Shown here in pieces: positions 1-64,000 of a stretch of 64,000 nt of DNA. A program made the position numbers and the translations under genes. This stretch comes from Phytomonospora endophytica (lineage in GTDB: Bacteria > Actinomycetota > Actinomycetes > Mycobacteriales > Micromonosporaceae). Location: NCBI RefSeq assembly GCF_014202425.1, contig NZ_JACHGT010000001.1, positions 103,160-167,159 of the forward strand. Reading direction: 5' to 3'. Each line of letters opens with the position of its first letter. Within the stretch, counting starts at the first letter, position 1. The notes under the pieces were generated by a model, which did no database searches, was not told the DNA's origin, and saw only the letters and a list, made by a program, of their open reading frames with translations.

Positions 1-753
1 CGTCGGCCGGATGCGCGGGTCGGCGGTCAGGCACACCGCGAGGATGTCGGTCAGGACCGTGCTCACGCCGGGGATGTCGGGCACGGGAGCGGCCCGCAGC
101 AGCGGGTCGCCGAGACTTCCGCCCTCGGTCGCCAGCCACGGCAGGCGGCCGCCCAGGGCCCCGTAGAGGAGCGTCCCGAGGTCGTAGACGTCGGCGGCGG
201 GGCTGACCCCGAGTTCACCGGCGGAGGCGGCGTCCATGTGCTCGGGAGCCGTGTACGCCGACTTGCGCAGGGGCCTGGCCAGCAGGGGAGCGGTGGCGTC
301 GAAACCGGCCAGCAGGAGCTGGTCGCCACCGCCGAGCAGCGTCGTCGCGGGATGGACGGCGCCGTGGATGAGGTCGATGGAGTGGACCGTGGCCAGGGCG
401 TCGGCGAGCGCGACGCCGAGGTCGCGGCAGAAGCCCGGCGTCAGCGGGCCGGACTGGCGCAGCCGGTCGCTGAGGGAGGTCCGGGTGGTCTGGACGGCGA
501 GGTACGGCCGTGCTTCGCCGGTGAGGCCGACGGCGTGCACCGAGGCGATGTGCGGATGCGCCGACAGCTTGGTGACGCGGCCGGCCCAGTCGAGGAACGT
601 GCTGCGGCGTGCGCCGACGGCGCGTTCGTTGCCGAGCGTGACGACGAGCGGTCCCGGTTCTTCGGGCAGGGAACCGCTGAACACCGCGGCCACGTCGTCG
701 CGATGCAGTAACCGGCGGAGGCGGACGGCGCCGGCGGCGGAGAGGTCGGTCAT
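1..753 (-). CDS. Serine/threonine-kinase-like protein lacking catalytic residues (partial, C-terminus outside window)
   Basis: The frame opens at the ATG at 753 and runs off the left edge, leaving 251 residues. The fold of a Hanks-type kinase is recognisable: an APE motif at residues 169-171 and the ADVYDLG helix around 189-195. The catalytic-loop HRDxKP is replaced by HGAVHP (130-135), so the catalytic Asp and Lys are gone. The DFG position reads AGFD (to D152), and no VAIK-type lysine is evident near residue 40. It therefore looks like a pseudokinase, acting perhaps as a binding or scaffold module. It lies 53 bp behind the permease gene on the same strand and may be co-transcribed with it. 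The missing C-terminus could carry a membrane or sensor domain. Confidence 0.75.
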   Translation of the reverse strand, partial: MTDLSAAGAVRLRRLLHRDDVAAVFSGSLPEEPGPLVVTLGNERAVGARRSTFLDWAGRVTKLSAHPHIASVHAVGLTGEARPYLAVQTTRTSLSDRLRQSGPLTPGFCRDLGVALADALATVHSIDLIHGAVHPATTLLGGGDQLLLAGFDATAPLLARPLRKSAYTAPEHMDAASAGELGVSPAADVYDLGTLLYGALGGRLPWLATEGGSLGDPLLRAAPVPDIPGVSTVLTDILAVCLTADPRIRPT

Positions 754-806
754 GCGCGTTTCACCCCCTTCCCGGGGTGACGGGTCGTTGCGGGCACGTT
801 GGGCTC

Positions 807-1973
807 CTAAGCGAGGTCCTGGCGCGGGATGTGCACCTCACGCACCAGCAGCTGTATCGCGGCGACGGCGGGCACCGCCATGAGGGCACCGACGATACCG
901 AACAGTGCGGTACCGATCAGCAGCCCCAGGATCGCGCCCAGGTCGCTGACTTTCACCGACCTGCTCATCATGCGCGGGTAGATGATCCAGTTCTCCAGCT
1001 GCTGGTACAGAACGAAGAAGATGATGCACGCGATGCCGACCGGTATGGAGACCGAAAAGCCTACAAGGCTCACGATAACCGCCCCAATCGTCGCGCCGAC
1101 CTGTGGGATGAGATCGAAAATCGCCACGATGAGGGCGAGCGCGTAGGCGTACTTGATGTCCACGATGAACATGAAGATGAACGAGGTGACCCCGGCGATC
1201 GCGGCGATGCCGAGGGCGCCGATCGTGTAGTTGCCGACCTTGGTGAGCATCTCGTCGCCGAGGGCCCTGGCCCGGGGCCGCCGCTCGGCGGGGAGGAGCC
1301 GGTAGGCGCCTTCCTTGAGACGGTTGAAGGAGGCGAGGAAGTAGAAGGTCAGGATGACGACCATCAGTCCGTTGAAGACGGTCCCGCCGACCACGCCGAG
1401 TACCGAGACGAGTCCGCCGGCGGCGCTGGTGATGTTCTCGGCGCTGGCGGCGCTCTTGAGGTTCTCGATGATCGAGTACTGCTCGTTGAGGTCGTTGATG
1501 AAGCGGTTGCCCTTGAGGTTCTCGATGTAGTTGGGCAGCGCGTCGACGAAACTGTTGACCTCCGTGATGAGCGGAGGCAGGAGGGTCGCGAAACCGCCGC
1601 ACAGGACGATGAACATCACCAGGGCGACGATGGCCACGGCGATGCCGCGCCGCTTCACCAGGCGCTCCACGCGCACGACCATCGGGTTGATGCCGATGGC
1701 GAGGAAACCGGCGATGATGATCGCGAGCAGGACGCCCCACGCCTGCTGGAGACCGATGTAGAGCATGTAGGCCACGATCAGGCCGATGCCGGCGAACAGC
1801 CCGAAGTGGAAGGGCGTGCGCGCGAAACGGCGCCCCGGGGTGCCGTACGGGCTCTCGGGGGTCTCCTCGGCGCGCGTCTCCTCCGCTTCGGGAGCGGTCG
1901 CGGCGTCGGCGTCGGTGGCGCCGGCACGCGGGGTGCCGGGGTCCGGCGGGCTGGCTCCGGCCTCAGTGGACAT
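807..1973 (-). CDS. AI-2E family transporter (YdbI/PerM-like permease)
   Basis: 388 residues. The first ~70 are Pro/Ala/Glu-rich and probably cytoplasmic. They are followed by about eight hydrophobic segments with the family's Gly-rich pattern (for example AIIIAGFLAIGINP and the DLIPQVGATIGAVIVSL region). The family (PF01594) includes the AI-2 exporter TqsA and Na+/H+ antiporters, so the substrate cannot be named. The ATG at 1973 was chosen because the hydrophobic core begins well after it and a TACAGT box ends exactly 6 nt upstream with no Shine-Dalgarno, the pattern of a leaderless mRNA. The kinase-like gene follows 53 bp downstream. Confidence 0.85.
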   Translation of the reverse strand: MSTEAGASPPDPGTPRAGATDADAATAPEAEETRAEETPESPYGTPGRRFARTPFHFGLFAGIGLIVAYMLYIGLQQAWGVLLAIIIAGFLAIGINPMVVRVERLVKRRGIAVAIVALVMFIVLCGGFATLLPPLITEVNSFVDALPNYIENLKGNRFINDLNEQYSIIENLKSAASAENITSAAGGLVSVLGVVGGTVFNGLMVVILTFYFLASFNRLKEGAYRLLPAERRPRARALGDEMLTKVGNYTIGALGIAAIAGVTSFIFMFIVDIKYAYALALIVAIFDLIPQVGATIGAVIVSLVGFSVSIPVGIACIIFFVLYQQLENWIIYPRMMSRSVKVSDLGAILGLLIGTALFGIVGALMAVPAVAAIQLLVREVHIPRQDLA

Positions 1974-1979
1974 GCGGCC

Positions 1980-1985
1980 ACTGTA
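1980..1985 (-). promoter_or_regulatory. Putative -10 box of a leaderless promoter
   Basis: TACAGT on the minus strand is separated by six bases from the ATG at 1973, so transcription would start at the start codon. No convincing -35 box was seen. Confidence 0.4.
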
Positions 1986-2153
1986 GCGATTATTGAAGGT
2001 CAGCGGCGTTGCGGGCGTGTTCGGCACCGGGCGTGGCGGACAGTGTTGTGCGTACGCGGACCGAGCGGTCACTCGCGGTATACCGTGCGGCCTTCCGGTG
2101 GTCCCGGCCGCGCGGCGCCGGGCGACTCCGCTTGGCGGAGCGGCCGGGCACGG

Positions 2154-2187
2154 CGAAGGCGCCGCCGGTTGCCCGGCGGCGCCTTCG
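2154..2187 (-). terminator. Intrinsic-type terminator hairpin
   Basis: A 15-bp perfect GC-rich stem (2154-2168 with 2173-2187) and a 4-nt loop lie 16 bp past the stop of the coiled-coil gene ending at 2203. There is no long T-run, as is usual in actinomycetes. A smaller 6-bp hairpin lies at 2126-2140. Confidence 0.65.
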
Positions 2188-2202
2188 GGTGGTCGTGCGG
2201 CG

Positions 2203-3915
2203 CTACTTCTTGCCCGCCGCGGCCGGCTCGCCCTTCTTCTCCTGGGCCTTGTCGGCCCCGGACTCCTCGCCCTCGGCGGCCTCGGCTTCGGCCTTGGCCT
2301 CCGGCTCGGCCTTCGCGGCGGCCTTGCCGGGCGGAGGCGTGGGCTTCGGCGCCTTGGCGTCCTTGCCTCCCGCGACCTCGGCCGGGGCGGGCTGCTTGGC
2401 CGCGACGGGCTCGGCGCTCGCCTCAAGGGCGTCGTCGAGCAGGCTGTCGGCCTGAGCGCGCGCGGTGTCGAGGATCGCCTCGGCGTCGCGGCGGGCGGCT
2501 TCGGCGGCCTGCTTGGCGCCCTCTTCGGCGCGGGCGCGGAGATCGGCGACACGCTTCTCGGCGCGCGAGATGAGCTCGGCGGCCCGTTTCTCGGCGTCGG
2601 CGGTCAGCGCCTTGGCCTTGGCGTCGGCCTCGGTGGTGACCTTCCCGGCGTACTCGTCGGCGCCGCCGCGCGTGGAGTTCACGTATTCGTCGGCCGAGGC
2701 CCGGTTGGTCTCGGCGTACTGGTCGGCCTCGCCGCGGACCTTGGTGACGTGGGCGTCGGCCTCGGTCGTGGCGGTTCGCGCGGTCTCGGAGGCCTTGATG
2801 GTGACCGAGGCGGCGTGCTCCTCGGCCTTGGCGACCATCTCGGCGGCGCGCTTCTCGGCCTCGCCGACGAGCGTGCCGGCCTGCTCGTTGGCGGTCCGGC
2901 GCTGCTGCTCGGCGTCGGCGGCGTAGGCGTCGGCCTCCTTGCGGATGCGCTCGGCCTCGCTCGCGGCGTCGGTGGTGATCTTCTGCGCGGCCTGCTCGGT
3001 CTCGGCGCGGAAGGTGCGCATCTGCGTCGTGGTCTCGGTGCGGATGCGGTTGGTCTCGGCGAGGGTCTCGTCGCGGACCTTCTTCGCCTCCTGCAGCGCG
3101 GCGTCGCGGGTCTGCTGCGCGGTCGCCTCGGCCTCGGCCTGGCCCTTCTCGGCCGCCTCGCGGGCGGCGCGGGTGACCTGCTCGGCCTCGGCGGCCGCGG
3201 CCTGCTTGGCCTGCTCGGCCTCGACCTCGGCGGTCTGCTTGAGCTGCTGGGCCTCACCGCGCAGGCGCTCGATGTGCGCGACGAGCTGGCGGGCCTGCTC
3301 GTCGGCGGCGGCGCGGATCTGCGTCGCCTGCTCCTGGGCCTGCTGCGCCATCTGCGCGGCCTGCTCCTGAGCCTGGGCGACGATGCCCTTCGCGCGCTGC
3401 GTCTGGCGGTTCAGCTCGGCCTCGACGGAGGCACGGCGATCGGCTTCGGCCTTCTCGGCGGCGGTGCGACGGGCCGCCAGAGTGGTCTCGAAGTCACGAC
3501 GGGCCGCCTCGGCCTCCTCGTTGGCCTGCGCGAGGATCTTGTCGACCTCGGCGCGCTGCCCGGCCACCGCCTGTTCGGCGCGTTTCTTGATGTCCTCGGC
3601 CTCCTCACTGGCCAAGGTCAGGATGTGCTCGACCTTGGCGCCGAGATGCTTGTAGGACACCTCCTCGCCGACCGCGGCACGCCTCCTGATCTCGTAGATC
3701 TGGGCCTGCATCTGCTGGACCTGGGACACCAGCCCCTCGACCTGCGCCTGCGCTTCGGCCTTTTCGGCCGCAAGGCTGGTCAACTGCGCGTCCATTCTGG
3801 CCATGTACGCGTCGACCTGCTTCTTGTCATAGCCGCGCAACTGCTGGTCGAAACCGCCGCCGCCCTCCGCGCCGCCGAAGCCCGCGAAGAAATCTCCACC
3901 TGCGCCTTGAGACAT
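2203..3915 (-). CDS. DivIVA-domain long coiled-coil protein (Scy/FilP-like)
   Basis: 570 residues. An N-terminal DivIVA-like motif (LRGYDKKQVDAYMARMD, about residues 26-42) leads into an almost uninterrupted coiled coil rich in Ala, Glu, Gln, Lys and Arg to about residue 500. The tail is Pro/Ala/Lys/Glu-rich and disordered. In Streptomyces, paired coiled-coil proteins of this kind (Scy and FilP) organise tip growth with DivIVA; assigning that role here is inference. The ATG at 3915 was chosen because the motif begins soon after it and the sequence just upstream (GATGTGGC) is shared with the next gene. The homologous neighbour at 4106-5368 has the same orientation. Coding is strongly Ala/Glu-biased, so similarity searches will give spurious hits. 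Confidence 0.75.
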   Translation of the reverse strand: MSQGAGGDFFAGFGGAEGGGGFDQQLRGYDKKQVDAYMARMDAQLTSLAAEKAEAQAQVEGLVSQVQQMQAQIYEIRRRAAVGEEVSYKHLGAKVEHILTLASEEAEDIKKRAEQAVAGQRAEVDKILAQANEEAEAARRDFETTLAARRTAAEKAEADRRASVEAELNRQTQRAKGIVAQAQEQAAQMAQQAQEQATQIRAAADEQARQLVAHIERLRGEAQQLKQTAEVEAEQAKQAAAAEAEQVTRAAREAAEKGQAEAEATAQQTRDAALQEAKKVRDETLAETNRIRTETTTQMRTFRAETEQAAQKITTDAASEAERIRKEADAYAADAEQQRRTANEQAGTLVGEAEKRAAEMVAKAEEHAASVTIKASETARTATTEADAHVTKVRGEADQYAETNRASADEYVNSTRGGADEYAGKVTTEADAKAKALTADAEKRAAELISRAEKRVADLRARAEEGAKQAAEAARRDAEAILDTARAQADSLLDDALEASAEPVAAKQPAPAEVAGGKDAKAPKPTPPPGKAAAKAEPEAKAEAEAAEGEESGADKAQEKKGEPAAAGKK

Positions 3916-4105
3916 AGCCACATCCTCACATGCCAAACCCCGCCTCGCCGGAAGAGATGCCAGATGAACGGCAACCGATTCCGAAGCGGCGGGGTATGGC
4001 CTCGCACCCAATTTTTGCCCGAAGCCCTACCGTCAGCCGGCTCGTGACTCATCTGAAGTCAAGCAGCTTAAGCCATGACCGTAGCGCGTGAGGCTGAAAG
4101 ACTCC

Positions 4106-5368
4106 TTAAGACGCCTGGGACGAGGCGGAGACCTTCTCGTCGTCGGACTTGTCGGCATCACCGGATTTCCCGGAGTCGCCGGTGAGACCGCCGAGGGCCT
4201 CGGCGGGGACGATCCCGGCGAGACCGGAGATCATCTGGCGCAGCTGGGACTGGAGCGAGTCGCGCTTGCGGGACAGCTCGTCGACCTCGCGGTTGGCGGC
4301 GGTCGTCTTGGCGTCGGCCTCGGCCTTCGCGTCGGCGACCAGGCGCTCGGCCTCGGCCTTGGCCTCGGAGACGTTCTTGTCGGCGGAGGACTTGGCCTTG
4401 TCGACGGTCTCGGTGGCGTAGCGCTCGGCTTCGAGGCGGCGCTGCTCCGACTTCTGCTCGGTCTCCTTGGCGCGCTCCTCGGCGTTGCGCGCGCGGCCTT
4501 CGGCCTCGTTGACCAGCTTCTGGGTCGCGGTGACCGCGGCGGTGTGGCGCTCGGACTCCTCGCGCTCGGCCTTCTCCCGGCGCTCGGCCAGTTCGAGGGC
4601 CAGGGCCTGGAGTTCCTTGTCGCGCTTCTCCTTGGCCTCGGCGTAGAGCTTGGCGGCCTCGGCGCGCTTCTCCTCGGCCTCGCGTGCGGCCTTCGCCCGG
4701 AGCTGCGTGATCTCGCGCTCGGAGGTGGCGCGCATGGTGGCGACCTCGCGCTCGACGGAGGCCTTCAGCTCGGCGACCTCGTGCCCGGTCGACGACCGCA
4801 GCTGCTTGGTCTCACGGTCGGCGTCGGCGCGCAGGGTCTCGGCCTCACGGCGGGCCTGCACGCGCAACTCGGCGGCCTCGCGTTCGGCGGCCGTGCGCAG
4901 GTTGCCGGCCTCGCGTTCGGCGGCCTGCTTGACATTGGCGGACTCGCCGCGCGCCTTGTCGGTGATCTCACGCGCCTCAAGGCGGGCCGCGGACAAGATG
5001 CCCTCGGTCTCGCGCTTCGCCTCGGCCCGGTGCTCATTGGCCTGTTCCTCGGCGAGGCGGAGGATCTGCTCAACACGGGTGCCAAGTCCCGACAGGGTCG
5101 GACGGCTGTTCTCCTCAAGCTGCTTGGCCTGGTCGGCAAGCCGCTGCTCAAGGCCGTTGACACGCTGCTCGGCCTGTCGCAGGCGTCGCTGGGCGTCGGT
5201 CATCCGCTGCTCGGCTTCGCTGCGCGCGCTCTCGGTCTGCGTGAGCGCGGCGTTCAGCCGCTGAACGAAGTCGTCGACCTGCGCCCGGTCGTATCCACGT
5301 AGCCCAACAGTGAAGTCAGGCTTGTTGTTGGCGTTATCGAAGAATGACTTAGAGGGCTGCTGGGGCAT
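4106..5368 (-). CDS. DivIVA-domain coiled-coil protein (FilP-like), paralogue of the neighbour
   Basis: 420 residues. It starts MPQQPSKSFF, then a DivIVA-like segment (GLRGYDRAQVDDFVQRLNAA, about 22-41). Continuous heptad-type coiled coil rich in Arg, Glu, Ala and Lys follows to about residue 375, ending in a Ser/Asp/Lys-rich tail. It shares the YD(K/R)xQVDxxxxR motif and overall design with the 570-residue protein encoded next, so the two probably arose by duplication and may co-assemble. The ATG at 5368 follows an ACGATGTGGCA leader that matches the leader of the neighbour. It is upstream of the other gene on the same strand, with 190 bp between them. Cytoskeletal or polar-growth function is inferred from the family. 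Confidence 0.75.
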   Translation of the reverse strand: MPQQPSKSFFDNANNKPDFTVGLRGYDRAQVDDFVQRLNAALTQTESARSEAEQRMTDAQRRLRQAEQRVNGLEQRLADQAKQLEENSRPTLSGLGTRVEQILRLAEEQANEHRAEAKRETEGILSAARLEAREITDKARGESANVKQAAEREAGNLRTAAEREAAELRVQARREAETLRADADRETKQLRSSTGHEVAELKASVEREVATMRATSEREITQLRAKAAREAEEKRAEAAKLYAEAKEKRDKELQALALELAERREKAEREESERHTAAVTATQKLVNEAEGRARNAEERAKETEQKSEQRRLEAERYATETVDKAKSSADKNVSEAKAEAERLVADAKAEADAKTTAANREVDELSRKRDSLQSQLRQMISGLAGIVPAEALGGLTGDSGKSGDADKSDDEKVSASSQAS

Positions 5369-5404
5369 TGCCACATCGTTGCAGACAGCGGGTGGGGGTG
5401 CGCA

Positions 5405-5445
5405 ACCCCCGTCGGGGTATCTGGAGCTCTCAATTTGCTGAGAGC
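5405..5445. other. Two small inverted repeats upstream of the coiled-coil gene
   Basis: ACCCC/GGGGT (5405-5409 with 5414-5418) and GCTCTCA/TGAGAGC (5426-5432 with 5439-5445) lie 37-77 bp upstream of the start at 5368. The second, with an AT-rich 6-nt centre, could be an operator or a leader hairpin. Confidence 0.3.
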
Positions 5446-5567
5446 GCCACTGTGGACACCGGCGCTCAGCGCCCAATGTCTGCTTCGTCCGGTTTAGGGG
5501 TGGCTGCAACGCTTCTCGGTGGAAAAGGTTACGGGCATGATCTACCTGAAAACCGGCGCAAGTTTTA

Positions 5568-5595
5568 TTAGGGCCCCGCTGTGGCGAGGCCCTAA
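5568..5595 (-). terminator. Probable terminator of the trehalose genes
   Basis: TTAGGGCC and GGCCCTAA form an 8-bp stem around a 12-nt loop, 26 bp past the stop of the otsB-GH15 gene at 5621. Confidence 0.5.
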
Positions 5596-5620
5596 CATCA
5601 CGGTCGGTCGCCCCCGGGTC

Positions 5621-8179
5621 TCAGGAGTCCAGCAGCAGCGCGCAGTGGATGAACCCGAGGTGAGAATACGCCTGCGGGTGGTTCCCCAGTCCGCGCTCGG
5701 CCATCGGGTCCCATTGTTCGGGCATCAGACCGGTCGGCCCGGCGCAGTCGATCAGTTGCGTGAACAGCTCCTCGGCGTCGGCCCGCCGCCCGATCTTGAG
5801 GTAGGCCTCGATCAGCCAGGCCGCACAGATCAGGAAGCCGCCCTCGACGCCGGGCAGCCCGTCGTCACGGCGATAACGGTAGACCGCCGACCCGCTGCGC
5901 AGCGCCGCCTCGGTCGCCTCGACGGTGTCGATGAAGCGCTGGTCGCTCGGGTCGAGCAGCCCGGTCAGGCCGATCCACAGGGTCGCGGCGTCCAGGTCGG
6001 GCTCGTCGTAGGCGGCGGTGTAGGTCCGCAGGTTCTCGTCCCAGCCGTGCTCAAGGACGTTCTCGGCGATCGTGTCGCGCAACGCCGCCCAGCTCTCCTT
6101 GCGCGGCAGGCCGTGGTTGTCGGCCAGGTAGATCGCCTTGCTGATGGTGTGCCAGCACATGACCTTCGAGTACACGTGGTGCCGCGGGGGGCGGGGTGCC
6201 TCCCACAGACCGTGGTCGGGCTCGTGCCAGCGGCGCTCGACGGCGTCGGCCATCGCCAGGATGACCTCCGACTCGAAGTCGGTGAGCCCGCCGCGCAGGT
6301 CCGCGACGGCCGCGACCAGGTCGGCCACCGGGCCGAAGACGTCGAGCTGGACCTGCTTGTTCGCCGAGTTGTTGACCCGCACCGGCCGCGACCCGGCGTA
6401 ACCCGGCAGCGTGTCGATGATGCCCTCGGGAGGCAGCGAGGTCCCGTCGATCGTGTACAGCGGCGACAGCCACTCCGGGTGCCCGGCCGTGGTCTCGATG
6501 ACGTGCGCGCACCACTTGAGGAAGTTCTCCGCCTCGTGCAGTGAACCCAGCTCGACCAGGGCCTTGGCGGTCATCGCGCCGTCCCGGAACCAGCAGAAGC
6601 GGTAGTCCCAGTTCCGCACGCCGCCCAGCTCCTCGGGCAGCGAGGTCGTCGGAGCCGCCAGGATCGCGCCCGTCGGCTCGAAGCACAGGCCACGCAGCGT
6701 CAGCGCGCTGCGCATCACCAGATCGCGCTTGAGCTTGGGCAGCTTCAGCTTCGCCGCCCACTCCCGCCAGTCGCCCTCGTTGGACTCCCGGCGGTCTTCC
6801 AGCGAGGTTCCCGAGGCCGCCAGATTGTTCGTCCCGGCCCGCATCTCCAGCACGACCCGCCCGCCCATGGCGCCCAGGTCGATGTTCGCCGTCGCGGTGT
6901 CGTTCTGCCCGTCGGAGGTCACCTCCCACTCCACACCGGGGGAGCGCAGGACCAGCGGCTCGTTGTAGCCGAGCATCAGCAGCCCGTCGCCGAGCGGCTG
7001 GAGCCGCACCGGCAGACTCCCGAACTCCGGCCTCGGCGCGAACTCCACCCGCGCGACCGAACTGCCGGCCAGCTCACGGATGAGCGTCGTGGTGTGCGCG
7101 TCGCCCGAACGCAGGTCCGTCCCGTCCAGCCAGTCGGTCACCGACAGGCCCGACCAGCGCGTCTCCACGCTCATCGTCTCGTGCTTGTAGCGCTGCCCCA
7201 GGGGAAGGCCGCCCTCGACCGGCCCAACCGTGAAGTGCCCGGCCGTGGTCCCGCCGAGCAGGTCGGCGAACAACGCGCCCGAGTCCGGCTTCGGGTGGCA
7301 CATCCAGGTGATCCGCGCCTCCGGGCTCACCAGGGCGTTCGCCGCGCCGTCGGCGATCATCGAATGCCGCTCGATCAGCACCGAGCGCTCGCCGTACAGC
7401 CACGACCGCCGCGTCTGGAGGAGCGTGGCCAGCAGCTGCGCGACCTCGTAGGTGTCGTCGACGCGGAACTGCGCGAGGGAGTTCCCGTCGCCGACCCGCA
7501 CGCCCAGGTCGGGGCCGTGCAGGTGCGCGAAGGCGTTTTCGTCGGTCACGTCGTCGCCGATGAACAGCACGGCAGACGCGCCCAGCTGCTGCCGCAACGA
7601 GTCCAGCGCGGTCCCCTTGTGCGTGGTCATGACCGACAGGTCGATGACCTCCTTGCCCTCGGTGGACTGCACCTCGGGCCAACCGCCCGGGCCGGCCTTG
7701 ATCGCCGCGATGACCTCCTCGGCGACGGGACGCGGGGCCGTACGGGTGTGCACCGCGATCCCGGCGGGCTTCGGCTCCAGCCGGATGCCCTCCTTGTCGC
7801 GGACGATGTCGGCGATCGCCGCGCTGATCTTGTCGCGCAGCGAGATCTGCTCGGAGGTGAGGGCGTGGGTGAAACTCACGTCGAACTCGGAGCCGTGGCT
7901 CCCGACGAGATGGATCTCGCTGGGCAGCCGCGACAGGGCCGCCAGGTCGCGCAGCGCGCGGCCGGAGATGACCGCGACCTTCGTCTGAGGCAGAGTCGCC
8001 AGCGCGCGCAGCGCGGCGACCGTCTCGGGTAGAGGGGTGGCCTTCGCGGGGTCGGTGACGATCGGCGCGAGGGTGCCGTCATAGTCACAGGCCACCAGCA
8101 GCTGCGGCGTTCTCGCCAGTGCTGCCAGGGACGAGCGGAGGTCGGCGTCCATGGTGGACGACATAATGGTCTCGGTCAT
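5621..8179 (-). CDS. otsB: Trehalose-6-phosphate phosphatase fused to a GH15 glycoside hydrolase
   Basis: 852 residues. The N-terminal ~240 form a HAD-type trehalose-phosphatase: nucleophile motif DYDGTL, then AVISGR, then VLFIGDDVTDENAF for the Mg-binding aspartates. After a linker, the last ~570 residues are a GH15 glucoamylase/trehalase-type (alpha/alpha)6 domain with YRFCWFRDGAMTAKALVELG, PLYTIDG and VEGGFLICAAWL, which carries the usual region of the second catalytic Glu. One chain could therefore make trehalose from trehalose-6-P and also hydrolyse trehalose or a related alpha-glucoside. The ATG at 8179 is preceded by AGGAG and GAAGG. An upstream in-frame ATG at 8221 and a downstream one at 8164 are alternatives. 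It lies directly behind otsA on the same strand. Confidence 0.85.
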   Translation of the reverse strand: MTETIMSSTMDADLRSSLAALARTPQLLVACDYDGTLAPIVTDPAKATPLPETVAALRALATLPQTKVAVISGRALRDLAALSRLPSEIHLVGSHGSEFDVSFTHALTSEQISLRDKISAAIADIVRDKEGIRLEPKPAGIAVHTRTAPRPVAEEVIAAIKAGPGGWPEVQSTEGKEVIDLSVMTTHKGTALDSLRQQLGASAVLFIGDDVTDENAFAHLHGPDLGVRVGDGNSLAQFRVDDTYEVAQLLATLLQTRRSWLYGERSVLIERHSMIADGAANALVSPEARITWMCHPKPDSGALFADLLGGTTAGHFTVGPVEGGLPLGQRYKHETMSVETRWSGLSVTDWLDGTDLRSGDAHTTTLIRELAGSSVARVEFAPRPEFGSLPVRLQPLGDGLLMLGYNEPLVLRSPGVEWEVTSDGQNDTATANIDLGAMGGRVVLEMRAGTNNLAASGTSLEDRRESNEGDWREWAAKLKLPKLKRDLVMRSALTLRGLCFEPTGAILAAPTTSLPEELGGVRNWDYRFCWFRDGAMTAKALVELGSLHEAENFLKWCAHVIETTAGHPEWLSPLYTIDGTSLPPEGIIDTLPGYAGSRPVRVNNSANKQVQLDVFGPVADLVAAVADLRGGLTDFESEVILAMADAVERRWHEPDHGLWEAPRPPRHHVYSKVMCWHTISKAIYLADNHGLPRKESWAALRDTIAENVLEHGWDENLRTYTAAYDEPDLDAATLWIGLTGLLDPSDQRFIDTVEATEAALRSGSAVYRYRRDDGLPGVEGGFLICAAWLIEAYLKIGRRADAEELFTQLIDCAGPTGLMPEQWDPMAERGLGNHPQAYSHLGFIHCALLLDS

Positions 8180-8297
8180 GCCTTCAGGCTCCTGCGGGCG
8201 TGTCGAGATCACCCGCGTCATGCGCGCTCGGCGGGCGAAAGATCGTTGCGGTCAGGTCGAGTAACGGTTCGCGTGGGATTGCCACGTTATTACCGTC

Positions 8298-9752
8298 TTA
8301 TTGCTGTTTCGTTTCGATATTGCCGGGATTGTACGCGGTCGCCGCCTGCGGAACCCCTAGCGCGGTCAGGAAGGCGCTCGCCCAGTGGCGGACGTCGTGT
8401 CCGCGAAGATACCGCCGCATGGTTCGCATGCGCCTGACGCGGTCGACGGTATCGGCATTGATGGCGTTCATGAGCGTCGTCTTCAGCCCGTCCAGGTCGT
8501 GCGGGTTGACCTGATAGGCCTGCCGGAGGTCCCCGGCGGCACCGGCGAACTCCGAGAGGACGAGGGCCCCGCCGAGATCGGTGCGGGAGGCCACGTACTC
8601 CTTGGCGACGAGGTTCATCCCGTCCCGCAGCGGCGTCACCATCATGACGTCGGCGGTCAGGTACAGCGCGGCCAGCTCGGCACGGCTGTAGGACTGGTGC
8701 AGGTAGTGGATGGCGGGCAGACCGACCCGGCCGAAATCGCCGTTGATCCGGCCGACCTCGCGCTCCACGGCCGCGCGGAGCGCCTTGTAGTGCTCGACGC
8801 GCTCCCGGCTCGGCGTGGCCACCTGCACCATCACCGCGTCGGGCACCCGGAGGCGGCCTTCGGCCAGCAGCTCGCGGAACGCCTTCAAGCGTTGCTCGAT
8901 GCCCTTGGTGTAGTCCAGCCGGTCCACCCCGAGGATGAGGGTGCGGGGGTCGCCGAGCTCGGCGCGGATCTCCTTGGCCCGGCGCTGCACGGCGCCGCTG
9001 ACCGCGGTGGCCTCCATCTCGGCGACGTCGATCGAGATGGGGAAGGCGTCGGCGCGTACGACCCGGCCGCCGACCTCGACCTCCTTGCCGCGCGGCTTGA
9101 GGTCGAGCAGGTGGCGGGTCAGGCGCAGGAAGTTCTGGGCGGCGAGGGGCCGCTGGAAGCCGACGAGGTCGGCGCCGAGGAGCCCGTCGAGCAGTTCGAG
9201 GCGCTTGGGGAGCTGCATGAACAGCTCCACCGGGGGAAAGGGGATGTGCAGGAAGAAGCCGATGCGCACGTCGGGGCGCAGGCGGCGCAGCATCGCCGGG
9301 ACGAGCTGGAGCTGGTAGTCCTGGACCCACACCACCGCGTGCTTCGCGGCGACCTCGGCGGCCCGCTCGGCGAAGCGCCGGTTGACCCGGACGTAGGCCT
9401 CCCACCAGCTGCGGTGGTAGCTGGGCGGTTCCACGGCGTCGTGGTACAGCGGCCACAGGGTCGCGTTCGAGAAGCCCTCGTAGTACGAGGCGAGCTCGTC
9501 GGCGCTGAGGGGGACGGGGCTGAGCTGCATCCCGTCGAGCTCGAAGGGGGCGGGGGCCTCGCCGTCGCCGCCGGCCCAGCCGATCCAGGTGCCCTTCTCC
9601 GACTGGAGGACGGGCTTGAGGGCGGTGACCAGTCCGCCGGGGCTCTGCCTCCACTCCCGGCCGTCCTCGGTCATGACCTCGTCGACGGGGAGCCGGTTGG
9701 CGACGACGACGAAGGGGGCGCCTTCGCCGTTCTGACCGCTTTCAGGAGACAC
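8298..9752 (-). CDS. otsA: Alpha,alpha-trehalose-phosphate synthase (UDP/GDP-glucose forming)
   Basis: 484 residues, normal family length. This GT20 enzyme transfers glucose from a nucleotide sugar to glucose-6-phosphate to give trehalose-6-phosphate. Visible motifs: ANRLPV near the N-terminus, [37 protein letters not shown] (phosphate/sugar-binding loop), [15 protein letters not shown] and LSEFAGAA. The GTG at 9752 was chosen because GAGGAGGA lies 8-15 nt upstream; the longer ATG-initiated frame (9875) would add a non-homologous tail. The product is the substrate of the phosphatase encoded 118 bp downstream. A promoter with -35 CTGACA and -10 TAGACT lies at 9875-9903. Confidence 0.95.
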
Positions 9753-9874
9753 GTTGTGGTTCCTCCTCGATCGTTCGCATGCGTGGCGTGACGAGCCTAC
9801 TGGCGCACGGTGACAGGAGGCGGGACCGTGATGGGAATCGGGCACGTGATCGTCACGGCGGGAATCCGACCCCA

Positions 9875-9903
9875 AGTCTAAAGGAGTGTCCGGTTCTTGT
9901 CAG
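9875..9903 (-). promoter_or_regulatory. Sigma-70-type promoter of otsA
   Basis: On the minus strand CTGACA (9898-9903), a 17-bp spacer and TAGACT (9875-9880) give a good primary-sigma promoter reading toward otsA. Its -35 box is the reverse complement of, and almost coincident with, the -35 box of the divergent gntR promoter. Confidence 0.6.
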
Positions 9904-9925
9904 CCAGGTTGGTTGGCGCTATGGT
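9897..9925 (+). promoter_or_regulatory. Sigma-70-type promoter of the GntR-ABC operon
   Basis: TTGTCA (9897-9902), a 17-bp spacer and TATGGT (9920-9925) precede the gntR gene. The -10 box overlaps the first arm of an inverted repeat (9923-9946). Confidence 0.65.
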
Positions 9926-9946
9926 TCATCACACAAGTAATGAACC
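9923..9946 (+). promoter_or_regulatory. Putative GntR operator
   Basis: GGTTCAT and ATGAACC form a perfect 7-bp inverted repeat around a 10-bp centre, overlapping the -10 box and the start region of the gntR promoter. YtrA-type GntR repressors usually bind such sites upstream of their own operon, so autoregulation is likely. Confidence 0.6.
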
Positions 9947-9975
9947 CATATACCCATCGGTCTGCGAGGTGATGC

Positions 9976-10350
9976 ATGTTCGACGACCGGACACCGATCT
10001 ACCAGCAGATCGCGGCCAGACTGAAGCAGGACATCCTGGACGGCACCCTCGCCGAGGGCGACCAGGTCATGTCCACCAACCAGTACGCCACGTACTACCG
10101 CATCAACCCGGCCACCGCCGCCAAAGGCGTCCACCAGCTGGTGGAGGAGGGCGTCCTGCACAAACGTCGCGGCCTGGGCATGTACGTCACCGAAGGCGCC
10201 CGCGAGAAGCTCCTCGCGCAGCGCCGGGACCGTTTCTTCACCGAGATGGTCGAACCCATGGCCGCCGAGGCGAGCCTGATCGGGGTACCCCTCGCCGACG
10301 TCGTTCGGCACCTTGAAGAGCTGGAGAACCAGAAGAGGCGCATGCGATGA
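9976..10350 (+). CDS. GntR-family transcriptional regulator, YtrA type
   Basis: 124 residues, the short YtrA-type size. A winged helix at the N-terminus (PIYQQIAARLKQDILDGTL, then a recognition-helix segment INPATAAKGVHQLVEEGVL and KRRGLGMYV in the wing) is followed by a short helical dimerisation tail without the large effector domain of other GntR proteins. YtrA-type regulators commonly repress an adjacent ABC exporter in response to cell-envelope-active compounds. AGGTG precedes the ATG, and the stop overlaps the ATPase start by 4 bp (ATGA), so the two are translationally coupled. The inverted repeat at 9923-9946 is the likely binding site. Confidence 0.9.
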   Translation: MFDDRTPIYQQIAARLKQDILDGTLAEGDQVMSTNQYATYYRINPATAAKGVHQLVEEGVLHKRRGLGMYVTEGAREKLLAQRRDRFFTEMVEPMAAEASLIGVPLADVVRHLEELENQKRRMR

Positions 10351-11258
10351 ACCCGGGCACCTCCGTCCACGAACAGCCGGAGAACCTCGTCGAGGTCGAC
10401 GACCTCCGCGTGTCCTACGGCGACGTCACCGCGCTCGAAGGCGTCTCCCTGACGCTGGAGGCGAACAAGATCTACGGCCTGATCGGACGCAACGGCTCCG
10501 GCAAGACCAGCCTCCTGTCCGTCCTGGCCGCCTTCCGCCGCGCCGACGCGGGCACCGTCCGCGTCGAAGGCCGCGACCCCTACGAGGACGCCGACATCGT
10601 CTCCCGCGTGTGCCTCATCCGCGAGAGCGGCGACCTGCCCGCCGCCAAGATCCGCCAGATCATCGGCCTCTACCGGGAACTGCGCCCGAACTGGGACCAG
10701 GAACTCGCCGACCGCCTGCTGAGGCGTTTCGACCTCCCGGCCGGCCGGAACGTCTCGAAGCTCTCGCGCGGCATGAAGTCGGCCTTCGGCTGCCTGCTCG
10801 GGCTCGCGTCACGGGCACCGCTGACCATGTTCGACGAGTCCTACCTGGGGATGGACGCCCCGGCACGCTACATCTTCATCGAGGAACTGTTGCGCGACTA
10901 CGTGGAGTACCCGCGCACGTTCATCGTCTCGACGCATCTGATCGAGGAGTTCGGGAGGCTCTTCGAGGAGGTCCTGATCGTCGACAAGGGCCGGCTGATC
11001 GTGCACGACACGGTCGACTCGCTGCGGGAACGCGGTGTGTCGATCAGCGGCCCGGCCGAACTGGTCGACCGCTTCGCCATGGGCCTCGACGTGCTCGGCG
11101 AGCAGGTGCTCGGGCCGACGAAGCAGGTCACCGTCTACAGCCACCCGACCGACGACCTGCGCCGCCAGGCGAAGGCGGCGGGGCTGGAGCTGGGCACGCT
11201 GCCGTTGCAGGACCTGTTCGTGCACCTGACGACGCGGCCGGAAAGGAACCCCTCGTGA
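10347..11258 (+). CDS. ABC transporter ATP-binding protein
   Basis: 303 residues. Single nucleotide-binding domain: Walker A GRNGSGKTS, a Q-loop region, a signature degenerated to LSRGMKS instead of LSGGQ, and Walker B LTMFDESYLGMD. The C-terminal ~90 residues form an accessory domain as in exporter ATPases that accompany YtrA-type regulators. It overlaps the regulator upstream and the permease downstream (GTGA at 11255-11258), which makes a three-gene operon. It probably energises the permease at 11255-12013. The substrate is unknown; peptide or antibiotic export is a family-based guess. Confidence 0.9.
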   Translation: MNPGTSVHEQPENLVEVDDLRVSYGDVTALEGVSLTLEANKIYGLIGRNGSGKTSLLSVLAAFRRADAGTVRVEGRDPYEDADIVSRVCLIRESGDLPAAKIRQIIGLYRELRPNWDQELADRLLRRFDLPAGRNVSKLSRGMKSAFGCLLGLASRAPLTMFDESYLGMDAPARYIFIEELLRDYVEYPRTFIVSTHLIEEFGRLFEEVLIVDKGRLIVHDTVDSLRERGVSISGPAELVDRFAMGLDVLGEQVLGPTKQVTVYSHPTDDLRRQAKAAGLELGTLPLQDLFVHLTTRPERNPS

Positions 11259-12013
11259 CCACCACCACCGCGACCGTCCCCGGCCGTAAGGTCCGCCGTC
11301 TGCGCGGTCTGTGGCCGACCTACTTCAGCGTCCTCTTCGGCAACGCCTGGTACGCCTGGTTCTGGGCCGTGATGATCCTCATCTACGCCGGGATCGCCGC
11401 CGGTATCGCGCTGTGGGGCACCACGGACATCAGCCTGTGGGAGACCTCCACCAACTCCACCAAGGGCACCATGGCCGCGATGGGCGTCATGTCCGTCCCG
11501 GCGTTCCTGCCGCTCATGGTCGCCGCCGGGGTGACGCGGCGGTCCTTCGTCGTCGGCGTGACCGCGGCGATCGGGACCCTCGCCACGGGCTCGTCGCTGC
11601 TGCTGACGATCGGGTACGTCATCGAGCGGCCGATCTACGAGGCCTACGGCATTCCCGAGAACCTCAGCACCAACCACCTGTTCACCGACTCCTCGCAGCT
11701 GCACCTGATCTTCACCGAGTCGCTGATCGTCCAGCTCGCCTACGCCGTCTCGGGCCTGCTCATCGGTCTCTGCTTCTACCGCTTCGGCCCGTTCCCGGGT
11801 CTGCTGCTCATCGCGCCGTGCGCGATCACGGCGGCCGGGACGGAGGTGCTGCTCACCGGCGGCACCTGGTTCGGTCCGGTGGCGGGTGACGCCTTCGGCG
11901 CGGGATGGCCGGTCTGGCTCCAGATCGTGGTCCCGGTGCTGGCGATCGCGGTGTCGACGGTGATCCTGCGGGCGGTGGCGATCGGCACGGCCCTGCGGCC
12001 GCGCAAGAACTGA
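11255..12013 (+). CDS. ABC transporter membrane subunit
   Basis: 252 residues with about six hydrophobic segments (for example FWAVMILIYAGIAAGIAL, TAAIGTLATGSSLLLTIGYV and LVIQ-type helices in the C-terminal half). The N-terminus is short and basic, with no signal peptide. It starts at a GTG that overlaps the ATPase stop and has GAAAGGA upstream. As the last gene of the gntR operon, it is the natural partner of the ATPase. No domain names a substrate. Confidence 0.8.
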   Translation: MTTTTATVPGRKVRRLRGLWPTYFSVLFGNAWYAWFWAVMILIYAGIAAGIALWGTTDISLWETSTNSTKGTMAAMGVMSVPAFLPLMVAAGVTRRSFVVGVTAAIGTLATGSSLLLTIGYVIERPIYEAYGIPENLSTNHLFTDSSQLHLIFTESLIVQLAYAVSGLLIGLCFYRFGPFPGLLLIAPCAITAAGTEVLLTGGTWFGPVAGDAFGAGWPVWLQIVVPVLAIAVSTVILRAVAIGTALRPRKN

Positions 12014-12154
12014 CGCGAGGGGTGTGACGGTCGTCGCGGCACCTTGGCGTGACCTGAGTTGGTGACCGTGGCGGAGGCTTGACAAGATTGAGCCGCGTGT
12101 CCAGCGCAGCAGTCGACAGCAACCGCTACCCAGCTTTGTGAGGAAGACGCCACC

Positions 12155-13846
<1,692 letters not shown>

Positions 13847-13854
13847 TCCCGACG

Positions 13855-14295
13855 ATGGCCCGGTACGTCTACCACTGCCCCCTGCGCTGGTCCGACATGG
13901 ACGCGTTCCAGCACGTCAACAACGCACGCTTCCTCACGCTGTACGAGGAGGCGCGTGTCGCGCTGATGTTCAACGGGGCCAAGAAGTTCGGGCTGACCTC
14001 CTTCGCCGAGGGCGTCGTCGTCGCGCGTCACGAGATCGATTACCTGCGTCCGGTGGACTACGGGATCGGTTCGGGCGACGGCGACTCCTCGCCGGAGGTG
14101 CGCATCGAGTTGTGGGCGAGCGAGATCCGCAACGCGGCCTTCGTGGTGGACTACGAGCTCTTCGACGACCAGAAGTCGGCCGGCAAGGTGGCGAGCCGGG
14201 CGAGGTCCGTGCTCGTTCCCTTCGACCTGGTCGCCGGCCGGCCTCGCCGGATCAGCGAGGCCGAGCGGGAGTTCCTGGAGGCGTGGCGCGGATGA
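13855..14295 (+). CDS. Acyl-CoA thioesterase of the 4-hydroxybenzoyl-CoA thioesterase (hotdog) family
   Basis: 146 residues, one hotdog domain. The catalytic-helix signature RWSDMDAFQHVNNARFLTLY lies at the N-terminus, with the Asp expected to act on the thioester, and is followed by the YLRPVDYG strand. The family hydrolyses acyl-CoA or acyl-ACP; the chain specificity is not evident. The gene starts 8 bp after the ettA stop and overlaps the next gene by 4 bp (ATGA at 14292), so these genes are probably co-transcribed. Confidence 0.85.
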   Translation: MARYVYHCPLRWSDMDAFQHVNNARFLTLYEEARVALMFNGAKKFGLTSFAEGVVVARHEIDYLRPVDYGIGSGDGDSSPEVRIELWASEIRNAAFVVDYELFDDQKSAGKVASRARSVLVPFDLVAGRPRRISEAEREFLEAWRG

Positions 14296-14897
14296 GCGGG
14301 GTCGATCCTGCCGGGCTGATCGGCGCCGGGAGCGCCGAGGAGGCGGCCGACTTCGCCGCCCGGGCCATGCGGTTCAGTCCCGAGGCCCTCGTGCGGCTGC
14401 GGCCGTCGGGGGACGGCACCGGCCGGTTGTGGACGGTGCTGCCGTTTCGCGTGCTGGCCTGCCGGACCGTCGCGACCGCCCATGACGACGACGTGACGGT
14501 CCGGGCCGCCGACCTGCTGCGCTCCGGACCGCCCTCGCGCCATGACGGGTCGTGGCGCACGACTCTCCCCACCTCCGACGGCGAGGTCCTGGAGACCCTG
14601 CCGGGCGCCGAGGTCGTCCGCCTCGACCGGGCCGCCGGAGAGACCCTCCGCAGCCGTCGCGGTCAGGGCGTCGGCGACCGCCGCCTGCGTGACGCGCTGC
14701 TCGACCACGTCGCGGTCACCGTCGTCGGCGACGAGACCAAGCACGAGGTCCCGCTGCGGCTGATCGTCGGGCTGCTGCGCATGGGCCTGCACGACGCCGC
14801 CGCGCCGGTCTCCGTGCGTCTCGCCGGCCGCCGGATCGGTCTCACCGGTGCCAAGGGCTCGGTGTGGGGCCTCGAAGCCGGATTGCGCGTCCTCTAG
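14292..14897 (+). CDS. Conserved-looking protein of unknown function
   Basis: 201 residues, soluble, no signal peptide or membrane segment. I do not recognise a domain. The sequence is rich in Arg, Leu and Asp, with a duplicated-looking pattern PFRVLACRTV in the first half and VAVTVVGDET in the second. The ATG overlaps the thioesterase stop by 4 bp, and the codon use matches its neighbours, so it is a genuine gene translationally coupled to the thioesterase. Coupling suggests a shared acyl-CoA-related role, but nothing in the sequence shows it. Confidence 0.6.
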   Translation: MSGVDPAGLIGAGSAEEAADFAARAMRFSPEALVRLRPSGDGTGRLWTVLPFRVLACRTVATAHDDDVTVRAADLLRSGPPSRHDGSWRTTLPTSDGEVLETLPGAEVVRLDRAAGETLRSRRGQGVGDRRLRDALLDHVAVTVVGDETKHEVPLRLIVGLLRMGLHDAAAPVSVRLAGRRIGLTGAKGSVWGLEAGLRVL

Positions 14898-14960
14898 CCG
14901 ACTGGCGTCCACTTCTTACCGTGTATGGCGAAGGCTCGTACACCATGTCCTTTTCGGAGA

Positions 14961-14974
14961 GTGACCCAGGTCAC
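14961..14974. promoter_or_regulatory. Palindrome, possible operator
   Basis: GTGACCCAGGTCAC is a perfect palindrome with a 2-bp centre, 202 bp upstream of the YbjN-like gene. No other copy was noticed. Its partner regulator is unknown. Confidence 0.3.
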
Positions 14975-15175
14975 CTCGATCGGGTGATTCGCCACGAACG
15001 GTGGATTCCAGGCGCATGAGCCGGGGATCCGCCGTTCGGCCGGTTTTCGGCCGGATCAGGCGTGATCGGGACCGCTGACCCTGGCCACGGGCCTTTACGC
15101 ACCGGTACGGTTCGGGTCGGCGGGCCGCGCATGAGCCCGTCGTTCACGGGAGACGGCAACACCAAGGGGACGGAC

Positions 15176-15838
15176 ATGGCATGGTGGCGCAGCCGCCGGG
15201 CGGAGCAGGACCCGACCGGCGCGAAGGACGACGTGGTGACGACGGAGGGCTCCTCCGCGGTCACCGAGACGACGTCGATCACGGCGAAGACCGCCAAGGT
15301 CCCGCTCCAGCGGGGAGCCGCCGATGACACCGTCCGCGAGAACCGGGTCCCCGACGGGCTCGACCCGAACCTCGCCGCCGACCTCGACCGCCTCACCCGC
15401 AACGCGGTGCAGGCGACGACGGTCCGCCGCCTGACGACCGAGCGCATCACCGCGGCCCTCAAGCGCCTCAAGATCCGCTACCTGACCGACGAGAACGGCG
15501 CCGTCCTGGCGATGTGGGAGCGGCACGTGCTCCAGATCGCCTGCGAGGGGCCGGGCGGCGAGATCCTCGTACTGCGGGCCCGCGCCTACTCGACGGTCTC
15601 GCCGGAGTGGGTCGACCGCGCCTACACCGCGGCCAACGAGTGGAACCGCACCCGCCGTTTCCTGAAGTCCTACGTCGGCGCCGAGACCGAGAGCGGCCAG
15701 TTCCCGCTCTACGGCGAGGTGCAGCTCCCGCTGGTGCCGGGTCTGCACGACGCGCTGCTCGACGAGGTCATCGACTGTGCCGCCGCCGTCTCCGGATCGT
15801 GGGCCGACTGGCTCCACGACGAGGGAGCCGTGCTCTAA
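15176..15838 (+). CDS. YbjN-domain protein
   Basis: 220 residues. After a charged, low-complexity N-terminus of ~85 residues comes a YbjN-like domain (type III secretion chaperone fold). Its typical features are the segment ITAALKRLKIRYLTDENG, WERHVLQIAC, AYTAANEWN and a final hydrophobic helix ending at WADWLHDEG. In actinomycetes such proteins have no settled function; the fold binds peptides. AAGGGGA lies 5-11 bp before the ATG at 15176. Transcription ends at the strong hairpin at 15857. Confidence 0.75.
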   Translation: MAWWRSRRAEQDPTGAKDDVVTTEGSSAVTETTSITAKTAKVPLQRGAADDTVRENRVPDGLDPNLAADLDRLTRNAVQATTVRRLTTERITAALKRLKIRYLTDENGAVLAMWERHVLQIACEGPGGEILVLRARAYSTVSPEWVDRAYTAANEWNRTRRFLKSYVGAETESGQFPLYGEVQLPLVPGLHDALLDEVIDCAAAVSGSWADWLHDEGAVL

Positions 15839-15856
15839 GACCTTCCCCCACCCCCG

Positions 15857-15898
15857 GTGCCCCGGCTCGACGGACCCCCCTCCGTCGGGCCGGGGCAC
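15857..15898. terminator. Bidirectional terminator
   Basis: An 18-bp stem with one G-U pair (15857-15874 with 15881-15898) and a C6 loop lie between the convergent YbjN-like gene and the M1 peptidase gene ending at 15927. Confidence 0.75.
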
Positions 15899-15926
15899 GT
15901 TCTTCGCGCGGGCCCGGCCGACGGGC

Positions 15927-17360
15927 TCAGGCGCGCGGGGTCGTCGGCGAGTCCAGCCAGGCGTCGATGAAGGCGGTCATGTCCTCGCCCGCGTACTCGC
16001 TCACCCAGGCGGTGAACGACGCCCGGTCCTGGGTCGTGTTGCGCTGCTTCTGCACCCAGTCGCGCAGCATCGCGTCGAACTTCTCCGGCCCCATCTCGCC
16101 GCGCAGCCCGTGCAGCATCAGCGCGGTGCAGAAGTACACGTTGCCCGAGGCGAAGGCGCCGGGATCGTAGTCGCCGGGCGGACCGTACTCGTCGCGCATG
16201 CGCTGGTCCGCGCCCGACCAGACCGCGACCGCGTCCGCCTCGGTGAGCATGCCCTGGTCGACGGCCCACATCGCCTCGGCGTAGGTCGCCACGCTCTCGT
16301 TGAGCCACACGTCGCGCCAGTCGCGCGGTGAGACGGAGTCGCCGAACCACTGGTGGGCCAGTTCGTGCAGGATCACCCGGCGGTCGCCGTTTCCTCCGGC
16401 CAGGCCCGCGCTGAGGGTGATGGTGCCCTGCGTTTCCATCCCCGACCGCCCTCCGACCGCGACGATGCCGCTGTTGGGGAACGGGTACGGCCCGTACCGG
16501 CGCTCCAGCCAGGCCACGAGTTCCGGCAGCTCGGCGAAGAGCGGTTCCCACTGGGCCGCGAAGCCCGACGGGACCCACGAGACGTAGTGGACCTCCCCGG
16601 CGCGCTGCTCGTACATCTCGAAGCGGTCCACGGCGAGGGTGGTGACGTAGCTGGCGACCGGATCGGCCGAACGCCAGGTCGTGGTCGTGTACCCGTCGTC
16701 GGTCTCGGTGCCCTGGTAGACGCCGGTCGAGACGCCCGTCCAGCCTTCCGGCGTGGTGACGGTGACGTCGTAGAGGGCCTCGTCGGAGGGGTGGTCGTTG
16801 ACCGGGTACCAGGTGAAGGCGCCGAACGGCTCCTGGAAGGTCCACAGCTCGCCGTCGGCACCGGTCTGCGCGCCGATGCCTCCGGCCATGTCCTCGCGCC
16901 GGGCGGGAGCGGGAACCGGTGCGGGCACACCGTTGTAGGCGACGGTCACCACGATGTCGCGGTCCTTGACGACGGCCGCGGTCAGCACGAGGTCGTCGCC
17001 TTCGCGTGCGGCGGGCGCAGCGACCCCGTCCACCGTGGACTCGGTCACGGTCAGGCCGGCGGCCAGGTCGAGACGCAGTTCGCCGGCGTCGTGGACCGGG
17101 CGGATCGTGAGCTCGGCGAGTCCGTTGAGGACGCGGTCGCCGGGGACATAGGTGAGCGCCAGCCCGTAGTGCAGGACGTCGATGCCTGGGTTGCCCTGCT
17201 GCGGGTACAGCGGGTCGGTGACGGGTTCGCTGCGTCCGGCCGACAGCTCCGACGGCGGTTCGGGCGCCGGCGGAGACGGCGGCGGCTCGGGGGAGGTGCA
17301 GGCCGAAAGGCCCACGGCCAAGGCGACCGTCAGCGCCAGGGGTGTCGTCCGCGCTCGCAT
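15927..17360 (-). CDS. M1-family metallopeptidase lipoprotein
   Basis: 477 residues. A lipoprotein signal peptide with lipobox LSAC (Cys21) is followed by a Pro-rich linker, the M1 beta-sandwich and the gluzincin catalytic domain: zinc motif HELAHQWFGD (His332 and His336) and the third ligand in WLNESVATY. The GxMEN substrate-binding motif reads GMETQ (307-311). The protein is much shorter than PepN (~850), so the C-terminal domain is absent. It is probably anchored outside the membrane and trims exogenous peptides. The start is 19 bp after the stop of its close paralogue, so both are in one operon. GGGGAG precedes the ATG. Confidence 0.88.
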   Translation of the reverse strand: MRARTTPLALTVALAVGLSACTSPEPPPSPPAPEPPSELSAGRSEPVTDPLYPQQGNPGIDVLHYGLALTYVPGDRVLNGLAELTIRPVHDAGELRLDLAAGLTVTESTVDGVAAPAAREGDDLVLTAAVVKDRDIVVTVAYNGVPAPVPAPARREDMAGGIGAQTGADGELWTFQEPFGAFTWYPVNDHPSDEALYDVTVTTPEGWTGVSTGVYQGTETDDGYTTTTWRSADPVASYVTTLAVDRFEMYEQRAGEVHYVSWVPSGFAAQWEPLFAELPELVAWLERRYGPYPFPNSGIVAVGGRSGMETQGTITLSAGLAGGNGDRRVILHELAHQWFGDSVSPRDWRDVWLNESVATYAEAMWAVDQGMLTEADAVAVWSGADQRMRDEYGPPGDYDPGAFASGNVYFCTALMLHGLRGEMGPEKFDAMLRDWVQKQRNTTQDRASFTAWVSEYAGEDMTAFIDAWLDSPTTPRA

Positions 17361-17379
17361 GTCTCCCCGTTCCCGCCGG

Positions 17380-18840
17380 TCACCGTGGAGTCGTCGGTGA
17401 GTCCAGCCACTCGTCGATCAGCCCGGTCAGGTCCTCACCGGCGTACTGGTTGACCCAGGCGGTGAAGCTCTCGCGGTCCTGCTGGGTGTTGGGCTGCTTC
17501 TGGACCCAGTCGCGCATCATCTCGGTGAAGCGGGACTCACCGATCTTCGTGCGGATCTCGTACATCATCAGCGCGGTGCAGATGTACACGTTGGACGACG
17601 CGAACTGCCGGGCGTCGTACTGCCCGGGCGGGCCGGCCTCGTCGCGGAGGATCTGGTCGGCCGAGCGCCAGTTCTCCACGACCTCGCGTTCGGTCGTGAA
17701 GCCCTGGTCGGCGTTCCACATGTCCTCGATGTAGGTCGCCATCGACTCGTTGAGCCACACCCCGCGCCAGTCGACGGGCGTGACGGCGTCGCCGAACCAC
17801 TGATGGGCCAGCTCGTGCACCATCACGCTCTCGATCAGCTCCGGGCCCATCGTGCCGAGGGCCGAGCTGAAGGTGATCATCTCCTGCGTCTCCATCGCCG
17901 ACTCCCCGCCGACGAGCACGACACCCGCCGCGTCGAAGGGGTAGGGGCCGTAGCGTTCGGCGATGTAGGCGATGTGTTCGGGCATCTTGCGCAGCGGGGC
18001 CTCGAACTCGCGCATGCTCTCCCGTGGGATCCACGCGGTGATCGGCAGCTCGTTCGGGCCGGTCATCTCGATCTTCTCGAACTCGTCTACGGCCAGCGTG
18101 GTCAGGTAGCTCGCGACCGGATCGGCGGAGTGCCAGGTGAAGACGGTCCGGTCGCCGTCGGGCGCCTCGCCCATGAAGCGGCCGCTGGCCACGCCGGACC
18201 AGCCCTCGGGGACCGCGACGGTGATGTCGTAGAGGGCCTCGTCGGAGGGGTGGTCGTTGACGGGGTACCAGGTGAAGGCGCCGTAGGGCTCCTGCATCGT
18301 CCACAGGGAACCGTCGGACTCGGGCCGCATGCCGAGGCCGTCGTCGAAGTCCGAGCGCGTCGTCGGCGCGGGCGCCTGCTCGGGAACGCCCTCGTAGACG
18401 ACGGTGAGGACGGCCTGCGCCTCGGCGGCGAGGGAGGCGTCGAAGGTGACGTCGTGGCCGGACTGGCTCGCGGTGACCGGCGTGCCGTCCAGAGTGGCCT
18501 CGCCGACCCTGAGGTTGTCGGCGAAGTCGAGACGGAGTCCGTCGACGGCCCGCACGGCCCGCAGGGTGATCGTCGCGGTGCCGGCGAGGACGGAGGTCGT
18601 GGGGTCGTAGTCGAGGGCGAGTCCGTAGTGGAGGACGTCGACGTCGGCGTTGCCGTAGTCGGGGTACAGCGGGTCGGCGACGGGTTCGCTGCGGCCGGCC
18701 GACAGGTCGGCGGGGATGTCCGGCTGCTGCGACGGGGACCCGATGGGCGGGTTCACGTGCGGCGCGGGTGTGCAGGCGGCGAGGACACCGAGCCCGGCGA
18801 GAGCGCCGACGGCGCCGCGGATGATTCGTCGCCGGACCAT
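17380..18840 (-). CDS. M1-family metallopeptidase lipoprotein, tandem paralogue
   Basis: 486 residues. A basic n-region, then a hydrophobic segment ending at lipobox LAAC (Cys23). The rest aligns throughout with the downstream copy, including LSAGRSEPVADPLYP, the zinc motif HELAHQWFGD, WLNESMATY and the terminal DSPTTPR. The MEN motif is again altered (SAMETQ). The ATG at 18840 has GGGG 7 bp upstream; a GTG two codons earlier (18846) is also possible. The order and the 19-bp gap show a tandem duplication that has diverged, perhaps toward different peptide specificity. Confidence 0.88.
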   Translation of the reverse strand: MVRRRIIRGAVGALAGLGVLAACTPAPHVNPPIGSPSQQPDIPADLSAGRSEPVADPLYPDYGNADVDVLHYGLALDYDPTTSVLAGTATITLRAVRAVDGLRLDFADNLRVGEATLDGTPVTASQSGHDVTFDASLAAEAQAVLTVVYEGVPEQAPAPTTRSDFDDGLGMRPESDGSLWTMQEPYGAFTWYPVNDHPSDEALYDITVAVPEGWSGVASGRFMGEAPDGDRTVFTWHSADPVASYLTTLAVDEFEKIEMTGPNELPITAWIPRESMREFEAPLRKMPEHIAYIAERYGPYPFDAAGVVLVGGESAMETQEMITFSSALGTMGPELIESVMVHELAHQWFGDAVTPVDWRGVWLNESMATYIEDMWNADQGFTTEREVVENWRSADQILRDEAGPPGQYDARQFASSNVYICTALMMYEIRTKIGESRFTEMMRDWVQKQPNTQQDRESFTAWVNQYAGEDLTGLIDEWLDSPTTPR

Positions 18841-18960
18841 GTCCACCCCACTATTTCCGATGCCGTGACGGATGGCGAGTGTAACCAGCGGCGTCGAGAG
18901 CGTGGGGGCGGCGGATCGAAGGACGTCGAAGGCCGACCGTTCGGTCAGCGGGGGAGACTC

Positions 18961-19104
18961 AGGCGTTCAGCATGCTGTGCTGTTTGCTTCATGCTGAACG
19001 GGCGTGGTTACGCGCGATCCGTCTCAGGCGTTCAGCATGCTGTGCTGTTTGCTTCATGCTGAACGGGCGTGGTTACGCGCGATCCGTCTCAGGCGTTCAG
19101 CATG
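18961..19104. repeat. 65-bp direct repeat (two full copies and the start of a third) at the haemoglobin 3' end
   Basis: Units begin at 18961, 19026 and 19091 with identical spacing of 65 bp. Each of the first two contains an 11-bp inverted repeat CGTTCAGCATG / CATGCTGAACG around a 15-nt loop (18964-18974 with 18990-19000, and the same +65). The third unit is only the first ~14 bp and coincides with the last codons of the haemoglobin gene, so the array is a duplication of the gene's 3' end and following spacer. The hairpins could act as terminators for the minus-strand gene. Confidence 0.9.
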
Positions 19105-19508
19105 AAGTGCGCCGCGCGCTCCAGGTACTCCCACAGCGGCTGCTCCAGCTCGTCGGGGAGATCGAGCGAGTCGACGGCCGTGCGCATGTGCTTCAGCCAC
19201 GCGTCGCGGGCGGCGGCGTCGACCTTGAAGGGCGCGTGCCGCATGCGCAGCCGCGGGTGCCCCCGCTCGTCGGAGTACGTGTGCGGCCCGCCCCAGTACT
19301 GCTCCAGGAACAGCTGGAAACGCCGCGCCGCAGGACCGAGGTCCTCCTCGGGGTACATGGGCCGCAGCAGCGGGTCGGTGGCCACGCCCTCGTAGAAGAC
19401 GGTCACCAGACGCTCGAACGTCGCCGAACCGCCGACCGCCTCGAAAAAGCTGGTGGGGACGGGTGTGTTCGTCAACGAGAGCTTCGACTGCTCGGGCACG
19501 TGTGTCAT
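19089..19508 (-). CDS. Truncated haemoglobin, group II (HbO type)
   Basis: 139 residues, a 2-on-2 globin. The sequence shows the B-helix FYEGVA with the distal Tyr, the segment PLLRPMYPEEDLGPA, QYWGGP, the proximal His in LRMRHAPF, and the group II Trp in DAWLKHM. Such proteins bind O2 and detoxify peroxide or nitric oxide in actinobacteria. GGCAGG sits directly before the ATG at 19508. It lies 52 bp downstream of the MFS gene on the same strand. Its last codons form part of the 65-bp repeat. Confidence 0.92.
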   Translation of the reverse strand: MTHVPEQSKLSLTNTPVPTSFFEAVGGSATFERLVTVFYEGVATDPLLRPMYPEEDLGPAARRFQLFLEQYWGGPHTYSDERGHPRLRMRHAPFKVDAAARDAWLKHMRTAVDSLDLPDELEQPLWEYLERAAHFMLNA

Positions 19509-19560
19509 CCTGCCAGTGGTCGCGTGGTCATGGAATCCAAGGCGGCGCCCGTCACATTTT

Positions 19561-20901
19561 CTAGGCGTCGGCCTTGGCGGCGTCGGGGCGACCCAGGGGC
19601 GAAGGCTTCGGCTCCGCCTCCTTGACTTCGGCGGGCTCGGCCGGTTTCTCCGCGGCCTGCGGCTTGGCCGCCGCGGTCGCTTCCTCAATGGTGCGCGCAG
19701 AGGGCCATGTGAGCACAAGCAGACCGACGAGGATCACACCGGCGATTCCCCACAGACCCACCGTCTGGGCCATCGACAGGGACGTATTGGCCACCGCGCC
19801 GACGATCAGGACCGCCGCGCCCTGCGTGAGCATCAGCCCGGTCTGCATGACGCCGAAGGCGCGCGCCCGGAAGTTGCCCGGGACGGCCTGAACGAACAGT
19901 CCGTTGAGCGCGATGAGGATCCCGACCACGAAGTTCACCAGCAGGTTCAGCGCGAAGACGATCTCGACGCGCGGGCCCAGCAGCGCCGGGATCAGCAGCA
20001 GCGGGGCCGCGATCGCCAGCGGCCGGATGAGCTTGAGACGGACCGAGGGCTTCAGGAAACGCCCGATGATCAGGGACCCGAGCGCCGCACCGACGGGCGC
20101 CGCGGCCATGATCGCGCCCTGCATGAGCGAACCGCCGCCGAGCTCGGAGGCCCAGGCGGGTGCCGCGGCCTCGGGTACGACCGTGAAGGCCACCAGGACG
20201 AACACGAGCAGCGCGATCGACCGCAGGACCCGGTCGCTGAACACCAGCCGCACGCCCTCACCGGTCTCGCGCAGGAGGTTGCGCCGGACGTTGTCGGCGC
20301 CCTCCGCGGGCCGGGTGGCGACGAAGCCCCAGATGAGCAGCGCCGAGATCCCGAAGGTCCCGGCGTCGACGAGGAGGGCGAGACTCGCGTTGACCGCGGC
20401 GAGGGCACCACCCAGGAAGTAGCCGGAGAGCAGCGCGATCTGGCGCGTCATCCCCCCGACCGAGAGCGCGACCACGTACCGGTCGCCTTCGAGCACCTGC
20501 GGCAGGATCGCCGACCGGGCCGAGCGTTCGGCCGGGGTCACCATCGCCACGCAGAACAGCAGCGTCAGCATCGACCACAGGGGCATGCCGGGCACGGCGA
20601 TCACGCCGATGAGGCACATCCGCAGCACGTCGGCGGTGATGATCGTGCGGCGGTAGGGATAGCGCTCGGCCAGCGCCGACAGGATCGGCGCGCCGAGAAG
20701 GTAGGGGGCGTAGCTGACCGCGAAGGTCGCCGCCGTCAGCAGCGTGTCGCTGGTCTGCTGCCAGACCAGGAACGTGACCGCGACGCGGGCGAGCATGTCG
20801 CCGAGGACGGACACGGTGTCGGAGAGGAACAGTGCCCGGTACTCGCGTACGGAGAAGATCTCACCGAAGGTGGCCGTACGGTCCCGTTGCCCTTCAGACA
20901 C
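19561..20901 (-). CDS. MFS transporter
   Basis: 446 residues with about 12 hydrophobic segments, of the MFS type with an N-terminal soluble stretch (ATFGEIFSVREYRALFLSD) and the loop ALAERYPYRRTI between TM2 and TM3. The final ~35 residues are Lys/Glu/Ala-rich. The GTG at 20901 follows GGAAAGG at moderate distance; an ATG at 20946 and a longer frame from 20970 are alternatives, so the start is uncertain. Substrate unknown. The haemoglobin gene follows it closely. Confidence 0.8.
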   Translation of the reverse strand: MSEGQRDRTATFGEIFSVREYRALFLSDTVSVLGDMLARVAVTFLVWQQTSDTLLTAATFAVSYAPYLLGAPILSALAERYPYRRTIITADVLRMCLIGVIAVPGMPLWSMLTLLFCVAMVTPAERSARSAILPQVLEGDRYVVALSVGGMTRQIALLSGYFLGGALAAVNASLALLVDAGTFGISALLIWGFVATRPAEGADNVRRNLLRETGEGVRLVFSDRVLRSIALLVFVLVAFTVVPEAAAPAWASELGGGSLMQGAIMAAAPVGAALGSLIIGRFLKPSVRLKLIRPLAIAAPLLLIPALLGPRVEIVFALNLLVNFVVGILIALNGLFVQAVPGNFRARAFGVMQTGLMLTQGAAVLIVGAVANTSLSMAQTVGLWGIAGVILVGLLVLTWPSARTIEEATAAAKPQAAEKPAEPAEVKEAEPKPSPLGRPDAAKADA

Positions 20902-21037
20902 CCTGGCTTCGCCTTTCCCGACTTCGATGCGGATCACCGGCCACATCGGACTTACGCCATGGGCCGACATACTTTCGTCACACGAGTCTGCCCTATCGGC
21001 TGATGTCTTGGGTAGTGCGGGGACCGATCTGCCGCCT

Positions 21038-21073
21038 AAAAAATCGCCAATAGTCTGACTTCTGACGATTTTT
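21038..21073 (-). terminator. AT-rich hairpin, probable terminator of the MscS gene
   Basis: AAAAATCG and CGATTTTT (21039-21046 with 21066-21073) form an 8-bp stem. On the minus strand the second arm runs into a T6 stretch. It lies 8 bp past the MscS stop and is markedly AT-rich for this genome. Confidence 0.5.
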
Positions 21074-21080
21074 GGAGCAC

Positions 21081-22088
21081 CTATTTGACCGGAGCGTTAC
21101 CACCGGACCGGTTCTGGAACTGTGCGTCGGTGAGACCGGAGGCGATCCCGGCGGCCCGCAGCGCCTCGCTGATCCGGCCCCGCAGTTCGCGGCCGAGCGC
21201 CCACTGCGAGTCCGGGTCGGTCTTGACGCTCACCCGGAGGTTCGTCGCCATCGCCGTCATGCTCTCGACACCGAGCATCTCGGGCTCGGCGAGCATGACC
21301 CGCGACCAGCGGTCCTCGTCGGTCATCGCGTTCAGGACACCGGAAAGGGCCGCGCCGGCCTCCTCCACGCTCTCCGAGGGCGCGATCGGCACGTCGATGA
21401 TCACCATCGCCCAGCCCTGGCTCATGTTTCCCACGCGGATGATCTCCCCGTTGCGGACGTACCAGAGCGAACCCTTCGCGTCCCGGATCGTGGTCACCCG
21501 CAGCCCGACCGCCTCGACCGTCCCGCTCGCCTCGCCGAGGTCGACGACGTCGCCGACGCCGTACTGGTCCTCCAGCAGCATGAACATGCCCGAGATGATG
21601 TCCTTGACCAGAGCCTGCGCCCCGAAACCGATCGCGAGACCGGCGATCCCCGCGCTGGCCAGCAGCGGACCGAGGTTGATGTTGAACTCGGCCAGGATCA
21701 GCATGAACATGATCGTGAAGACCACGCCGGTCACCAGCGAGCGCAGCACCGATCCCAGGGCCCGGGAGCGCTGGCGGCGGCGCTCACCGACGATGCTGGC
21801 CGGGTCGCCGAGGACGTTGGGCACCTTCTCCTTGAGGGGCCGCAGGATCCCCGGCGACTTGCCCTCTCCGTTCGCCCTGGTCATGCGGGTGATCGCGCGG
21901 GTGATCAGGTTCCGCGCGACCAGGCAGAGCACGATGATGAGCAGGATGCGCAGGGGCTTGACGAGGAACTCGCTCGACTCGGCCAGCCACGCGTTGCTCG
22001 TCCAGTTCCAGATGAGCCCACAGGCCGAGCCGGAGTCGGTGCTGGCGACGCAGGCCGGGGGATCTTTGGTGATCAAGGTGATGGACAC
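21081..22088 (-). CDS. MscS-family mechanosensitive ion channel
   Basis: 335 residues. Three hydrophobic segments: the first in the N-terminal third (KPLRILLIIVLCLVARNLI), then VVFTIMFMLILAEFNI, then the pore helix ASAGIAGLAIGFGAQALVKD typical of MscS TM3. The beta domain follows (LEDQYGVGDVVDLG, GTVEAVGLRVTTIRD, GSLWYVRNGEI) and then the C-terminal alpha/beta domain. It releases solutes on hypo-osmotic shock. The GTG at 22088 is preceded by GGTAGGA. It faces away from the HNH gene across a 280-bp intergenic region in which I see no other gene. Confidence 0.92.
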   Translation of the reverse strand: MSITLITKDPPACVASTDSGSACGLIWNWTSNAWLAESSEFLVKPLRILLIIVLCLVARNLITRAITRMTRANGEGKSPGILRPLKEKVPNVLGDPASIVGERRRQRSRALGSVLRSLVTGVVFTIMFMLILAEFNINLGPLLASAGIAGLAIGFGAQALVKDIISGMFMLLEDQYGVGDVVDLGEASGTVEAVGLRVTTIRDAKGSLWYVRNGEIIRVGNMSQGWAMVIIDVPIAPSESVEEAGAALSGVLNAMTDEDRWSRVMLAEPEMLGVESMTAMATNLRVSVKTDPDSQWALGRELRGRISEALRAAGIASGLTDAQFQNRSGGNAPVK

Positions 22089-22368
22089 GCGTCTGTTCCT
22101 ACCTCACCCGTCCGGAGGCGTTCCAGGTGGGTGGCGGCGTCGGTGGGCCGTCTCGCACATGCCCTCGGGGACGGCGAACGCGGTCGTGCATCCGAGTGTC
22201 CCGGGCGGGAAACCCGGGCTCGGTATGAGGAGTCGCGGTGCCCGGCGGTCACCTCCCGGTCGTGTCGCCCCACCCGTGGACACCCGACGGATTCATATCG
22301 CTTGGTTAATGGGCATGCATTTGTTGTGCTCATGAGTAAGACTTGCAGCGGTAACAGGAGGTGAGGCG

Positions 22369-22908
22369 GTGAGTGGAACACACATACCGAGCCCGGGACC
22401 GGCGACCAATGGTCACGCCGCGCTGGTCCTGAACGCCACGTACGAGCCCCTGTGCGTGGTCTCGGTCAGGCGTGCCGCGGTGCTGCTTCTCTCCGAGAAG
22501 GCCGAGGCGATCACTCATGGGGAAGGGTTCCTGCAGAGCGCCCTCAAGACCATCCCCATTCCCTCGGTGGTCCGGCTCAACAGATACGTGAAGGTGCCGC
22601 ACCTGCGGAAGGTGAGCCTGTCCCGCAGGGCGATCTTCGCCCGTGACCGGTGGCGCTGCGCCTACTGCGCCGGCCCGGCCGAGACGATCGACCACGTCAT
22701 GCCACGCAGCCGCGGCGGCGGGCACGTGTGGGAGAACGTGGTGGCCGCGTGCGCGCGGTGCAACCACAAGAAGGGCGACAAGACCCCCAAGGAGATGGGC
22801 TGGCGGCTGGCCACCGCTCCGACGGTGCCGAAAGGCGCCGCGTGGCGGGTCCTGGGCCACCGCACGCCCGACCCCCGCTGGGAGTTGTGGTTAGGCAGCC
22901 GTAACTGA
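22369..22908 (+). CDS. HNH endonuclease family protein
   Basis: 179 residues. The N-terminal half carries ALVLNATYEPLCVVSVRRA and a helical segment. The HNH nuclease domain lies in the C-terminal half: CAYC zinc pair, ETIDHVMPRSRGGGHVWEN with the metal-binding DH and Asn, then CARCNHKKG for the second zinc pair. Stand-alone actinobacterial HNH proteins of this design are common, and their role in DNA metabolism is unresolved. The GTG at 22369 follows an ideal AGGAGGTGAG. A terminator follows at 22914. Confidence 0.9.
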   Translation: MSGTHIPSPGPATNGHAALVLNATYEPLCVVSVRRAAVLLLSEKAEAITHGEGFLQSALKTIPIPSVVRLNRYVKVPHLRKVSLSRRAIFARDRWRCAYCAGPAETIDHVMPRSRGGGHVWENVVAACARCNHKKGDKTPKEMGWRLATAPTVPKGAAWRVLGHRTPDPRWELWLGSRN

Positions 22909-22913
22909 GCCGG

Positions 22914-22939
22914 ACGCCCCTCACCGACGTGAGGGGCGT
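22914..22939. terminator. Terminator between convergent HNH and kynureninase genes
   Basis: An 11-bp stem (22914-22924 with 22929-22939), 4-nt loop and TTT tail on the plus strand, 5 bp after the HNH stop. Confidence 0.75.
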
Positions 22940-22948
22940 TTGCTCTGT

Positions 22949-24208
22949 TCAGGTCACGCGGCCCGGTACGGCGTCGAAGGTGAGGTGGCGTTCGCCGGCG
23001 ACCAGGTCCCGCAGCCGTGACAGTCCGGTGTGGACCTCGGCGAAGGTCGTGTACAGCGGGGCCAGGCCGAGACGGACGCGGTCGGGTGTCCGGTAGTCCG
23101 GGACGACCTTGGCGTCGCGCATGGCCTGGGCGATGCGCCAGGCATCGGGGTGGTGGACGGTCACGTGCCCTCCGCGGCGGTCGTCCTCGGCGGGCGTCGA
23201 GACGCTGAACCCCAGCGGTTCGAGCCACGACCGCGCCAGCCGCAGCGCGTAGGACGTCAGCAGCGTCGACTTCGCCCGGATCGCCGGCATCCCGGCCTCG
23301 GCGATGATCCGCGCGCCCTCCCGCACGGCGGTCACGCCGAGGACGGGCGGCGTGCCGACCTGGAAGCGCTCGATGCCGGGCGCGGGGTCGTAGTCGGCGC
23401 CCATCGCGAACTGGTCGCGCTGCCCGAACCAGCCCCAGATCGGCTGCCGCAGCGAACGCTGGAGCTCCTCACGGACGTACAGGAAGGCCGGGGCGCCCGG
23501 GCCGCCGTTGAGGTACTTGTAGGTGCAGCCGACGGCGAGGTCCACATCGCACTCGTTGAGGCCGACGGGGACGGCGCCCGCCGAGTGGCACAGGTCCCAC
23601 AGGGTGAGGACGCCGGCGCGGTGGGCGGCGGCGGTGATCGCGGCCATGTCGGCGATCGCGCCCGAGCGGTAGGAGACGTGCGACAGGCACAGCAGCGCGG
23701 TCCGGTCGTCGAGGGCCGCGGCCACGTCGGCGGCGTCGACACCGCGGTCGAGGTCGGTGGTCAGGGTCCGCAGTTCCAGGCCCCGCTGCGCGGCCAGGCC
23801 CTGGAGGATGTAGCGGTCGGTGGGGAAGTTGTCGTCGTCGGTGATGATCACCGAGCGGTGCGGGACGGCGTCGAGGGCGGCCGCCGCGAGCTTGTAGAGA
23901 TTCACGCTCGTCGAATCCGAGACGATCACCTCACCGGGCCGCGCGCCGACGATCTCGGTGGCGATCACGTCGCCGGTCTCGCGCGCGAGGTCGATCCAGT
24001 GGTCCCACGCGCCGATCAGCTCGCCGCTCCACTCCTCGTCGACGACGCGCTTGATCGCCTCGCGGGTCGCCTTGGGCGTGCGCCCGAGGGAGTTCCCGTC
24101 CAGGTAAATCACGTCGGGGTCGCCGACGACGAAGCGGTCCCGGAAGGAGGCCAGGGGGTCGGCGGCGTCGAGCGCCGCCGCCTCGTCGAGGGGGTGATCC
24201 ATCGCCAT
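22949..24208 (-). CDS. kynU: Kynureninase
   Basis: 419 residues, a PLP-dependent fold-type I enzyme. It cleaves kynurenine to anthranilate and alanine (or 3-hydroxykynurenine to 3-hydroxyanthranilate) in tryptophan degradation. Typical motifs: IYLDGNSLGRTPK, SDSTSVNLYKL, WDLCHSAGAVPV, the PLP-Lys region GCTYKYLNGGPGAPAF, and GIERFQVGTPPVLG. No other kynurenine-pathway gene is adjacent. The ATG at 24208 (or 24202) lacks a Shine-Dalgarno; TCATAT ends 5 nt before it, so the mRNA may be leaderless. Confidence 0.93.
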   Translation of the reverse strand: MAMDHPLDEAAALDAADPLASFRDRFVVGDPDVIYLDGNSLGRTPKATREAIKRVVDEEWSGELIGAWDHWIDLARETGDVIATEIVGARPGEVIVSDSTSVNLYKLAAAALDAVPHRSVIITDDDNFPTDRYILQGLAAQRGLELRTLTTDLDRGVDAADVAAALDDRTALLCLSHVSYRSGAIADMAAITAAAHRAGVLTLWDLCHSAGAVPVGLNECDVDLAVGCTYKYLNGGPGAPAFLYVREELQRSLRQPIWGWFGQRDQFAMGADYDPAPGIERFQVGTPPVLGVTAVREGARIIAEAGMPAIRAKSTLLTSYALRLARSWLEPLGFSVSTPAEDDRRGGHVTVHHPDAWRIAQAMRDAKVVPDYRTPDRVRLGLAPLYTTFAEVHTGLSRLRDLVAGERHLTFDAVPGRVT

Positions 24209-24310
24209 GACGAATATGAGAGCAGATCGCCACCCTGCCGATGTCGGCGAGGCGGCTTCGATTACGGTTAGCTCGGCAGTTTGGACAATCCATCATCGTC
24301 GAGGCCACAC

Positions 24311-24607
24311 ATGACAGTCCTGGAAGCAGTGCTGGTATTCGCCGGCATCCCACTCGCAGTGGTCCTGATCATCGTCGGGCTGGTCTACGGCCCGAGCACC
24401 GGCTCGAAGTCGCGCCGGTACCGGCCGGGACGCCCGTTCACGTTCACCCCGGTGTGGTTCCTGGCACGCCCGGAGGAGATGTCCCTGACCAGCGCGGGCA
24501 CCGATGTGCTCCCCGCGAGCGTCAAGGCCCTGCCGGCGGGTGAGGACGCGGAGCTGACCGGTCTGGTCACCGCGACGGTCAAGGGAGGCGCAAGTGGCAG
24601 CTGGTGA
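24311..24607 (+). CDS. Small single-pass membrane protein, resembling the oxidase accessory protein CtaJ
   Basis: 98 residues. One N-terminal membrane helix (VLEAVLVFAGIPLAVVLIIV) is followed by a short basic Pro/Arg segment and RPFTFTPVWFLARPEEM. A small one-helix protein followed by a DUF5130-type protein resembles a pair reported as accessory subunits of the mycobacterial aa3 oxidase; I recall this from family knowledge and cannot test it here. Its 3' end overlaps the next gene by 14 bp, which implies coupled translation. The ATG at 24311 was preferred to one at 24281 because the helix follows at once. Confidence 0.6.
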   Translation: MTVLEAVLVFAGIPLAVVLIIVGLVYGPSTGSKSRRYRPGRPFTFTPVWFLARPEEMSLTSAGTDVLPASVKALPAGEDAELTGLVTATVKGGASGSW

Positions 24608-25031
24608 ACTCGCCGTCCGCGAGGAGTCGCACGCGACGCCGCCCGTCACGGCCCCCGTGCCGCGCCCGGACGTGCTGGACGGCCCCTTCACGACTCGTCA
24701 GCTCCTCCGCATCGACGAGGCCCTGCGTCTCGCCGAGCGCACCGCCGAGACGCTGACCTTCAGCGTCTACGTCGGGCCGCTGCACGAGCCGACCACCGGT
24801 GCCGCCCGCAAGCTGCACGACCAGCTCCCGTCGCCGGAGGACTCGGTGCTCATCGCCGTGTCGCCCGAGCAGCGCAAGCTGGAGATCGTCACCGGCACGC
24901 AGGCCGCCAAGCTGATCCCGGACCGCTCCGCGGCCCTGGCCGCGCTGTCGATGACCGCGGCCTTCGGCGGCGGCGACCTGACCGGCGGCATCGTCACCGG
25001 TCTGCGCATGCTCGCCGACCAGGCCAGCTAA
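24594..25031 (+). CDS. DUF5130-type protein (TPM-like fold)
   Basis: 145 residues, no membrane segment. The core (SFSVYVGPLHEPTTGAARKL-like strand-helix, SVLIAVSPEQRKLEIVTGTQ, and a Gly-rich C-terminal helix FGGGDLTGGIVTGLRML) resembles TPM/DUF5130 proteins. It begins at a GTG with AAGGGAGG upstream, inside the last codons of the one-helix protein. Association with the respiratory chain is inferred only from the pair structure. Confidence 0.6.
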   Translation: MAAGELAVREESHATPPVTAPVPRPDVLDGPFTTRQLLRIDEALRLAERTAETLTFSVYVGPLHEPTTGAARKLHDQLPSPEDSVLIAVSPEQRKLEIVTGTQAAKLIPDRSAALAALSMTAAFGGGDLTGGIVTGLRMLADQAS

Positions 25032-25040
25032 GACGTTTCA

Positions 25041-25076
25041 CGAACGGCCCCGGCTCGCGTGAGCCGGGGCCGTTCG
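25041..25076. terminator. Strong bidirectional terminator
   Basis: A 16-bp perfect stem (25041-25056 with 25061-25076) with a 4-nt loop lies between the convergent DUF5130 gene and the response regulator gene. Confidence 0.8.
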
Positions 25077-25087
25077 CCGTTTCCTCG

Positions 25088-25726
25088 TCAGTCGACGAGT
25101 CCCGACTCCCACGCCCAGGCGGCGGTCTCGACCCGGTTGCGCAGGCCGAGCTTGCGCTGGATGCTCCCGAGGTGCGTCTTCACCGTCGAGATGGTGATGT
25201 GCAGCTGGGCGGCGATCTCGGTGTTCGTGCGGCCGCGCGCGACCAGGCGCACGAGGTCGAGTTCGCGCTCGGTGATGGGCAGGTCCCCGATGGGTTTCCT
25301 GGGCGTCGTGAGCTGCTCCAGCAGGCGGACCGTGATGGCCGGGGAGATCATCGCGTCCCCGGCGGCGGCCGCGCGGACGGCCTCGATGAGCAGCGTCGGG
25401 CCGCCGTCCTTGAGTAGGAAACCGCACGCGCCGCCGCGCAACGCGCCATAGACGTACTCGTCGTGGTCGAAGGTCGTCACGATGATCACCCGCAGCGGGG
25501 AGACCACGCCGGGTCCGGCGACCAGGCGCGTCGCCTCCAGGCCGTCCAGGCGGGGCATGCGGATGTCGAAGAGGCACACGTCCGGCTTGAGTCTGCGCGC
25601 GAGTTCGACCGCCTCCACACCGTCGGCGGCCTCCCCGATGACCTCCATGTCGGGCTGCGCGTTGAGGATCATCGCGAAACCGGTGCGCACCATCTGCTGG
25701 TCGTCGGCGATCAGAACCTTGATCAT
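25088..25726 (-). CDS. NarL/FixJ-family response regulator
   Basis: 212 residues. Receiver domain: IADDQQMVR acidic pocket, phospho-acceptor Asp in CLFDIRMPRLDG, conserved Thr in IVTTF and Lys in LLKD. LuxR-type HTH at the C-terminus (LPITERELDLVRLVARG, NTEIAAQLHITISTVKTHLG). The ATG overlaps the stop of the histidine kinase gene by 4 bp, so the two form a two-component system. The likely target is the divergent peptide-ABC-FtsX operon, as such systems often control adjacent transporters. Confidence 0.93.
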   Translation of the reverse strand: MIKVLIADDQQMVRTGFAMILNAQPDMEVIGEAADGVEAVELARRLKPDVCLFDIRMPRLDGLEATRLVAGPGVVSPLRVIIVTTFDHDEYVYGALRGGACGFLLKDGGPTLLIEAVRAAAAGDAMISPAITVRLLEQLTTPRKPIGDLPITERELDLVRLVARGRTNTEIAAQLHITISTVKTHLGSIQRKLGLRNRVETAAWAWESGLVD

Positions 25727-26910
25727 GCCCGCGATTGTCCCGCAGGCGGGCCGAGCGGCAGGACGGCGGCCACGCGCCACCCGCCACCGGGCTCGTGACC
25801 GGCCACAAAGGACCCGCCGAGGGCGTCGGCGCGCTCGCGCATGCCGGTGAGCCCGAAGCCGCCCGAGGGCGCGCGCGTGCGCCAGCGGGTCGAGGGCGTG
25901 CCGTCGTCGATGACCTCGACCCGGATCGCGCCGTCCATGGGGAGGATGCGCACGACGACACGGGTGACGGCGTTGCCGTGCTTGCGGACGTTGGTGAGGG
26001 CCTCGGTGACGACCCGGTTGACCGTCGAGGCGACCGCATAGGGCAGACCCGCGCTCCGGACGGCGGGATTGATCTCCAGACTCACCGGGGGACCGACCTT
26101 GTCGTACTCGGTGACCAGCCGTTCCAGCTCGCCCAGGCTCTCGGCGGGCGCCGTGGTCGTGGCCTCCTCCGAGCGCAGGACGCCCACGAGACGGCGCATG
26201 GAGGCGAGCGCCTCGACACCGCTGTGCTCGATGTCGCCGAACATACGCTCGTAGGTCTCCCGGTCCGGCTCGGTGGTCTGCGCGAGGAACCGTGCCGCCT
26301 GCGCCTGGACCACGATCCCGGTGATGTGGTGGGCGACGAAGTCGTGCAGGTCGCGGGCGAGTTCGAGGCGCTCGCCGCGTTTGGCGTCCTCGGTCCGGCG
26401 GCGGCGTTCGGTGTCGACACCGCGCAGGTAGAGGCCCGCGGCCAGGCACACCGCGGCCCAGCCGAAGCTGAGGGCGAGGAAGAAGGCGAGCGAGCTGCCG
26501 TCCAGTTCCCGCAGCGGCACCGCGATGCCGACTCCCGCGACGGCTACGGCGTAGGCGACGACGATGGAGCGGTCGAGCTCCCGGACGACCGCGAGCAGCA
26601 GCAGCGGCGTCCAGAACATGTCGGTGATGCTGTGGGTTTCGATCTCGCCGCCGAGGGCGATCATGAGCACGGTCGTGCCCCCCGACAGGGCGATCGCGAC
26701 CGGCGCCCAGAGCTGCAGCGGGCGCATCCAGAGGGTGACCAGGACGACGACGCCGCCGCTGGCGGTGATCAGCAGGTCCCACTCGATGGCGGCCGGGGAG
26801 GCCAGGCCGGCGAGCATCATGGTGCCGGCGATCCCGGTCGCGCAGAGGCGCAGGAGGATGCCCGCACAGGAGTGGATGCGCGGGGTGAGGCCGCGGAATT
26901 CGCCGATCAC
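25723..26910 (-). CDS. DesK/NarX-type sensor histidine kinase
   Basis: 395 residues. About six N-terminal membrane segments (from ILLRLCATGIAGTMMLAGLA to the AFFLALSFGWAAVCLAAGLY segment) lead into a HisKA_3 domain with the phospho-His in LELARDLHDFVAHHIT. The HATPase domain follows, with VVTEALTNVRKH (N box) and GGFGLTGMRERADALGG (G boxes). There is no large extracellular domain, as in intramembrane-sensing kinases. The GTG at 26910 was chosen because a TAATCT box ends 7 nt upstream (leaderless pattern) and the first helix follows. The ORF could extend to a TTG at 27018, but that would leave only 9 bp to the divergent gene. Confidence 0.9.
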   Translation of the reverse strand: MIGEFRGLTPRIHSCAGILLRLCATGIAGTMMLAGLASPAAIEWDLLITASGGVVVLVTLWMRPLQLWAPVAIALSGGTTVLMIALGGEIETHSITDMFWTPLLLLAVVRELDRSIVVAYAVAVAGVGIAVPLRELDGSSLAFFLALSFGWAAVCLAAGLYLRGVDTERRRRTEDAKRGERLELARDLHDFVAHHITGIVVQAQAARFLAQTTEPDRETYERMFGDIEHSGVEALASMRRLVGVLRSEEATTTAPAESLGELERLVTEYDKVGPPVSLEINPAVRSAGLPYAVASTVNRVVTEALTNVRKHGNAVTRVVVRILPMDGAIRVEVIDDGTPSTRWRTRAPSGGFGLTGMRERADALGGSFVAGHEPGGGWRVAAVLPLGPPAGQSRA

Positions 26911-26917
26911 CTGGCCG

Positions 26918-26923
26918 AGATTA
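26918..26923 (-). promoter_or_regulatory. Putative leaderless -10 box of the two-component operon
   Basis: TAATCT on the minus strand, 7 nt before the GTG at 26910. No Shine-Dalgarno is present. Confidence 0.4.
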
Positions 26924-27027
26924 CGTGGCGTGCGGGAGACGGCATCGAACTTTCGGCCGAGGCCGGGGCGCCATGACCGGTCTCTGGTCCGATGTCCCGG
27001 ACCCGGTCTCGGCCGCAATCTCGAAGC

Positions 27028-27171
27028 ATGACAGCTCTCTTCCAGATAGTCGTTCCCGTCGTCGCGCTTCTCGGGGTGGTCGCCTTCATCGGCGGTGGCA
27101 TCCTGCTTCCACTTTTCGAGATCCAGGAAGAGCGCGACGCGAAGGCTTCGGCGCGCAAGGTCGCCCGGTGA
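27028..27171 (+). CDS. 47-residue single-pass membrane peptide
   Basis: The peptide MTALFQIVVPVVALLGVV continues with AFIGGGILLPLF, one membrane helix, and then a charged tail (EIQEERDAKASARKVAR). The frame ends in a TGA that overlaps the GTG start of the ABC ATPase by 4 bp (27168-27171), strong evidence that it is translated and coupled to the transporter. No Shine-Dalgarno is seen. CAATCT ends 6 nt before the ATG, which would fit a leaderless start. It could be a small transporter subunit or a regulator of the divergent histidine kinase; I do not recognise a family. Confidence 0.6.
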   Translation: MTALFQIVVPVVALLGVVAFIGGGILLPLFEIQEERDAKASARKVAR

Positions 27172-28178
27172 GCGCCGTGACGGGCGCGCCCGTCCTCAGC
27201 GGTGAAGGCCTGGTCAAGCGTTTCGGTTCCACCACCGCCCTGGCGGGCGTCGACTTCGCCGTCGGCCGCGCCGAGTCGGTGGCCATCATGGGCCCGTCCG
27301 GTTCCGGGAAGTCGACCTTGCTGCACTGCCTGGCGGGGATCCTCCGGCCGGACACGGGCACCGTCACCCTCGACGGCAAGCGCATCGAGGGTCTCGGCGA
27401 GGCGGCCCGCAGTGTCCTGCGCCGGACCCGCTTCGGTTTCGTGTTCCAGTTCGGGCAGCTGCTTCCCGAGTTGCCCGCGGTGGAGAACGTCGCGCTTCCC
27501 TTGATGCTCGACGGTGTCCCACGGCGGACCGCCGTGGCCCGTGCGGCCGCCTGGTTCGCGCCTTTGGGTCTGTCGGGGCTGGAGCAGCGCCGTCCCGGCG
27601 AGCTGTCGGGCGGGCAGGCGCAGCGCGTCGCCATCGCCCGGGCGTTGATCTGTGAGCCCGCGGTGGTCTTCGCCGACGAGCCGACCGGGTCGCTCGACCA
27701 GAACACCGGCGCCGACACTCTGCGGTTGCTGACGTCGGCGACTCGGAAGCAAGGGGCGTGCCTGGTGATGGTGACGCACGACCCGACGGTCGCCGCGGCC
27801 TGCGACCGGGTGATCGAGGTGCGGGACGGGCTGATCCGTGGCCAGGGCTCGCCGTCCGCCGCGGCCCCCGTTCACGTCGGGCATGGCTCGCGTGGGGGCG
27901 TGGCGCCCGTCCCGGTGGCCGGAGGTCTCGCCGGGCACGTCTCCCCGGCCGTCGTCAACGGCGCGCGGCCTGTCGCCGCGGCCCCGGTGGCGTCGGAAGG
28001 CGCACCGTCGTGGCCCGCCACCGACGTCGAGCACCCCGCACCGATCGTCGCCTTCTCGCCCGGCCGGGTCGGCACCGGTTCGCCGGGCGCGCCCTCGCGG
28101 CCCGCCCCCGGTCCGCAGCGGCCCTCCGTTCCCGTTTCCGCCGAGACCCACGACGAGCAGGGGGCCCGGAAGTGGTGA
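27168..28178 (+). CDS. ABC ATPase of the MacB/LolD type with a long disordered C-terminal tail
   Basis: 336 residues. The first ~225 form a normal nucleotide-binding domain: Walker A GPSGSGKST, Q-loop FVFQFGQLLPEL, signature LSGGQAQRVAIARAL, Walker B VVFADEPTGSLD and H-loop VMVTHDP. The last ~105 residues are Pro/Ala/Gly/Val-rich, with no predicted fold, which is unusual for this family. The GTG at 27168 overlaps the small peptide's stop, and the gene's own stop overlaps the permease start by 4 bp. It should drive the FtsX-type permease in mechanotransmission-style export or envelope signalling. Confidence 0.9.
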   Translation: MSAVTGAPVLSGEGLVKRFGSTTALAGVDFAVGRAESVAIMGPSGSGKSTLLHCLAGILRPDTGTVTLDGKRIEGLGEAARSVLRRTRFGFVFQFGQLLPELPAVENVALPLMLDGVPRRTAVARAAAWFAPLGLSGLEQRRPGELSGGQAQRVAIARALICEPAVVFADEPTGSLDQNTGADTLRLLTSATRKQGACLVMVTHDPTVAAACDRVIEVRDGLIRGQGSPSAAAPVHVGHGSRGGVAPVPVAGGLAGHVSPAVVNGARPVAAAPVASEGAPSWPATDVEHPAPIVAFSPGRVGTGSPGAPSRPAPGPQRPSVPVSAETHDEQGARKW

Positions 28179-30118
28179 AGTCCTTCGCGATCAGCGCCCG
28201 CCTGCTCAAGGGCGCCGGTCGCCACGGCCTGCTCGGGACGGCCTTGACGGTCGTCGCGGTCGCCGTGTCCACGATGCTGCTGCTGTCGGCGCTCGCCGCC
28301 AACGGCGCCTTCGCGTCCCGCGCCGAACGCACCGCCTGGCAGACGCCCCAGCCCAGCACGAAGGCGTCGGCGTCGGCGGTGATGAGCAGCCGCGTCGAGT
28401 ACATCCGTGACCAGCCCATCACCGTCATCAGCCTCGCCGCCCTCGGCGCGAGCGCGCCGGTCCCGCCCGGACTGTCCGCCTTCCCGAAGCCCGGCGAGTT
28501 CTACGCCTCGCCCGCCCTGACCGAACTCCTCGGCTCGACGCCCGCCGACCAACTCGCCCAGCGCTTCCCGGCCCTCAGCGGCGAAGTCGGCCGCGACGCC
28601 CTCGGCGGTCCCGGCCAGCTCGTCGCCGTCCTCGGCCTGGAGGCGGGGGACCCGCGACTGGCGGTCTCGGACGAGCCGCCCTTCGACCCGGAGACGGCAC
28701 CGGCGTACATCGCCGACTTCAGCGGCACCACCTCGGTCAACGCCTCCATCTACGACCTGCTGCTCAAGATGGCCACCGCGATGGTCGTGGCGCCGCTGCT
28801 CATCTTCGGCGCGGCCGCCGCCCGGCTCACCGTCGCCCGCCGGGACACGCGACTGGCCGCCCTGCGGCTGATCGGCGCGACACCCGGGCAGGTCGTCGCG
28901 ATGACGGTCGCCGAGGCCGTGCTCACCGCCGCCGTCGGGGCCGTGCTGGGGGCGCTCGTCTACGCGGCCGGGTTCGCCGGTCTGGCGCAGATCCCGATGC
29001 AGGGTGATTCCTGGTTCACCTCGGACCTGTGGGTCGGTCCACTGTGGCTGCTCGGGGTTCTGGTGGCCGTGCCCTTGCTGACCGGTTTCAGCGCCGTGGT
29101 CGGTCTGCGCCGGGTCGTGGTGAGTCCTCTCGGTGTCGCGCAACGCCAGACCCCTCCCGGCATCCGCGCCGTCAGACTCATCGCACTGGCCGCCGCGCTC
29201 GTCGCCGCCTCGCTGGTCACGGCCGGCGCCGGGGCCATGGTCATCATGGTGGTCCTCGGTGCGGTCTTCCTGGCGATCAACCTGGTCGGGCCGTGGGTCG
29301 TCGGCATCATCGGCCGCATCAGCGCGGCCTTCGCCAGAGGTCCCGCCCGGCTGCTCGCCGCGCGCAGACTCGTCGACGACCCACGCGCCGCCTGGCGCAC
29401 GGTCGCCGGGGTCGCGCTGACCGGCTTCGTCGCGGGCTTCGTCGGCCTGCTCAGCCCGGGTGTCCTGGACGACGAGGTGGGCGACCGCACCGTCATCAGC
29501 GTCCCGGCCGGCGACGCCACCGCCGCCGAACTCACCGCCGGACTGGCCGCCGCGGGTGTCCCCGCCGAGGTCACCGTCGAGGACCCGGACGCCAAGGAGA
29601 CGACGCTACTGGTCGCCGTCGACAAGGACGTCACGACCGTCGACCGCGCCAAGACGGCGCTCGCGACGCTCGTGCCCGGCCAGGTCGGCATCTCCGACGC
29701 CGACATCGTCCACGAGGGACGGATCCTTCTCGGCGACATCCAGGTCGGTGTGCGGATCGTGCTGATCGTGTCCTTCATGGTGGCCATCGCGAGCGCCGGG
29801 ATCGCCAGCGCCTCCTCGATCCTCGACCGCAGGCGGACCTACGGCCTCCTGCGCCTGGCGGGCACCCCGCTGAAGGTCCTCAACCATGCCCGCTCGATCG
29901 AGACGAGGATCCCGCTGCTCGTCATGGGCGGCGGCGCCATCGCCGCCGGAATCCTCTGCGGCCTGCCCTTCGCCGCCGCCGGAGTGTTCAGCCCGACGGG
30001 ACTGATCACCCTGACCGTCTGCGTGGTTCTCGGCTTCGCAGGAGTCCTCGCCGCCAGCGCCCTAAGCCGCCCCCTACTCAACTCGGTCACCGGAACCCTG
30101 ACGCCAAGCCCGGACTAA
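28175..30118 (+). CDS. FtsX-like ABC permease
   Basis: 647 residues. An N-terminal helix (LGTALTVVAVAVSTMLLLSALA) is followed by an extracytoplasmic domain of ~150 residues, then two FtsX-type bundles. The first has the segment ARRDTRLAALRLIGATPGQV; the second is the C-terminal block with DRRRTYGLLRLAGTPLKVL, each including membrane helices. It starts at a GTG in the GTGA overlap with the ATPase. Together with the ATPase and small peptide it forms an operon divergent from the two-component system, a layout typical of antimicrobial-peptide resistance modules; the substrate is unproven. Confidence 0.9.
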   Translation: MKSFAISARLLKGAGRHGLLGTALTVVAVAVSTMLLLSALAANGAFASRAERTAWQTPQPSTKASASAVMSSRVEYIRDQPITVISLAALGASAPVPPGLSAFPKPGEFYASPALTELLGSTPADQLAQRFPALSGEVGRDALGGPGQLVAVLGLEAGDPRLAVSDEPPFDPETAPAYIADFSGTTSVNASIYDLLLKMATAMVVAPLLIFGAAAARLTVARRDTRLAALRLIGATPGQVVAMTVAEAVLTAAVGAVLGALVYAAGFAGLAQIPMQGDSWFTSDLWVGPLWLLGVLVAVPLLTGFSAVVGLRRVVVSPLGVAQRQTPPGIRAVRLIALAAALVAASLVTAGAGAMVIMVVLGAVFLAINLVGPWVVGIIGRISAAFARGPARLLAARRLVDDPRAAWRTVAGVALTGFVAGFVGLLSPGVLDDEVGDRTVISVPAGDATAAELTAGLAAAGVPAEVTVEDPDAKETTLLVAVDKDVTTVDRAKTALATLVPGQVGISDADIVHEGRILLGDIQVGVRIVLIVSFMVAIASAGIASASSILDRRRTYGLLRLAGTPLKVLNHARSIETRIPLLVMGGGAIAAGILCGLPFAAAGVFSPTGLITLTVCVVLGFAGVLAASALSRPLLNSVTGTLTPSPD

Positions 30119-31480
30119 CGCCGGGCGACCCGGCCCCCGCCGCCCGCCCTCGCCCCCACCGCCACCCCACCGGCGGCGGGGGCAGGACGGGTTGGCCGCG
30201 CCGGACAGACGCTCGCGCGCGCCTGCCCGCTTCCCACGCCGCCGTCACCCGCCTCGGCCTGCGAAACCGCCGCTCTCACCGCCACCAGCGACTTCGAGCG
30301 GCGAACACGGCCCCACGACACGGCAGCGGCGAGCTTCCCCGCCGCAGTGTCCCCACCGGGCTCCGGCCTTACCCGCCGCGCCCCACGGATGCATACACCG
30401 CCAGACGAGTCTGCCAAGTTCGCCGCCGCAGCTGCCTGGCGCTGACGCCAGTGCCAACCGCCCTCCACGACATGGCAGCACCGAGGCCCTCGCCCCCGCC
30501 CGCTTCCCTCGCCGCCGTCACCGCCTCGGGGTGCGAAACCGCCGCTGTCACCGCCACTGGCGACTTCGAGCGGCGAACACGGCCCCACGACACGGCAGCG
30601 GCGAGCTTCCCCGCCGCAGTGTCCCCACCGGGCTCCGGCCTTACCCGCCGCGCCCCACGGATGCATACACCGCCAGCCGAGACGGCCGAGCTCCCCGCCG
30701 CAGCTGCCCGGCGCTGACGCCCTTGCCAACCCCCGCCGCGCGACACCGACGCCAGTGCCAACCGCCGCCGCCCGCTTCCCTCGCCGCCGCGTGACACCGA
30801 CGCCCTCGCCCCGCCCGCGCCCGCTTCTCACACCGCCGTCACCCGCTTCGGCGTGAGAAGCCGCTGCCCTCGCCGCCACCGGCGACTTTGAGCGGCGGCC
30901 ACGGCCCCCACGACACGGCAGCCCTGACCTTCCCGCGCCCGCTTCCTCGCCACCGTCACCCGCCTCGGCGTGCGAAACCGCCGCTTTCACCGCCACCAGC
31001 GACTTCGAGCGGCGAACACGCCCCCACGACACGGCGGCGGGCTTCCCCGCCGCAGCGCTCCGACCCGGCTCCGGCCTCACCCACCGCGACCCACGGATGC
31101 ATACACCGCCAGACGAGATGGCCAAGCTCGCCGCCGCAGCTGCCCGGCGCTGACGTCCCCGCCGCCGCCCGTTCCCCCGCCGCCGTCACCCGCCTCAGCG
31201 TGCGAAACCGCCGCCACCGGCAACATCGAGCCACGAAGACGCCCGCCCACGGGACGGAATCCGTGGGCTTCCCGCAGCAGCGTCACCACCACCACCGGCG
31301 GCGGCGGGGCGGCCGCGCAACACCGACGCGCTCGCCCCACCCGCTCCGCCGTCAGCGTCACCTGCCTCGGTGTGCGAAACCGCCGCCACCGGCGACTTCC
31401 AGCGGCGAAGACCTCCGCCCACAGCTCGGCAGCGGCGGGCTTCCCGCCGCAGTGGCGGCACGGGCTTCGGTCATGTGCGC
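30119..31480. repeat. Cluster of degenerate ~270-bp repeats without a convincing gene
   Basis: A core of about 45 bp, containing GTCACCCGCCTCGGCGTGCG followed by AAACCGCCGC and then ACCGGCGACTTCGAGCGGCG, recurs six times, starting near 30229, 30501, 30822, 30940, 31169 and 31341. Three copies also carry a second block with CCACGGATGCATACACCGCC (30384, 30655 and 31092), followed by a third block near GCAGCTGCCCGGCGCTGACG. All copies share one orientation. Spacing is irregular (272, 321, 118, 229 and 172 bp). Long open frames exist on both strands, but only because the tract is C-rich and T-poor. The permease gene upstream ends in a weak 6-bp hairpin (30120-30134). Confidence 0.75.
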
Positions 31481-32600
31481 TCACCGCCGGTGCACGCGCG
31501 GACGCGCTCTGCCGGACGACGCCGGCAGCTTCCACCGGACCGGCCCAGCGTGGGGACGCCGGTCCCGGGGCCTCGGACGGACGCGATCGGCTTGGGGGCG
31601 AGCTGCCCGCTGCCACCGCGATGCGGGTGCACGCGTCCGGATGAGACTCAGCTGGAGAGGCCACGTGGGAACGCTGGTCCCGTCGCTTCGGGCCAGCAGG
31701 AGCGATGGGGAGGCGAGTTGCCGTCGCGGCTGCGTTCGTCGCCGGAGTCGTACGGTGCCGCCGCTGTGGCCACGTGCTGTGCTCGTCCGCCATGGACGGG
31801 AGCCTGCTCCAGCGGTCCGCCCGAGTGCTCTGCGCGGCTGCCGGATCTCAAGGCCCCTGGACAAGTGACATCCCGTGGGCGTTTGAGTCGCCTTCCGGAG
31901 TCCGCGTGCTGGGCTTTCCGGGCCTCGGCCACCGGTCGTCCGCCAGCAGGCCGGGCCTCGAACTCGCACGAGCGGCGGACCGGTTGAGGCCTCTGCCGTT
32001 GCCGCCGGGGCCCCTGCGGCGTCAGCTGCTCCTGGCCGACGCCGTGTCTGTCCACCGTGGACGAGGACCGTTTCGAGCCTTCCGCCGTGGCGCACCAGCT
32101 CGGCTGCCGCTCCTGCGCCTTGGCAGGACTTCGCGCCTTTGGCCGCCCGAGGCGGGTTCTGGAGCAGCAGGGCAGGGTCGGGCCTCCGCCGGCCCGGCCA
32201 GCGAGGCTGCCGTTTCCACGGCCGTCGACGCCTTGCCGTGCGCATCTGAGAAGACTCCGGAGCCTGCTGCTCGCGGCTCCGGGTTTCAGTCGCCCGCCGC
32301 CTGCTCCCCGTGGGCACCGATATCGCGTGAGCGGCGTGCGGCGGCTTCCGCCGCTGCCCCTGGTGCTGTTGCGGTGTTCGCCCGCTTCGTAGCCGTCGGC
32401 GGGTTCTCGCCGAAGTGGCCCACTGAGGCTGCTGCACCTGTGGCCCTAAGCGGACGCCGAAGTCACACGAGCGCCGTGCGGGCAGGGGCGTGCTGCCGCC
32501 ATCGCCGGTGCTGCGCGGCGCGGTGTGCCGACTGCTTCGCCTGGCCGGCTCCCTACGGCGAACCGGAGCCTGTCCAGCGCCCCGCCCGGCCTCAACCCCC
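31481..32600. other. Gene-free, GC-rich tract of unknown role
   Basis: No frame here shows a recognisable domain, an acceptable start with a ribosome-binding site, or actinomycete third-position GC periodicity. The longest frames (337 residues on plus, 377 on minus) are Arg/Pro-rich and overlap each other. An 8-bp hairpin lies at 32257-32282. It may be decayed sequence between the convergent permease and methyltransferase genes. Confidence 0.5.
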
Positions 32601-33626
32601 TCACCCCTCCCCACCCGCCGGCACCACGGCCACCGTCACCCACTGCACGACCGTCGCCAGGAACGGCCCCGCCTTCAACGCACCAAGCCACTCCTCGCCG
32701 TCGTCGGGCGTCATGTAGCCCGCGTCCACGGCCCGTCGTGTCGTCCGCTGGAACCCGAAGATCTGGTCGGCGGTGTGGGGGTCGCGGAAGGTGGGCGTCA
32801 CGGGGATCACGGTCGGTACGTCGAAGCCCGCGTTCTCGGCCAGGCGGTGCAGTTGCCGGCCGATGGTCGGGTTGCGGATGACCTTCTCGACCACGAAACG
32901 GGTGTACGCCGTCGCCAGCTCCGGTCTCGGGTGGTCGATCGCGAGTGTCTCCCAGTCGGGCTCGCCGGTCACGAGGCGGCCGCCGGGACGGAGTACGCGC
33001 ATCGCCTCGGCGAGCACCACCGTGGGGTCGTCGACGTGTTGCAGTACGCGGTCGGTGCGGACGCGGTCCACTGTGGACTCGGCGAAGGGCAGGGCGTGGG
33101 CGTCGCCGTGGACGACGTCCAGTCCGGTGCGGGCGGCGGCTGTCGCGGCCATGTCCGGGTCGCTGTCGAGGCCGATGACGTGGGCGGCGGCCGCGGCCAT
33201 CGCCGGGAGGTCGGCGCCGGTGCCACAGCCGAGGTCGAGAACCGTGTGGGTGGGGCCGATGTCGAGGGCGTCGAGGAGCAGCGGCTTGTAGGCGCGCCCG
33301 GCCTCGGAGGCGGCGGCCCTGTCCAGGTACTCGGCGCGCCCCGGCGCGCTGGCCTCGAACACCTGCGACATGGCGCGCAGTCCCCGGTCGAGTTCGGCGC
33401 GTCCGGCGTCGGTCAGGCGCATCGGCCGACGGCGAGCCGTGGCGGCACCCGCGCTGTCGGGCTCGACGAGCCCCTTGCCTTCGAGCCGGGACAGGGCGCC
33501 GTAGAGACTGCCCTGGCCCAGCCGCTCGCCCGCCGTCCGTTCGATGGCCGCGTTGACGGCGTAGCCGTGCAGGGGACCGTCGGCGAGCGCCGATAGCACG
33601 AGGAACTGCGCGTCGTTGGTTCGCAT
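32601..33626 (-). CDS. PadR-type winged-helix domain fused to a class I SAM methyltransferase
   Basis: 341 residues. Residues ~1-95 are a PadR-like winged helix (FLVLSALADGPLHGYAV, QGSLYGALSRLEGKGLV, RRRPMRLTDAGRAEL). From about residue 105 a Rossmann methyltransferase follows, with motif I VLDLGCGTGADL, acidic loop GLDSDPDM, and post-motifs VHGDAHALPF and RVLRPGGRLV, resembling UbiE/Methyltransf_11. The frame is continuous, so this is a true fusion: a DNA-binding domain joined to a small-molecule methyltransferase. Substrate and target promoters are unknown. The ATG at 33626 lies 23 bp after the pepN stop, suggesting co-transcription. Both halves are close to normal length. Confidence 0.85.
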   Translation of the reverse strand: MRTNDAQFLVLSALADGPLHGYAVNAAIERTAGERLGQGSLYGALSRLEGKGLVEPDSAGAATARRRPMRLTDAGRAELDRGLRAMSQVFEASAPGRAEYLDRAAASEAGRAYKPLLLDALDIGPTHTVLDLGCGTGADLPAMAAAAAHVIGLDSDPDMAATAAARTGLDVVHGDAHALPFAESTVDRVRTDRVLQHVDDPTVVLAEAMRVLRPGGRLVTGEPDWETLAIDHPRPELATAYTRFVVEKVIRNPTIGRQLHRLAENAGFDVPTVIPVTPTFRDPHTADQIFGFQRTTRRAVDAGYMTPDDGEEWLGALKAGPFLATVVQWVTVAVVPAGGEG

Positions 33627-33649
33627 CCGCGCATAGTACGCGGCGCGTA

Positions 33650-36166
33650 CTACGGGTGCTGCACCCGAATGGCGCGGCTCAGCTCGTCGCGGCCCTCGGT
33701 CACCAGGCGCCGCAGGTGGGCGGGCCGGCCGGGCTCGGCGAGCCAGGCGTCGATGGCCTCGACCGTCGCGGCCTCGGCGGGCAGGAACGGCGTCGTGTGC
33801 CCGAGTTCGGAGGCGCGTTCGAGTTGCCCGGCGGCGGCGAGCTCACCGATCAGGTCCAGCATCCGCAGCACGTACGGCCGCAGCACCTCCGGCTCGCCAC
33901 CCCGCCAGAACCCGGCGAGCGTCGCCCGCTGCAGGCGCGTCGGCGCGTCCAGCGGCGCGATCGCCGCCCAGGCGACGGCCTTGTCGACGGCGTCGGGCAA
34001 GGTGGCCCGCGCGGTCACGGCGCTGTCGCGGCCCGAGGTCGTGTCGTCGCGCGCGACTTCGGCGTCGATCGCCGCCGAGTCGATCGCGCCCGACGCTGCC
34101 AGGCCGCTCAGCAGCGTCCACCGGACACCCGCGTCGAGCGTCAGCCCCTCGGGCACGTCCACGCCCTCAAGCCACCCGCGCATGCGCGCGACGTCGGCCT
34201 CGCCATGTGCGTTGGCCGCATACGACTTCAGCCACGTCAGCTGCGCCCCACCGCCCGCGGGCACCGTCCCGATCGCCCCCAGGGACGCCGCCGCGACCAG
34301 CTCCCGCGCGGCCGCGCGCTCGCCCTCGGGCGTGTACCAGTGCAGCGCGAAGTCGGTGAACCGCCGCATGATCGACAGGATCCCGGCGTGCGACTCGCCG
34401 GGCAGGCACGTCGCCACGAGCCGCAGGAAGTCCGCGGCGGGCATCGTCCCGTCCCGCAGCATGTTCCACGCCGTCGACCAGCACAGCGCACGCGGCAGCG
34501 ACTCGGTGAACGCGTTCATGTGCGCGGACACCGTCGCCAGCGTCCGTTCGTCCAGGTGCGTCTTGGCGTAGGTCAGGTCGTCGTCGTTGAGCAGCAGCAC
34601 GTCGGGCTGCCGTTCGCCGACGAGTTCGGGCACCTCGGTGCGCTCGCCCGACACGTCCAGCTCGATCCGCCGGCGCCGGGTCAGCACGCCGTCGGCGAGG
34701 TCGTAGAGGCCGACCGCCATGCGGTGCGTCCGCAACGTCGGCCCTTCCTCGGGCGCGGTCTGCACCACCGCGAAGGTGGCGTAGTCGCCGTCGGCGAGCG
34801 TGAAATCGGCCGTCAGCGTGTTGACCTCGACGGTCTCCAGCCACCGCGCCGACCACTCCCCGAGGTCGCGGCCCGACGCGGTCTCCAGCGCCTCGCGCAG
34901 GTCGGCGAACCCGGCGACGTCCCACTGGTGCTTCTCGAAGTACTCGTGCAGCCCGGCGAGGAAACCTTCGAGGCCGACATAGGCGACGAGCTGCTTGAGC
35001 ACGCCCGCGCCCTTGCTGTAGGTGATCGCGTCGTAGTTGGCGCGGCCGGCGGCGACGTCGGGGATCTCGGCGCGGATCGGGTGCGTCGTCGACAGCTGGT
35101 CCTGCCGGGTCGCGCTGTTCTTCCCGCCGACCTGGAAGGTCGTCCACGCCTGGCCGAAGCGCGTCGCCTCGGCCGTCGCCCAGTACCCGGCCCAGGTCGC
35201 GAAGGACTCCTTGAGCCACAGCTCGTCCCACCAGGCCATCGTCACGAGATCGCCGAACCACATGTGCGCCATCTCGTGGTACATCACGTAGGCCCGGAAC
35301 TCCCGCTCGGCGTCGGTGACCTGCGAGCGGAACACGAAGTACTCCTCGGCGAAGGTCACCGCGCCGAAGTGCTCGGTGGCGCCGGAGTTGTACTCGGCGG
35401 CGGCGACCTGGTCGTACTTGCCGAGTGGGTAGCGCACGCCGAAGTTGGTGTTGAAGTGGTCGAGACCGGCCTTGGTGAGGGCGAACAGCTCCTCGGACTC
35501 CAGGTGCCCCGCCATCGACCGGCGGCAGTAGAGACCCAGGTCGATGCCGTCGTGGGTGTCGCGGACCTCGTGGTACGGCCCCGCGCACAGCGACGTGATG
35601 TAGGTGCTCATGCGCGGGCTGACGGCGAAGGCGACGGTGCGGGTGTCGTCGGCGGCGACGTCGGAGACCCCGGACATGTTCCCGATGGCCCGCCAGTGCG
35701 CGGGCATGGTCACGGTCAGCGCGAAGGTCGCCTTCAGGTCGGGCTGGTCGAAGCACGCGTACATCAGCTGCGCGCCGTTGGACTCGAAGTGCGTGTACAG
35801 GTACGCCTCGCCGTCGACCGGGTCGACGAGCCGGTGCAGGCCCTGTCCGTCGCGCGAGTAGCGGCACGTCGCGTCGACGACGAGGAGGTTGTCGGCGGCC
35901 AGCCCGGGCAGGCGCAGCCCGGCCTCGGGGGAGTAGTCCGACACGTCCACCGGCCGCCCGTTGAGGACGGCCGAGCCGATCTCGGCGGCGCCGAGCTCGA
36001 TGAAGGTCGCGGCGCCCGGCTCGGAGCACGTGAAGCGCACCTCGGTGCGGGAGCCGAACAGCTCCGCCCCCAGCGTCAGGTCGAGGCCGACGACGTAGGA
36101 GTCGACCGTCAGCAGGCGAGCCCGCTCGGCGGATTCGTCGCGGGTGAGGTTGTGCACGTGTGCCAC
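33650..36166 (-). CDS. pepN: Aminopeptidase N, M1 family, with altered GAMEN motif
   Basis: 838 residues, full PepN length. The zinc motif HEMAHMWFGD with third ligand in WLKESFATW is intact, and the ERAP1-like C-terminal domain is present. The exopeptidase motif GAMEN, which holds the substrate N-terminus, reads GATEH: the Glu is kept while Met and Asn are replaced. The neighbouring paralogue keeps GAMEN. Cytosolic (no signal peptide). The GTG at 36166 follows GGAG. It is the second of two tandem pepN genes and may feed the methyltransferase gene downstream by read-through. Confidence 0.92.
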   Translation of the reverse strand: MAHVHNLTRDESAERARLLTVDSYVVGLDLTLGAELFGSRTEVRFTCSEPGAATFIELGAAEIGSAVLNGRPVDVSDYSPEAGLRLPGLAADNLLVVDATCRYSRDGQGLHRLVDPVDGEAYLYTHFESNGAQLMYACFDQPDLKATFALTVTMPAHWRAIGNMSGVSDVAADDTRTVAFAVSPRMSTYITSLCAGPYHEVRDTHDGIDLGLYCRRSMAGHLESEELFALTKAGLDHFNTNFGVRYPLGKYDQVAAAEYNSGATEHFGAVTFAEEYFVFRSQVTDAEREFRAYVMYHEMAHMWFGDLVTMAWWDELWLKESFATWAGYWATAEATRFGQAWTTFQVGGKNSATRQDQLSTTHPIRAEIPDVAAGRANYDAITYSKGAGVLKQLVAYVGLEGFLAGLHEYFEKHQWDVAGFADLREALETASGRDLGEWSARWLETVEVNTLTADFTLADGDYATFAVVQTAPEEGPTLRTHRMAVGLYDLADGVLTRRRRIELDVSGERTEVPELVGERQPDVLLLNDDDLTYAKTHLDERTLATVSAHMNAFTESLPRALCWSTAWNMLRDGTMPAADFLRLVATCLPGESHAGILSIMRRFTDFALHWYTPEGERAAARELVAAASLGAIGTVPAGGGAQLTWLKSYAANAHGEADVARMRGWLEGVDVPEGLTLDAGVRWTLLSGLAASGAIDSAAIDAEVARDDTTSGRDSAVTARATLPDAVDKAVAWAAIAPLDAPTRLQRATLAGFWRGGEPEVLRPYVLRMLDLIGELAAAGQLERASELGHTTPFLPAEAATVEAIDAWLAEPGRPAHLRRLVTEGRDELSRAIRVQHP

Positions 36167-36282
36167 TGCTGCTCCGAGGGGTCGGTGTGTTGTCGCGAAC
36201 TCCGCCCGTGGGCTTCGCGAAGGACTTTACGCAACTCGCCGGGCGTCCCGGGCCCTGTCGCGCGGATGCTTCGGGGGTACGC

Positions 36283-36316
36283 GAAAGGGGCGCCGAACAG
36301 GGCCGGCGCCCCTTTC
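36283..36316 (-). terminator. Terminator between the two pepN genes
   Basis: A 12-bp stem GAAAGGGGCGCC / GGCGCCCCTTTC with a 10-nt loop, 9 bp past the stop of the upstream pepN. It implies separate promoters for the two copies. Confidence 0.7.
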
Positions 36317-36324
36317 ACGTCGTG

Positions 36325-38877
<2,553 letters not shown>

Positions 38878-39011
38878 GTTGCGACTCCCTCGTGAGGTTG
38901 ATGGTCCCCGCGAGTCTGACACGATCGCTCACTGTGCGGACACCGGCCGCCGGGTGAGTGGTGGATCGAATGCGCACAGGCACCGACGTCGGCCGCGCCC
39001 ACCCCGATCGC

Positions 39012-39017
39012 TACCCT
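39012..39017 (+). promoter_or_regulatory. Putative leaderless -10 box of the DUF1015 gene
   Basis: TACCCT is followed after exactly 6 nt by the GTG at 39024. No Shine-Dalgarno is present. Confidence 0.45.
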
Positions 39018-39023
39018 CACCGG

Positions 39024-40229
39024 GTGACTCGAGCAGCGCACCCGATCAAAAAAGCCTGGTTGTCGACCACCGGAGACACCGGCGCGCAGAACTACGACGA
39101 GTTCGCCAATGACGCCGAAATCACTGACATCATCACCGCCAATCCGGCCTCCGCACTAGCGGTCGAAATGCCGCATCTGACGCCCGAGGCGCTCGCCGCC
39201 GGGCTCACCTTCGAGCAGGCCCTCCCGCAGGCCGCCGAGCGCCTCGCCGCGCTCCAGGCCGCCGGCCGCTTCACCGGCCACGACGACGTCGTCGTGGTCT
39301 ACCGCATCTCCGATGAGCAGCAGGCCGCCTACGGCGTGTGGTGCCTGGTCGACACCGACCAGATCTCCACCAGCGCCGACGAGCCGGGCCTGGTCATCCG
39401 CAACGAGGACGTCTTCATCGAGAAGGTCCGCCAGCGGGCCGCGCTCACCGCCGAGCTCGGCAGCCTGCTGTCGCCGGTCCTGTTGATGCAGACCGGATCC
39501 GGCAAGGAACTGCACGCCGCACTCGCCGAGCTGTCGGCGACCCTCGGGGACCCCGCCGCCGTCGACGTCGACCCGGCCGGGCGACGCCACGAGATCTGGC
39601 CGGTCACCGGCCCGGCGGCCGACGCGATCCTCGAACTGGCCACCGGCGGGGACCTCATCGTCGCCGACGGGAACCACCGCAGCCTCGCCGCGCAGATCGG
39701 TGAACTGCCGCGCTTCCTGGCCGTCGTCACGACACCGGAGTCGGTGGCGATCCAGCCCTACCACCGGCTGATCGCGAAGCTCCCGGTCCCGCTCGCCGAC
39801 CTCTTCGCCGCCCTGCACGGGGCCGGCGTCGACGTCGTCGAGGTCGACGGCCCGCCCGCGGTCCCCGCGGTCGGCGGTCCGGTCCGGTTGTACACCGACG
39901 GCCGTTCCTTCGATGTGACTCTCCCCACGGGTGACGGCAGTGTCGTCGACCAGCTCGACCACGCGCTGGTCGAGCGGCTGATCCTGCGCGGCGCCCTCAA
40001 CCTCGACCCGGGTGACAAGCGCGTCACCTATGTCGGCGGCGACTACCCGCCGTCGTGGCTGGCGGGGGAGGTCGACGAAGGCCGCGCCGACGTCGCCGTC
40101 CTCATCGCGCCGGTCACCGTCGAAGACTTCATCGCGGTCAACCTCGACCGGCTGAAGATGCCCCGAAAGAGCACCTGGTTCACCCCGAAGGCCCGTGCCG
40201 GGCTCGTCCTGGCCCAACTGGAGAACTGA
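39024..40229 (+). CDS. DUF1015 family protein
   Basis: 401 residues. It matches the pattern of DUF1015 proteins: N-terminal YDEFANDAEI and ITANPASALAVEMPH, VYRIS strand, the conserved IVADGNHRSLAA motif near the middle, and a C-terminal TVEDFIAVNLDRLKMPRKST with FTPKARAGLVL. The family has a proposed kinase or phosphate-transfer role in some bacteria, but no general function is established. The GTG at 39024 was chosen from the leaderless box and because conserved sequence begins soon after. rpiB follows 7 bp downstream. Confidence 0.8.
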   Translation: MTRAAHPIKKAWLSTTGDTGAQNYDEFANDAEITDIITANPASALAVEMPHLTPEALAAGLTFEQALPQAAERLAALQAAGRFTGHDDVVVVYRISDEQQAAYGVWCLVDTDQISTSADEPGLVIRNEDVFIEKVRQRAALTAELGSLLSPVLLMQTGSGKELHAALAELSATLGDPAAVDVDPAGRRHEIWPVTGPAADAILELATGGDLIVADGNHRSLAAQIGELPRFLAVVTTPESVAIQPYHRLIAKLPVPLADLFAALHGAGVDVVEVDGPPAVPAVGGPVRLYTDGRSFDVTLPTGDGSVVDQLDHALVERLILRGALNLDPGDKRVTYVGGDYPPSWLAGEVDEGRADVAVLIAPVTVEDFIAVNLDRLKMPRKSTWFTPKARAGLVLAQLEN

Positions 40230-40236
40230 TCTGAAG

Positions 40237-40707
40237 ATGCGCGTCTACCTCGGCTCCGACCACGCCGGATACGAATTCAAGGAGCACCTGGCCAAGCACC
40301 TGAACGAGAGCGGTCACGACGTGATCGACGTGGGCCCGAACGCCTACGACGCCGAGGACGACTACCCGCCGTTCTGCCTGGCGACGGCCGCGCGGGTCGT
40401 CGCCGACCCGGGCAGCCTCGGCGTGGTGATCGGCGGTTCCGGCAACGGCGAGCAGATCGCGGCCAACAAGGTCGCCGGCACGCGTGCCGCGCTGGCCTGG
40501 AGCGAGGAGACGGCGCGCCTGGCCCGTCAGCACAACGACGCCAACGTCGTCTCCATCGGCGCCCGCATGCACGGCGCCGAGGAGGCGGTGGCGATCGTGG
40601 ACGCCTTCCTCGCCACGGACTTCAGCGGCGAGTCGCGGCATTCACGACGGATCGGGCAACTGGCCGAGTACGAACGGACCCGGGAGCTTCCGGCACTGCC
40701 GGGCTAA
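40237..40707 (+). CDS. rpiB: Ribose-5-phosphate isomerase B
   Basis: 156 residues. It interconverts ribose-5-phosphate and ribulose-5-phosphate in the pentose phosphate pathway. Motifs: YLGSDHAGYEFKEHL, DYPPFC, GGSGNGEQIAANKV and SRRIGQLAEYE. The Cys used as base in the E. coli enzyme is absent; the GNGEQ Glu occupies the corresponding loop, as in the mycobacterial enzyme. The ATG lies 7 bp after the DUF1015 stop, with AAG-type sequence upstream, so it is in that operon. Confidence 0.95.
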   Translation: MRVYLGSDHAGYEFKEHLAKHLNESGHDVIDVGPNAYDAEDDYPPFCLATAARVVADPGSLGVVIGGSGNGEQIAANKVAGTRAALAWSEETARLARQHNDANVVSIGARMHGAEEAVAIVDAFLATDFSGESRHSRRIGQLAEYERTRELPALPG

Positions 40708-40734
40708 CCTGGAATCAGCGACGAGGGAGGGGCG

Positions 40735-41385
40735 ATGAGGCAGGGTTCAAGGGATTGGGAGACGACCCGGCGCACGCCCCACCCTCCACAAGAGACGCAG
40801 GACACGTCGCGCACCCGGCGGCTGCACCCGTCGCCGGAGGAGTCGACCCGCACCGAACGGATCCCGCGCGGCCCGCAGCGGCCGTACGAGAGCCCGGTGA
40901 GCGGGCCGCCGGTCTCGCCGGCCGGCCCGACGATGCGCGGCCGCGCCACGGTCCCGTCGCAGCGGCCGCAGTCGGCGGCGCACGTCGAGTACGACACCCT
41001 GACCGACCTGCCGCAGCGGCACAAGGTCCCGTGGTTCGGTCCCGACGGCCGCCTCGGCGGTTCCCGCCGCGGTCTCGAACTGTCGATCGCGGCCGGGCTG
41101 TTCGCCTTCGTCGCGTGGGGCGTGTGGGCCTTCGACAACAACGTCGGCAGCTTCGTGACGCACGTCGTGTTCTTCCTGTTCGTGGTGCTCGTCGCCGTCG
41201 GTGTCTTCTGCGCCGCCCGGCTGGCCGGCTACTACCTGTACTCGCGGGTCCTGCGCCGCCGCCGCGGCAGCGCGCGCCTGTCACACCTGCTGACGGCGGT
41301 GTTCCTGGTGATGGCCGGGATCGGCTGGCTCAAGGACGTCCGGGTCATCGCCGAGGGACTGGACTGGATCAAGGGGCTCATGTGA
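40735..41385 (+). CDS. Membrane protein of unknown function
   Basis: 216 residues. The first ~105 are Pro/Arg/Ser/Thr-rich and disordered, followed by three hydrophobic segments (LELSIAAGLFAFVAWGVWAF, HVVFFLFVVLVAVGVFCAA and LLTAVFLVMAGIGWL) separated by a basic loop (RVLRRRRGSARL). GGGAGGGG sits right before the ATG. It is 27 bp behind rpiB and probably in the same transcript. I recognise no domain. Confidence 0.7.
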   Translation: MRQGSRDWETTRRTPHPPQETQDTSRTRRLHPSPEESTRTERIPRGPQRPYESPVSGPPVSPAGPTMRGRATVPSQRPQSAAHVEYDTLTDLPQRHKVPWFGPDGRLGGSRRGLELSIAAGLFAFVAWGVWAFDNNVGSFVTHVVFFLFVVLVAVGVFCAARLAGYYLYSRVLRRRRGSARLSHLLTAVFLVMAGIGWLKDVRVIAEGLDWIKGLM

Positions 41386-41507
41386 CGCCTGAGGTGTCCT
41401 GAGCGGGAAACCAGTGGTCCACGACACGAAACTTTGTCGGCGTCTGATACAACGAAACCCCCCCTGGGACCGTCTCTATTACGGACCCCTTTACAGGAGG
41501 AACGACG

Positions 41508-42380
41508 TTGTCTACCCCCACTCAGACGCTCGGCATGACCAAGGAGCAGCGCGCGGACTTCGAGCGCGACGGCTTCATCATGCTCAAGGGCGCCCTCACC
41601 GCCGATGAAGTGGCGACGTACGCCGCGGGCATCGACCGCGTGTACGAAGAGGAGAAGGCCGCCGACCGCTTGAGCCCGCAGGGCTCGATGCACAAGCTGT
41701 CGGCCGTGACCAGCTGCCCCGAACTCGCGCCGCTGCTCAACCACCCCAAGACGTTCCCCATGGTCTGGTCGATGATCGGCTGGAACGTGCACGTCTACCA
41801 CTCGCACCTCGACAAGCACCCGCCGATCCCGGGCCGCCGCCCGCCGCGGTTCGAGTGGCACCAGGACGGTGGCCGCCAGAACCGCGAGCTGGAGACCGAC
41901 CCGCGGCCGCGCCTGTCGGTCAAGCTCGCCTACTGGCTCTCCGACGTGTCGGAGCCGGGCCGCGGCAACCTCAAGGTCGTTCCGGGCAGCCACAAGACCA
42001 ACTGGATCGAGGGTCCGCCGAAGCGGGACATGGAATGGCCCGACCCGCCCGGCGCCATCGAGGTCACCGCCGACGCCGGCGACGTGATCTTCTTCGACCG
42101 CCGCATCTGGCACGCGCGTTCCGACAACTACTCCGACGTCACGCGCAAGGTCGTGTTCTTCGGGTACACCCCGCGCTGGATCACCGTCCGCGACGAGGTC
42201 CACCACCTCCCCAGCGAGTCGTGGTGGAACGACCTGGACCCGGTCCAGCAGCAGCTCCTCGACGGCATCAGCGACAACGGCGACCACCACTGGGGCCACT
42301 GGCCCAAGGAGGTCCCGCTGTACAACTGGCTCGCCGAGCGCGACCTGTTCGACGCGGACAACCCCCCGCTCAAAGCCTGA
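41508..42380 (+). CDS. Phytanoyl-CoA dioxygenase (PhyH) family Fe(II)/2-oxoglutarate oxygenase
   Basis: 290 residues, one double-stranded beta-helix domain. Iron ligands: His118 and Asp120 in FEWHQDGG, and His202 in RRIWHARSDN. The 2-oxoglutarate-binding Arg lies in the following strand (TRKVVFFGYTPRW). PhyH-family enzymes hydroxylate diverse small molecules, so the substrate cannot be named. The start is a rare TTG (41508), supported by an ideal AGGAGG 7 bp upstream. The stop overlaps the pyrE ATG by 1 bp, so the two are coupled. Confidence 0.85.
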   Translation: MSTPTQTLGMTKEQRADFERDGFIMLKGALTADEVATYAAGIDRVYEEEKAADRLSPQGSMHKLSAVTSCPELAPLLNHPKTFPMVWSMIGWNVHVYHSHLDKHPPIPGRRPPRFEWHQDGGRQNRELETDPRPRLSVKLAYWLSDVSEPGRGNLKVVPGSHKTNWIEGPPKRDMEWPDPPGAIEVTADAGDVIFFDRRIWHARSDNYSDVTRKVVFFGYTPRWITVRDEVHHLPSESWWNDLDPVQQQLLDGISDNGDHHWGHWPKEVPLYNWLAERDLFDADNPPLKA

Positions 42381-42892
42381 TGGCCAATCTGGCATCGCGC
42401 CTTCACGCGCGTTCGCACCTGACCGGCAGCTTCACGCTCCGGTCAGGTGCCACCACGACCGAGTACTTCGACAAGTACCTGTTCGAGTCCGACCCGAAGC
42501 TCCTCGACGAGATCGCCGCGACGCTCGCGCCGCTGGTGCCTCCCGGCGTCGACGCGCTCGCCGGACTCGAACTCGGCGGGATCCCGATCGCCGTGGCGCT
42601 GTCCATGCGGACCGGACTGCCGATGCGCTTCGTGCGCAAGGAGGCCAAGCCGTACGGCACCTGCCGGCTCGCCGAGGGCGGGCGCATCGACGCGATGCGG
42701 CTGCTGATCGTCGAGGACGTGGTGAGCACCGGTGGCGCGATCCTCGACGCCGTGCGCGAACTGCGGGCCGGTGGCGCGAAGGTCGTCGAGGCGTTGTGCG
42801 TGATCGACCGCGAGACGGGTGGCGTTGAGAACCTGGCGGCCGAGGGCGTGCGCCTGCGGGCGCTGTACCGCATGTCGGAACTGGTGGCCTAG
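42380..42892 (+). CDS. pyrE: Orotate phosphoribosyltransferase
   Basis: 170 residues. It transfers phosphoribosyl from PRPP to orotate in pyrimidine synthesis. Motifs: FTLRSG near the N-terminus, FDKYLFESDPKLL, LGGIPIAVALSM, VRKEAKPYGT, and the PRPP-binding LLIVEDVVSTGGAILDAV. The ATG overlaps the dioxygenase stop (TGATG). No other pyr gene is nearby, which is normal for actinomycetes. Confidence 0.92.
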   Translation: MANLASRLHARSHLTGSFTLRSGATTTEYFDKYLFESDPKLLDEIAATLAPLVPPGVDALAGLELGGIPIAVALSMRTGLPMRFVRKEAKPYGTCRLAEGGRIDAMRLLIVEDVVSTGGAILDAVRELRAGGAKVVEALCVIDRETGGVENLAAEGVRLRALYRMSELVA

Positions 42893-42961
42893 GGCCCGCC
42901 GCGCGGGTGGGCGTAACCCGGTCGCGCGGTCTCGGCGGTACCGGTTAGTCTGGTACCGCTC

Positions 42962-43032
42962 GCGGGCGTAGCTCAATGGTAGAGCCTCAGTCTTCCAAAC
43001 TGATTACGCGAGTTCGATTCTCGTCGCCCGCT
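42962..43032 (+). tRNA. tRNA-Gly (anticodon TCC)
   Basis: 71 nt. The acceptor stem GCGGGCG pairs with CGCCCGC (42962-42968 with 43025-43031), and base 43032 is the discriminator T. D-loop GCTCAATGGTAGAGC, anticodon loop CTTCCAA within CAGT/ACTG, and T-arm with GTTCGATTC. CCA is not encoded. TAGTCT at 42946-42951 is a plausible -10 box. Confidence 0.95.
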
Positions 43033-43038
43033 CGGTAC

Positions 43039-43065
43039 GAACCCCACGTCCTGGACGTGGGGTTC
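43039..43065. terminator. Terminator after tRNA-Gly
   Basis: A perfect 12-bp stem GAACCCCACGTC / GACGTGGGGTTC with a 3-nt loop and a T-rich tail on the plus strand. It also lies immediately past the stop of the convergent PASTA gene. Confidence 0.85.
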
Positions 43066-43067
43066 TT

Positions 43068-43511
43068 TCATGTCTTCTTCGAGCAGGTCAGGACGATCAG
43101 GGCGTCGGCGGGGACCTTGTCGCCGGGCTCGTGGGACTGCTCGACGACGGTCCAGTTCGCCGCGATGATGACGAGGGTGTCCTCGGCGTCGGCCGAGCCG
43201 AGCTCGATGTCGGTGAAGCCGAGACGTTCGAGTTCGTCTCTGGCGATGGCGGCGTTCTGGCCGACGAGGTCGGGCATCGCGATGGGCTCGGGTTCGGCCG
43301 CCGGGGGCGTACTGGCGGCCGGCGTCTTCTGCTCGCCACCGTCGCCGCCGCCCGTCGCCAGCCTCCCCACGACGATGCCGAGCACACAGACGAGCAGGAT
43401 CGCGGCCGCGACCGCCGCGCCGATCAGCAGCGACCTTCCACTGGGGCGGTGCGGGCCCCTGGTCGTCGGGCGTTCCACGAGGCGGGCTCCTCTCGGGCGT
43501 CCTCGTTCCAT
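43068..43511 (-). CDS. Small membrane-anchored PASTA-domain protein
   Basis: 147 residues. A basic N-terminus (~30 residues) precedes a single membrane helix (LLIGAAVAAAILLVCVLGIVV), then a Gly/Pro/Ala linker, then one PASTA domain (MPDLVGQNAAIARDELERLG to the terminal ALIVLTCSKK). PASTA domains bind peptidoglycan fragments or beta-lactams and usually occur in PknB-type kinases or penicillin-binding proteins. Here there is no catalytic partner in the chain. It lies alone between two tRNA genes. The ATG at 43511 lacks a clear Shine-Dalgarno. Confidence 0.8.
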   Translation of the reverse strand: MERGRPRGARLVERPTTRGPHRPSGRSLLIGAAVAAAILLVCVLGIVVGRLATGGGDGGEQKTPAASTPPAAEPEPIAMPDLVGQNAAIARDELERLGFTDIELGSADAEDTLVIIAANWTVVEQSHEPGDKVPADALIVLTCSKKT

Positions 43512-43706
43512 GGTGAGGGCTCGGGCGCGGGTGCGCAACGGGCGTTCCGCCGGTCGCGTCCATAACCCCCACGACGCCGTTCGCGCCGTGTTGTACGCTT
43601 CCTCCGTCGGTGGCCGCCCTGGCGACACCGGCACCAGCACCCACCGCGGCTCCGCATCGGACCGCCGCGCCGCGGGTCTGACGCAAGCCCGTGCGTCGCA
43701 CGGATT

Positions 43707-43780
43707 CGGGACGTGGCGCAGCTTGGTAGCGCACCCGCTTTGGGAGCGGGGGGTCGCAGGTTCAAATCCTGTCGTCCCGA
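43707..43780 (+). tRNA. tRNA-Pro (anticodon TGG)
   Basis: 74 nt. The acceptor stem CGGGACG pairs with CGTCCCG (43707-43713 with 43773-43779), and base 43780 is the discriminator A. D-arm GCGCAGCTTGGTAGCGC, anticodon loop TTTGGGA, and T-arm CAGGTTCAAATCCTG. CCA is not encoded. Confidence 0.95.
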
Positions 43781-43944
43781 CAATTCGCCCGGCCGGCGCC
43801 AACCTCACAGGTGGCATCGGTCATGCTCCATGGGGGAGTGCTTTCACCGTGGCCTAGACTCGGGCGGGGCCCGCATGCTCCCGCCACGATTCGCATGCCA
43901 CACGCACAACACTCACCAATGCCACGTACCAAGGAGTCACGCCT

Positions 43945-45396
43945 GTGAAGAGCACCGTTGAAACCCTGAGCGAAACTCGGGTTCGACTCAACGTCGAGGT
44001 GCCTTTTGAGGAGCTTGAGCCGCAGCTGCGTCAGGCGTACAAGAAGATCGGTGCCCAGGTCCGCATCCCCGGCTTCCGTCCCGGGAAGGCGCCGGCGCGG
44101 ATCATCGACCAGCGCGTCGGGCGCGGCGCCGTCCTCGCCGAGGCGATCGACGCCGCCCTCCCCGAGCAGTACGTCGCCGCGATCAACGAGCACGACATCA
44201 AGGCCCTCGGCCGGCCGACGATCGAGCCCGGCGACATCGAGGACGGCAAGCCGCTGACGTTCACCGCCGAGGTCGACGTGGTGCCCTCGTTCGAGCTGCC
44301 CGACCTGAGCACCCTGACGGTCACCGTCGAGGAGCTCAAGGTCGAGGACTCCGAGGTCGACGAGCAGCTGGAGAGCCTCCGACTCCGCTTCGCCACCCTC
44401 AAGGGCGTCGAGCGCGCCGCCGCCGAAGGCGACTTCGTCTCGATCGACCTGGCCGCGACCATCGACGGCGAGGAGATCGAGGGCGGCTCCGCCACCGGCA
44501 TCTCCCACGAGGTCGGCGCCGGGAACCTCCTCGACGGGCTCGACGAGGCCCTCGTCGGCATGAGCGCGAGCGAGACCAAGACCTTCGTGACCAAGCTCGT
44601 CGGCGGCGACCGCGCCGGTGAGGACGCCGACGTCGAGGTGACCGTCCGCAGCGTGCGCGAGCGCGAGCTCCCCGAGCTCGACGACGACTTCGCCACCCTC
44701 GCCAGCGAGCACGACACGATCGAAGAGCTCCGCGACGACCTGCGCGCGAACCTGACGACGCGGGCCACGCAGACGCGCGCCGAGCAGATTCGCGTCAAGG
44801 CCGCCGAGGTCCTCGTCGAGGCCTCCGGTGTGCCGACGCCCGAGGGCGTCGTCGCCGACGAGGTCGAGCACCGCAAGGGACACCTCGTCGAGCAGATCCA
44901 GCAGCTCGACTCGACCCTTGAGGACTTCCTGGCCCGCCAGGAGAAGACCGTCGAGGAGTTCGACGCCGAGCTCGCCGAGCAGGCCGGGACCGCCATCCGC
45001 AACCAGCTGGTCCTGGACAAGCTCGCCGACGCCGAGAACACCGAGGTCAGCGACCAGGAGCTCACGTTCGCCGTGGTGCAGCAGGCGCAGCGCCAGGGTG
45101 TGCCGCAGGAGCAGCTCCAGCAGTACGCCGACCAGCTGATGCGCTCGGGACAGCTCCGCAGCCTCGTCGCCGACCTCCGCCGCTCGAAGGCGCTGGAGTC
45201 GGTTATCGAGGCCGCGACGGTCGTCGACACCGCCGGCTACACCCTGGGCGAGGACGAGCTCTTCCCCGGCCGCCGCGAAGCCCGCGAGGCCGAGAACACG
45301 GTCTCGGCCGTCGCCGACGCCGAACTGGCCGACGAGGCCGAGGGCGCGGACGCGGGTGCCGTTGCGGACTCGGACTCGGCTGACGAGAGCAAGTAG
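43945..45396 (+). CDS. tig: Trigger factor, ribosome-associated chaperone and peptidyl-prolyl isomerase
   Basis: 483 residues. The N-terminal ribosome-binding domain carries the signature GFRPGKAP. The FKBP-type PPIase domain follows (about residues 150-240), then the helical C-terminal arm. The last ~50 residues are an acidic Ala/Asp/Glu tail common in actinomycetes. It binds near the exit tunnel at ribosomal protein L23. AAGGAG precedes the GTG at 43945. In many actinomycetes tig lies just before clpP1, as here, but an unusual 1.7-kb spacer separates them. Confidence 0.97.
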   Translation: MKSTVETLSETRVRLNVEVPFEELEPQLRQAYKKIGAQVRIPGFRPGKAPARIIDQRVGRGAVLAEAIDAALPEQYVAAINEHDIKALGRPTIEPGDIEDGKPLTFTAEVDVVPSFELPDLSTLTVTVEELKVEDSEVDEQLESLRLRFATLKGVERAAAEGDFVSIDLAATIDGEEIEGGSATGISHEVGAGNLLDGLDEALVGMSASETKTFVTKLVGGDRAGEDADVEVTVRSVRERELPELDDDFATLASEHDTIEELRDDLRANLTTRATQTRAEQIRVKAAEVLVEASGVPTPEGVVADEVEHRKGHLVEQIQQLDSTLEDFLARQEKTVEEFDAELAEQAGTAIRNQLVLDKLADAENTEVSDQELTFAVVQQAQRQGVPQEQLQQYADQLMRSGQLRSLVADLRRSKALESVIEAATVVDTAGYTLGEDELFPGRREAREAENTVSAVADAELADEAEGADAGAVADSDSADESK

Positions 45397-45404
45397 CAGC
45401 GCGA

Positions 45405-45474
45405 CGCGCGGCCGCCCGTAGGCGGCCGCGCGGAGTGCGCGACGGCGCCCGCCCGGGAGGGCGGGCGCCGTTTT
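45405..45474 (+). terminator. Tandem terminator hairpins after tig
   Basis: The first stem has 12 bp (45405-45416 with 45421-45432). The second has 12 bp (45443-45454 with 45459-45470) and is followed by TTTT, a classical intrinsic terminator. Trigger factor is therefore not co-transcribed with clpP1. Confidence 0.9.
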
Positions 45475-47042
45475 CGGTGGGTGGGTTCGGGGCGGCGGTT
45501 TGGGGGCGGCCGGGTTCCCCCGCGCGGTTCCCCGGCCCGCCGCTTGCTTGCCAGGCGGTGCCTGCCGCGTTCCTCGCCCTGTCCTGTGTCCTGCCCTGCC
45601 CTGCCCGCACGCCCCGCCAGGGCCGTCCACTCTGCCCGGCCGTCTGCCCTCGCCCCGCTCGCCACGTCCGCCCGGCACCGCCTCCTTTCGCTGCCCCCGG
45701 CCGCCCGGCTCCGCGCGGTTCCGCTCGCCTGGCCGCGAAGCTGTGTCGGCCCGCTTGCTCGCCTGTGACACCGTGTTGGCCCGGCCCGCTCGCCGACGGT
45801 TGTGTCCTCCCGGCCCACCGCTTGCTTGCCAGGCGGTGTCAGCCCGCGCCCGCTCCGCCCGCTGGCCTTGCCCTGGCGTCTTGCGCTGTCGTCTTGCGCT
45901 GTCGTGCCGCCTTGCTCTGCCGTGCCCGGCTCCGCCCACTTGTTCGCCCGCCGGGTGCTCCCCGGCCCGCCGTTTGCCAGCCAGACCTTGTCGCCACGCT
46001 GGGCCGCCTGCCGCGTCTCCCGCCCGTTCGCCTGCCCTCGTTCGCTCGCACGCCACGCCGCTCGTCCGGCCGCCGAGCCTTCCTTGGCTCGGCGTCCGTC
46101 CGCTACGCCGTGTCGGCCCCGTTCGCCCGGGTCCGCTCGTCGTGCCCGGCTGGCCCTGGTTCCGCTCGCCAGCCCGCGCCGTCGCCCTGCCGTTCGGGCG
46201 CCACGCCCGCACTTCCCGCCCTGTCTTCCCTGCCTTGCCGGTCGCATGTCATGCCACGCCTGCTCCGCGCTGCCCACACGGCTTGACCCGCCCTGCCGTC
46301 CTGCCCGTCGGCCCGGCCCTACTCGGGCGCCTTGCACTGCCCTGCCCGGCCCCGCCGGGTGGTCCGCCTGCCGTGTCTTCCCCGCCCATCGCGTGCCCGC
46401 TGCGCCGTGTCCGCCGCCGCGCCGGCACCGGCCTCTCACTCGTTCGCCCGCTTGCGCCCCGCCGCTCGCCCGCCCAGGCTCGCTTGGCCACTGCGCTCTG
46501 CCGTGCCGGCCCTACCGGTCTGTCTCGCTCGCTTCCACGCCTCCGCTTCCGCATCGGGCTCCCGGCTCCGCGGCTGGTTCGGCTCGGGTGAGGTTCGCGG
46601 GTGGCCTGTCGGTTCGCACGGCCGGTGACGGCTGTGGCGGACGGGGTCGCGGCTCCTGCCGAAGCCGGATCGGGTGGGTTGTCCTTCGCTGATCCGGTGC
46701 TCGCGAGCCGAGCGCAGGTGATCCGCAGGCGTGCTCTGAGCGGAGGCGAGATTCGCGTGTCCCCCACACCACCGTCCGGCGTTGGCGCGGGTATCCGGCC
46801 GAGTCTTGGCGGGTGGCTCCCCGCCGGTCCGCGTGGGCTGGAGTCGAGCCCTGCGGCTCGCGGGCGGGAGGCGGCCCCCGCCCCGCCGTCAGTCTCACGC
46901 CGAGGTCTGGTGCAGGTGCGGTGCCCCCGCCGGTCCGTGCCCCCACGGCGAGCTCACGTCGGCGGCTCGCCCTCGCGCCTCCTCGCCCCGAATGTCCGAG
47001 CGCGAACGACCCCCGTCCCCTTCTATTCCGCTTCACCCCTTT
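45475..47042. repeat. Gene-free, strongly strand-skewed, repeat-containing tract between tig and clpP1
   Basis: From about 45540 to 46560 the plus strand is C/T-rich and nearly lacks A (for example 1 A against 16 T in 45541-45600). A 30-bp block with CCGCTTGCTTGCCAGGCGGT recurs at 45531 and 45809 (one mismatch) and in degenerate form at 45961. Short CCCTG runs and a 13-bp tandem duplication (45878-45903) also occur. The open frames (for example 816 residues on minus, 363 on plus) are Arg/Pro/Ala-rich artefacts of the skew. From 46560 on the composition returns toward normal, still with no recognisable gene. Confidence 0.75.
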
Positions 47043-47046
47043 GCTG

Positions 47047-47060
47047 CGCTGACAGCGAAC
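47047..47060 (+). promoter_or_regulatory. ClgR-like operator upstream of clpP1
   Basis: CGCTGACAGCGAAC matches the core of the actinobacterial ClgR consensus (CGCYNANRGCGWWS). ClgR activates clpP1P2 and clpC in Streptomyces, Corynebacterium and Mycobacterium. Its centre is about 57 bp before the predicted transcription start. Confidence 0.65.
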
Positions 47061-47098
47061 AAACGCCTGCCGCTCCCGGATTTCCGGCCGCCACCGAC

Positions 47099-47104
47099 TA
47101 GGGT
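47099..47104 (+). promoter_or_regulatory. Putative -10 box of clpP1P2
   Basis: TAGGGT, 42 bp before the clpP1 ATG. The -35 position has no good match, which fits dependence on an activator bound at 47047-47060. Confidence 0.45.
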
Positions 47105-47146
47105 CGGCGATGCGACAGACATCCACTACGGACCTGAGAGGGCGCA

Positions 47147-47764
47147 ATGAGCGATCTGACTCTCCCCAGCGCAGCGATCGTCGCGCGCGCCGCCGAGACC
47201 GGCAGTCTCGACGACCGGGTGTTCGACCGGCTGCTCAAGGAGCGCATCATCTTCCTCGGCAGTGAGGTCAACGACGAGGTTGCCAACAGGCTTTGCGCCC
47301 AGTTGCTGCTGCTTGCCGCCGAAGACCCCGAGCGCGACATCCAGCTCTACATCAACTCGCCCGGTGGTTCCGTCTACGCCGGTATGGCCATCTACGACAC
47401 GATGCAGTTCATCCCGAACGACGTCGCCACGCTCGCCATGGGCATGGCCGCGTCGATGGGCCAGCTGCTCCTGTGCGCCGGAACCCCCGGCAAGCGGTCC
47501 GCCCTCCCGCACACGCGGGTCATGATGCACCAGCCTTCGGGCGGCATCGGCGGCACGGCGTCCGATGTGGCCATCCTCGCCGAGCAGATGCTGTACACCA
47601 AGAAGATGTTCCAGGAGCGGGTCGCCCACCACACGGGGCGGACGGTCGAGGAGATCGAGGCCGACTCCGACCGCGACCGCTGGTTCACCGCCGAAGAGGC
47701 TAAGGACTACGGATTCATCGACAAAGTCGTGACGGGTGCGGCTCAGCTGCCGTCGAACGGGTAA
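47147..47764 (+). CDS. clpP1: ATP-dependent Clp protease proteolytic subunit 1
   Basis: 205 residues. This is a serine protease that forms a mixed tetradecamer with ClpP2 in actinomycetes. Catalytic triad: Ser103 in MAASMGQ, His128 in MMHQPSGG, Asp177 in DRDRWF. Substrate-groove motif INSPGGSVYAG. The ATG follows GAGAGGG. clpP2 begins 10 bp after the stop, giving the usual clpP1P2 operon. Confidence 0.97.
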   Translation: MSDLTLPSAAIVARAAETGSLDDRVFDRLLKERIIFLGSEVNDEVANRLCAQLLLLAAEDPERDIQLYINSPGGSVYAGMAIYDTMQFIPNDVATLAMGMAASMGQLLLCAGTPGKRSALPHTRVMMHQPSGGIGGTASDVAILAEQMLYTKKMFQERVAHHTGRTVEEIEADSDRDRWFTAEEAKDYGFIDKVVTGAAQLPSNG

Positions 47765-47774
47765 GGATTTAGAC

Positions 47775-48452
47775 GTGTCTGACTTCTACAACTTGCACAA
47801 GGCCGTCTCCGGGGTCCAGAGCGCGCCGGCGGTGCAGAACCGGTACATCATCCCGTCCTACGTGGAGAAGACGTCGTACGGGGTGAAGGAGATGAACCCG
47901 TACAACAAGATGTTCGAGGACCGCATCATCTTCCTCGGCTCTCCCGTCGACGACACCTCCGCCAACGACATCATGGCGCAGCTGATCGTGCTGGAAGGCA
48001 ACGATCCCGACCGCGAGATCACGATGTACATCAACTCGCCCGGTGGCTCGATCACCGCGCTGATGGCCATCTACGACACGATGCAGTACGTCCGTCCCGA
48101 CATCCGCACGGTCTGCATGGGCCAGGCGGCCAGCGCCGCCGCCGTCCTGCTCGCCGCCGGTACGCCGGGCAAGCGCATCGCGCTGCCGAACTCGCGGATC
48201 ATCATCCACCAGCCGGCCACCGAGGGCACCTACGGCCAGGCCTCCGACATGGAGATCCAGGCCCGCGAGATCCTCCGCATGCGCAAGCAGCTGGAGATCG
48301 TCCTCGCGCTGCACACCGGCAAGTCCCAGGAGCAGGTCCGCAAGGACATCGAGCGGGACAAGATCTTCACGGCCGAGGACGCCAAGGAGTACGGTCTGAT
48401 CGACAGCGTGCTCACGTCTCGGAAGAAGAACGCGGTCGCATCGGCGAGCTAA
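47775..48452 (+). CDS. clpP2: ATP-dependent Clp protease proteolytic subunit 2
   Basis: 225 residues. Triad: Ser120 in GQAASAAA, His145 in IIHQPATEG, Asp195 in ERDKIF. The N-terminal ~40 residues form the longer propeptide-like region seen in ClpP2. The GTG at 47775 has AAGGA 7 bp upstream; an internal ATG at 47892 would remove that region. It is the preferred docking ring for ClpX/ClpC in mycobacteria. Confidence 0.95.
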   Translation: MSDFYNLHKAVSGVQSAPAVQNRYIIPSYVEKTSYGVKEMNPYNKMFEDRIIFLGSPVDDTSANDIMAQLIVLEGNDPDREITMYINSPGGSITALMAIYDTMQYVRPDIRTVCMGQAASAAAVLLAAGTPGKRIALPNSRIIIHQPATEGTYGQASDMEIQAREILRMRKQLEIVLALHTGKSQEQVRKDIERDKIFTAEDAKEYGLIDSVLTSRKKNAVASAS

Positions 48453-48461
48453 GCTCATCCG

Positions 48462-48488
48462 CCGGGGCGATGAATTCCTTCGCCCCGG
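48462..48488 (+). terminator. Hairpin between clpP2 and clpX
   Basis: A 9-bp stem CCGGGGCGA / TCGCCCCGG with a 9-nt loop, 10 bp after the clpP2 stop. It may terminate or attenuate, with clpX having its own promoter in the following 110 bp. Confidence 0.55.
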
Positions 48489-48601
48489 TGCGATGGCCGC
48501 AAATGCGGTCGATCGCGAGACGACCGGGTACGGTCAAACAGGAGCGGACAGGCGACGCCGGGCGAGCCCAGCCCGGTGCTTGAGACGGCAGGGAGACCCA
48601 G

Positions 48602-49894
<1,293 letters not shown>

Positions 49895-49915
49895 GCCGCA
49901 TCGCAACGACCCGAC

Positions 49916-49946
49916 GGGGCCGGTCCGCAGCACGCGGACCGGCCCC
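49916..49946. terminator. Bidirectional terminator after clpX
   Basis: A 13-bp stem GGGGCCGGTCCGC / GCGGACCGGCCCC with a 5-nt loop, 21 bp after clpX and 9 bp beyond the stop of the convergent acetyltransferase gene. Confidence 0.8.
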
Positions 49947-49955
49947 GGGTTCGTT

Positions 49956-50813
49956 TCAGGGGCGTGGCCGGAAGGTGTAGTCGACGGCCTCGACGGCGGG
50001 CGTGAAACCGATCCGGCGGTAGACGCCGTTGGAGGTCGGGTTGTCCAGGTCGGCGTAGAGGATGCAGCGCTCGACGCCGGGGGTGGCGAGCAGTCGTTCG
50101 CACAGTCCCGCCACCGACGCCGCCGCGTAGCCGTGGCCCCGGTGCTCCGGCGGGGTGTAGACGACCGAGATCTTCACGATGCCCTCGACCACTCCGGTGC
50201 GCAGAGCCATCGACACCGGCACGCCGTCGTCCTCCCACAGCCAGAGCATGCCGCGCTCGATCCGGCGGGCGGTGTACTCCCGGCGCTGCTCGGGGGTGCG
50301 CTCGACGGGGCTGTGCACGTCGGCGGAGAAGGCGGCCACCCAGTCGGCGAGCGTCTCCAGGTCCCCGGGCGCGGCCTGCCGCGGGGTGCCGGATACGCCT
50401 TCGGGTGCCTTCAGATCGGTCAGTTCGTAGATCATCAGGGCCGTGCCGCGTTCGGCGGCGGCTCCAGTCCGGACGCTCCAGCGCGCCACGAAGCGCTCGA
50501 CGGTCGCGCGGGGACCGGTGACGCCGGGGAGGGCCGTGCCGCGCTCGGCGAGGGTGTCGGCGAGGGCGACGACGGCCTTCTCGGACAGGACGGGGACGCA
50601 GAGCATGTGCGGGGGAGTGACCATCGCGACGCCGGTGAGCGCGTCGCCGTCGAGGACGCGGATCCACAGGGCCCCGGGTTCGAGCTCGTTGAGGCCGTCG
50701 AGGCGGGAGCGGACGTTGCCGGCGATGAGGTTGCCGGCGACGGGATCGCCGCGCAGCCAGGGCAGGGCGCCGGCGGCGAAGGCGGACAGGTCGGGTTCGG
50801 TCTCCACGCGCAT
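49956..50813 (-). CDS. GNAT-family N-acetyltransferase
   Basis: 285 residues. The C-terminal ~130 residues form a GNAT domain with the acetyl-CoA loop PPEHRGHGYAAA, ILYADLDNPTSNGVYRRIGF, and a final beta strand. The N-terminal half (VAGNLIAGNVRSRL, then LSEKAVVALADTLAERG) resembles the partner domain of two-domain GNAT proteins found in actinomycetes. The acceptor substrate is unknown. The ATG at 50813 was chosen because the extended frame overlaps the TetR gene. Confidence 0.85.
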   Translation of the reverse strand: MRVETEPDLSAFAAGALPWLRGDPVAGNLIAGNVRSRLDGLNELEPGALWIRVLDGDALTGVAMVTPPHMLCVPVLSEKAVVALADTLAERGTALPGVTGPRATVERFVARWSVRTGAAAERGTALMIYELTDLKAPEGVSGTPRQAAPGDLETLADWVAAFSADVHSPVERTPEQRREYTARRIERGMLWLWEDDGVPVSMALRTGVVEGIVKISVVYTPPEHRGHGYAAASVAGLCERLLATPGVERCILYADLDNPTSNGVYRRIGFTPAVEAVDYTFRPRP

Positions 50814-50854
50814 CCCGGCAGTGTTCCAGGCGTGCGCGGCGCCTGTCACGCTCC

Positions 50855-51568
50855 TTAGAGGTAGGACATGAAGCCTCGGATGAGGATCTCGATGCCGCGG
50901 TCGAAGCGCTCGTCCTTCTCGGCGTGGACCATGAGCGTCGGGCCGATGTCGGTGAGGTTGGGGTAGTCGTCGGGGTCGAGGTCGCCGAAGTAGTGGGCGA
51001 CGGACTCGGCGACGTTCTCGCGTTCGGTGGGGGTGAGGCGGCGCATGCGCTCCTCCCAGACCTGTTCCTCGGAGACGTATCCCTCGATGAAGGTCGACAT
51101 GTGGTCGCCCGCGGCGGCGATGATCGGCTCGGGCAGGCCGACGGAGCGGAAGAAGGCGATGATCCGCTCCAGTTGCGGCAGCGCCTCCGGGATGAAGGGG
51201 TGCTGGCCGGCCGAGACGCGCGCGAGGTCGCGGTGTTCGCGCAGGGTGTCGCGGATCGAGTGCATCCAGGTGCGCAGCCGCCGCGCCCATTCCTCGGGGT
51301 CGGAGGTCGGTTCGGGGACCTCGGAGGCGAGGAAGCTGCGCAGCCAGATCTGCCGGATCAGCTCGTCCTTGTTGGCCACGTGCGTGTACAGCGAGGAGAC
51401 GGCGACGCCCAGCTCGGCCGCGACGGCCCGCATGGACAGCTTCTCGTGGCCTTCGCGGTTGAGGACCACGTAGGCGGCGTCGACGATCGCGTCGACGCTC
51501 AGCCGCTCGCGCGCGGGGGTCTCCCGGCCCGCGGGGGTGATCCAGGGCAGGGAGGACTGCTTGCTCAT
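50855..51568 (-). CDS. TetR/AcrR-family transcriptional regulator
   Basis: 237 residues. The N-terminal HTH (LSVDAIVDAAYVVL, MRAVAAELGVAVSSLYTHV) is followed by a helical ligand domain of the TetR C-terminal type 1. It is divergent from a DHA2 efflux pump with five CGAAC-N3-GTTCG-like sites between them, so it probably represses both itself and the pump until a toxic ligand binds. TAGTCT ends 6 nt before the ATG with no Shine-Dalgarno, indicating a leaderless mRNA. Confidence 0.93.
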   Translation of the reverse strand: MSKQSSLPWITPAGRETPARERLSVDAIVDAAYVVLNREGHEKLSMRAVAAELGVAVSSLYTHVANKDELIRQIWLRSFLASEVPEPTSDPEEWARRLRTWMHSIRDTLREHRDLARVSAGQHPFIPEALPQLERIIAFFRSVGLPEPIIAAAGDHMSTFIEGYVSEEQVWEERMRRLTPTERENVAESVAHYFGDLDPDDYPNLTDIGPTLMVHAEKDERFDRGIEILIRGFMSYL

Positions 51569-51574
51569 GGGGAC

Positions 51575-51580
51575 AGACTA
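51575..51580 (-). promoter_or_regulatory. Putative leaderless -10 box of the tetR gene
   Basis: TAGTCT on the minus strand, exactly 6 nt before the ATG at 51568. Operator-like site 1 (51589-51601) lies between it and the -35 position. Confidence 0.5.
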
Positions 51581-51588
51581 GCCCATGC

Positions 51589-51680
51589 CGAACAATGTAC
51601 GGGCGGTTCCGAACAGCATTCTTGACGCCGAACAGCGTTCGGTGGTAGAACGGTGTTCGTAGACATCCGAACACTGTTCG
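51589..51680. promoter_or_regulatory. Array of five TetR operator-like sites
   Basis: The 13-bp sites start at 51589 (CGAACAATGTACG), 51610 (CGAACAGCATTCT), 51629 (CGAACAGCGTTCG), 51647 (AGAACGGTGTTCG) and 51668 (CGAACACTGTTCG). Sites 3 and 5 are perfect CGAAC-N3-GTTCG inverted repeats, and site 4 is perfect over 4 bp per arm. Spacing is 21, 19, 18 and 21 bp, about two helical turns, so dimers would line up on one face. Confidence 0.8.
51622..51651 (+). promoter_or_regulatory. Promoter of the DHA2 efflux pump gene
   Basis: TTGACG (51622-51627), an 18-bp spacer and TAGAAC (51646-51651). Operator 2 overlaps the -35 box by one base, operator 3 fills the spacer and operator 4 overlaps the -10 box, which suggests tight repression. 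Confidence 0.6.
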
Positions 51681-51701
51681 TTCATGGGAGAAGAAACCGC
51701 C

Positions 51702-53171
51702 ATGGTCACCGAGACCACCGCCCGGGCCGACACCGCGCCACCGGACACGCCCGCGTACCGCCTGCGCTGGGCGGCCCTCGCCGTCCTGATCGTCGCCGAG
51801 ATCATGGACCTCCTCGACGCCACGATCGTCAACGTCGCCGCACCCGGCATCCGCGCCAGCATCGGCGGCGGCCTGTCCACCATCCAGTGGGTCGTCGCCG
51901 CCTACACCCTCGCTCTCGCCATCGGCCTGATGATCGGCGGACGGCTCGGCGACATCCTCGGCCGCAAACGCATGTTCCTCATCGGCGCCGCCGGTTTCAC
52001 GATCTTCTCGGCGGTCTGCGCCGCCGCGAACGGACCGGCCATGCTCATCGGTGCCCGCTTCGTACAGGGCCTGTTCGGCGCGGTCATGATCCCGCAGGTC
52101 CTCGGCCTGATCCGGGCCATGTTCCGGGGCAAGGAGGCCGGCGCGGCCATGGGCGTGTTCGGTCCCGCCATGGGCCTCGCCGCGATGGGCGGTCCGCTGC
52201 TCGGCGGCTGGCTCGTCGACGCCGACCTGTTCGGCACCGGCTGGCGCGCGATCTTCCTCATCAACATCCCGGTCGGCCTCGTCGTCATCCTCGCGGGCGT
52301 GAAGCTCGTCCCCGAGGTCCGGCAGCCCGCGCCGCCACGCCTCGACGCGATCGGCGCCGTGCTGGCCGCGCTGGGCGCCTTCCTAGTCGTCTTCCCGCTC
52401 GTGCAGGGTCGCGAGGAGGACTGGCCGGCCTGGACCTTCGTCAGCCTCGGCGCCTCGGTGCTCGCCTTCGCCGTCTTCGGCTTCCACCAGGTGCGGCGCC
52501 GCCGTAAGGGCCGGGACCCGCTCGTCGAACCCGCCCTGTTCCGGCGGCGCGAGTTCGTCGGCGGCGTCCTGGTGACCACCATCTTCTTCGGCGCCATGGT
52601 GGGCTTCATGCTGGTGTTCAACCTGTTCGGCCAGATGGCGCTGCACTTCACGGCCTTCGAGGCCGGGCTGTCCCTGGCGCCCTGGTCGCTCGGCACCGCC
52701 ATCGGCGCCGTCGCCGGAGGCGGACTGGCCGCCAAGCTCGGCAGGCACGTCATGCACGCCGGCCTCGCGATCATGACCGGCGGGCTGCTGCTCCTGTGGA
52801 ACACCCTCGACGGACTGCCCCTGCCCGGAACGGGTGGCGACCCCACCCCGTGGACCTTCACGCTCGGCACCGGGGTCAGCGGCCTCGGCATGGGCATGGT
52901 CTTCGCGCCCCTGTTCGCGATCATCCTCAACGCCGTCGACGACGCCGAGATCGGCTCCGCCTCGGGCGTGCTGACCTCCATCCAGCAGTTCGGCGGAGCG
53001 GCCGGGACCGCGGCCCTCGGCACGCTGTTCTTCGAGCTCATCGGCCCCATGGACCGGCCCGACTTCGGGCACGCCGTCCAGGTCACCGTGCTGGTCTGCG
53101 CGGGCCTGTTCGCCGTCACCTTCCTGCTGGGTTTCCTGCTCCCGAAGAAGGCCCGGGCCGACGTCCACTGA
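51702..53171 (+). CDS. MFS multidrug efflux transporter, DHA2 (EmrB/QacA) family, 14 TM
   Basis: 489 residues with about 14 hydrophobic segments. Family motifs: LLDATIVNVAAPGI in TM1, IGGRLGDILGRKRMFLIG (motif A) and LIGARFVQGLFGAVMIP. It exports drugs or dyes using the proton gradient; the substrate is unknown. The ATG at 51702 was chosen because GGGAGAAG lies 9 nt upstream. An earlier in-frame ATG at 51684 would place that sequence inside the coding region. Control by the divergent TetR is strongly indicated by the operator array. Confidence 0.92.
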   Translation: MVTETTARADTAPPDTPAYRLRWAALAVLIVAEIMDLLDATIVNVAAPGIRASIGGGLSTIQWVVAAYTLALAIGLMIGGRLGDILGRKRMFLIGAAGFTIFSAVCAAANGPAMLIGARFVQGLFGAVMIPQVLGLIRAMFRGKEAGAAMGVFGPAMGLAAMGGPLLGGWLVDADLFGTGWRAIFLINIPVGLVVILAGVKLVPEVRQPAPPRLDAIGAVLAALGAFLVVFPLVQGREEDWPAWTFVSLGASVLAFAVFGFHQVRRRRKGRDPLVEPALFRRREFVGGVLVTTIFFGAMVGFMLVFNLFGQMALHFTAFEAGLSLAPWSLGTAIGAVAGGGLAAKLGRHVMHAGLAIMTGGLLLLWNTLDGLPLPGTGGDPTPWTFTLGTGVSGLGMGMVFAPLFAIILNAVDDAEIGSASGVLTSIQQFGGAAGTAALGTLFFELIGPMDRPDFGHAVQVTVLVCAGLFAVTFLLGFLLPKKARADVH

Positions 53172-53180
53172 CCCCTCGAC

Positions 53181-53211
53181 GACGCGCCGCCCCCACGCCG
53201 GGCGGCGCGTC
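53181..53211 (+). terminator. Terminator after the efflux gene
   Basis: A 12-bp GC stem (53181-53192 with 53200-53211) with a 7-nt loop, 9 bp after the stop. Confidence 0.65.
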
Positions 53212-53267
53212 ACGCCGCGCACGGCCCGGACCACGGCCGACGCGCGGAAAATGCAAGACTTGTCGAC

Positions 53268-54167
53268 ATGACGCAGCCCAACCTAGGCAACTCCATCTTC
53301 ACCCGGGGAGCCGTCGACCTCTCCGGACTAGGCACGCCGCGGCCCGCGCCGCAGGCCCCGCAGACCGGCGCCACCGCCGCCGGTGGGGGAGTCGCCGTCA
53401 TCGACGTCACCGAGGCCACCTTCCAAGGCGAGATCCTCGACCGCTCGATGAGCACGCCCGTGGTCGTCCTCTTCTGGGTCGAAGGCGACCCGTCCTCGGC
53501 GCAGCTGATCCCCGTCATGGAGCAGCTCGCCGCCGAGGGCAACGGCCTGTGGACCCTGGCCAAGGTGGACGTCGACGGCGGCCAGCGCCTCGCGCAGGCC
53601 TTCGGCGTCCGCGCGGTCCCGACCGCCGTGGCCATCGTCGGCGGACAGCCCGTCAACGCCTTCGAGGGCCCGCAGCCCGAGCCCGCCCTGCGCCAGTGGA
53701 TCGCCGACCTCCTCCAGGCCGCCGGCGTCGACGCGCCCCAGGCCGAGATCCCCCTCGACCCGCGCCTCGCCGAAGCCGAGGACAAACTCGCCGACGGCGA
53801 CTACGACGCCGCCGAGGCCGCCTACCGCAAGTATCTGGGCGAGAACCCCGGCGACGGCGAGGCCGAGGCCGGGCTCGCACAGGTCGGTCTCCTCCGCCGC
53901 ACCGAGGGCGCCGACATCGAGGCCGCCTTCGCCGCCGCCGAGGCCGCCCCCGGCGACATCGCCGCCCAGACCCTCGCCGCCGACCTCGAAATCCTCACCG
54001 ACCAGGCCGCGGCCGCCTACGCCCGCCTCATCGCCCTCGTCGCCAAGACCGGCGGCGCCGAACGTGAGACCGTGCGCAAACACCTCGTCGAACTCTTCGG
54101 CCTCGCCGGACCCGACGACCCGGCCGTCGCCAAAGCCCGCAGACAACTCATGACAGTGCTTTTCTAG
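53268..54167 (+). CDS. Thioredoxin-fold TPR protein, CnoX/YbbN-like, without CxxC
   Basis: 299 residues. An N-terminal thioredoxin-like domain (about 45-155): VVVLFWVEGDPSSAQLIPVM in the place of the WCxxC active site, KVDVDGGQRLAQAFGVRAVPT with the cis-Pro. TPR-like helices follow (DGDYDAAEAAYRKYLGENPG and the rest to the C-terminus). The lack of both cysteines means no disulfide chemistry. Such proteins act as holdase co-chaperones in other bacteria. The arginase-like gene starts 5 bp after the stop. No Shine-Dalgarno is evident. Confidence 0.85.
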   Translation: MTQPNLGNSIFTRGAVDLSGLGTPRPAPQAPQTGATAAGGGVAVIDVTEATFQGEILDRSMSTPVVVLFWVEGDPSSAQLIPVMEQLAAEGNGLWTLAKVDVDGGQRLAQAFGVRAVPTAVAIVGGQPVNAFEGPQPEPALRQWIADLLQAAGVDAPQAEIPLDPRLAEAEDKLADGDYDAAEAAYRKYLGENPGDGEAEAGLAQVGLLRRTEGADIEAAFAAAEAAPGDIAAQTLAADLEILTDQAAAAYARLIALVAKTGGAERETVRKHLVELFGLAGPDDPAVAKARRQLMTVLF

Positions 54168-54172
54168 AGCAC

Positions 54173-55072
54173 ATGAGACAGCTCGCCGTGCTCGATGCGC
54201 CGTCGAACCTCGGGCTGCGCCCACCGACCCCCACCGCCGTCCCCGGGTGCGCGAAGGCGCCCGGGGCACTGCGCGACCACGGGCTGGTCTCCCGCCTGTC
54301 GGCGCACGACGCGGGCTGTCTCACCGCGCCCCGCTATGACCCCGGCGACTGGAAGCCCGGCGACGGTGTCTGCCACGCCGCCGAGATCGCCTGGTACTCC
54401 CGCCGCCTCGCCGACCGCGTCAACGCCCTCCTCGACGCCGACTACCAGCCCCTCGTCCTCGGCGGCGACTGCTCCATCCTGCTCGGCACCGCCCTGGCCA
54501 TGCGCCGCCGCGGGAAACGCGACGACGCCCGCTTCGGCCTCGTCTTCATCGACGGGCACTCCGACTACCGCCACCCCGGCAACTCGCCCTACGTCGGCGC
54601 CGCCGCCGGGGAGGACCTCGCCCTGGTCACCGGCCGCGGCCAGCCCGACCTGACCGATGTGGACGGACTCCGCCCCTACGTCGCCGAACAGGACGTCGTC
54701 GTCCTCGGCATCCGCGACTCCGACGCCCACCGCGTCGAACTCACCGCCGCCGGCATCGCCTACCGCACCGTTCCACAGCTGCGCGCGGCCGGCGCCAACC
54801 GCACCGTCGAGTGGGTGGGGGAGCAACTCACGCAATTGGACGGGTTCTGGTTGCATGTGGATGTCGATGTCCTAGATCCGTCCGTCATGCCCGCCGTCGA
54901 CGGACCCGATCCGGGGGGCATCGCGCACAGTGAACTCGAACAGCTCGTTCGTGAGCTGACCAGCGAAGACACCTGCCTCGGCCTGGAGGTCACGGTCTTC
55001 GACCCCGACTACGATCCCGACGGCACACTCGCCGGAGACGTGGTTGACACCATTGTGCGGGCACTCACCTGA
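54173..55072 (+). CDS. Arginase/agmatinase-family (ureohydrolase) protein
   Basis: 299 residues, ureohydrolase fold. Mn-site motifs: FIDGHSDY (127, 129 and 131), HVDVDVLDPSVMPAVD near residue 228, and GGDCS at 97-101, where the first metal-binding His of GGDHS is replaced by Cys100. The metal site may therefore be altered, and the substrate (arginine, agmatine or another guanidino compound) cannot be stated. It starts 5 bp after the TPR protein gene and shares its operon. Confidence 0.85.
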   Translation: MRQLAVLDAPSNLGLRPPTPTAVPGCAKAPGALRDHGLVSRLSAHDAGCLTAPRYDPGDWKPGDGVCHAAEIAWYSRRLADRVNALLDADYQPLVLGGDCSILLGTALAMRRRGKRDDARFGLVFIDGHSDYRHPGNSPYVGAAAGEDLALVTGRGQPDLTDVDGLRPYVAEQDVVVLGIRDSDAHRVELTAAGIAYRTVPQLRAAGANRTVEWVGEQLTQLDGFWLHVDVDVLDPSVMPAVDGPDPGGIAHSELEQLVRELTSEDTCLGLEVTVFDPDYDPDGTLAGDVVDTIVRALT

Positions 55073-55153
55073 TCGTCTCGGGAGGGCCCCGACGTAGGCT
55101 CATTGTCGGAGCGGTCCACAACGGTGTGGATCTTCACTCGGACTGGAGACCCG

Positions 55154-58100
55154 ATGTTGCCTGTGGTGTCAGACGACGAAGCTTCCGAAGGCAATCTGGA
55201 CGACGAGGTTCCCAACAGGGAACGACTCGTCGCCGACGCGGTGGCCTTGACCGGTGGCGATACCGACCTCGCGGAACTGCTGCGGCTGTACTGGCGGCTG
55301 GTGCCCGACGAGGACCTCGTCGGACGTGAACCGGCCGACCTCGTCGCCATCACCGTCCACCATCGCGAACTCGCCGCCCAGCGCCTTCCCGGCGAGGTGA
55401 AGCTCGCGGTCTCGGCCACCGAACCCGGTCCGCCCGAAGCCCTCTACGACGGTGCGCGCACGGTCATCGACCTCGTCACCGACGACATGCCCTTCCTCGT
55501 CGACTCCCTCACCGCGCTCTTCACGCGCAAGGGCGTCGAGGTGCACCTCCTCGTCCACCCCCAGGTGCAGGTCAAGCGCCAGGTCATGGGCGCCATGGAG
55601 TCCGTGCCGGCCGACTCCGACCCCTCGGGAGTCGCCGAGAGCTGGATGCACATCGAGATCGAGCGCCAGCGCGAGACCGCCGACATCGAAGCCCTCCACA
55701 ACGACATCCTGCGCGTCCTCACCGACGTCCGCGAGGTCGTCGAGGACTGGCAGAAGATGCGCGACCAGGCCCTCGGCCTCGCCGACGAGCTCAGCCGCGG
55801 CGAAGGCTCGCTGCCGGTGCCCGGCAAGGACATCACCGACGCCGTCGACCTCCTGCGCTGGCTCACCGACGACCACTTCACCTTCCTCGGCTACCGCGAG
55901 TACCGCCTCCAGGAGCGGGAGGACGGCACGTCGCTGTGCGCCGTCCTCGGCACCGGCCTCGGCATCCTCCGCCAGGACCAGGTCACGCCCAAGGCCCTGT
56001 CGTCGATGGCCCCCGAGGCCTACGAGAAGGTCCTTGAGAAGCGCCTGCTGATCATCACCAAGGCCAACTCGCGCTCCACGGTCCACCGCAACGCCTACCT
56101 GGACTACATCGGCTTCAAGGTCTTCGACGACGAGGGCAACGTCATCGGTGAGCGCCGCTTTCTCGGCCTGTTCACCTCGGCGGCCTACCTGCACTCGGTC
56201 CGCGAGCTGCCGGTGGTGCGCCGCAAGGTCGCCGAGGTCCTCCAGCGTTCCGGGCTGGCCGCGACCGGGCACTCCGGCAAGGACCTCCTCGCCACGATGG
56301 AGACCTACCCGCGCGACGACCTGTTCCAGATCAGCACCGACGAGCTGTACCGCACGGTCATGGGCGTGCTGCGCCTGGCGGGCCGGCGGCGGCTGCGGCT
56401 GTTCCTGCGCCGGGACGCCTACGGCCGTTTCATCTCGTGCCTGGTGTACCTGCCGCGGGACCGCTTCAACACCGACAACCGGCTGCGCATCGAGAAGATC
56501 CTGGAGGAGCGGCTCAACAGCGAGGGCGTCGACTACACCACCCGGGTGGGCGATTCGCCGCTGGCGCGGATCCACTACATCATCCACACCGATCCGAAGC
56601 GGCCCCTCGGTGAGGTCAACGTCGAGGCGATCCAGGACGAGCTGACCGAGGCGACGCGTTCGTGGGACGCCGACTTCGGGCTGCTGCTGGACCGCAAGCT
56701 CGGCGAGGAGCAGGCGCACGACCTGTACCAGCGTTACGTCGAGGCCTACTCGCAGACCTACAAGGACGAGCACACGCCCTTCGAGGCCGCCAAGGACATC
56801 GCCAAGCTGGAGCTGCTCGACGAGCCCGGCGAGCTGGCGCTGCACCTGTTCCGGCACCGCAAGCGCGACGACGACGTCCGCTTCAAGGTCTTCCGCTACG
56901 GCGAGCCGATGATGCTGTCGGCGGTGCTGCCGGTGCTGCACTCGCTGGGTGTGCAGGTCGCCGACGAGCGCCCGTACGAGATCAACCGCGAAGACGACGT
57001 CATCTACGTCTACAACTTCGGCCTCAAGCTGCCCGCCGACGTCGAGATCCAGGTCCCGCAGGTGCGCGCGAAGGTGGAGAACGCCTTCTCCGCGGCCTGG
57101 CGCGGCGAGTCCGAGGTGGACGGTTTCAACGAGCTGGTGCTGCGGGCGAACATGACCTGGCGCGAGGTGGTGATCCTGCGCGCCTACGCGAAGTACCTGC
57201 GGCAGGCCGGGAGCATCCACTCGCAGCGGTTCATGTGGGAGACCTTCCGCAACCACCCGAAGATCGCCGCGTCGCTGGTCGAGCTGTTCCAGACCCGTTT
57301 CGATCCGGAGCTCCAGCTGACCGCGCAGGCGCGCGAGGAGGCCGCCGGGGCCATCGTCGAGCACATCCGCGGTGAACTCGACCAGGTCGCCAGCCTCGAC
57401 GCCGACCGGATCATGCGGGCCTTCCTGCTGCTGATCGAGTCGACGCTGCGGACCTCGTTCTTCCAGCGCGGGAACGGCCGTCCGAAGCCCTACGTGTCCT
57501 TCAAGCTCGATCCGCAGAAGCTCGCCGAGCTGCTGCCGGCGCCGCGCCCGAAGTACGAGATCTTCGTGTACTCGCCGCGCTTCGAGGGCGTGCACCTGCG
57601 CTTCGGCGCCGTCGCGCGCGGCGGTCTGCGCTGGTCGGACCGCCGGGAGGACTTCCGCACCGAGGTCCTCGGCCTGGTCAAGGCCCAGATGGTGAAGAAC
57701 TCGGTGATCGTGCCGGTCGGCGCCAAGGGCGGCTTCGTGCTGAAGAACCCGCCCGCGGATCGCGACGCGCTGTTCAACGAGGGCGTGGCCTGCTACAAGG
57801 CCTTCATCTCGGCGCTGCTGGACATCACCGACAACCTCGACCCCTCCGGCAAGGTCGTGCCACCGGTCGAGGTCGTGCGCCACGATGGCGACGACCCGTA
57901 CCTGGTGGTCGCCGCCGACAAGGGCACCGCGACCTTCTCCGACATCGCCAACGAGATCGCGGTCTCCTACGGCTTCTGGCTCGGCGACGCCTTCGCCTCG
58001 GGCGGCTCGGCCGGCTACGACCACAAGAAGATGGGCATCACCGCCCGTGGCGCGTGGGAATCGGTGAAGCACCACTTCCGCGAGCTCGGCACCGACACGC

Positions 58101-60028
58101 AGTCGGAGGACTTCACCGTCGTCGGCATCGGCGACATGGGCGGCGACGTCTTCGGCAACGGGATGCTGCTCAGCGAGCACATCCGCCTGGTCGCGGCCTT
58201 CAACCACATGCACGTCTTCATCGACCCCGAGCCCGACGCGGCGGCGTCGTTCCCGGAGCGGCGGCGGCTGTTCGATCTGCCGCGCTCGACCTGGGACGAC
58301 TACGACAAGTCGCTGATCAGCGAGGGCGGCGGCGTCTGGTCGCGGTCGCTGAAGTCGATCCCGATCACCCCGCAGGTGCGGGAGGCGCTCGGGCTCGACG
58401 AGACCGTGACGCGGCTGGCGCCCAACGACCTGATCAACGCGATCCTCAAGGCCCCCGTGGACCTGCTGTGGAACGGCGGGATCGGGACCTACGTCAAGGC
58501 CGCGTCGGAGTCGAACGCCGAGGTCGGCGACAAGACCAACGACACCCTGCGCGTCAACGGCGGGGAGCTGCGCGCGAAGGTCGTCGGCGAGGGCGGGAAC
58601 CTGGGCCTGACCCAGCTCGGCCGGATCGAGTTCGCCCTCGCGTGCGGGAACATCGCCACCGACTTCATCGACAACTCGGCGGGCGTCGACTGCTCCGACC
58701 ACGAGGTGAACATCAAGGTCCTGCTGTCGCGGGCGATCACCTCCGGCGAGCTCGACCAGGCCGACCGGGACGCGCTGCTGGCCGAGATGACCGACGAGGT
58801 CGCCGAGCTGGTCCTGCGCGACAACTACGACCAGAGCACGGCCCTCGGGGTCGCCGGCGCGCAGGCGCTGACGCTGCTTCCGGTGCACCGCAGGCTCCTG
58901 GCTTACCTGGAGAAGCACGCTGGCCTGGACCGCAAGCTGGAGGGGCTGCCGACCGACAAGGAGCTCACCCAGCGCACGTCCTCGGGCCGGGGGCTGACCC
59001 GGCCGGAGTTCGCGGTGATGCTCTCCTACGTCAAGCTCGACCTGGAGAACGAGATCCTCGACGGCACGCTGCCCGACGACGCCTGGACGAAGGCCGTGCT
59101 GACCGAGTACTTCCCGCATCCGCTGCGGGAGCGTTTCGCGCGGATCATGCCCGAGCACCCGCTGCGCCGGGAGATCGTGACGACGGCGCTGGTCAACGAG
59201 GTCGTCAACCACGGCGGCACGTCCTTCGTCTTCCGCATCATGGAGGAGACGGGGGCCTCGGCCGACGACGCGATCCGCGCCTACGCGATCATCCGCAAGG
59301 TCTTCGGTCTGTCCGAGTTGTGGACGGCGATCGAGGAGCTCGACAACGTCGTGCCGACCGAGGCGCAGGTCGCCGGGCTGCTGGTGGTCCGCCGTCTGGT
59401 CGACCGCGGCGTGCGCTGGCTGGTGCAGAACCGGCGGGTGCCGCTCGACGTCGAGGCCGAGGTGAGCCGCCTGAGCGAGGGCGTGTCGGCGCTGCTGCCG
59501 CGCATGCCCGAGCTGCTGCTGGGCAGCGAGCGCGAGTCGATGCACGGCTACGCCTCGAAACTGGCCGCGACGGGACTGCCCGGCGAGCTGGCCGAGCGCC
59601 TGGCCTGCCTGATCTACGGTTTCGGGCTGATAGACGTGGTCGAGGTCGCCAACGCCAGCGGCCACGACCTCAACGAGGTCGCCGAGGTCTACTTCACCAT
59701 CGGTGAGCGCTTCACCGCCGACACGGTGCTGAACAAGATCTCCGACCTGCCGCGCGAGGACCGCTGGCAGACCCTGGCCAGGATGGCGTTGCGCTACGAC
59801 CTGTACGCGGCCGTGGCGGCGCTGACGGCGGAGGTGCTGACCTCGACGGGTTCCGAGGAGCCTGCCGTCGAGCGGGTCGCCGAATGGGAGAAGCAGAACG
59901 CGCCGACGCTGGTGCGGGTGCAGAACGCGATGGGCGAGTTCGTCCACTCGCGGGCCGACCTGGCCGCCCTTTCGGTGCTGCTGCGCCAGATCCGGACGCT
60001 GGTGCAGGCTTCGGCCTCGTCGGGCTGA
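55154..60028 (+). CDS. gdh: NAD-specific glutamate dehydrogenase, large (180-kDa) class
   Basis: 1,624 residues. It converts glutamate and NAD+ to 2-oxoglutarate and ammonia. The long N-terminal half carries ACT-like regulatory segments (for example [12 protein letters not shown]). The catalytic core follows: [20 protein letters not shown], the catalytic Lys858 in [12 protein letters not shown], and the NAD-binding [15 protein letters not shown], then a helical C-terminal domain. The ATG at 55154 follows GGAGA; a TTG at 55103 would add 17 residues. The arginase-family gene just upstream could feed glutamate through arginine breakdown, an inference. Large antisense frames over this gene are not real. 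Confidence 0.95.
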   Translation: [1624 protein letters not shown]

Positions 60029-60049
60029 CCGGGCCGGAACGAAGACTGG

Positions 60050-60080
60050 AGAGGCGGACGCGACGGCGTCCGCCTCTTTC
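60050..60080 (+). terminator. Terminator after gdh
   Basis: A 12-bp stem AGAGGCGGACGC / GCGTCCGCCTCT with a 4-nt loop and a TTCTT tail. Confidence 0.85.
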
Positions 60081-60270
60081 TTCGTCCCCGTCCTTAAAGA
60101 TCGCCTTAACGCTGAACTCCGGGCTCGCGGCCGCCTACCTGCCGTTCCTTCACTACGTCACCTTTCAGCGACCGATCACGTCTTTCCCGCGTGCGTTTCG
60201 GCGTGGTAGGAAGACTCCTCAAGCGGCTAGCTACCGGTAAGAAAGCTCCAGCAAGCGGAGGTAACTGCGG

Positions 60271-61347
60271 ATGTCCCCTGATCCATTAATGTCGCGCCGG
60301 AACATCTTCCGGGGAGCCGTGGTCCTCGGGACCGCGGCCACGGTCGGCGGCTTCACCGTCTCGACGGCGAGTGCGGCCGTGCCGAACCCGGGGATCGCGA
60401 GCTGCGCGACCTGGGGTGCCCGGGCGGCGAGCGGACTGTCGCAGATCGCCACCGACGCCAACAAGATCGTCATCCACCACACGGCGACGGCGAACCAGAC
60501 CGACGTGTCGCAGGCCGCGGCCTACCGGCTGGCGCGGTCGATCCAGAGCTACCACATGGACAGCAACGGCTGGGCCGACACCGGCCAGCACTTCACCGTC
60601 AGCCGCGGCGGGTACGCGATGGAGGGGCGCCACTACAGCCTCTCGCACCTGACCAGCGGCAACGGGATGGTCGTCGGCGCGCACTGCCCGGGCCAGAACA
60701 GCCAGGGCATCGGCATCGAGAACGAGGGCACCTACACCAGCGCGACCCCGCCGGACGCGCTGTGGGCCAAGCTCGTCGACGTGTGCGCCTACATCTGCCA
60801 GCAGTACGGCATCGCGCCCAGCAAGATCTACGGCCACCGCGACTACGTGGCCACCTCCTGCCCCGGCGACAAGCTGTACAGCATGCTCCCCTCGCTGCGC
60901 ACGGCCGTCGCCGACAAGCTCAACGGCGGCACGACACCGACCTTCCAGGTGGTCATCGACAACGGAAGTGCCGGTTTCACCGCGAGCGCGAACTGGGCGG
61001 TGTCGTCCTACTCGGCGCAGCGCTACGGTTCGAACTACCACTACGCCAACCCCGAGGCGGTCTCCGACGGCGCGTACTACCGCGCGACGCTCCCCGCCAC
61101 GGGCGACTACAAGGTCGAGACCTGGTACCCCGCCGACGCCGGTTACAACGCCACCGCGCCCTTCGTGGTGTTCGCCAGTGGAGGCAACAAGACCGTCACC
61201 GTGAACCAGCAGGGTAACGGCGGCAAGTGGGTCGACCTGGGTACCCACGCCTTCGGTTCCGGTGCCCGCGACATCGTCGCGGTTAGCCGCTGGAGCTCCG
61301 GCGCGGGTTACGTCATCGCCGACGCGGTCCGGGTGACCCGCGTCTGA
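60271..61347 (+). CDS. Secreted N-acetylmuramoyl-L-alanine amidase (PGRP fold) with golvesin-like C-terminus
   Basis: 358 residues. A Tat-type signal (MSRRNIFRG, Arg9-Arg10, hydrophobic core, AxA site near STASAA). The amidase_2/PGRP domain follows: zinc ligands in IVIHHTAT, and in YGHRDYVATSCPGD the conserved His and Cys; Glu in GIENEG. The last ~130 residues (VVIDNGSAGFTASANW to YVIADAVRVTRV) resemble the golvesin C-terminal-like beta domain, often attached to secreted hydrolases. It would cleave the bond between MurNAc and the stem peptide. GGAGG lies 8 bp before the ATG at 60271. Confidence 0.9.
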   Translation: MSPDPLMSRRNIFRGAVVLGTAATVGGFTVSTASAAVPNPGIASCATWGARAASGLSQIATDANKIVIHHTATANQTDVSQAAAYRLARSIQSYHMDSNGWADTGQHFTVSRGGYAMEGRHYSLSHLTSGNGMVVGAHCPGQNSQGIGIENEGTYTSATPPDALWAKLVDVCAYICQQYGIAPSKIYGHRDYVATSCPGDKLYSMLPSLRTAVADKLNGGTTPTFQVVIDNGSAGFTASANWAVSSYSAQRYGSNYHYANPEAVSDGAYYRATLPATGDYKVETWYPADAGYNATAPFVVFASGGNKTVTVNQQGNGGKWVDLGTHAFGSGARDIVAVSRWSSGAGYVIADAVRVTRV

Positions 61348-61353
61348 TGGACT

Positions 61354-61393
61354 CGGTCCCGCCGGGCGCCGTCGCCACGGACCGGCGGGACCG
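61354..61393 (+). terminator. Terminator after the amidase gene
   Basis: CGGTCCCGCCG and CGGCGGGACCG form an 11-bp stem with an 18-nt loop; TGTTTT follows at 61401. Confidence 0.6.
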
Positions 61394-61493
61394 GTTAGTC
61401 TGTTTTGGACGTTCTACTGCCGGACCCCGGTTGTTCGCCGGGGATTGGTACGGAACCGATTGGGTGGGCCCGAGTTCACTCCAGGAGGTATCC

Positions 61494-62567
61494 ATGCGAC
61501 GCCGCACTCTCGTCACCGGGACACTGTCCGCCGCCGCGGCGGCATTCGTCGTCACCGGCGCCGGTTCCCCCGCCCAGGCCGAGGAGCGATCCGTGAGCAA
61601 CGGCCGCAAGCCGAAGCACCGGGTCCAGATCGTCGGCCACCGCGGTTCCTGCGGCTACCGGCCGGAGCACACCCTGGAGTCGTACCGGCTCGCGATCCGG
61701 CAGGGCGTCGACATCATCGAACCCGATCTCGTGCCGACCAGCGACGGTGTCCTCGTCGCGCGTCACGAGCCCGAGATCGGCGGCACCACCGACGTCTCGT
61801 CGCGGCCCGAGTTCCTCGACCGCCGGACCACGAAGGTCATCGACGGACTCAACGTGACCGGTTGGTTCACCACCGACTTCACCCTCGCCGAGCTGAAGAC
61901 CCTGCGGGCCAAGGAACGCCTCCCGCAGCTGCGCCCGGCCAACACCGCCTACGACGGTCTGTGGGAGGTCCCGACCTTCGACGAGATCGTCGCGCTGCTG
62001 CTCGCCGAGCGCCGTCGCACGGGCCGCCACATCGGGATGTACCCCGAGACCAAGCACCCGAGCTACTTCCGCTCCATCGGCCTCCCGCTGGAGGACACGC
62101 TGGTCCGGACGCTGCGCAGGAACCGTCTCGACGGCAAGAAGTCGGGCGTGCTGCTCCAGTCCTTCGAGCAGGACAGCCTCCGGCGCCTCAAGGCGAAGGT
62201 CGGCAACCGCCTGCACTGGGCGACCGAGACGACGCCGACGGCGGCGGTCCTCGACGCCTACGCCGAGCTGGGGCACGGCATCAACTTCACCAAGAACCTG
62301 ATCATCCCGCGCGACGCCGCCGGCAACCTCACCACGCCGACCACCGTCGTCGCCGAGGCCAAGGCGAGGGGCCTCACGGTGCACGCCTGGACCTTCCGCA
62401 GTGAGAACAACTTCCTGCCCACCAACCTGCGCGTCGGCACCGACCCGGCCGCCTGGGGCGACTTCCGCGCCGAGTACGACGCCTTCCTCGCCACCGGCAT
62501 CGACGGCCTGTTCACCGACTTCCCCGACAAGGCCATCGAGGCCCGCGACGCGGCCTGCGAGGACTAG
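61494..62567 (+). CDS. Secreted glycerophosphodiester phosphodiesterase
   Basis: 357 residues. A Tat-like signal (MRRRTLVTG, hydrophobic Ala-rich core, AQA cleavage site near residue 29). The GDPD TIM-barrel follows: GHRGSCGYRPEHTLESY with catalytic His and metal Glu, IIEPDLVPTSDGVLVARHEP, YPETKHP, SFEQDSL, and VHAWTFRSEN. It hydrolyses glycerophosphodiesters to glycerol-3-phosphate and an alcohol, outside the cell. AGGAGGT lies 5 bp before the ATG. Confidence 0.93.
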   Translation: MRRRTLVTGTLSAAAAAFVVTGAGSPAQAEERSVSNGRKPKHRVQIVGHRGSCGYRPEHTLESYRLAIRQGVDIIEPDLVPTSDGVLVARHEPEIGGTTDVSSRPEFLDRRTTKVIDGLNVTGWFTTDFTLAELKTLRAKERLPQLRPANTAYDGLWEVPTFDEIVALLLAERRRTGRHIGMYPETKHPSYFRSIGLPLEDTLVRTLRRNRLDGKKSGVLLQSFEQDSLRRLKAKVGNRLHWATETTPTAAVLDAYAELGHGINFTKNLIIPRDAAGNLTTPTTVVAEAKARGLTVHAWTFRSENNFLPTNLRVGTDPAAWGDFRAEYDAFLATGIDGLFTDFPDKAIEARDAACED

Positions 62568-62589
62568 CCCCGGTCGTGCGAAAGCCTGA

Positions 62590-62620
62590 GCGGCACCGGA
62601 TTCACCAGGTCCGGTGCCGC
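62590..62620 (+). terminator. Hairpin after the phosphodiesterase gene
   Basis: An 11-bp stem GCGGCACCGGA / TCCGGTGCCGC with a 9-nt loop, 22 bp past the stop. No T-run. Confidence 0.6.
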
Positions 62621-62745
62621 GGTGCGTCGGTGTTTCGACACCGTCTCGGCGGACGGGCGGATACGCTGGATCCCCATCCGACCAACGAGGCCACACGCAG
62701 TCGAGTCGGTCGGCGCGCCTTGAGGATTGCCGACGGTGCCTGCCC

Positions 62746-63612
62746 ATGAATCATTTAGCCGCTGAATCCCCCGAGCCCGTGCCAGCCTGGACACCGCCCG
62801 AGGACCGGCACGTGTTCAACGAGGATTTTCCCTGGGACGCGTTCGACTCCGAGTGGTACCACTCCCTCAACTACGCGACCCTGCGCGACGACGACCACGA
62901 CATCCTGACGATCGTGCGGGACTTCTTCACCGAGGCCCACGCGCAGGACCGTCCCGAGCGCGCCTGGAGCGGCCTCGACGTCGGCACCGGCGCCAACCTG
63001 TACCCGGCCCTGTCCATGCTGCCCTTCTGCCGGCGGATCCGCCTGCACGAGTTCTCCGCGAGCAACGTCTCGTGGCTGGAGCGCGAGATCGGCGGCGGCT
63101 TCCGGCCGAGCTGGGATCCTTTCTGGGCGGCGCTGTGCGAACGCGAGCCCTACGCGGCGGTCGCCGATCCCCGCGCGAGGCTGCGGGAGGTCGCCGAGGT
63201 CTGCCAGGACAGCGTGTTCACGCTGTCCGACGGTGCGGAGACCGGTCCGCGGGACGTCTTCAACGGCCTCGCGGTGCGGACCTGGGACGTTGGCACGATG
63301 TTCTTCGGGGCGGAGTCGATGACGACCGACTTCGTCGAGTTCAAGCTGGCCGTCGGCCGCTTCATGCACTCCCTGCGGCCGGGCGCGCCCTTCGCGGCGG
63401 CGTTCATGCGCGACTCGAAGGGCTACACCGTCGGGGACGTCGACTTCCCGGCCGTCGCGATCAAGGAGCAGGACGTCGCGGAGTGCCTCGAAGGCCTCGC
63501 CTCGCGCGTGGAGGTTCAGGTGACGGGACTGGAGGCGACCTTGCGGGCCGGGTACGGCGGCATGATCGTGGCGACCGGCCGGGCGGCCGACGGGAGAGCC
63601 GGCTGGCGGTGA
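62746..63612 (+). CDS. SAM-dependent methyltransferase of the NNMT/PNMT/TEMT type
   Basis: 288 residues, cytosolic. N-terminal FDSEWYHSLNYATLRDDDHD precedes the SAM-binding motif LDVGTGANLYPAL and the acidic RIRLHEFSASNVSWL. Later come MFFGAESMTTDFVEFKLAV and the strand PFAAAFMRDS. The pattern resembles the NNMT-like methyltransferases of streptomycetes (SCO2525-type), a recollection I cannot test here. These methylate small amines or similar compounds. The ATG at 62746 lacks a strong Shine-Dalgarno; the frame could extend to 62614. It stands alone between two hairpins. Confidence 0.8.
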   Translation: MNHLAAESPEPVPAWTPPEDRHVFNEDFPWDAFDSEWYHSLNYATLRDDDHDILTIVRDFFTEAHAQDRPERAWSGLDVGTGANLYPALSMLPFCRRIRLHEFSASNVSWLEREIGGGFRPSWDPFWAALCEREPYAAVADPRARLREVAEVCQDSVFTLSDGAETGPRDVFNGLAVRTWDVGTMFFGAESMTTDFVEFKLAVGRFMHSLRPGAPFAAAFMRDSKGYTVGDVDFPAVAIKEQDVAECLEGLASRVEVQVTGLEATLRAGYGGMIVATGRAADGRAGWR

Positions 63613-63619
63613 CCGCGGC

Positions 63620-63647
63620 CCGGGCCGCGCGAAAACGCGCGGCCCGG
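63620..63647 (+). terminator. Terminator after the methyltransferase gene
   Basis: A 12-bp stem CCGGGCCGCGCG / CGCGCGGCCCGG with an AAAA loop, 8 bp past the stop. Confidence 0.7.
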
Positions 63648-64000
63648 CGGCACACCGTCCATGCGGGATATGCGCGCGTCGCTCCCGTACGAGGGCTTGC
63701 CCTCGTACGGACGGAAACCGTGCGGTTCTCGGCGATGCCCAACGTCACCCGTGCCCGACGCTGTCCTCGCATACGGATGGAATAGGGGCACTCGGCCCGG
63801 TCATGGGGTTTCCTCGCCGACGCGGCACCGGCGACTCGGCGCCGACCGCGACGCGATCGCCTCGCCGATCACGTGATCCGATTCTTTGCCTCCTTCGCGG
63901 CGGACGGAATGAGGAACCGTGACTCCGTCCGGGCGTTGAGCCGGACACCCGCCGTGGAAGTGGCGGCCCGTCTTCATTCCGCATGGGAATCCTTCCCATG
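63648..64000. other. Gene-free right end with palindromes
   Basis: No convincing frame. A nearly perfect palindrome occurs at 63685-63710 (12-bp arms CCGTACGAGGGC / GCCCTCGTACGG around TT). An 8-bp one at 63982-64000 (CATGGGAA / TTCCCATG) touches the window edge. CCATGCG near 63660 and CGCATACGGATGG near 63769 are loosely complementary. Confidence 0.4.

Follow-up and report, generated by a model that had tools for sequence, protein, structure and literature searches.

A PadR winged-helix domain joined to a methyltransferase in Phytomonospora endophytica: a candidate autoregulator with its own enzyme attached

Introduction

Few transcription factors are fused to an active enzyme, and in the best-known group, the MocR type, the enzyme fold is retained chiefly for sensing. 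A gene within a 64-kb stretch of the Phytomonospora endophytica genome (hereafter the window) encodes a 341-aa protein that consists of a PadR winged helix followed by a class I SAM methyltransferase (32601..33626, minus strand). Database records label this protein only as a "methyltransferase domain-containing protein", and no published PadR-methyltransferase fusion was found in the literature searched, whose journal coverage was incomplete; as far as that literature shows, a probable PadR-family autoregulator with its own enzyme attached is a variant not previously described.

The fusion gene and its surroundings

The gene starts with an ATG at 33626 and runs for 341 codons without interruption to a stop at 32601. 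A first-pass annotation had read it as two complete domains in one continuous frame, and this holds, with an open frame, Pfam matches that cover nearly the full profiles and full-length relatives in other genomes. The same annotation placed the junction near 33320 (approximately residues 100-103), where a sequencing error would have spoken against the fusion. The 16 fusion copies compared align without a change of frame and the frame is unbroken in all 16 loci, so no frameshift is involved and an error at the junction can be ruled out. Judged by their sequences, both halves look functional.

Upstream of the fusion are two adjacent M1 aminopeptidase genes (33650-36166 and 36325-38922), the first of which has GATEH in place of the usual GAMEN exopeptidase motif that is found in the second. 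As the fusion lies 23 bp downstream of the nearer of these genes and on the same strand, read-through transcription is possible. Elsewhere in the window two adjacent and mutually similar genes (15927-18846) encode secreted or lipoprotein-like products with an M1-type HExxH motif. On the other side of the fusion about 2.5 kb (30118-32601) is without a convincing gene, and contains tandem repeats (30220-31035), in which a unit of 272 bp is present about 2.1 times with 88% matches and shorter arrays occur as well.

The PadR domain

The winged helix-turn-helix domain occupies residues 10-80 (33387..33599, minus strand) and is identified by PF03551, by structure prediction with Foldseek and by alignment. 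The PF03551 match scores 52.9 bits against a curated cut-off of 27 and covers profile positions 1-74 of 75; the Phytomonospora genome contains 21 PadR matches above the cut-off, among which the fusion is mid-range. A winged helix was sought in the predicted structure of the N-terminal 112 aa and is present, with an order of helix-helix-helix-wing-long helix that matches the PadR structures RosR, TA0346, LmrR and Rv3488 at TM-scores of about 0.52-0.68. The model is of a monomer only, and with a pLDDT of 73 and two sequences to build on it is of moderate confidence. The PadR family has signature tyrosines that contact DNA (PMC6457526), and Y22 (in HGY) and Y42 (in SLY), which are assigned to these by motif and not by structural superposition, are invariant in the 16 fusions. 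The predicted binding of DNA by this half is well supported.

A long helix is predicted behind the wing, leading into the enzyme (residues about 73-93; 33348..33410, minus strand). In PadR-2 proteins the dimer is built by the helices that flank the winged helix-turn-helix, and ligand is bound at the dimer interface (PMC6457526). It had been proposed that in this protein an enzyme takes the place of the C-terminal helix with which PadR proteins sense, and this contrast is incomplete; as the post-wing helix is retained, the methyltransferase would seem to have been appended behind a PadR-2-like domain, with no sensing helix replaced.

The methyltransferase domain

The second half, residues 87-341 (32604..33368, minus strand), is recognised as a class I SAM methyltransferase by PF08241, by sequence matches in the PDB, by Foldseek and by its stand-alone relatives, which start at what is residue 87-100 of the fusion. 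The Methyltransf_11 match (PF08241, residues 130-219) scores 80.6 bits against a cut-off of 21.2 and covers almost the entire profile, and the half contains motif I as DLGCGTG, the acidic residue D154 and a GEPDW signature. Residues D131, G133, C134, G135, G137 and D154 are invariant in the alignment of the fusions, and further conserved residues are located on the C-terminal, substrate side. Given the invariance of the SAM motif residues, catalysis by this half is likely. The predicted fold is that of a class I methyltransferase, with 3mgg the closest and MitM, RebM, AtmM and TleD among the Foldseek and PDB matches, and no NCBIfam equivalog reaches its cut-off among the matches listed. A role in anti-phage defence was considered and rejected, the sole PADLOC match, mad2, spanning only the generic methyltransferase core and not being meaningful.

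A candidate operator within the promoter

Between the fusion and the aminopeptidase gene, and overlapping the stop codon of the latter, lies a perfect 9+1+9 dyad, TAGTACGCGCCGCGTACTA (33634..33652), which we regard as a candidate operator with the 19-bp consensus TASTACGCnnnGCGTASTA. The sequence immediately upstream of the start is GTAGTACGCGCCGCGTACTATGCGCGG-ATG, in which a -10 box, TACTAT (33633..33638, minus strand), sits at the right edge of the dyad and overlaps it; in most orthologous promoters, too, the edge of the dyad carries a TAnnAT-like -10. Leaderless actinobacterial transcripts have their start codon at about the distance seen here, and as the A of the ATG is seven bases past the -10 box the fusion mRNA is probably leaderless.

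With up to two mismatches allowed the dyad occurs once in the 8.35-Mb Phytomonospora genome, at the promoter of the fusion itself; the reversed pattern, searched as a control, matched by chance four times on each strand. In Stackebrandtia albiflava and in three plasmid records it is likewise found only at the fusion promoter. Phytomonospora has one dyad whereas most of its relatives carry two, spaced exactly 14 bp apart. At up to three mismatches the dyad is present upstream of 16 of 16 fusion genes and absent from that position in all 65 stand-alone methyltransferases from the family (best copy with four mismatches, most with six or seven), although with few lineages in the tree this contrast equals only a few independent events. 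Several of the stand-alone methyltransferases that lack the dyad share a well-supported clade with fusions, and the dyad is also found before stand-alone PadR genes (see below), so the candidate operator, as far as its distribution tells, is one that goes with the PadR domain and not with the enzyme. Part of its conservation is accounted for by promoter constraint, given the overlap with the -10 box. Autoregulation of the fusion gene is, on this pattern of occurrence, a well supported prediction.

Eight of the 16 loci have a divergent gene for a cis-prenyl diphosphate synthase next to the fusion, and the dyads lie between the two genes. Two of these loci (8038-8320 in L129 and 8040-8270 in L130) have a TACTAT -10 box as the synthase-side edge of the dyad, followed by a leaderless ATG right behind it, and it is possible that in a branch of Streptomyces the synthase shares a regulon with the fusion. 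The Phytomonospora genome contains two cis-prenyl diphosphate synthases, which are located elsewhere, and a genome-wide search with up to two mismatches found no operator at either; with these genes lacking it, the fusion in Phytomonospora appears to regulate itself only.

Relatives of the fusion

The 15 further fusion loci come from Stackebrandtia, from two other genera of Micromonosporaceae and from Streptomyces, including its linear plasmids, where some of the relatives are close to transposases. Full-length relatives are found in Stackebrandtia albiflava at 65% identity, in ten Streptomyces plasmid records at 55% identity and in nine of 393 sampled Streptomyces species; within the Micromonosporaceae the fusion is rare, with three finds among the 354 other genomes that were searched, of which one is apparently S. 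albiflava itself. No relatives were found in viral contigs, and a reading as phage cargo was rejected on that account. Purifying selection acts on both domains, with dN/dS among Streptomyces pairs of 0.07-0.23 for the PadR part and 0.12-0.34 for the enzyme part. On a tree with few lineages the AU test neither establishes nor rejects that the fusion arose only once (p 0.134). In one locus (L151) the operators are intact and the fusion gene ends soon after the enzyme half begins, which leaves mostly the PadR domain.

The two functions also occur apart. The closest stand-alone relatives of the fused PadR domain are 103-aa Streptomyces proteins, and eight of the nine nearest are preceded by dyads 14 bp apart with a best copy of three mismatches or fewer, the ninth gene being truncated at its 5' end. 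These dyads sit between the PadR gene and, mostly, a divergent gene for a membrane protein. More distant stand-alone PadRs (L156 and L159, about 47% identity) have a looser dyad upstream with three mismatches, and another member of the group (L158) continues at its C-terminal end into a stretch that we take to be Uma2-like, probably a broken gene joined to its neighbour.

In three Streptomyces loci (L134, 6458-12723; L136, 6411-11049; L160, 5001-8400) PadR, exporter and methyltransferase are found together. Next to the PadR gene is the operator, then come a divergent gene for a membrane protein, a Drr-type ABC exporter and, in convergent orientation, a stand-alone methyltransferase from the fusion's enzyme family; all three loci adjoin a Nudix gene. 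The operator has been lost from L160, the exporter of L134 is interrupted by insertions, and remnants of the same split system are present in a further locus (L166). These loci came from wider flanks and from loci beyond a set of 45 stand-alone methyltransferase loci, in the near flanks of which no PadR was found; an unrelated-looking PadR lies about 4-5 kb from the methyltransferase in one locus (L055). By gene content and family assignment, PadR and methyltransferase functions occur both split and fused. That a 103-aa split PadR without an enzyme domain has a matching operator points to a PadR part that is probably able to sense unaided.

What the fusion may do

We think it probable that the protein is a self-repressing methyltransferase, that the repression is lifted by a small molecule, in all probability the substrate that the enzyme methylates, and that the protein provides inducible detoxification or self-protection. 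The PadR domain, as a dimer, would bind the 19-bp dyad over its own -10 box and so block transcription until this compound frees the promoter of it; enzyme would then be produced and would methylate the compound, thereby removing the signal and restoring repression. In the Streptomyces branch the putative operator would also act within the promoter of the divergent cis-prenyl diphosphate synthase gene, and in the split version a separate PadR with a matching operator is located beside a separate methyltransferase and a Drr-type ABC exporter. Both ligand and substrate we infer to be a small molecule, probably a toxic or signalling one and perhaps hydrophobic. As a rule PadR proteins respond to toxic compounds by inducing pumps or enzymes for detoxification (PMC6457526), and this habit, together with the drug-type exporter in the split loci, makes inducible detoxification of, or self-protection against, a small hydrophobic compound the likeliest role. 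The initial suggestion of a one-component switch is thus upheld as regards the fusion itself, its complete domains and the PadR-linked operator in the promoter, while the part that concerns the ligand, that the fusion senses or consumes its own, stays at plausible. A more specific form, in which the active methyltransferase domain is the sensor of the PadR repressor, substrate binding or turnover sets the occupancy of the operator and the enzyme erases its own inducer, is put forward tentatively and may well prove wrong.

Where the signal is read could differ from this. The PadR half may bind the inducer itself, in the pocket at its dimer interface, as happens in LmrR, with the enzyme tethered only so that regulator and detoxifying enzyme are produced as one, and with the enzyme pocket taking no part in sensing; the binding of ligand at this interface in PadR-2 proteins (PMC6457526) and the retention of the operator by a split 103-aa PadR that has no enzyme domain both favour such an arrangement, which nevertheless leaves the persistence of the fusion across several genera unexplained. 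We see it as a real possibility, if short of an even chance, and as a compatible variant of the self-repression reading that differs only in the site at which the signal is read. It would seem unlikely that the protein is a reporter of the SAM or SAH pool, in which DNA binding responds to either compound in the Rossmann pocket and to no other substrate. The only visible targets, the fusion gene itself and the prenyl diphosphate synthase of some Streptomyces, are not SAM-cycle genes, and residue conservation on the C-terminal, substrate side suggests a further ligand, intact though the SAM-binding motifs are.

The remaining alternatives deny the fusion its regulatory role. Natural-product O-methyltransferases commonly have an N-terminal winged helix that serves for dimerisation only, and the winged helix described here might likewise be no DNA-binding domain at all. 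We consider this very unlikely, since the Pfam match at the N terminus is to PadR and to no methyltransferase dimerisation family, none of the fusions varies in the tyrosines with which PadR proteins contact DNA, and the operator precedes all 16 fusions and stand-alone PadRs as well but none of the 65 relatives that lack a PadR domain. That the dyad belongs to another regulator, or is a conserved promoter element, with the fusion not regulating itself, gains something from its overlap with the -10 box, by which its conservation is partly promoter function; however dyads 14 bp apart are also found before stand-alone PadRs in different gene contexts and are missing before the stand-alone methyltransferases of the fusion's own clade, which makes this reading improbable.

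For the self-repressing methyltransferase that we favour, the functional-looking halves, a candidate operator that is unique in the genome and a split version that serves as a natural control make the coupling of catalysis to repression directly testable. The fusion may offer a compact inducible switch, and it could point to an unrecognised actinobacterial enzyme of small-molecule resistance or tailoring.

Comparison with known systems

The fusion shares with the PadR-2 proteins LmrR, LftR and Rv3488 a winged helix with the HGY and LY tyrosines, a post-wing helix and, if the candidate dyad is one, an operator on its own promoter, and its split version is linked to a drug-type exporter as well; the known members however have a single domain and some 100 residues, whereas in the fusion a full methyltransferase follows. 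That enzyme resembles 3mgg, MitM, RebM, AtmM and TleD in its Rossmann fold, SAM motifs and the size and order of its elements, yet none of these has a DNA-binding domain, and at only about 20% identity they are structural matches from which a substrate is not transferable. ArsR-type regulators fused to methyltransferases exist, and these too join a winged helix to a SAM methyltransferase, with ArsR in place of PadR. In the MocR/GabR proteins a GntR winged helix is joined to an aminotransferase-like domain, and the enzyme domain is described as sensory (PMC5320631). The likeness lies in a winged helix and an enzyme-fold domain within one chain, whereas the DNA-binding family and the enzyme are different and the catalytic motifs of the fusion look intact. 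With PadR and methyltransferase as its Pfam domains the fusion falls outside the MocR/GabR family, even if its mode of action may be like that of the MocR proteins.

Follow-up and report, generated by a model that had tools for sequence, protein, structure and literature searches.

Known operator arrangements of TetR-family repressors

In textbooks, TetR repressors figure as switches with one or two operators, and synthetic biology uses them as standard parts. In the TetR/tetA system of Tn10, the repressor and pump genes are divergent, and two operators lie over both promoters (PMC3511530). In ActR/actA of Streptomyces coelicolor, three palindromes occupy a 110-bp intergenic region, three complexes form in EMSA, and repression is 23-fold; both for ActR and for SCO7222 of the same organism, three palindromes were found in the footprinted regions and the neighbouring genes are repressed (PMC3511530). 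The divergent intergenic region of SCO7222 (2hxo) carries three perfect copies of TGGAACGNCGTTCCA as operators, seen as three discrete footprints, and the predicted target of SCO7222 is a monooxygenase gene (PMC3511530). SimR/simX (2y2z, 3zql) of the simocyclinone producer combines two separate operators with a divergent MFS pump (PMC5812520). Binding of more than one dimer is described elsewhere in the family: QacR, CgmR and RolR place pairs of dimers on DNA (PMC9210681), MAB_4384 binds as two dimers (PMC5895659), and EthR of Mycobacterium tuberculosis forms a cooperative octamer on a 55-bp operator that combines a pair of long direct repeats with a pair of inverted ones (PMC9210681). For repressors of the type described below, two to three operators are already in print (ActR, SCO7222, SimR). 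No description of TetR arrays with four or more regularly spaced operators was found in an incomplete search of the open-licence literature.

Five palindromes between tetR and a pump gene of Phytomonospora endophytica

The window, a 64-kb stretch of the Phytomonospora endophytica genome, contains five GAAC-N3-GTTC palindromes within 92 bp (51589-51680), flanked by a TetR gene and a divergent gene for an EmrB-type MFS protein. Counted from the tetR side, operator-like site 1 (51589..51601, CGAACAATGTACG) has one mismatch to CGAAC-N3-GTTCG, site 2 (51610..51622, CGAACAGCATTCT) two, site 3 (51629..51641, CGAACAGCGTTCG) none, site 4 (51647..51659, AGAACGGTGTTCG) one, and the pump-proximal site 5 (51668..51680, CGAACACTGTTCG) none. 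The preliminary description had listed five copies or variants of this motif in the 92 bp with start-to-start distances of 21, 19, 18 and 21 bp, and the same values were obtained when the distances were measured again. It had also called the sites phased, a term that does not fit their positions: at 10.5 bp per turn and counted from the pump side, they lie at 0, 0, 257, 189 and 189 degrees, on three faces of the helix.

The motif CGAAC-N3-GTTCG with up to one mismatch occurs at 5 places in the 64-kb window, 4 of them inside the 92-bp array, and with up to two mismatches at 27. With up to three mismatches, 284 occurrences stand against 410 expected, so there is no enrichment, the count over the whole window is uninformative, and the significance of the sites lies in their clustering. 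A chance origin of the array was ruled out: the 160 bp before tetR were shuffled 20,000 times with dinucleotides preserved, and an array of three or more sites never appeared. Recent tandem duplication was ruled out as well, because the gaps within arrays differ from each other, with a mean identity of 0.23 in the window and 0.19-0.42 in nine other chosen arrays.

As read from the sequence, a -35-like box TTGACG (51622..51627, plus strand), whose first base is the end of site 2, and a -10-like box TAGAAC (51646..51651, plus strand), which overlaps site 4, are separated by an 18-bp spacer that holds site 3. TTGACG-N18-TAGAAC is likely the pump promoter, and site 5 probably lies within the pump 5' leader. 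On the minus strand, a -10-like box TAGTCT (plus-strand AGACTA, 51575..51580) stands directly before the tetR ATG; it is a predicted tetR promoter element, the tetR transcript is probably leaderless, and site 1 falls in the presumed spacer of this promoter. These boxes agree with an overlap proposed earlier, namely of the sites with the -35 edge, spacer and -10 box of the pump promoter and with the tetR spacer.

The regulator and the pump

The tetR gene (50855..51568, minus strand) encodes a protein of 237 aa, the predicted repressor of both promoters, in which TetR_N and TetR_C_1 each score above the gathering threshold. Against the tetracycline repressor equivalog NF010319 it reaches 76 bits with a cut-off of 265, and the regulator is therefore not TetR proper. 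The MFS pump gene of EmrB/DHA2 type (51684..53171, plus strand) is listed with a start at 51684, and the start at 51702, which is preceded by GGGAGAAG, is more likely; its product is slightly above the EmrB subfamily cut-off (232.4 vs 230.2 bits). In terms of family assignment, the locus shares with the ActR/SimR-type TetR_C_1 regulators the two domains, ActR and SimR as nearest solved relatives, and a predicted divergent MFS exporter with a shared intergenic region.

The nearest solved relative of the window TetR is ActR, by sequence as well as by fold. One PDB sequence search placed ActR first (E 6e-29) and SimR second (E 1.8e-16), and another, which found 42 sequences, again placed ActR first, with chain 5ojx between ActR and SimR. 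The PDB sequence matches at E 1e-10 include no entry named EthR, QacR or CgmR, and no EthR-named chain is among the 42 sequences; absence at that threshold proves nothing. An AlphaFold2 model built with 12 sequences (mean pLDDT 88.1, pTM 0.78) gave ActR as closest in Foldseek, followed by SimR. In VIA-align 2 the same model had ActR on top (Z 22.0, rmsd 2.5, 203 residues aligned), a small lead because the next TetR rows are at Z 20-21; SimR is absent among the best 50 matches there, which again proves nothing.

Other TetR genes of the same genome

The genome has at least 150 TetR_N matches. A scan that assumed no motif passed 3 of its 24 TetR_C_1 genes, namely the window gene with its five sites and the genes designated L129 and L139. 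L129 (the same gene as L004; G000:C6:211314-211721) has a divergent MFS gene and three TAGCA-type palindromes 20 and 20 bp apart, and by its sequence shows the architecture of the window array with another operator sequence. L127 (G000:C6:41707-42159), a TetR_C_1 gene with four GTACG-type palindromes upstream at spacings of 19, 21 and 18 bp, narrowly failed, with 1 of 40 shuffles as good. At L139 (G000:C4:316374 region), five perfect copies of CGGCGACCCGGCG in 16-bp steps lie upstream of a weak TetR_C_1 match; this 16-bp repeat, unlike an operator, is probably a coding or tandem repeat. None passed in the same scan of 30 other TetR genes, the best 30 of the at least 150 TetR_N matches.

Conservation in the orthologous locus of Actinorhabdospora filicis

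One true orthologue is available: of the 354 genomes of the family, 2 give a match at E 1e-50, and one of these is the own genome. It is the syntenic locus L010 of Actinorhabdospora filicis, in which the TetR is 61% and the MFS protein 74% identical to those of the window, and in both loci the pair is flanked alike by ClpX, a Clp protease subunit and a thioredoxin/TPR protein. The arrangement TTGACG-N18-TAGAAC is the same. Five palindromes, putative operators, are conserved by sequence in the window and L010. Relative to the tetR start they lie at -112, -91, -73, -54 and -35 in L010 and at -112, -91, -73, -54 and -33 in the window, so that four sites keep their distance and site 1 has moved by 2 bp. 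Over the four aligned sites, 39 of 40 half-site bases are identical, as compared with 7 of 12 bases in the N3 centres and 18 of 37 in the gaps. Retention of the half-sites while the gaps drift is the pattern seen when sites are selected separately. Loss of the outer sites in close relatives had been named beforehand as an outcome that would refute the proposal; in the single orthologue the outer sites are kept.

Arrays in related loci

For a survey of related loci, 63 loci (L010-L072) were fetched by similarity to the TetR, through patterns of short peptides, the recognition segment YTHVANKD being part of them. An array was defined as at least three CGNAC-N3-GTNCG sites in the 420 bp that precede tetR, with spacings of 15-24 bp allowed. 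This motif is a relaxed form, adopted once the same loci had been inspected, and controls were scored with it as well. Arrays were found in 54 of the 63 loci, a figure conditional on such segments; because the fetch patterns include the recognition segment, it is the prevalence for TetRs whose reading head is similar and not for TetRs at large. By the survey rule 9 of the 63 lack an array. Among the controls, 1 of 3,150 shuffled upstream regions had an array, and none turned up in 772 stretches taken from elsewhere in these loci. In the ActR-like loci sampled, such arrays are thus a feature of the class. In the 62 surveyed loci other than L010, the TetRs are 26-46% identical to the window TetR over the matched part, which makes a common mechanism an extrapolation.

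Counted without trimming, the arrays have 3 sites in 3 loci, 4 in 17, 5 in 27, 6 in 1, 7 in 3 and 8 in 3; after weak end sites are trimmed, 3 sites are found in 4 loci, 4 in 21, 5 in 23, 6 in 2, 7 in 3 and 8 in 1. The earlier view that the number of sites is unusual is upheld against the classic two-operator TetR and falls away within the ActR-like loci, where four to five sites are commonest (44 of 63, trimmed). Where two adjacent sites each have no more than one mismatch, the spacing is 18 bp in 71 cases, 19 in 94, 20 in 19, 21 in 1 and 23 in 1, so that good sites stand 18-20 bp apart in 184 of 186 cases. The class favours steps of 18-19 bp and not 21 bp, the length of two of the four steps in the window array and of 1 in 186 in the class. 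Weak internal sites are in register in six of seven instances, with both steps 18-19 bp (the seventh has 17 and 19). Weak end sites are in register (18-20 bp) in only 2 of 10 and may, judged by these positions, be chance matches. The longest clean ladder, at L050:1845-1989, has eight sites with no mismatch to CGNAC-N3-GTNCG, in steps of 19, 18, 19, 19, 19, 19 and 19 bp.

Redundancy was reduced by greedy clustering, in place of single-linkage clustering, which merged most loci (arrays in 7 of 12 representatives at 70% and in 2 of 4 at 50%). Greedy representatives have arrays in 33 of 41 at 80% identity, 20 of 27 at 70% and 13 of 18 at 60%, and their spacings are 18-20 bp in 116 of 118, 70 of 71 and 45 of 46, respectively. 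In a tree made from 81 of 101 parsed entries, arrays are found in two large groups, and the window and L010 form a separate pair; several deep forks are weak. The truncated protein L071 was left out of both analyses.

At the genome level, exact three-site arrays are present in 72 of 354 family genomes, and a reversed control pattern gave 0 matches in any row. A stricter pattern searched phylum-wide matched 3 of 149 genomes and missed the window's own array. One of the three, G482:C39:586-654 (L172, L174), has CGCACCCAGTGCG-type repeats in 19-bp steps and is probably an unrelated short tandem repeat. As the pattern is too strict and one of its three genomes is probably unrelated, this search says little on prevalence.

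A further group of loci (L086-L115) was fetched by the array pattern itself and was kept out of the prevalence counts. The promoter pattern TTGAC-N17..20-TA[GC]NNY is found in 19 of 29 array-fetched loci as compared with 4 of 63 similarity-fetched loci, 3 of these 4 being without an array, and TAGAAC-N3-GTTC in 24 of 29 as compared with 3 of 63. By these rates, the promoter layout is a trait of those array-fetched loci that are relatives of the window, and not of the other clades.

Array and target gene

A divergent MFS gene is present in 36 of the 63 loci, 35 of which have arrays; after trimming, these have 3 sites in 1 locus, 4 in 6, 5 in 22, 6 in 2, 7 in 3 and 8 in 1. A divergent hydrolase is present in 15 of the 63, all with arrays (3 sites in 1, 4 in 14). 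In L013, L018, L037, L044 and others, the TetR gene is divergent to a hydrolase of the beta-lactamase family (PF00144) type, with mostly four operator-like sites. PF00144 was shown for L013 and L037, and the remaining hydrolases were assigned by similarity to L013. Neither gene is divergent in 12 of the 63 loci, 4 of which have arrays. An array is thus found in 50 of 51 loci with a divergent MFS or PF00144-type hydrolase gene and in 4 of 12 without such a neighbour. A pump-specific device was ruled out by the 15 hydrolase loci with their three to four sites. Since arrays also stand beside PF00144-type hydrolases, the array goes with the regulator type at a divergent promoter and not with pumps. 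The number of sites varies with the type of target, a link that relatedness within groups may explain.

Proposed mechanism and alternatives

A model is proposed in which the 92 bp are a five-operator array for the divergent ActR-like TetR, and filling of the array by several dimers represses both genes. The model is considered fairly probable, and within it we infer binding, repression, ligand release and cooperativity. By analogy with the family, each 13-bp palindrome would take one dimer. Because the centres are only 18-21 bp apart, bound dimers would lie edge to edge along a path that winds around the DNA. Steps of 18-19 bp equal 1.7-1.8 turns, so that successive dimers would be rotated and several DNA faces covered. 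The dimers would extend over the pump -35 edge, spacer, -10 box and early transcribed region as well as over the tetR promoter spacer. Without ligand, the array would be filled, probably aided by contacts between neighbouring dimers, and tetR and pump would both be off. A TetR_C_1 ligand, probably a pump substrate, would release the dimers and turn on pump and tetR together. Coverage by several dimers and repression are likely, while true cooperativity between the dimers has about even odds; the cooperative or filament-like repression suggested in the preliminary description is thus a candidate mechanism. The array is best read as adjacent dimers packed together, with binding and cooperativity as predicted components of this reading.

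The operators could also be filled singly, in which case each of the two promoters would need one or two blocking sites, the extra sites would raise occupancy and shape the dose response, and the dimers would make no contacts. This is a serious possibility, if not a probable one. The three separate EMSA complexes of ActR indicate stepwise filling and count against strong cooperativity; taken with the three discrete footprints of SCO7222 (PMC3511530), they suggest that dimers may bind independently, and SimR acts on two separate operators (PMC5812520). In the window, sites 2-4 suit the geometry of one promoter, whose spacer holds site 3 and whose -10 box is overlapped by site 4, and the outer steps are 21 bp as against 18-20 bp in the class. 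Independent filling, however, does not predict that 184 of 186 pairs, drawn from many genera, would be spaced 18-20 bp apart, that ladders of seven to eight sites (L033, L050) would keep the same step, or that weak internal sites would fall in register, as 6 of 7 do. The held step, the long ladders and the register of the weak internal sites favour neighbour contact, and the regular spacing in relatives fits dimers side by side.

Alternatively, only part of the sites would be real operators, the rest being decayed or duplicated and functionless. The mismatches in sites 1, 2 and 4 point this way and count against the array reading, and site 1 is the one displaced by 2 bp in L010. All five sites are kept in L010, however, the half-sites of the four aligned sites are identical in 39 of 40 bases while the gaps have drifted, and the dissimilar gaps speak against recent duplication, all of which leaves this reading very unlikely. 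A further reading is that the sites serve another regulator or are contested by several, in a genome with at least 150 TetR_N matches where the window TetR is a predicted binder only. Against this, the motif follows the TetR type, as the difference between loci with and without a divergent MFS or hydrolase gene (50 of 51 vs 4 of 12) indicates; the exact 13-mer occurs at 13 places in the own genome (26 strand hits), two of them in the tetR/pump promoter, and the exact three-site pattern occurs there once. Service to another regulator is likewise regarded as very unlikely.

For the class as a whole, the model of adjoining dimers can be extended in a tentative form, held at somewhat less than an even chance: a subgroup of actinobacterial TetR_C_1 repressors may assemble a spiral of three to eight adjoining dimers on a rigid ladder of 18-20 bp, coating both divergent promoters on most DNA faces. 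The length of the spiral would be set by the number of sites, usually four at hydrolase promoters and usually five, up to eight, at MFS promoters.

Significance

The conserved arrays in related actinobacteria suggest that this type of repressor closes promoters by coating them with multiple copies. A natural subgroup with up to eight operators at a near-fixed step would suit measurement of how site number and spacing relate to the strength, steepness and leak of repression, and it would show how actinobacteria hold drug pumps tightly off. Furthermore, the array may mark the target in DNA, given its distribution between loci with a divergent MFS or PF00144-type hydrolase gene and those without.

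Comparison with known systems

Among the described systems, ActR (2opt, 3b6a, 3b6c) is closest, in that the window TetR also has a divergent MFS gene and several palindromes; the window differs in having five palindromes as compared with three weaker ones in ActR, and the two proteins are 32-34% identical. The operator core GAAC-N3-GTTC is common to SCO7222 and the window, although SCO7222, unlike ActR, is a more distant structural match of the window TetR (Foldseek rank 40). The divergent MFS gene is likewise shared with SimR, and the five sites differ from SimR's two operators, as they do from the two-operator arrangement of TetR/tetA of Tn10. The model resembles EthR in that a single promoter region takes up three or more TetR-type dimers; unlike the 55-bp EthR operator, the window would offer its dimers five separate 13-bp palindromes spread over 92 bp.
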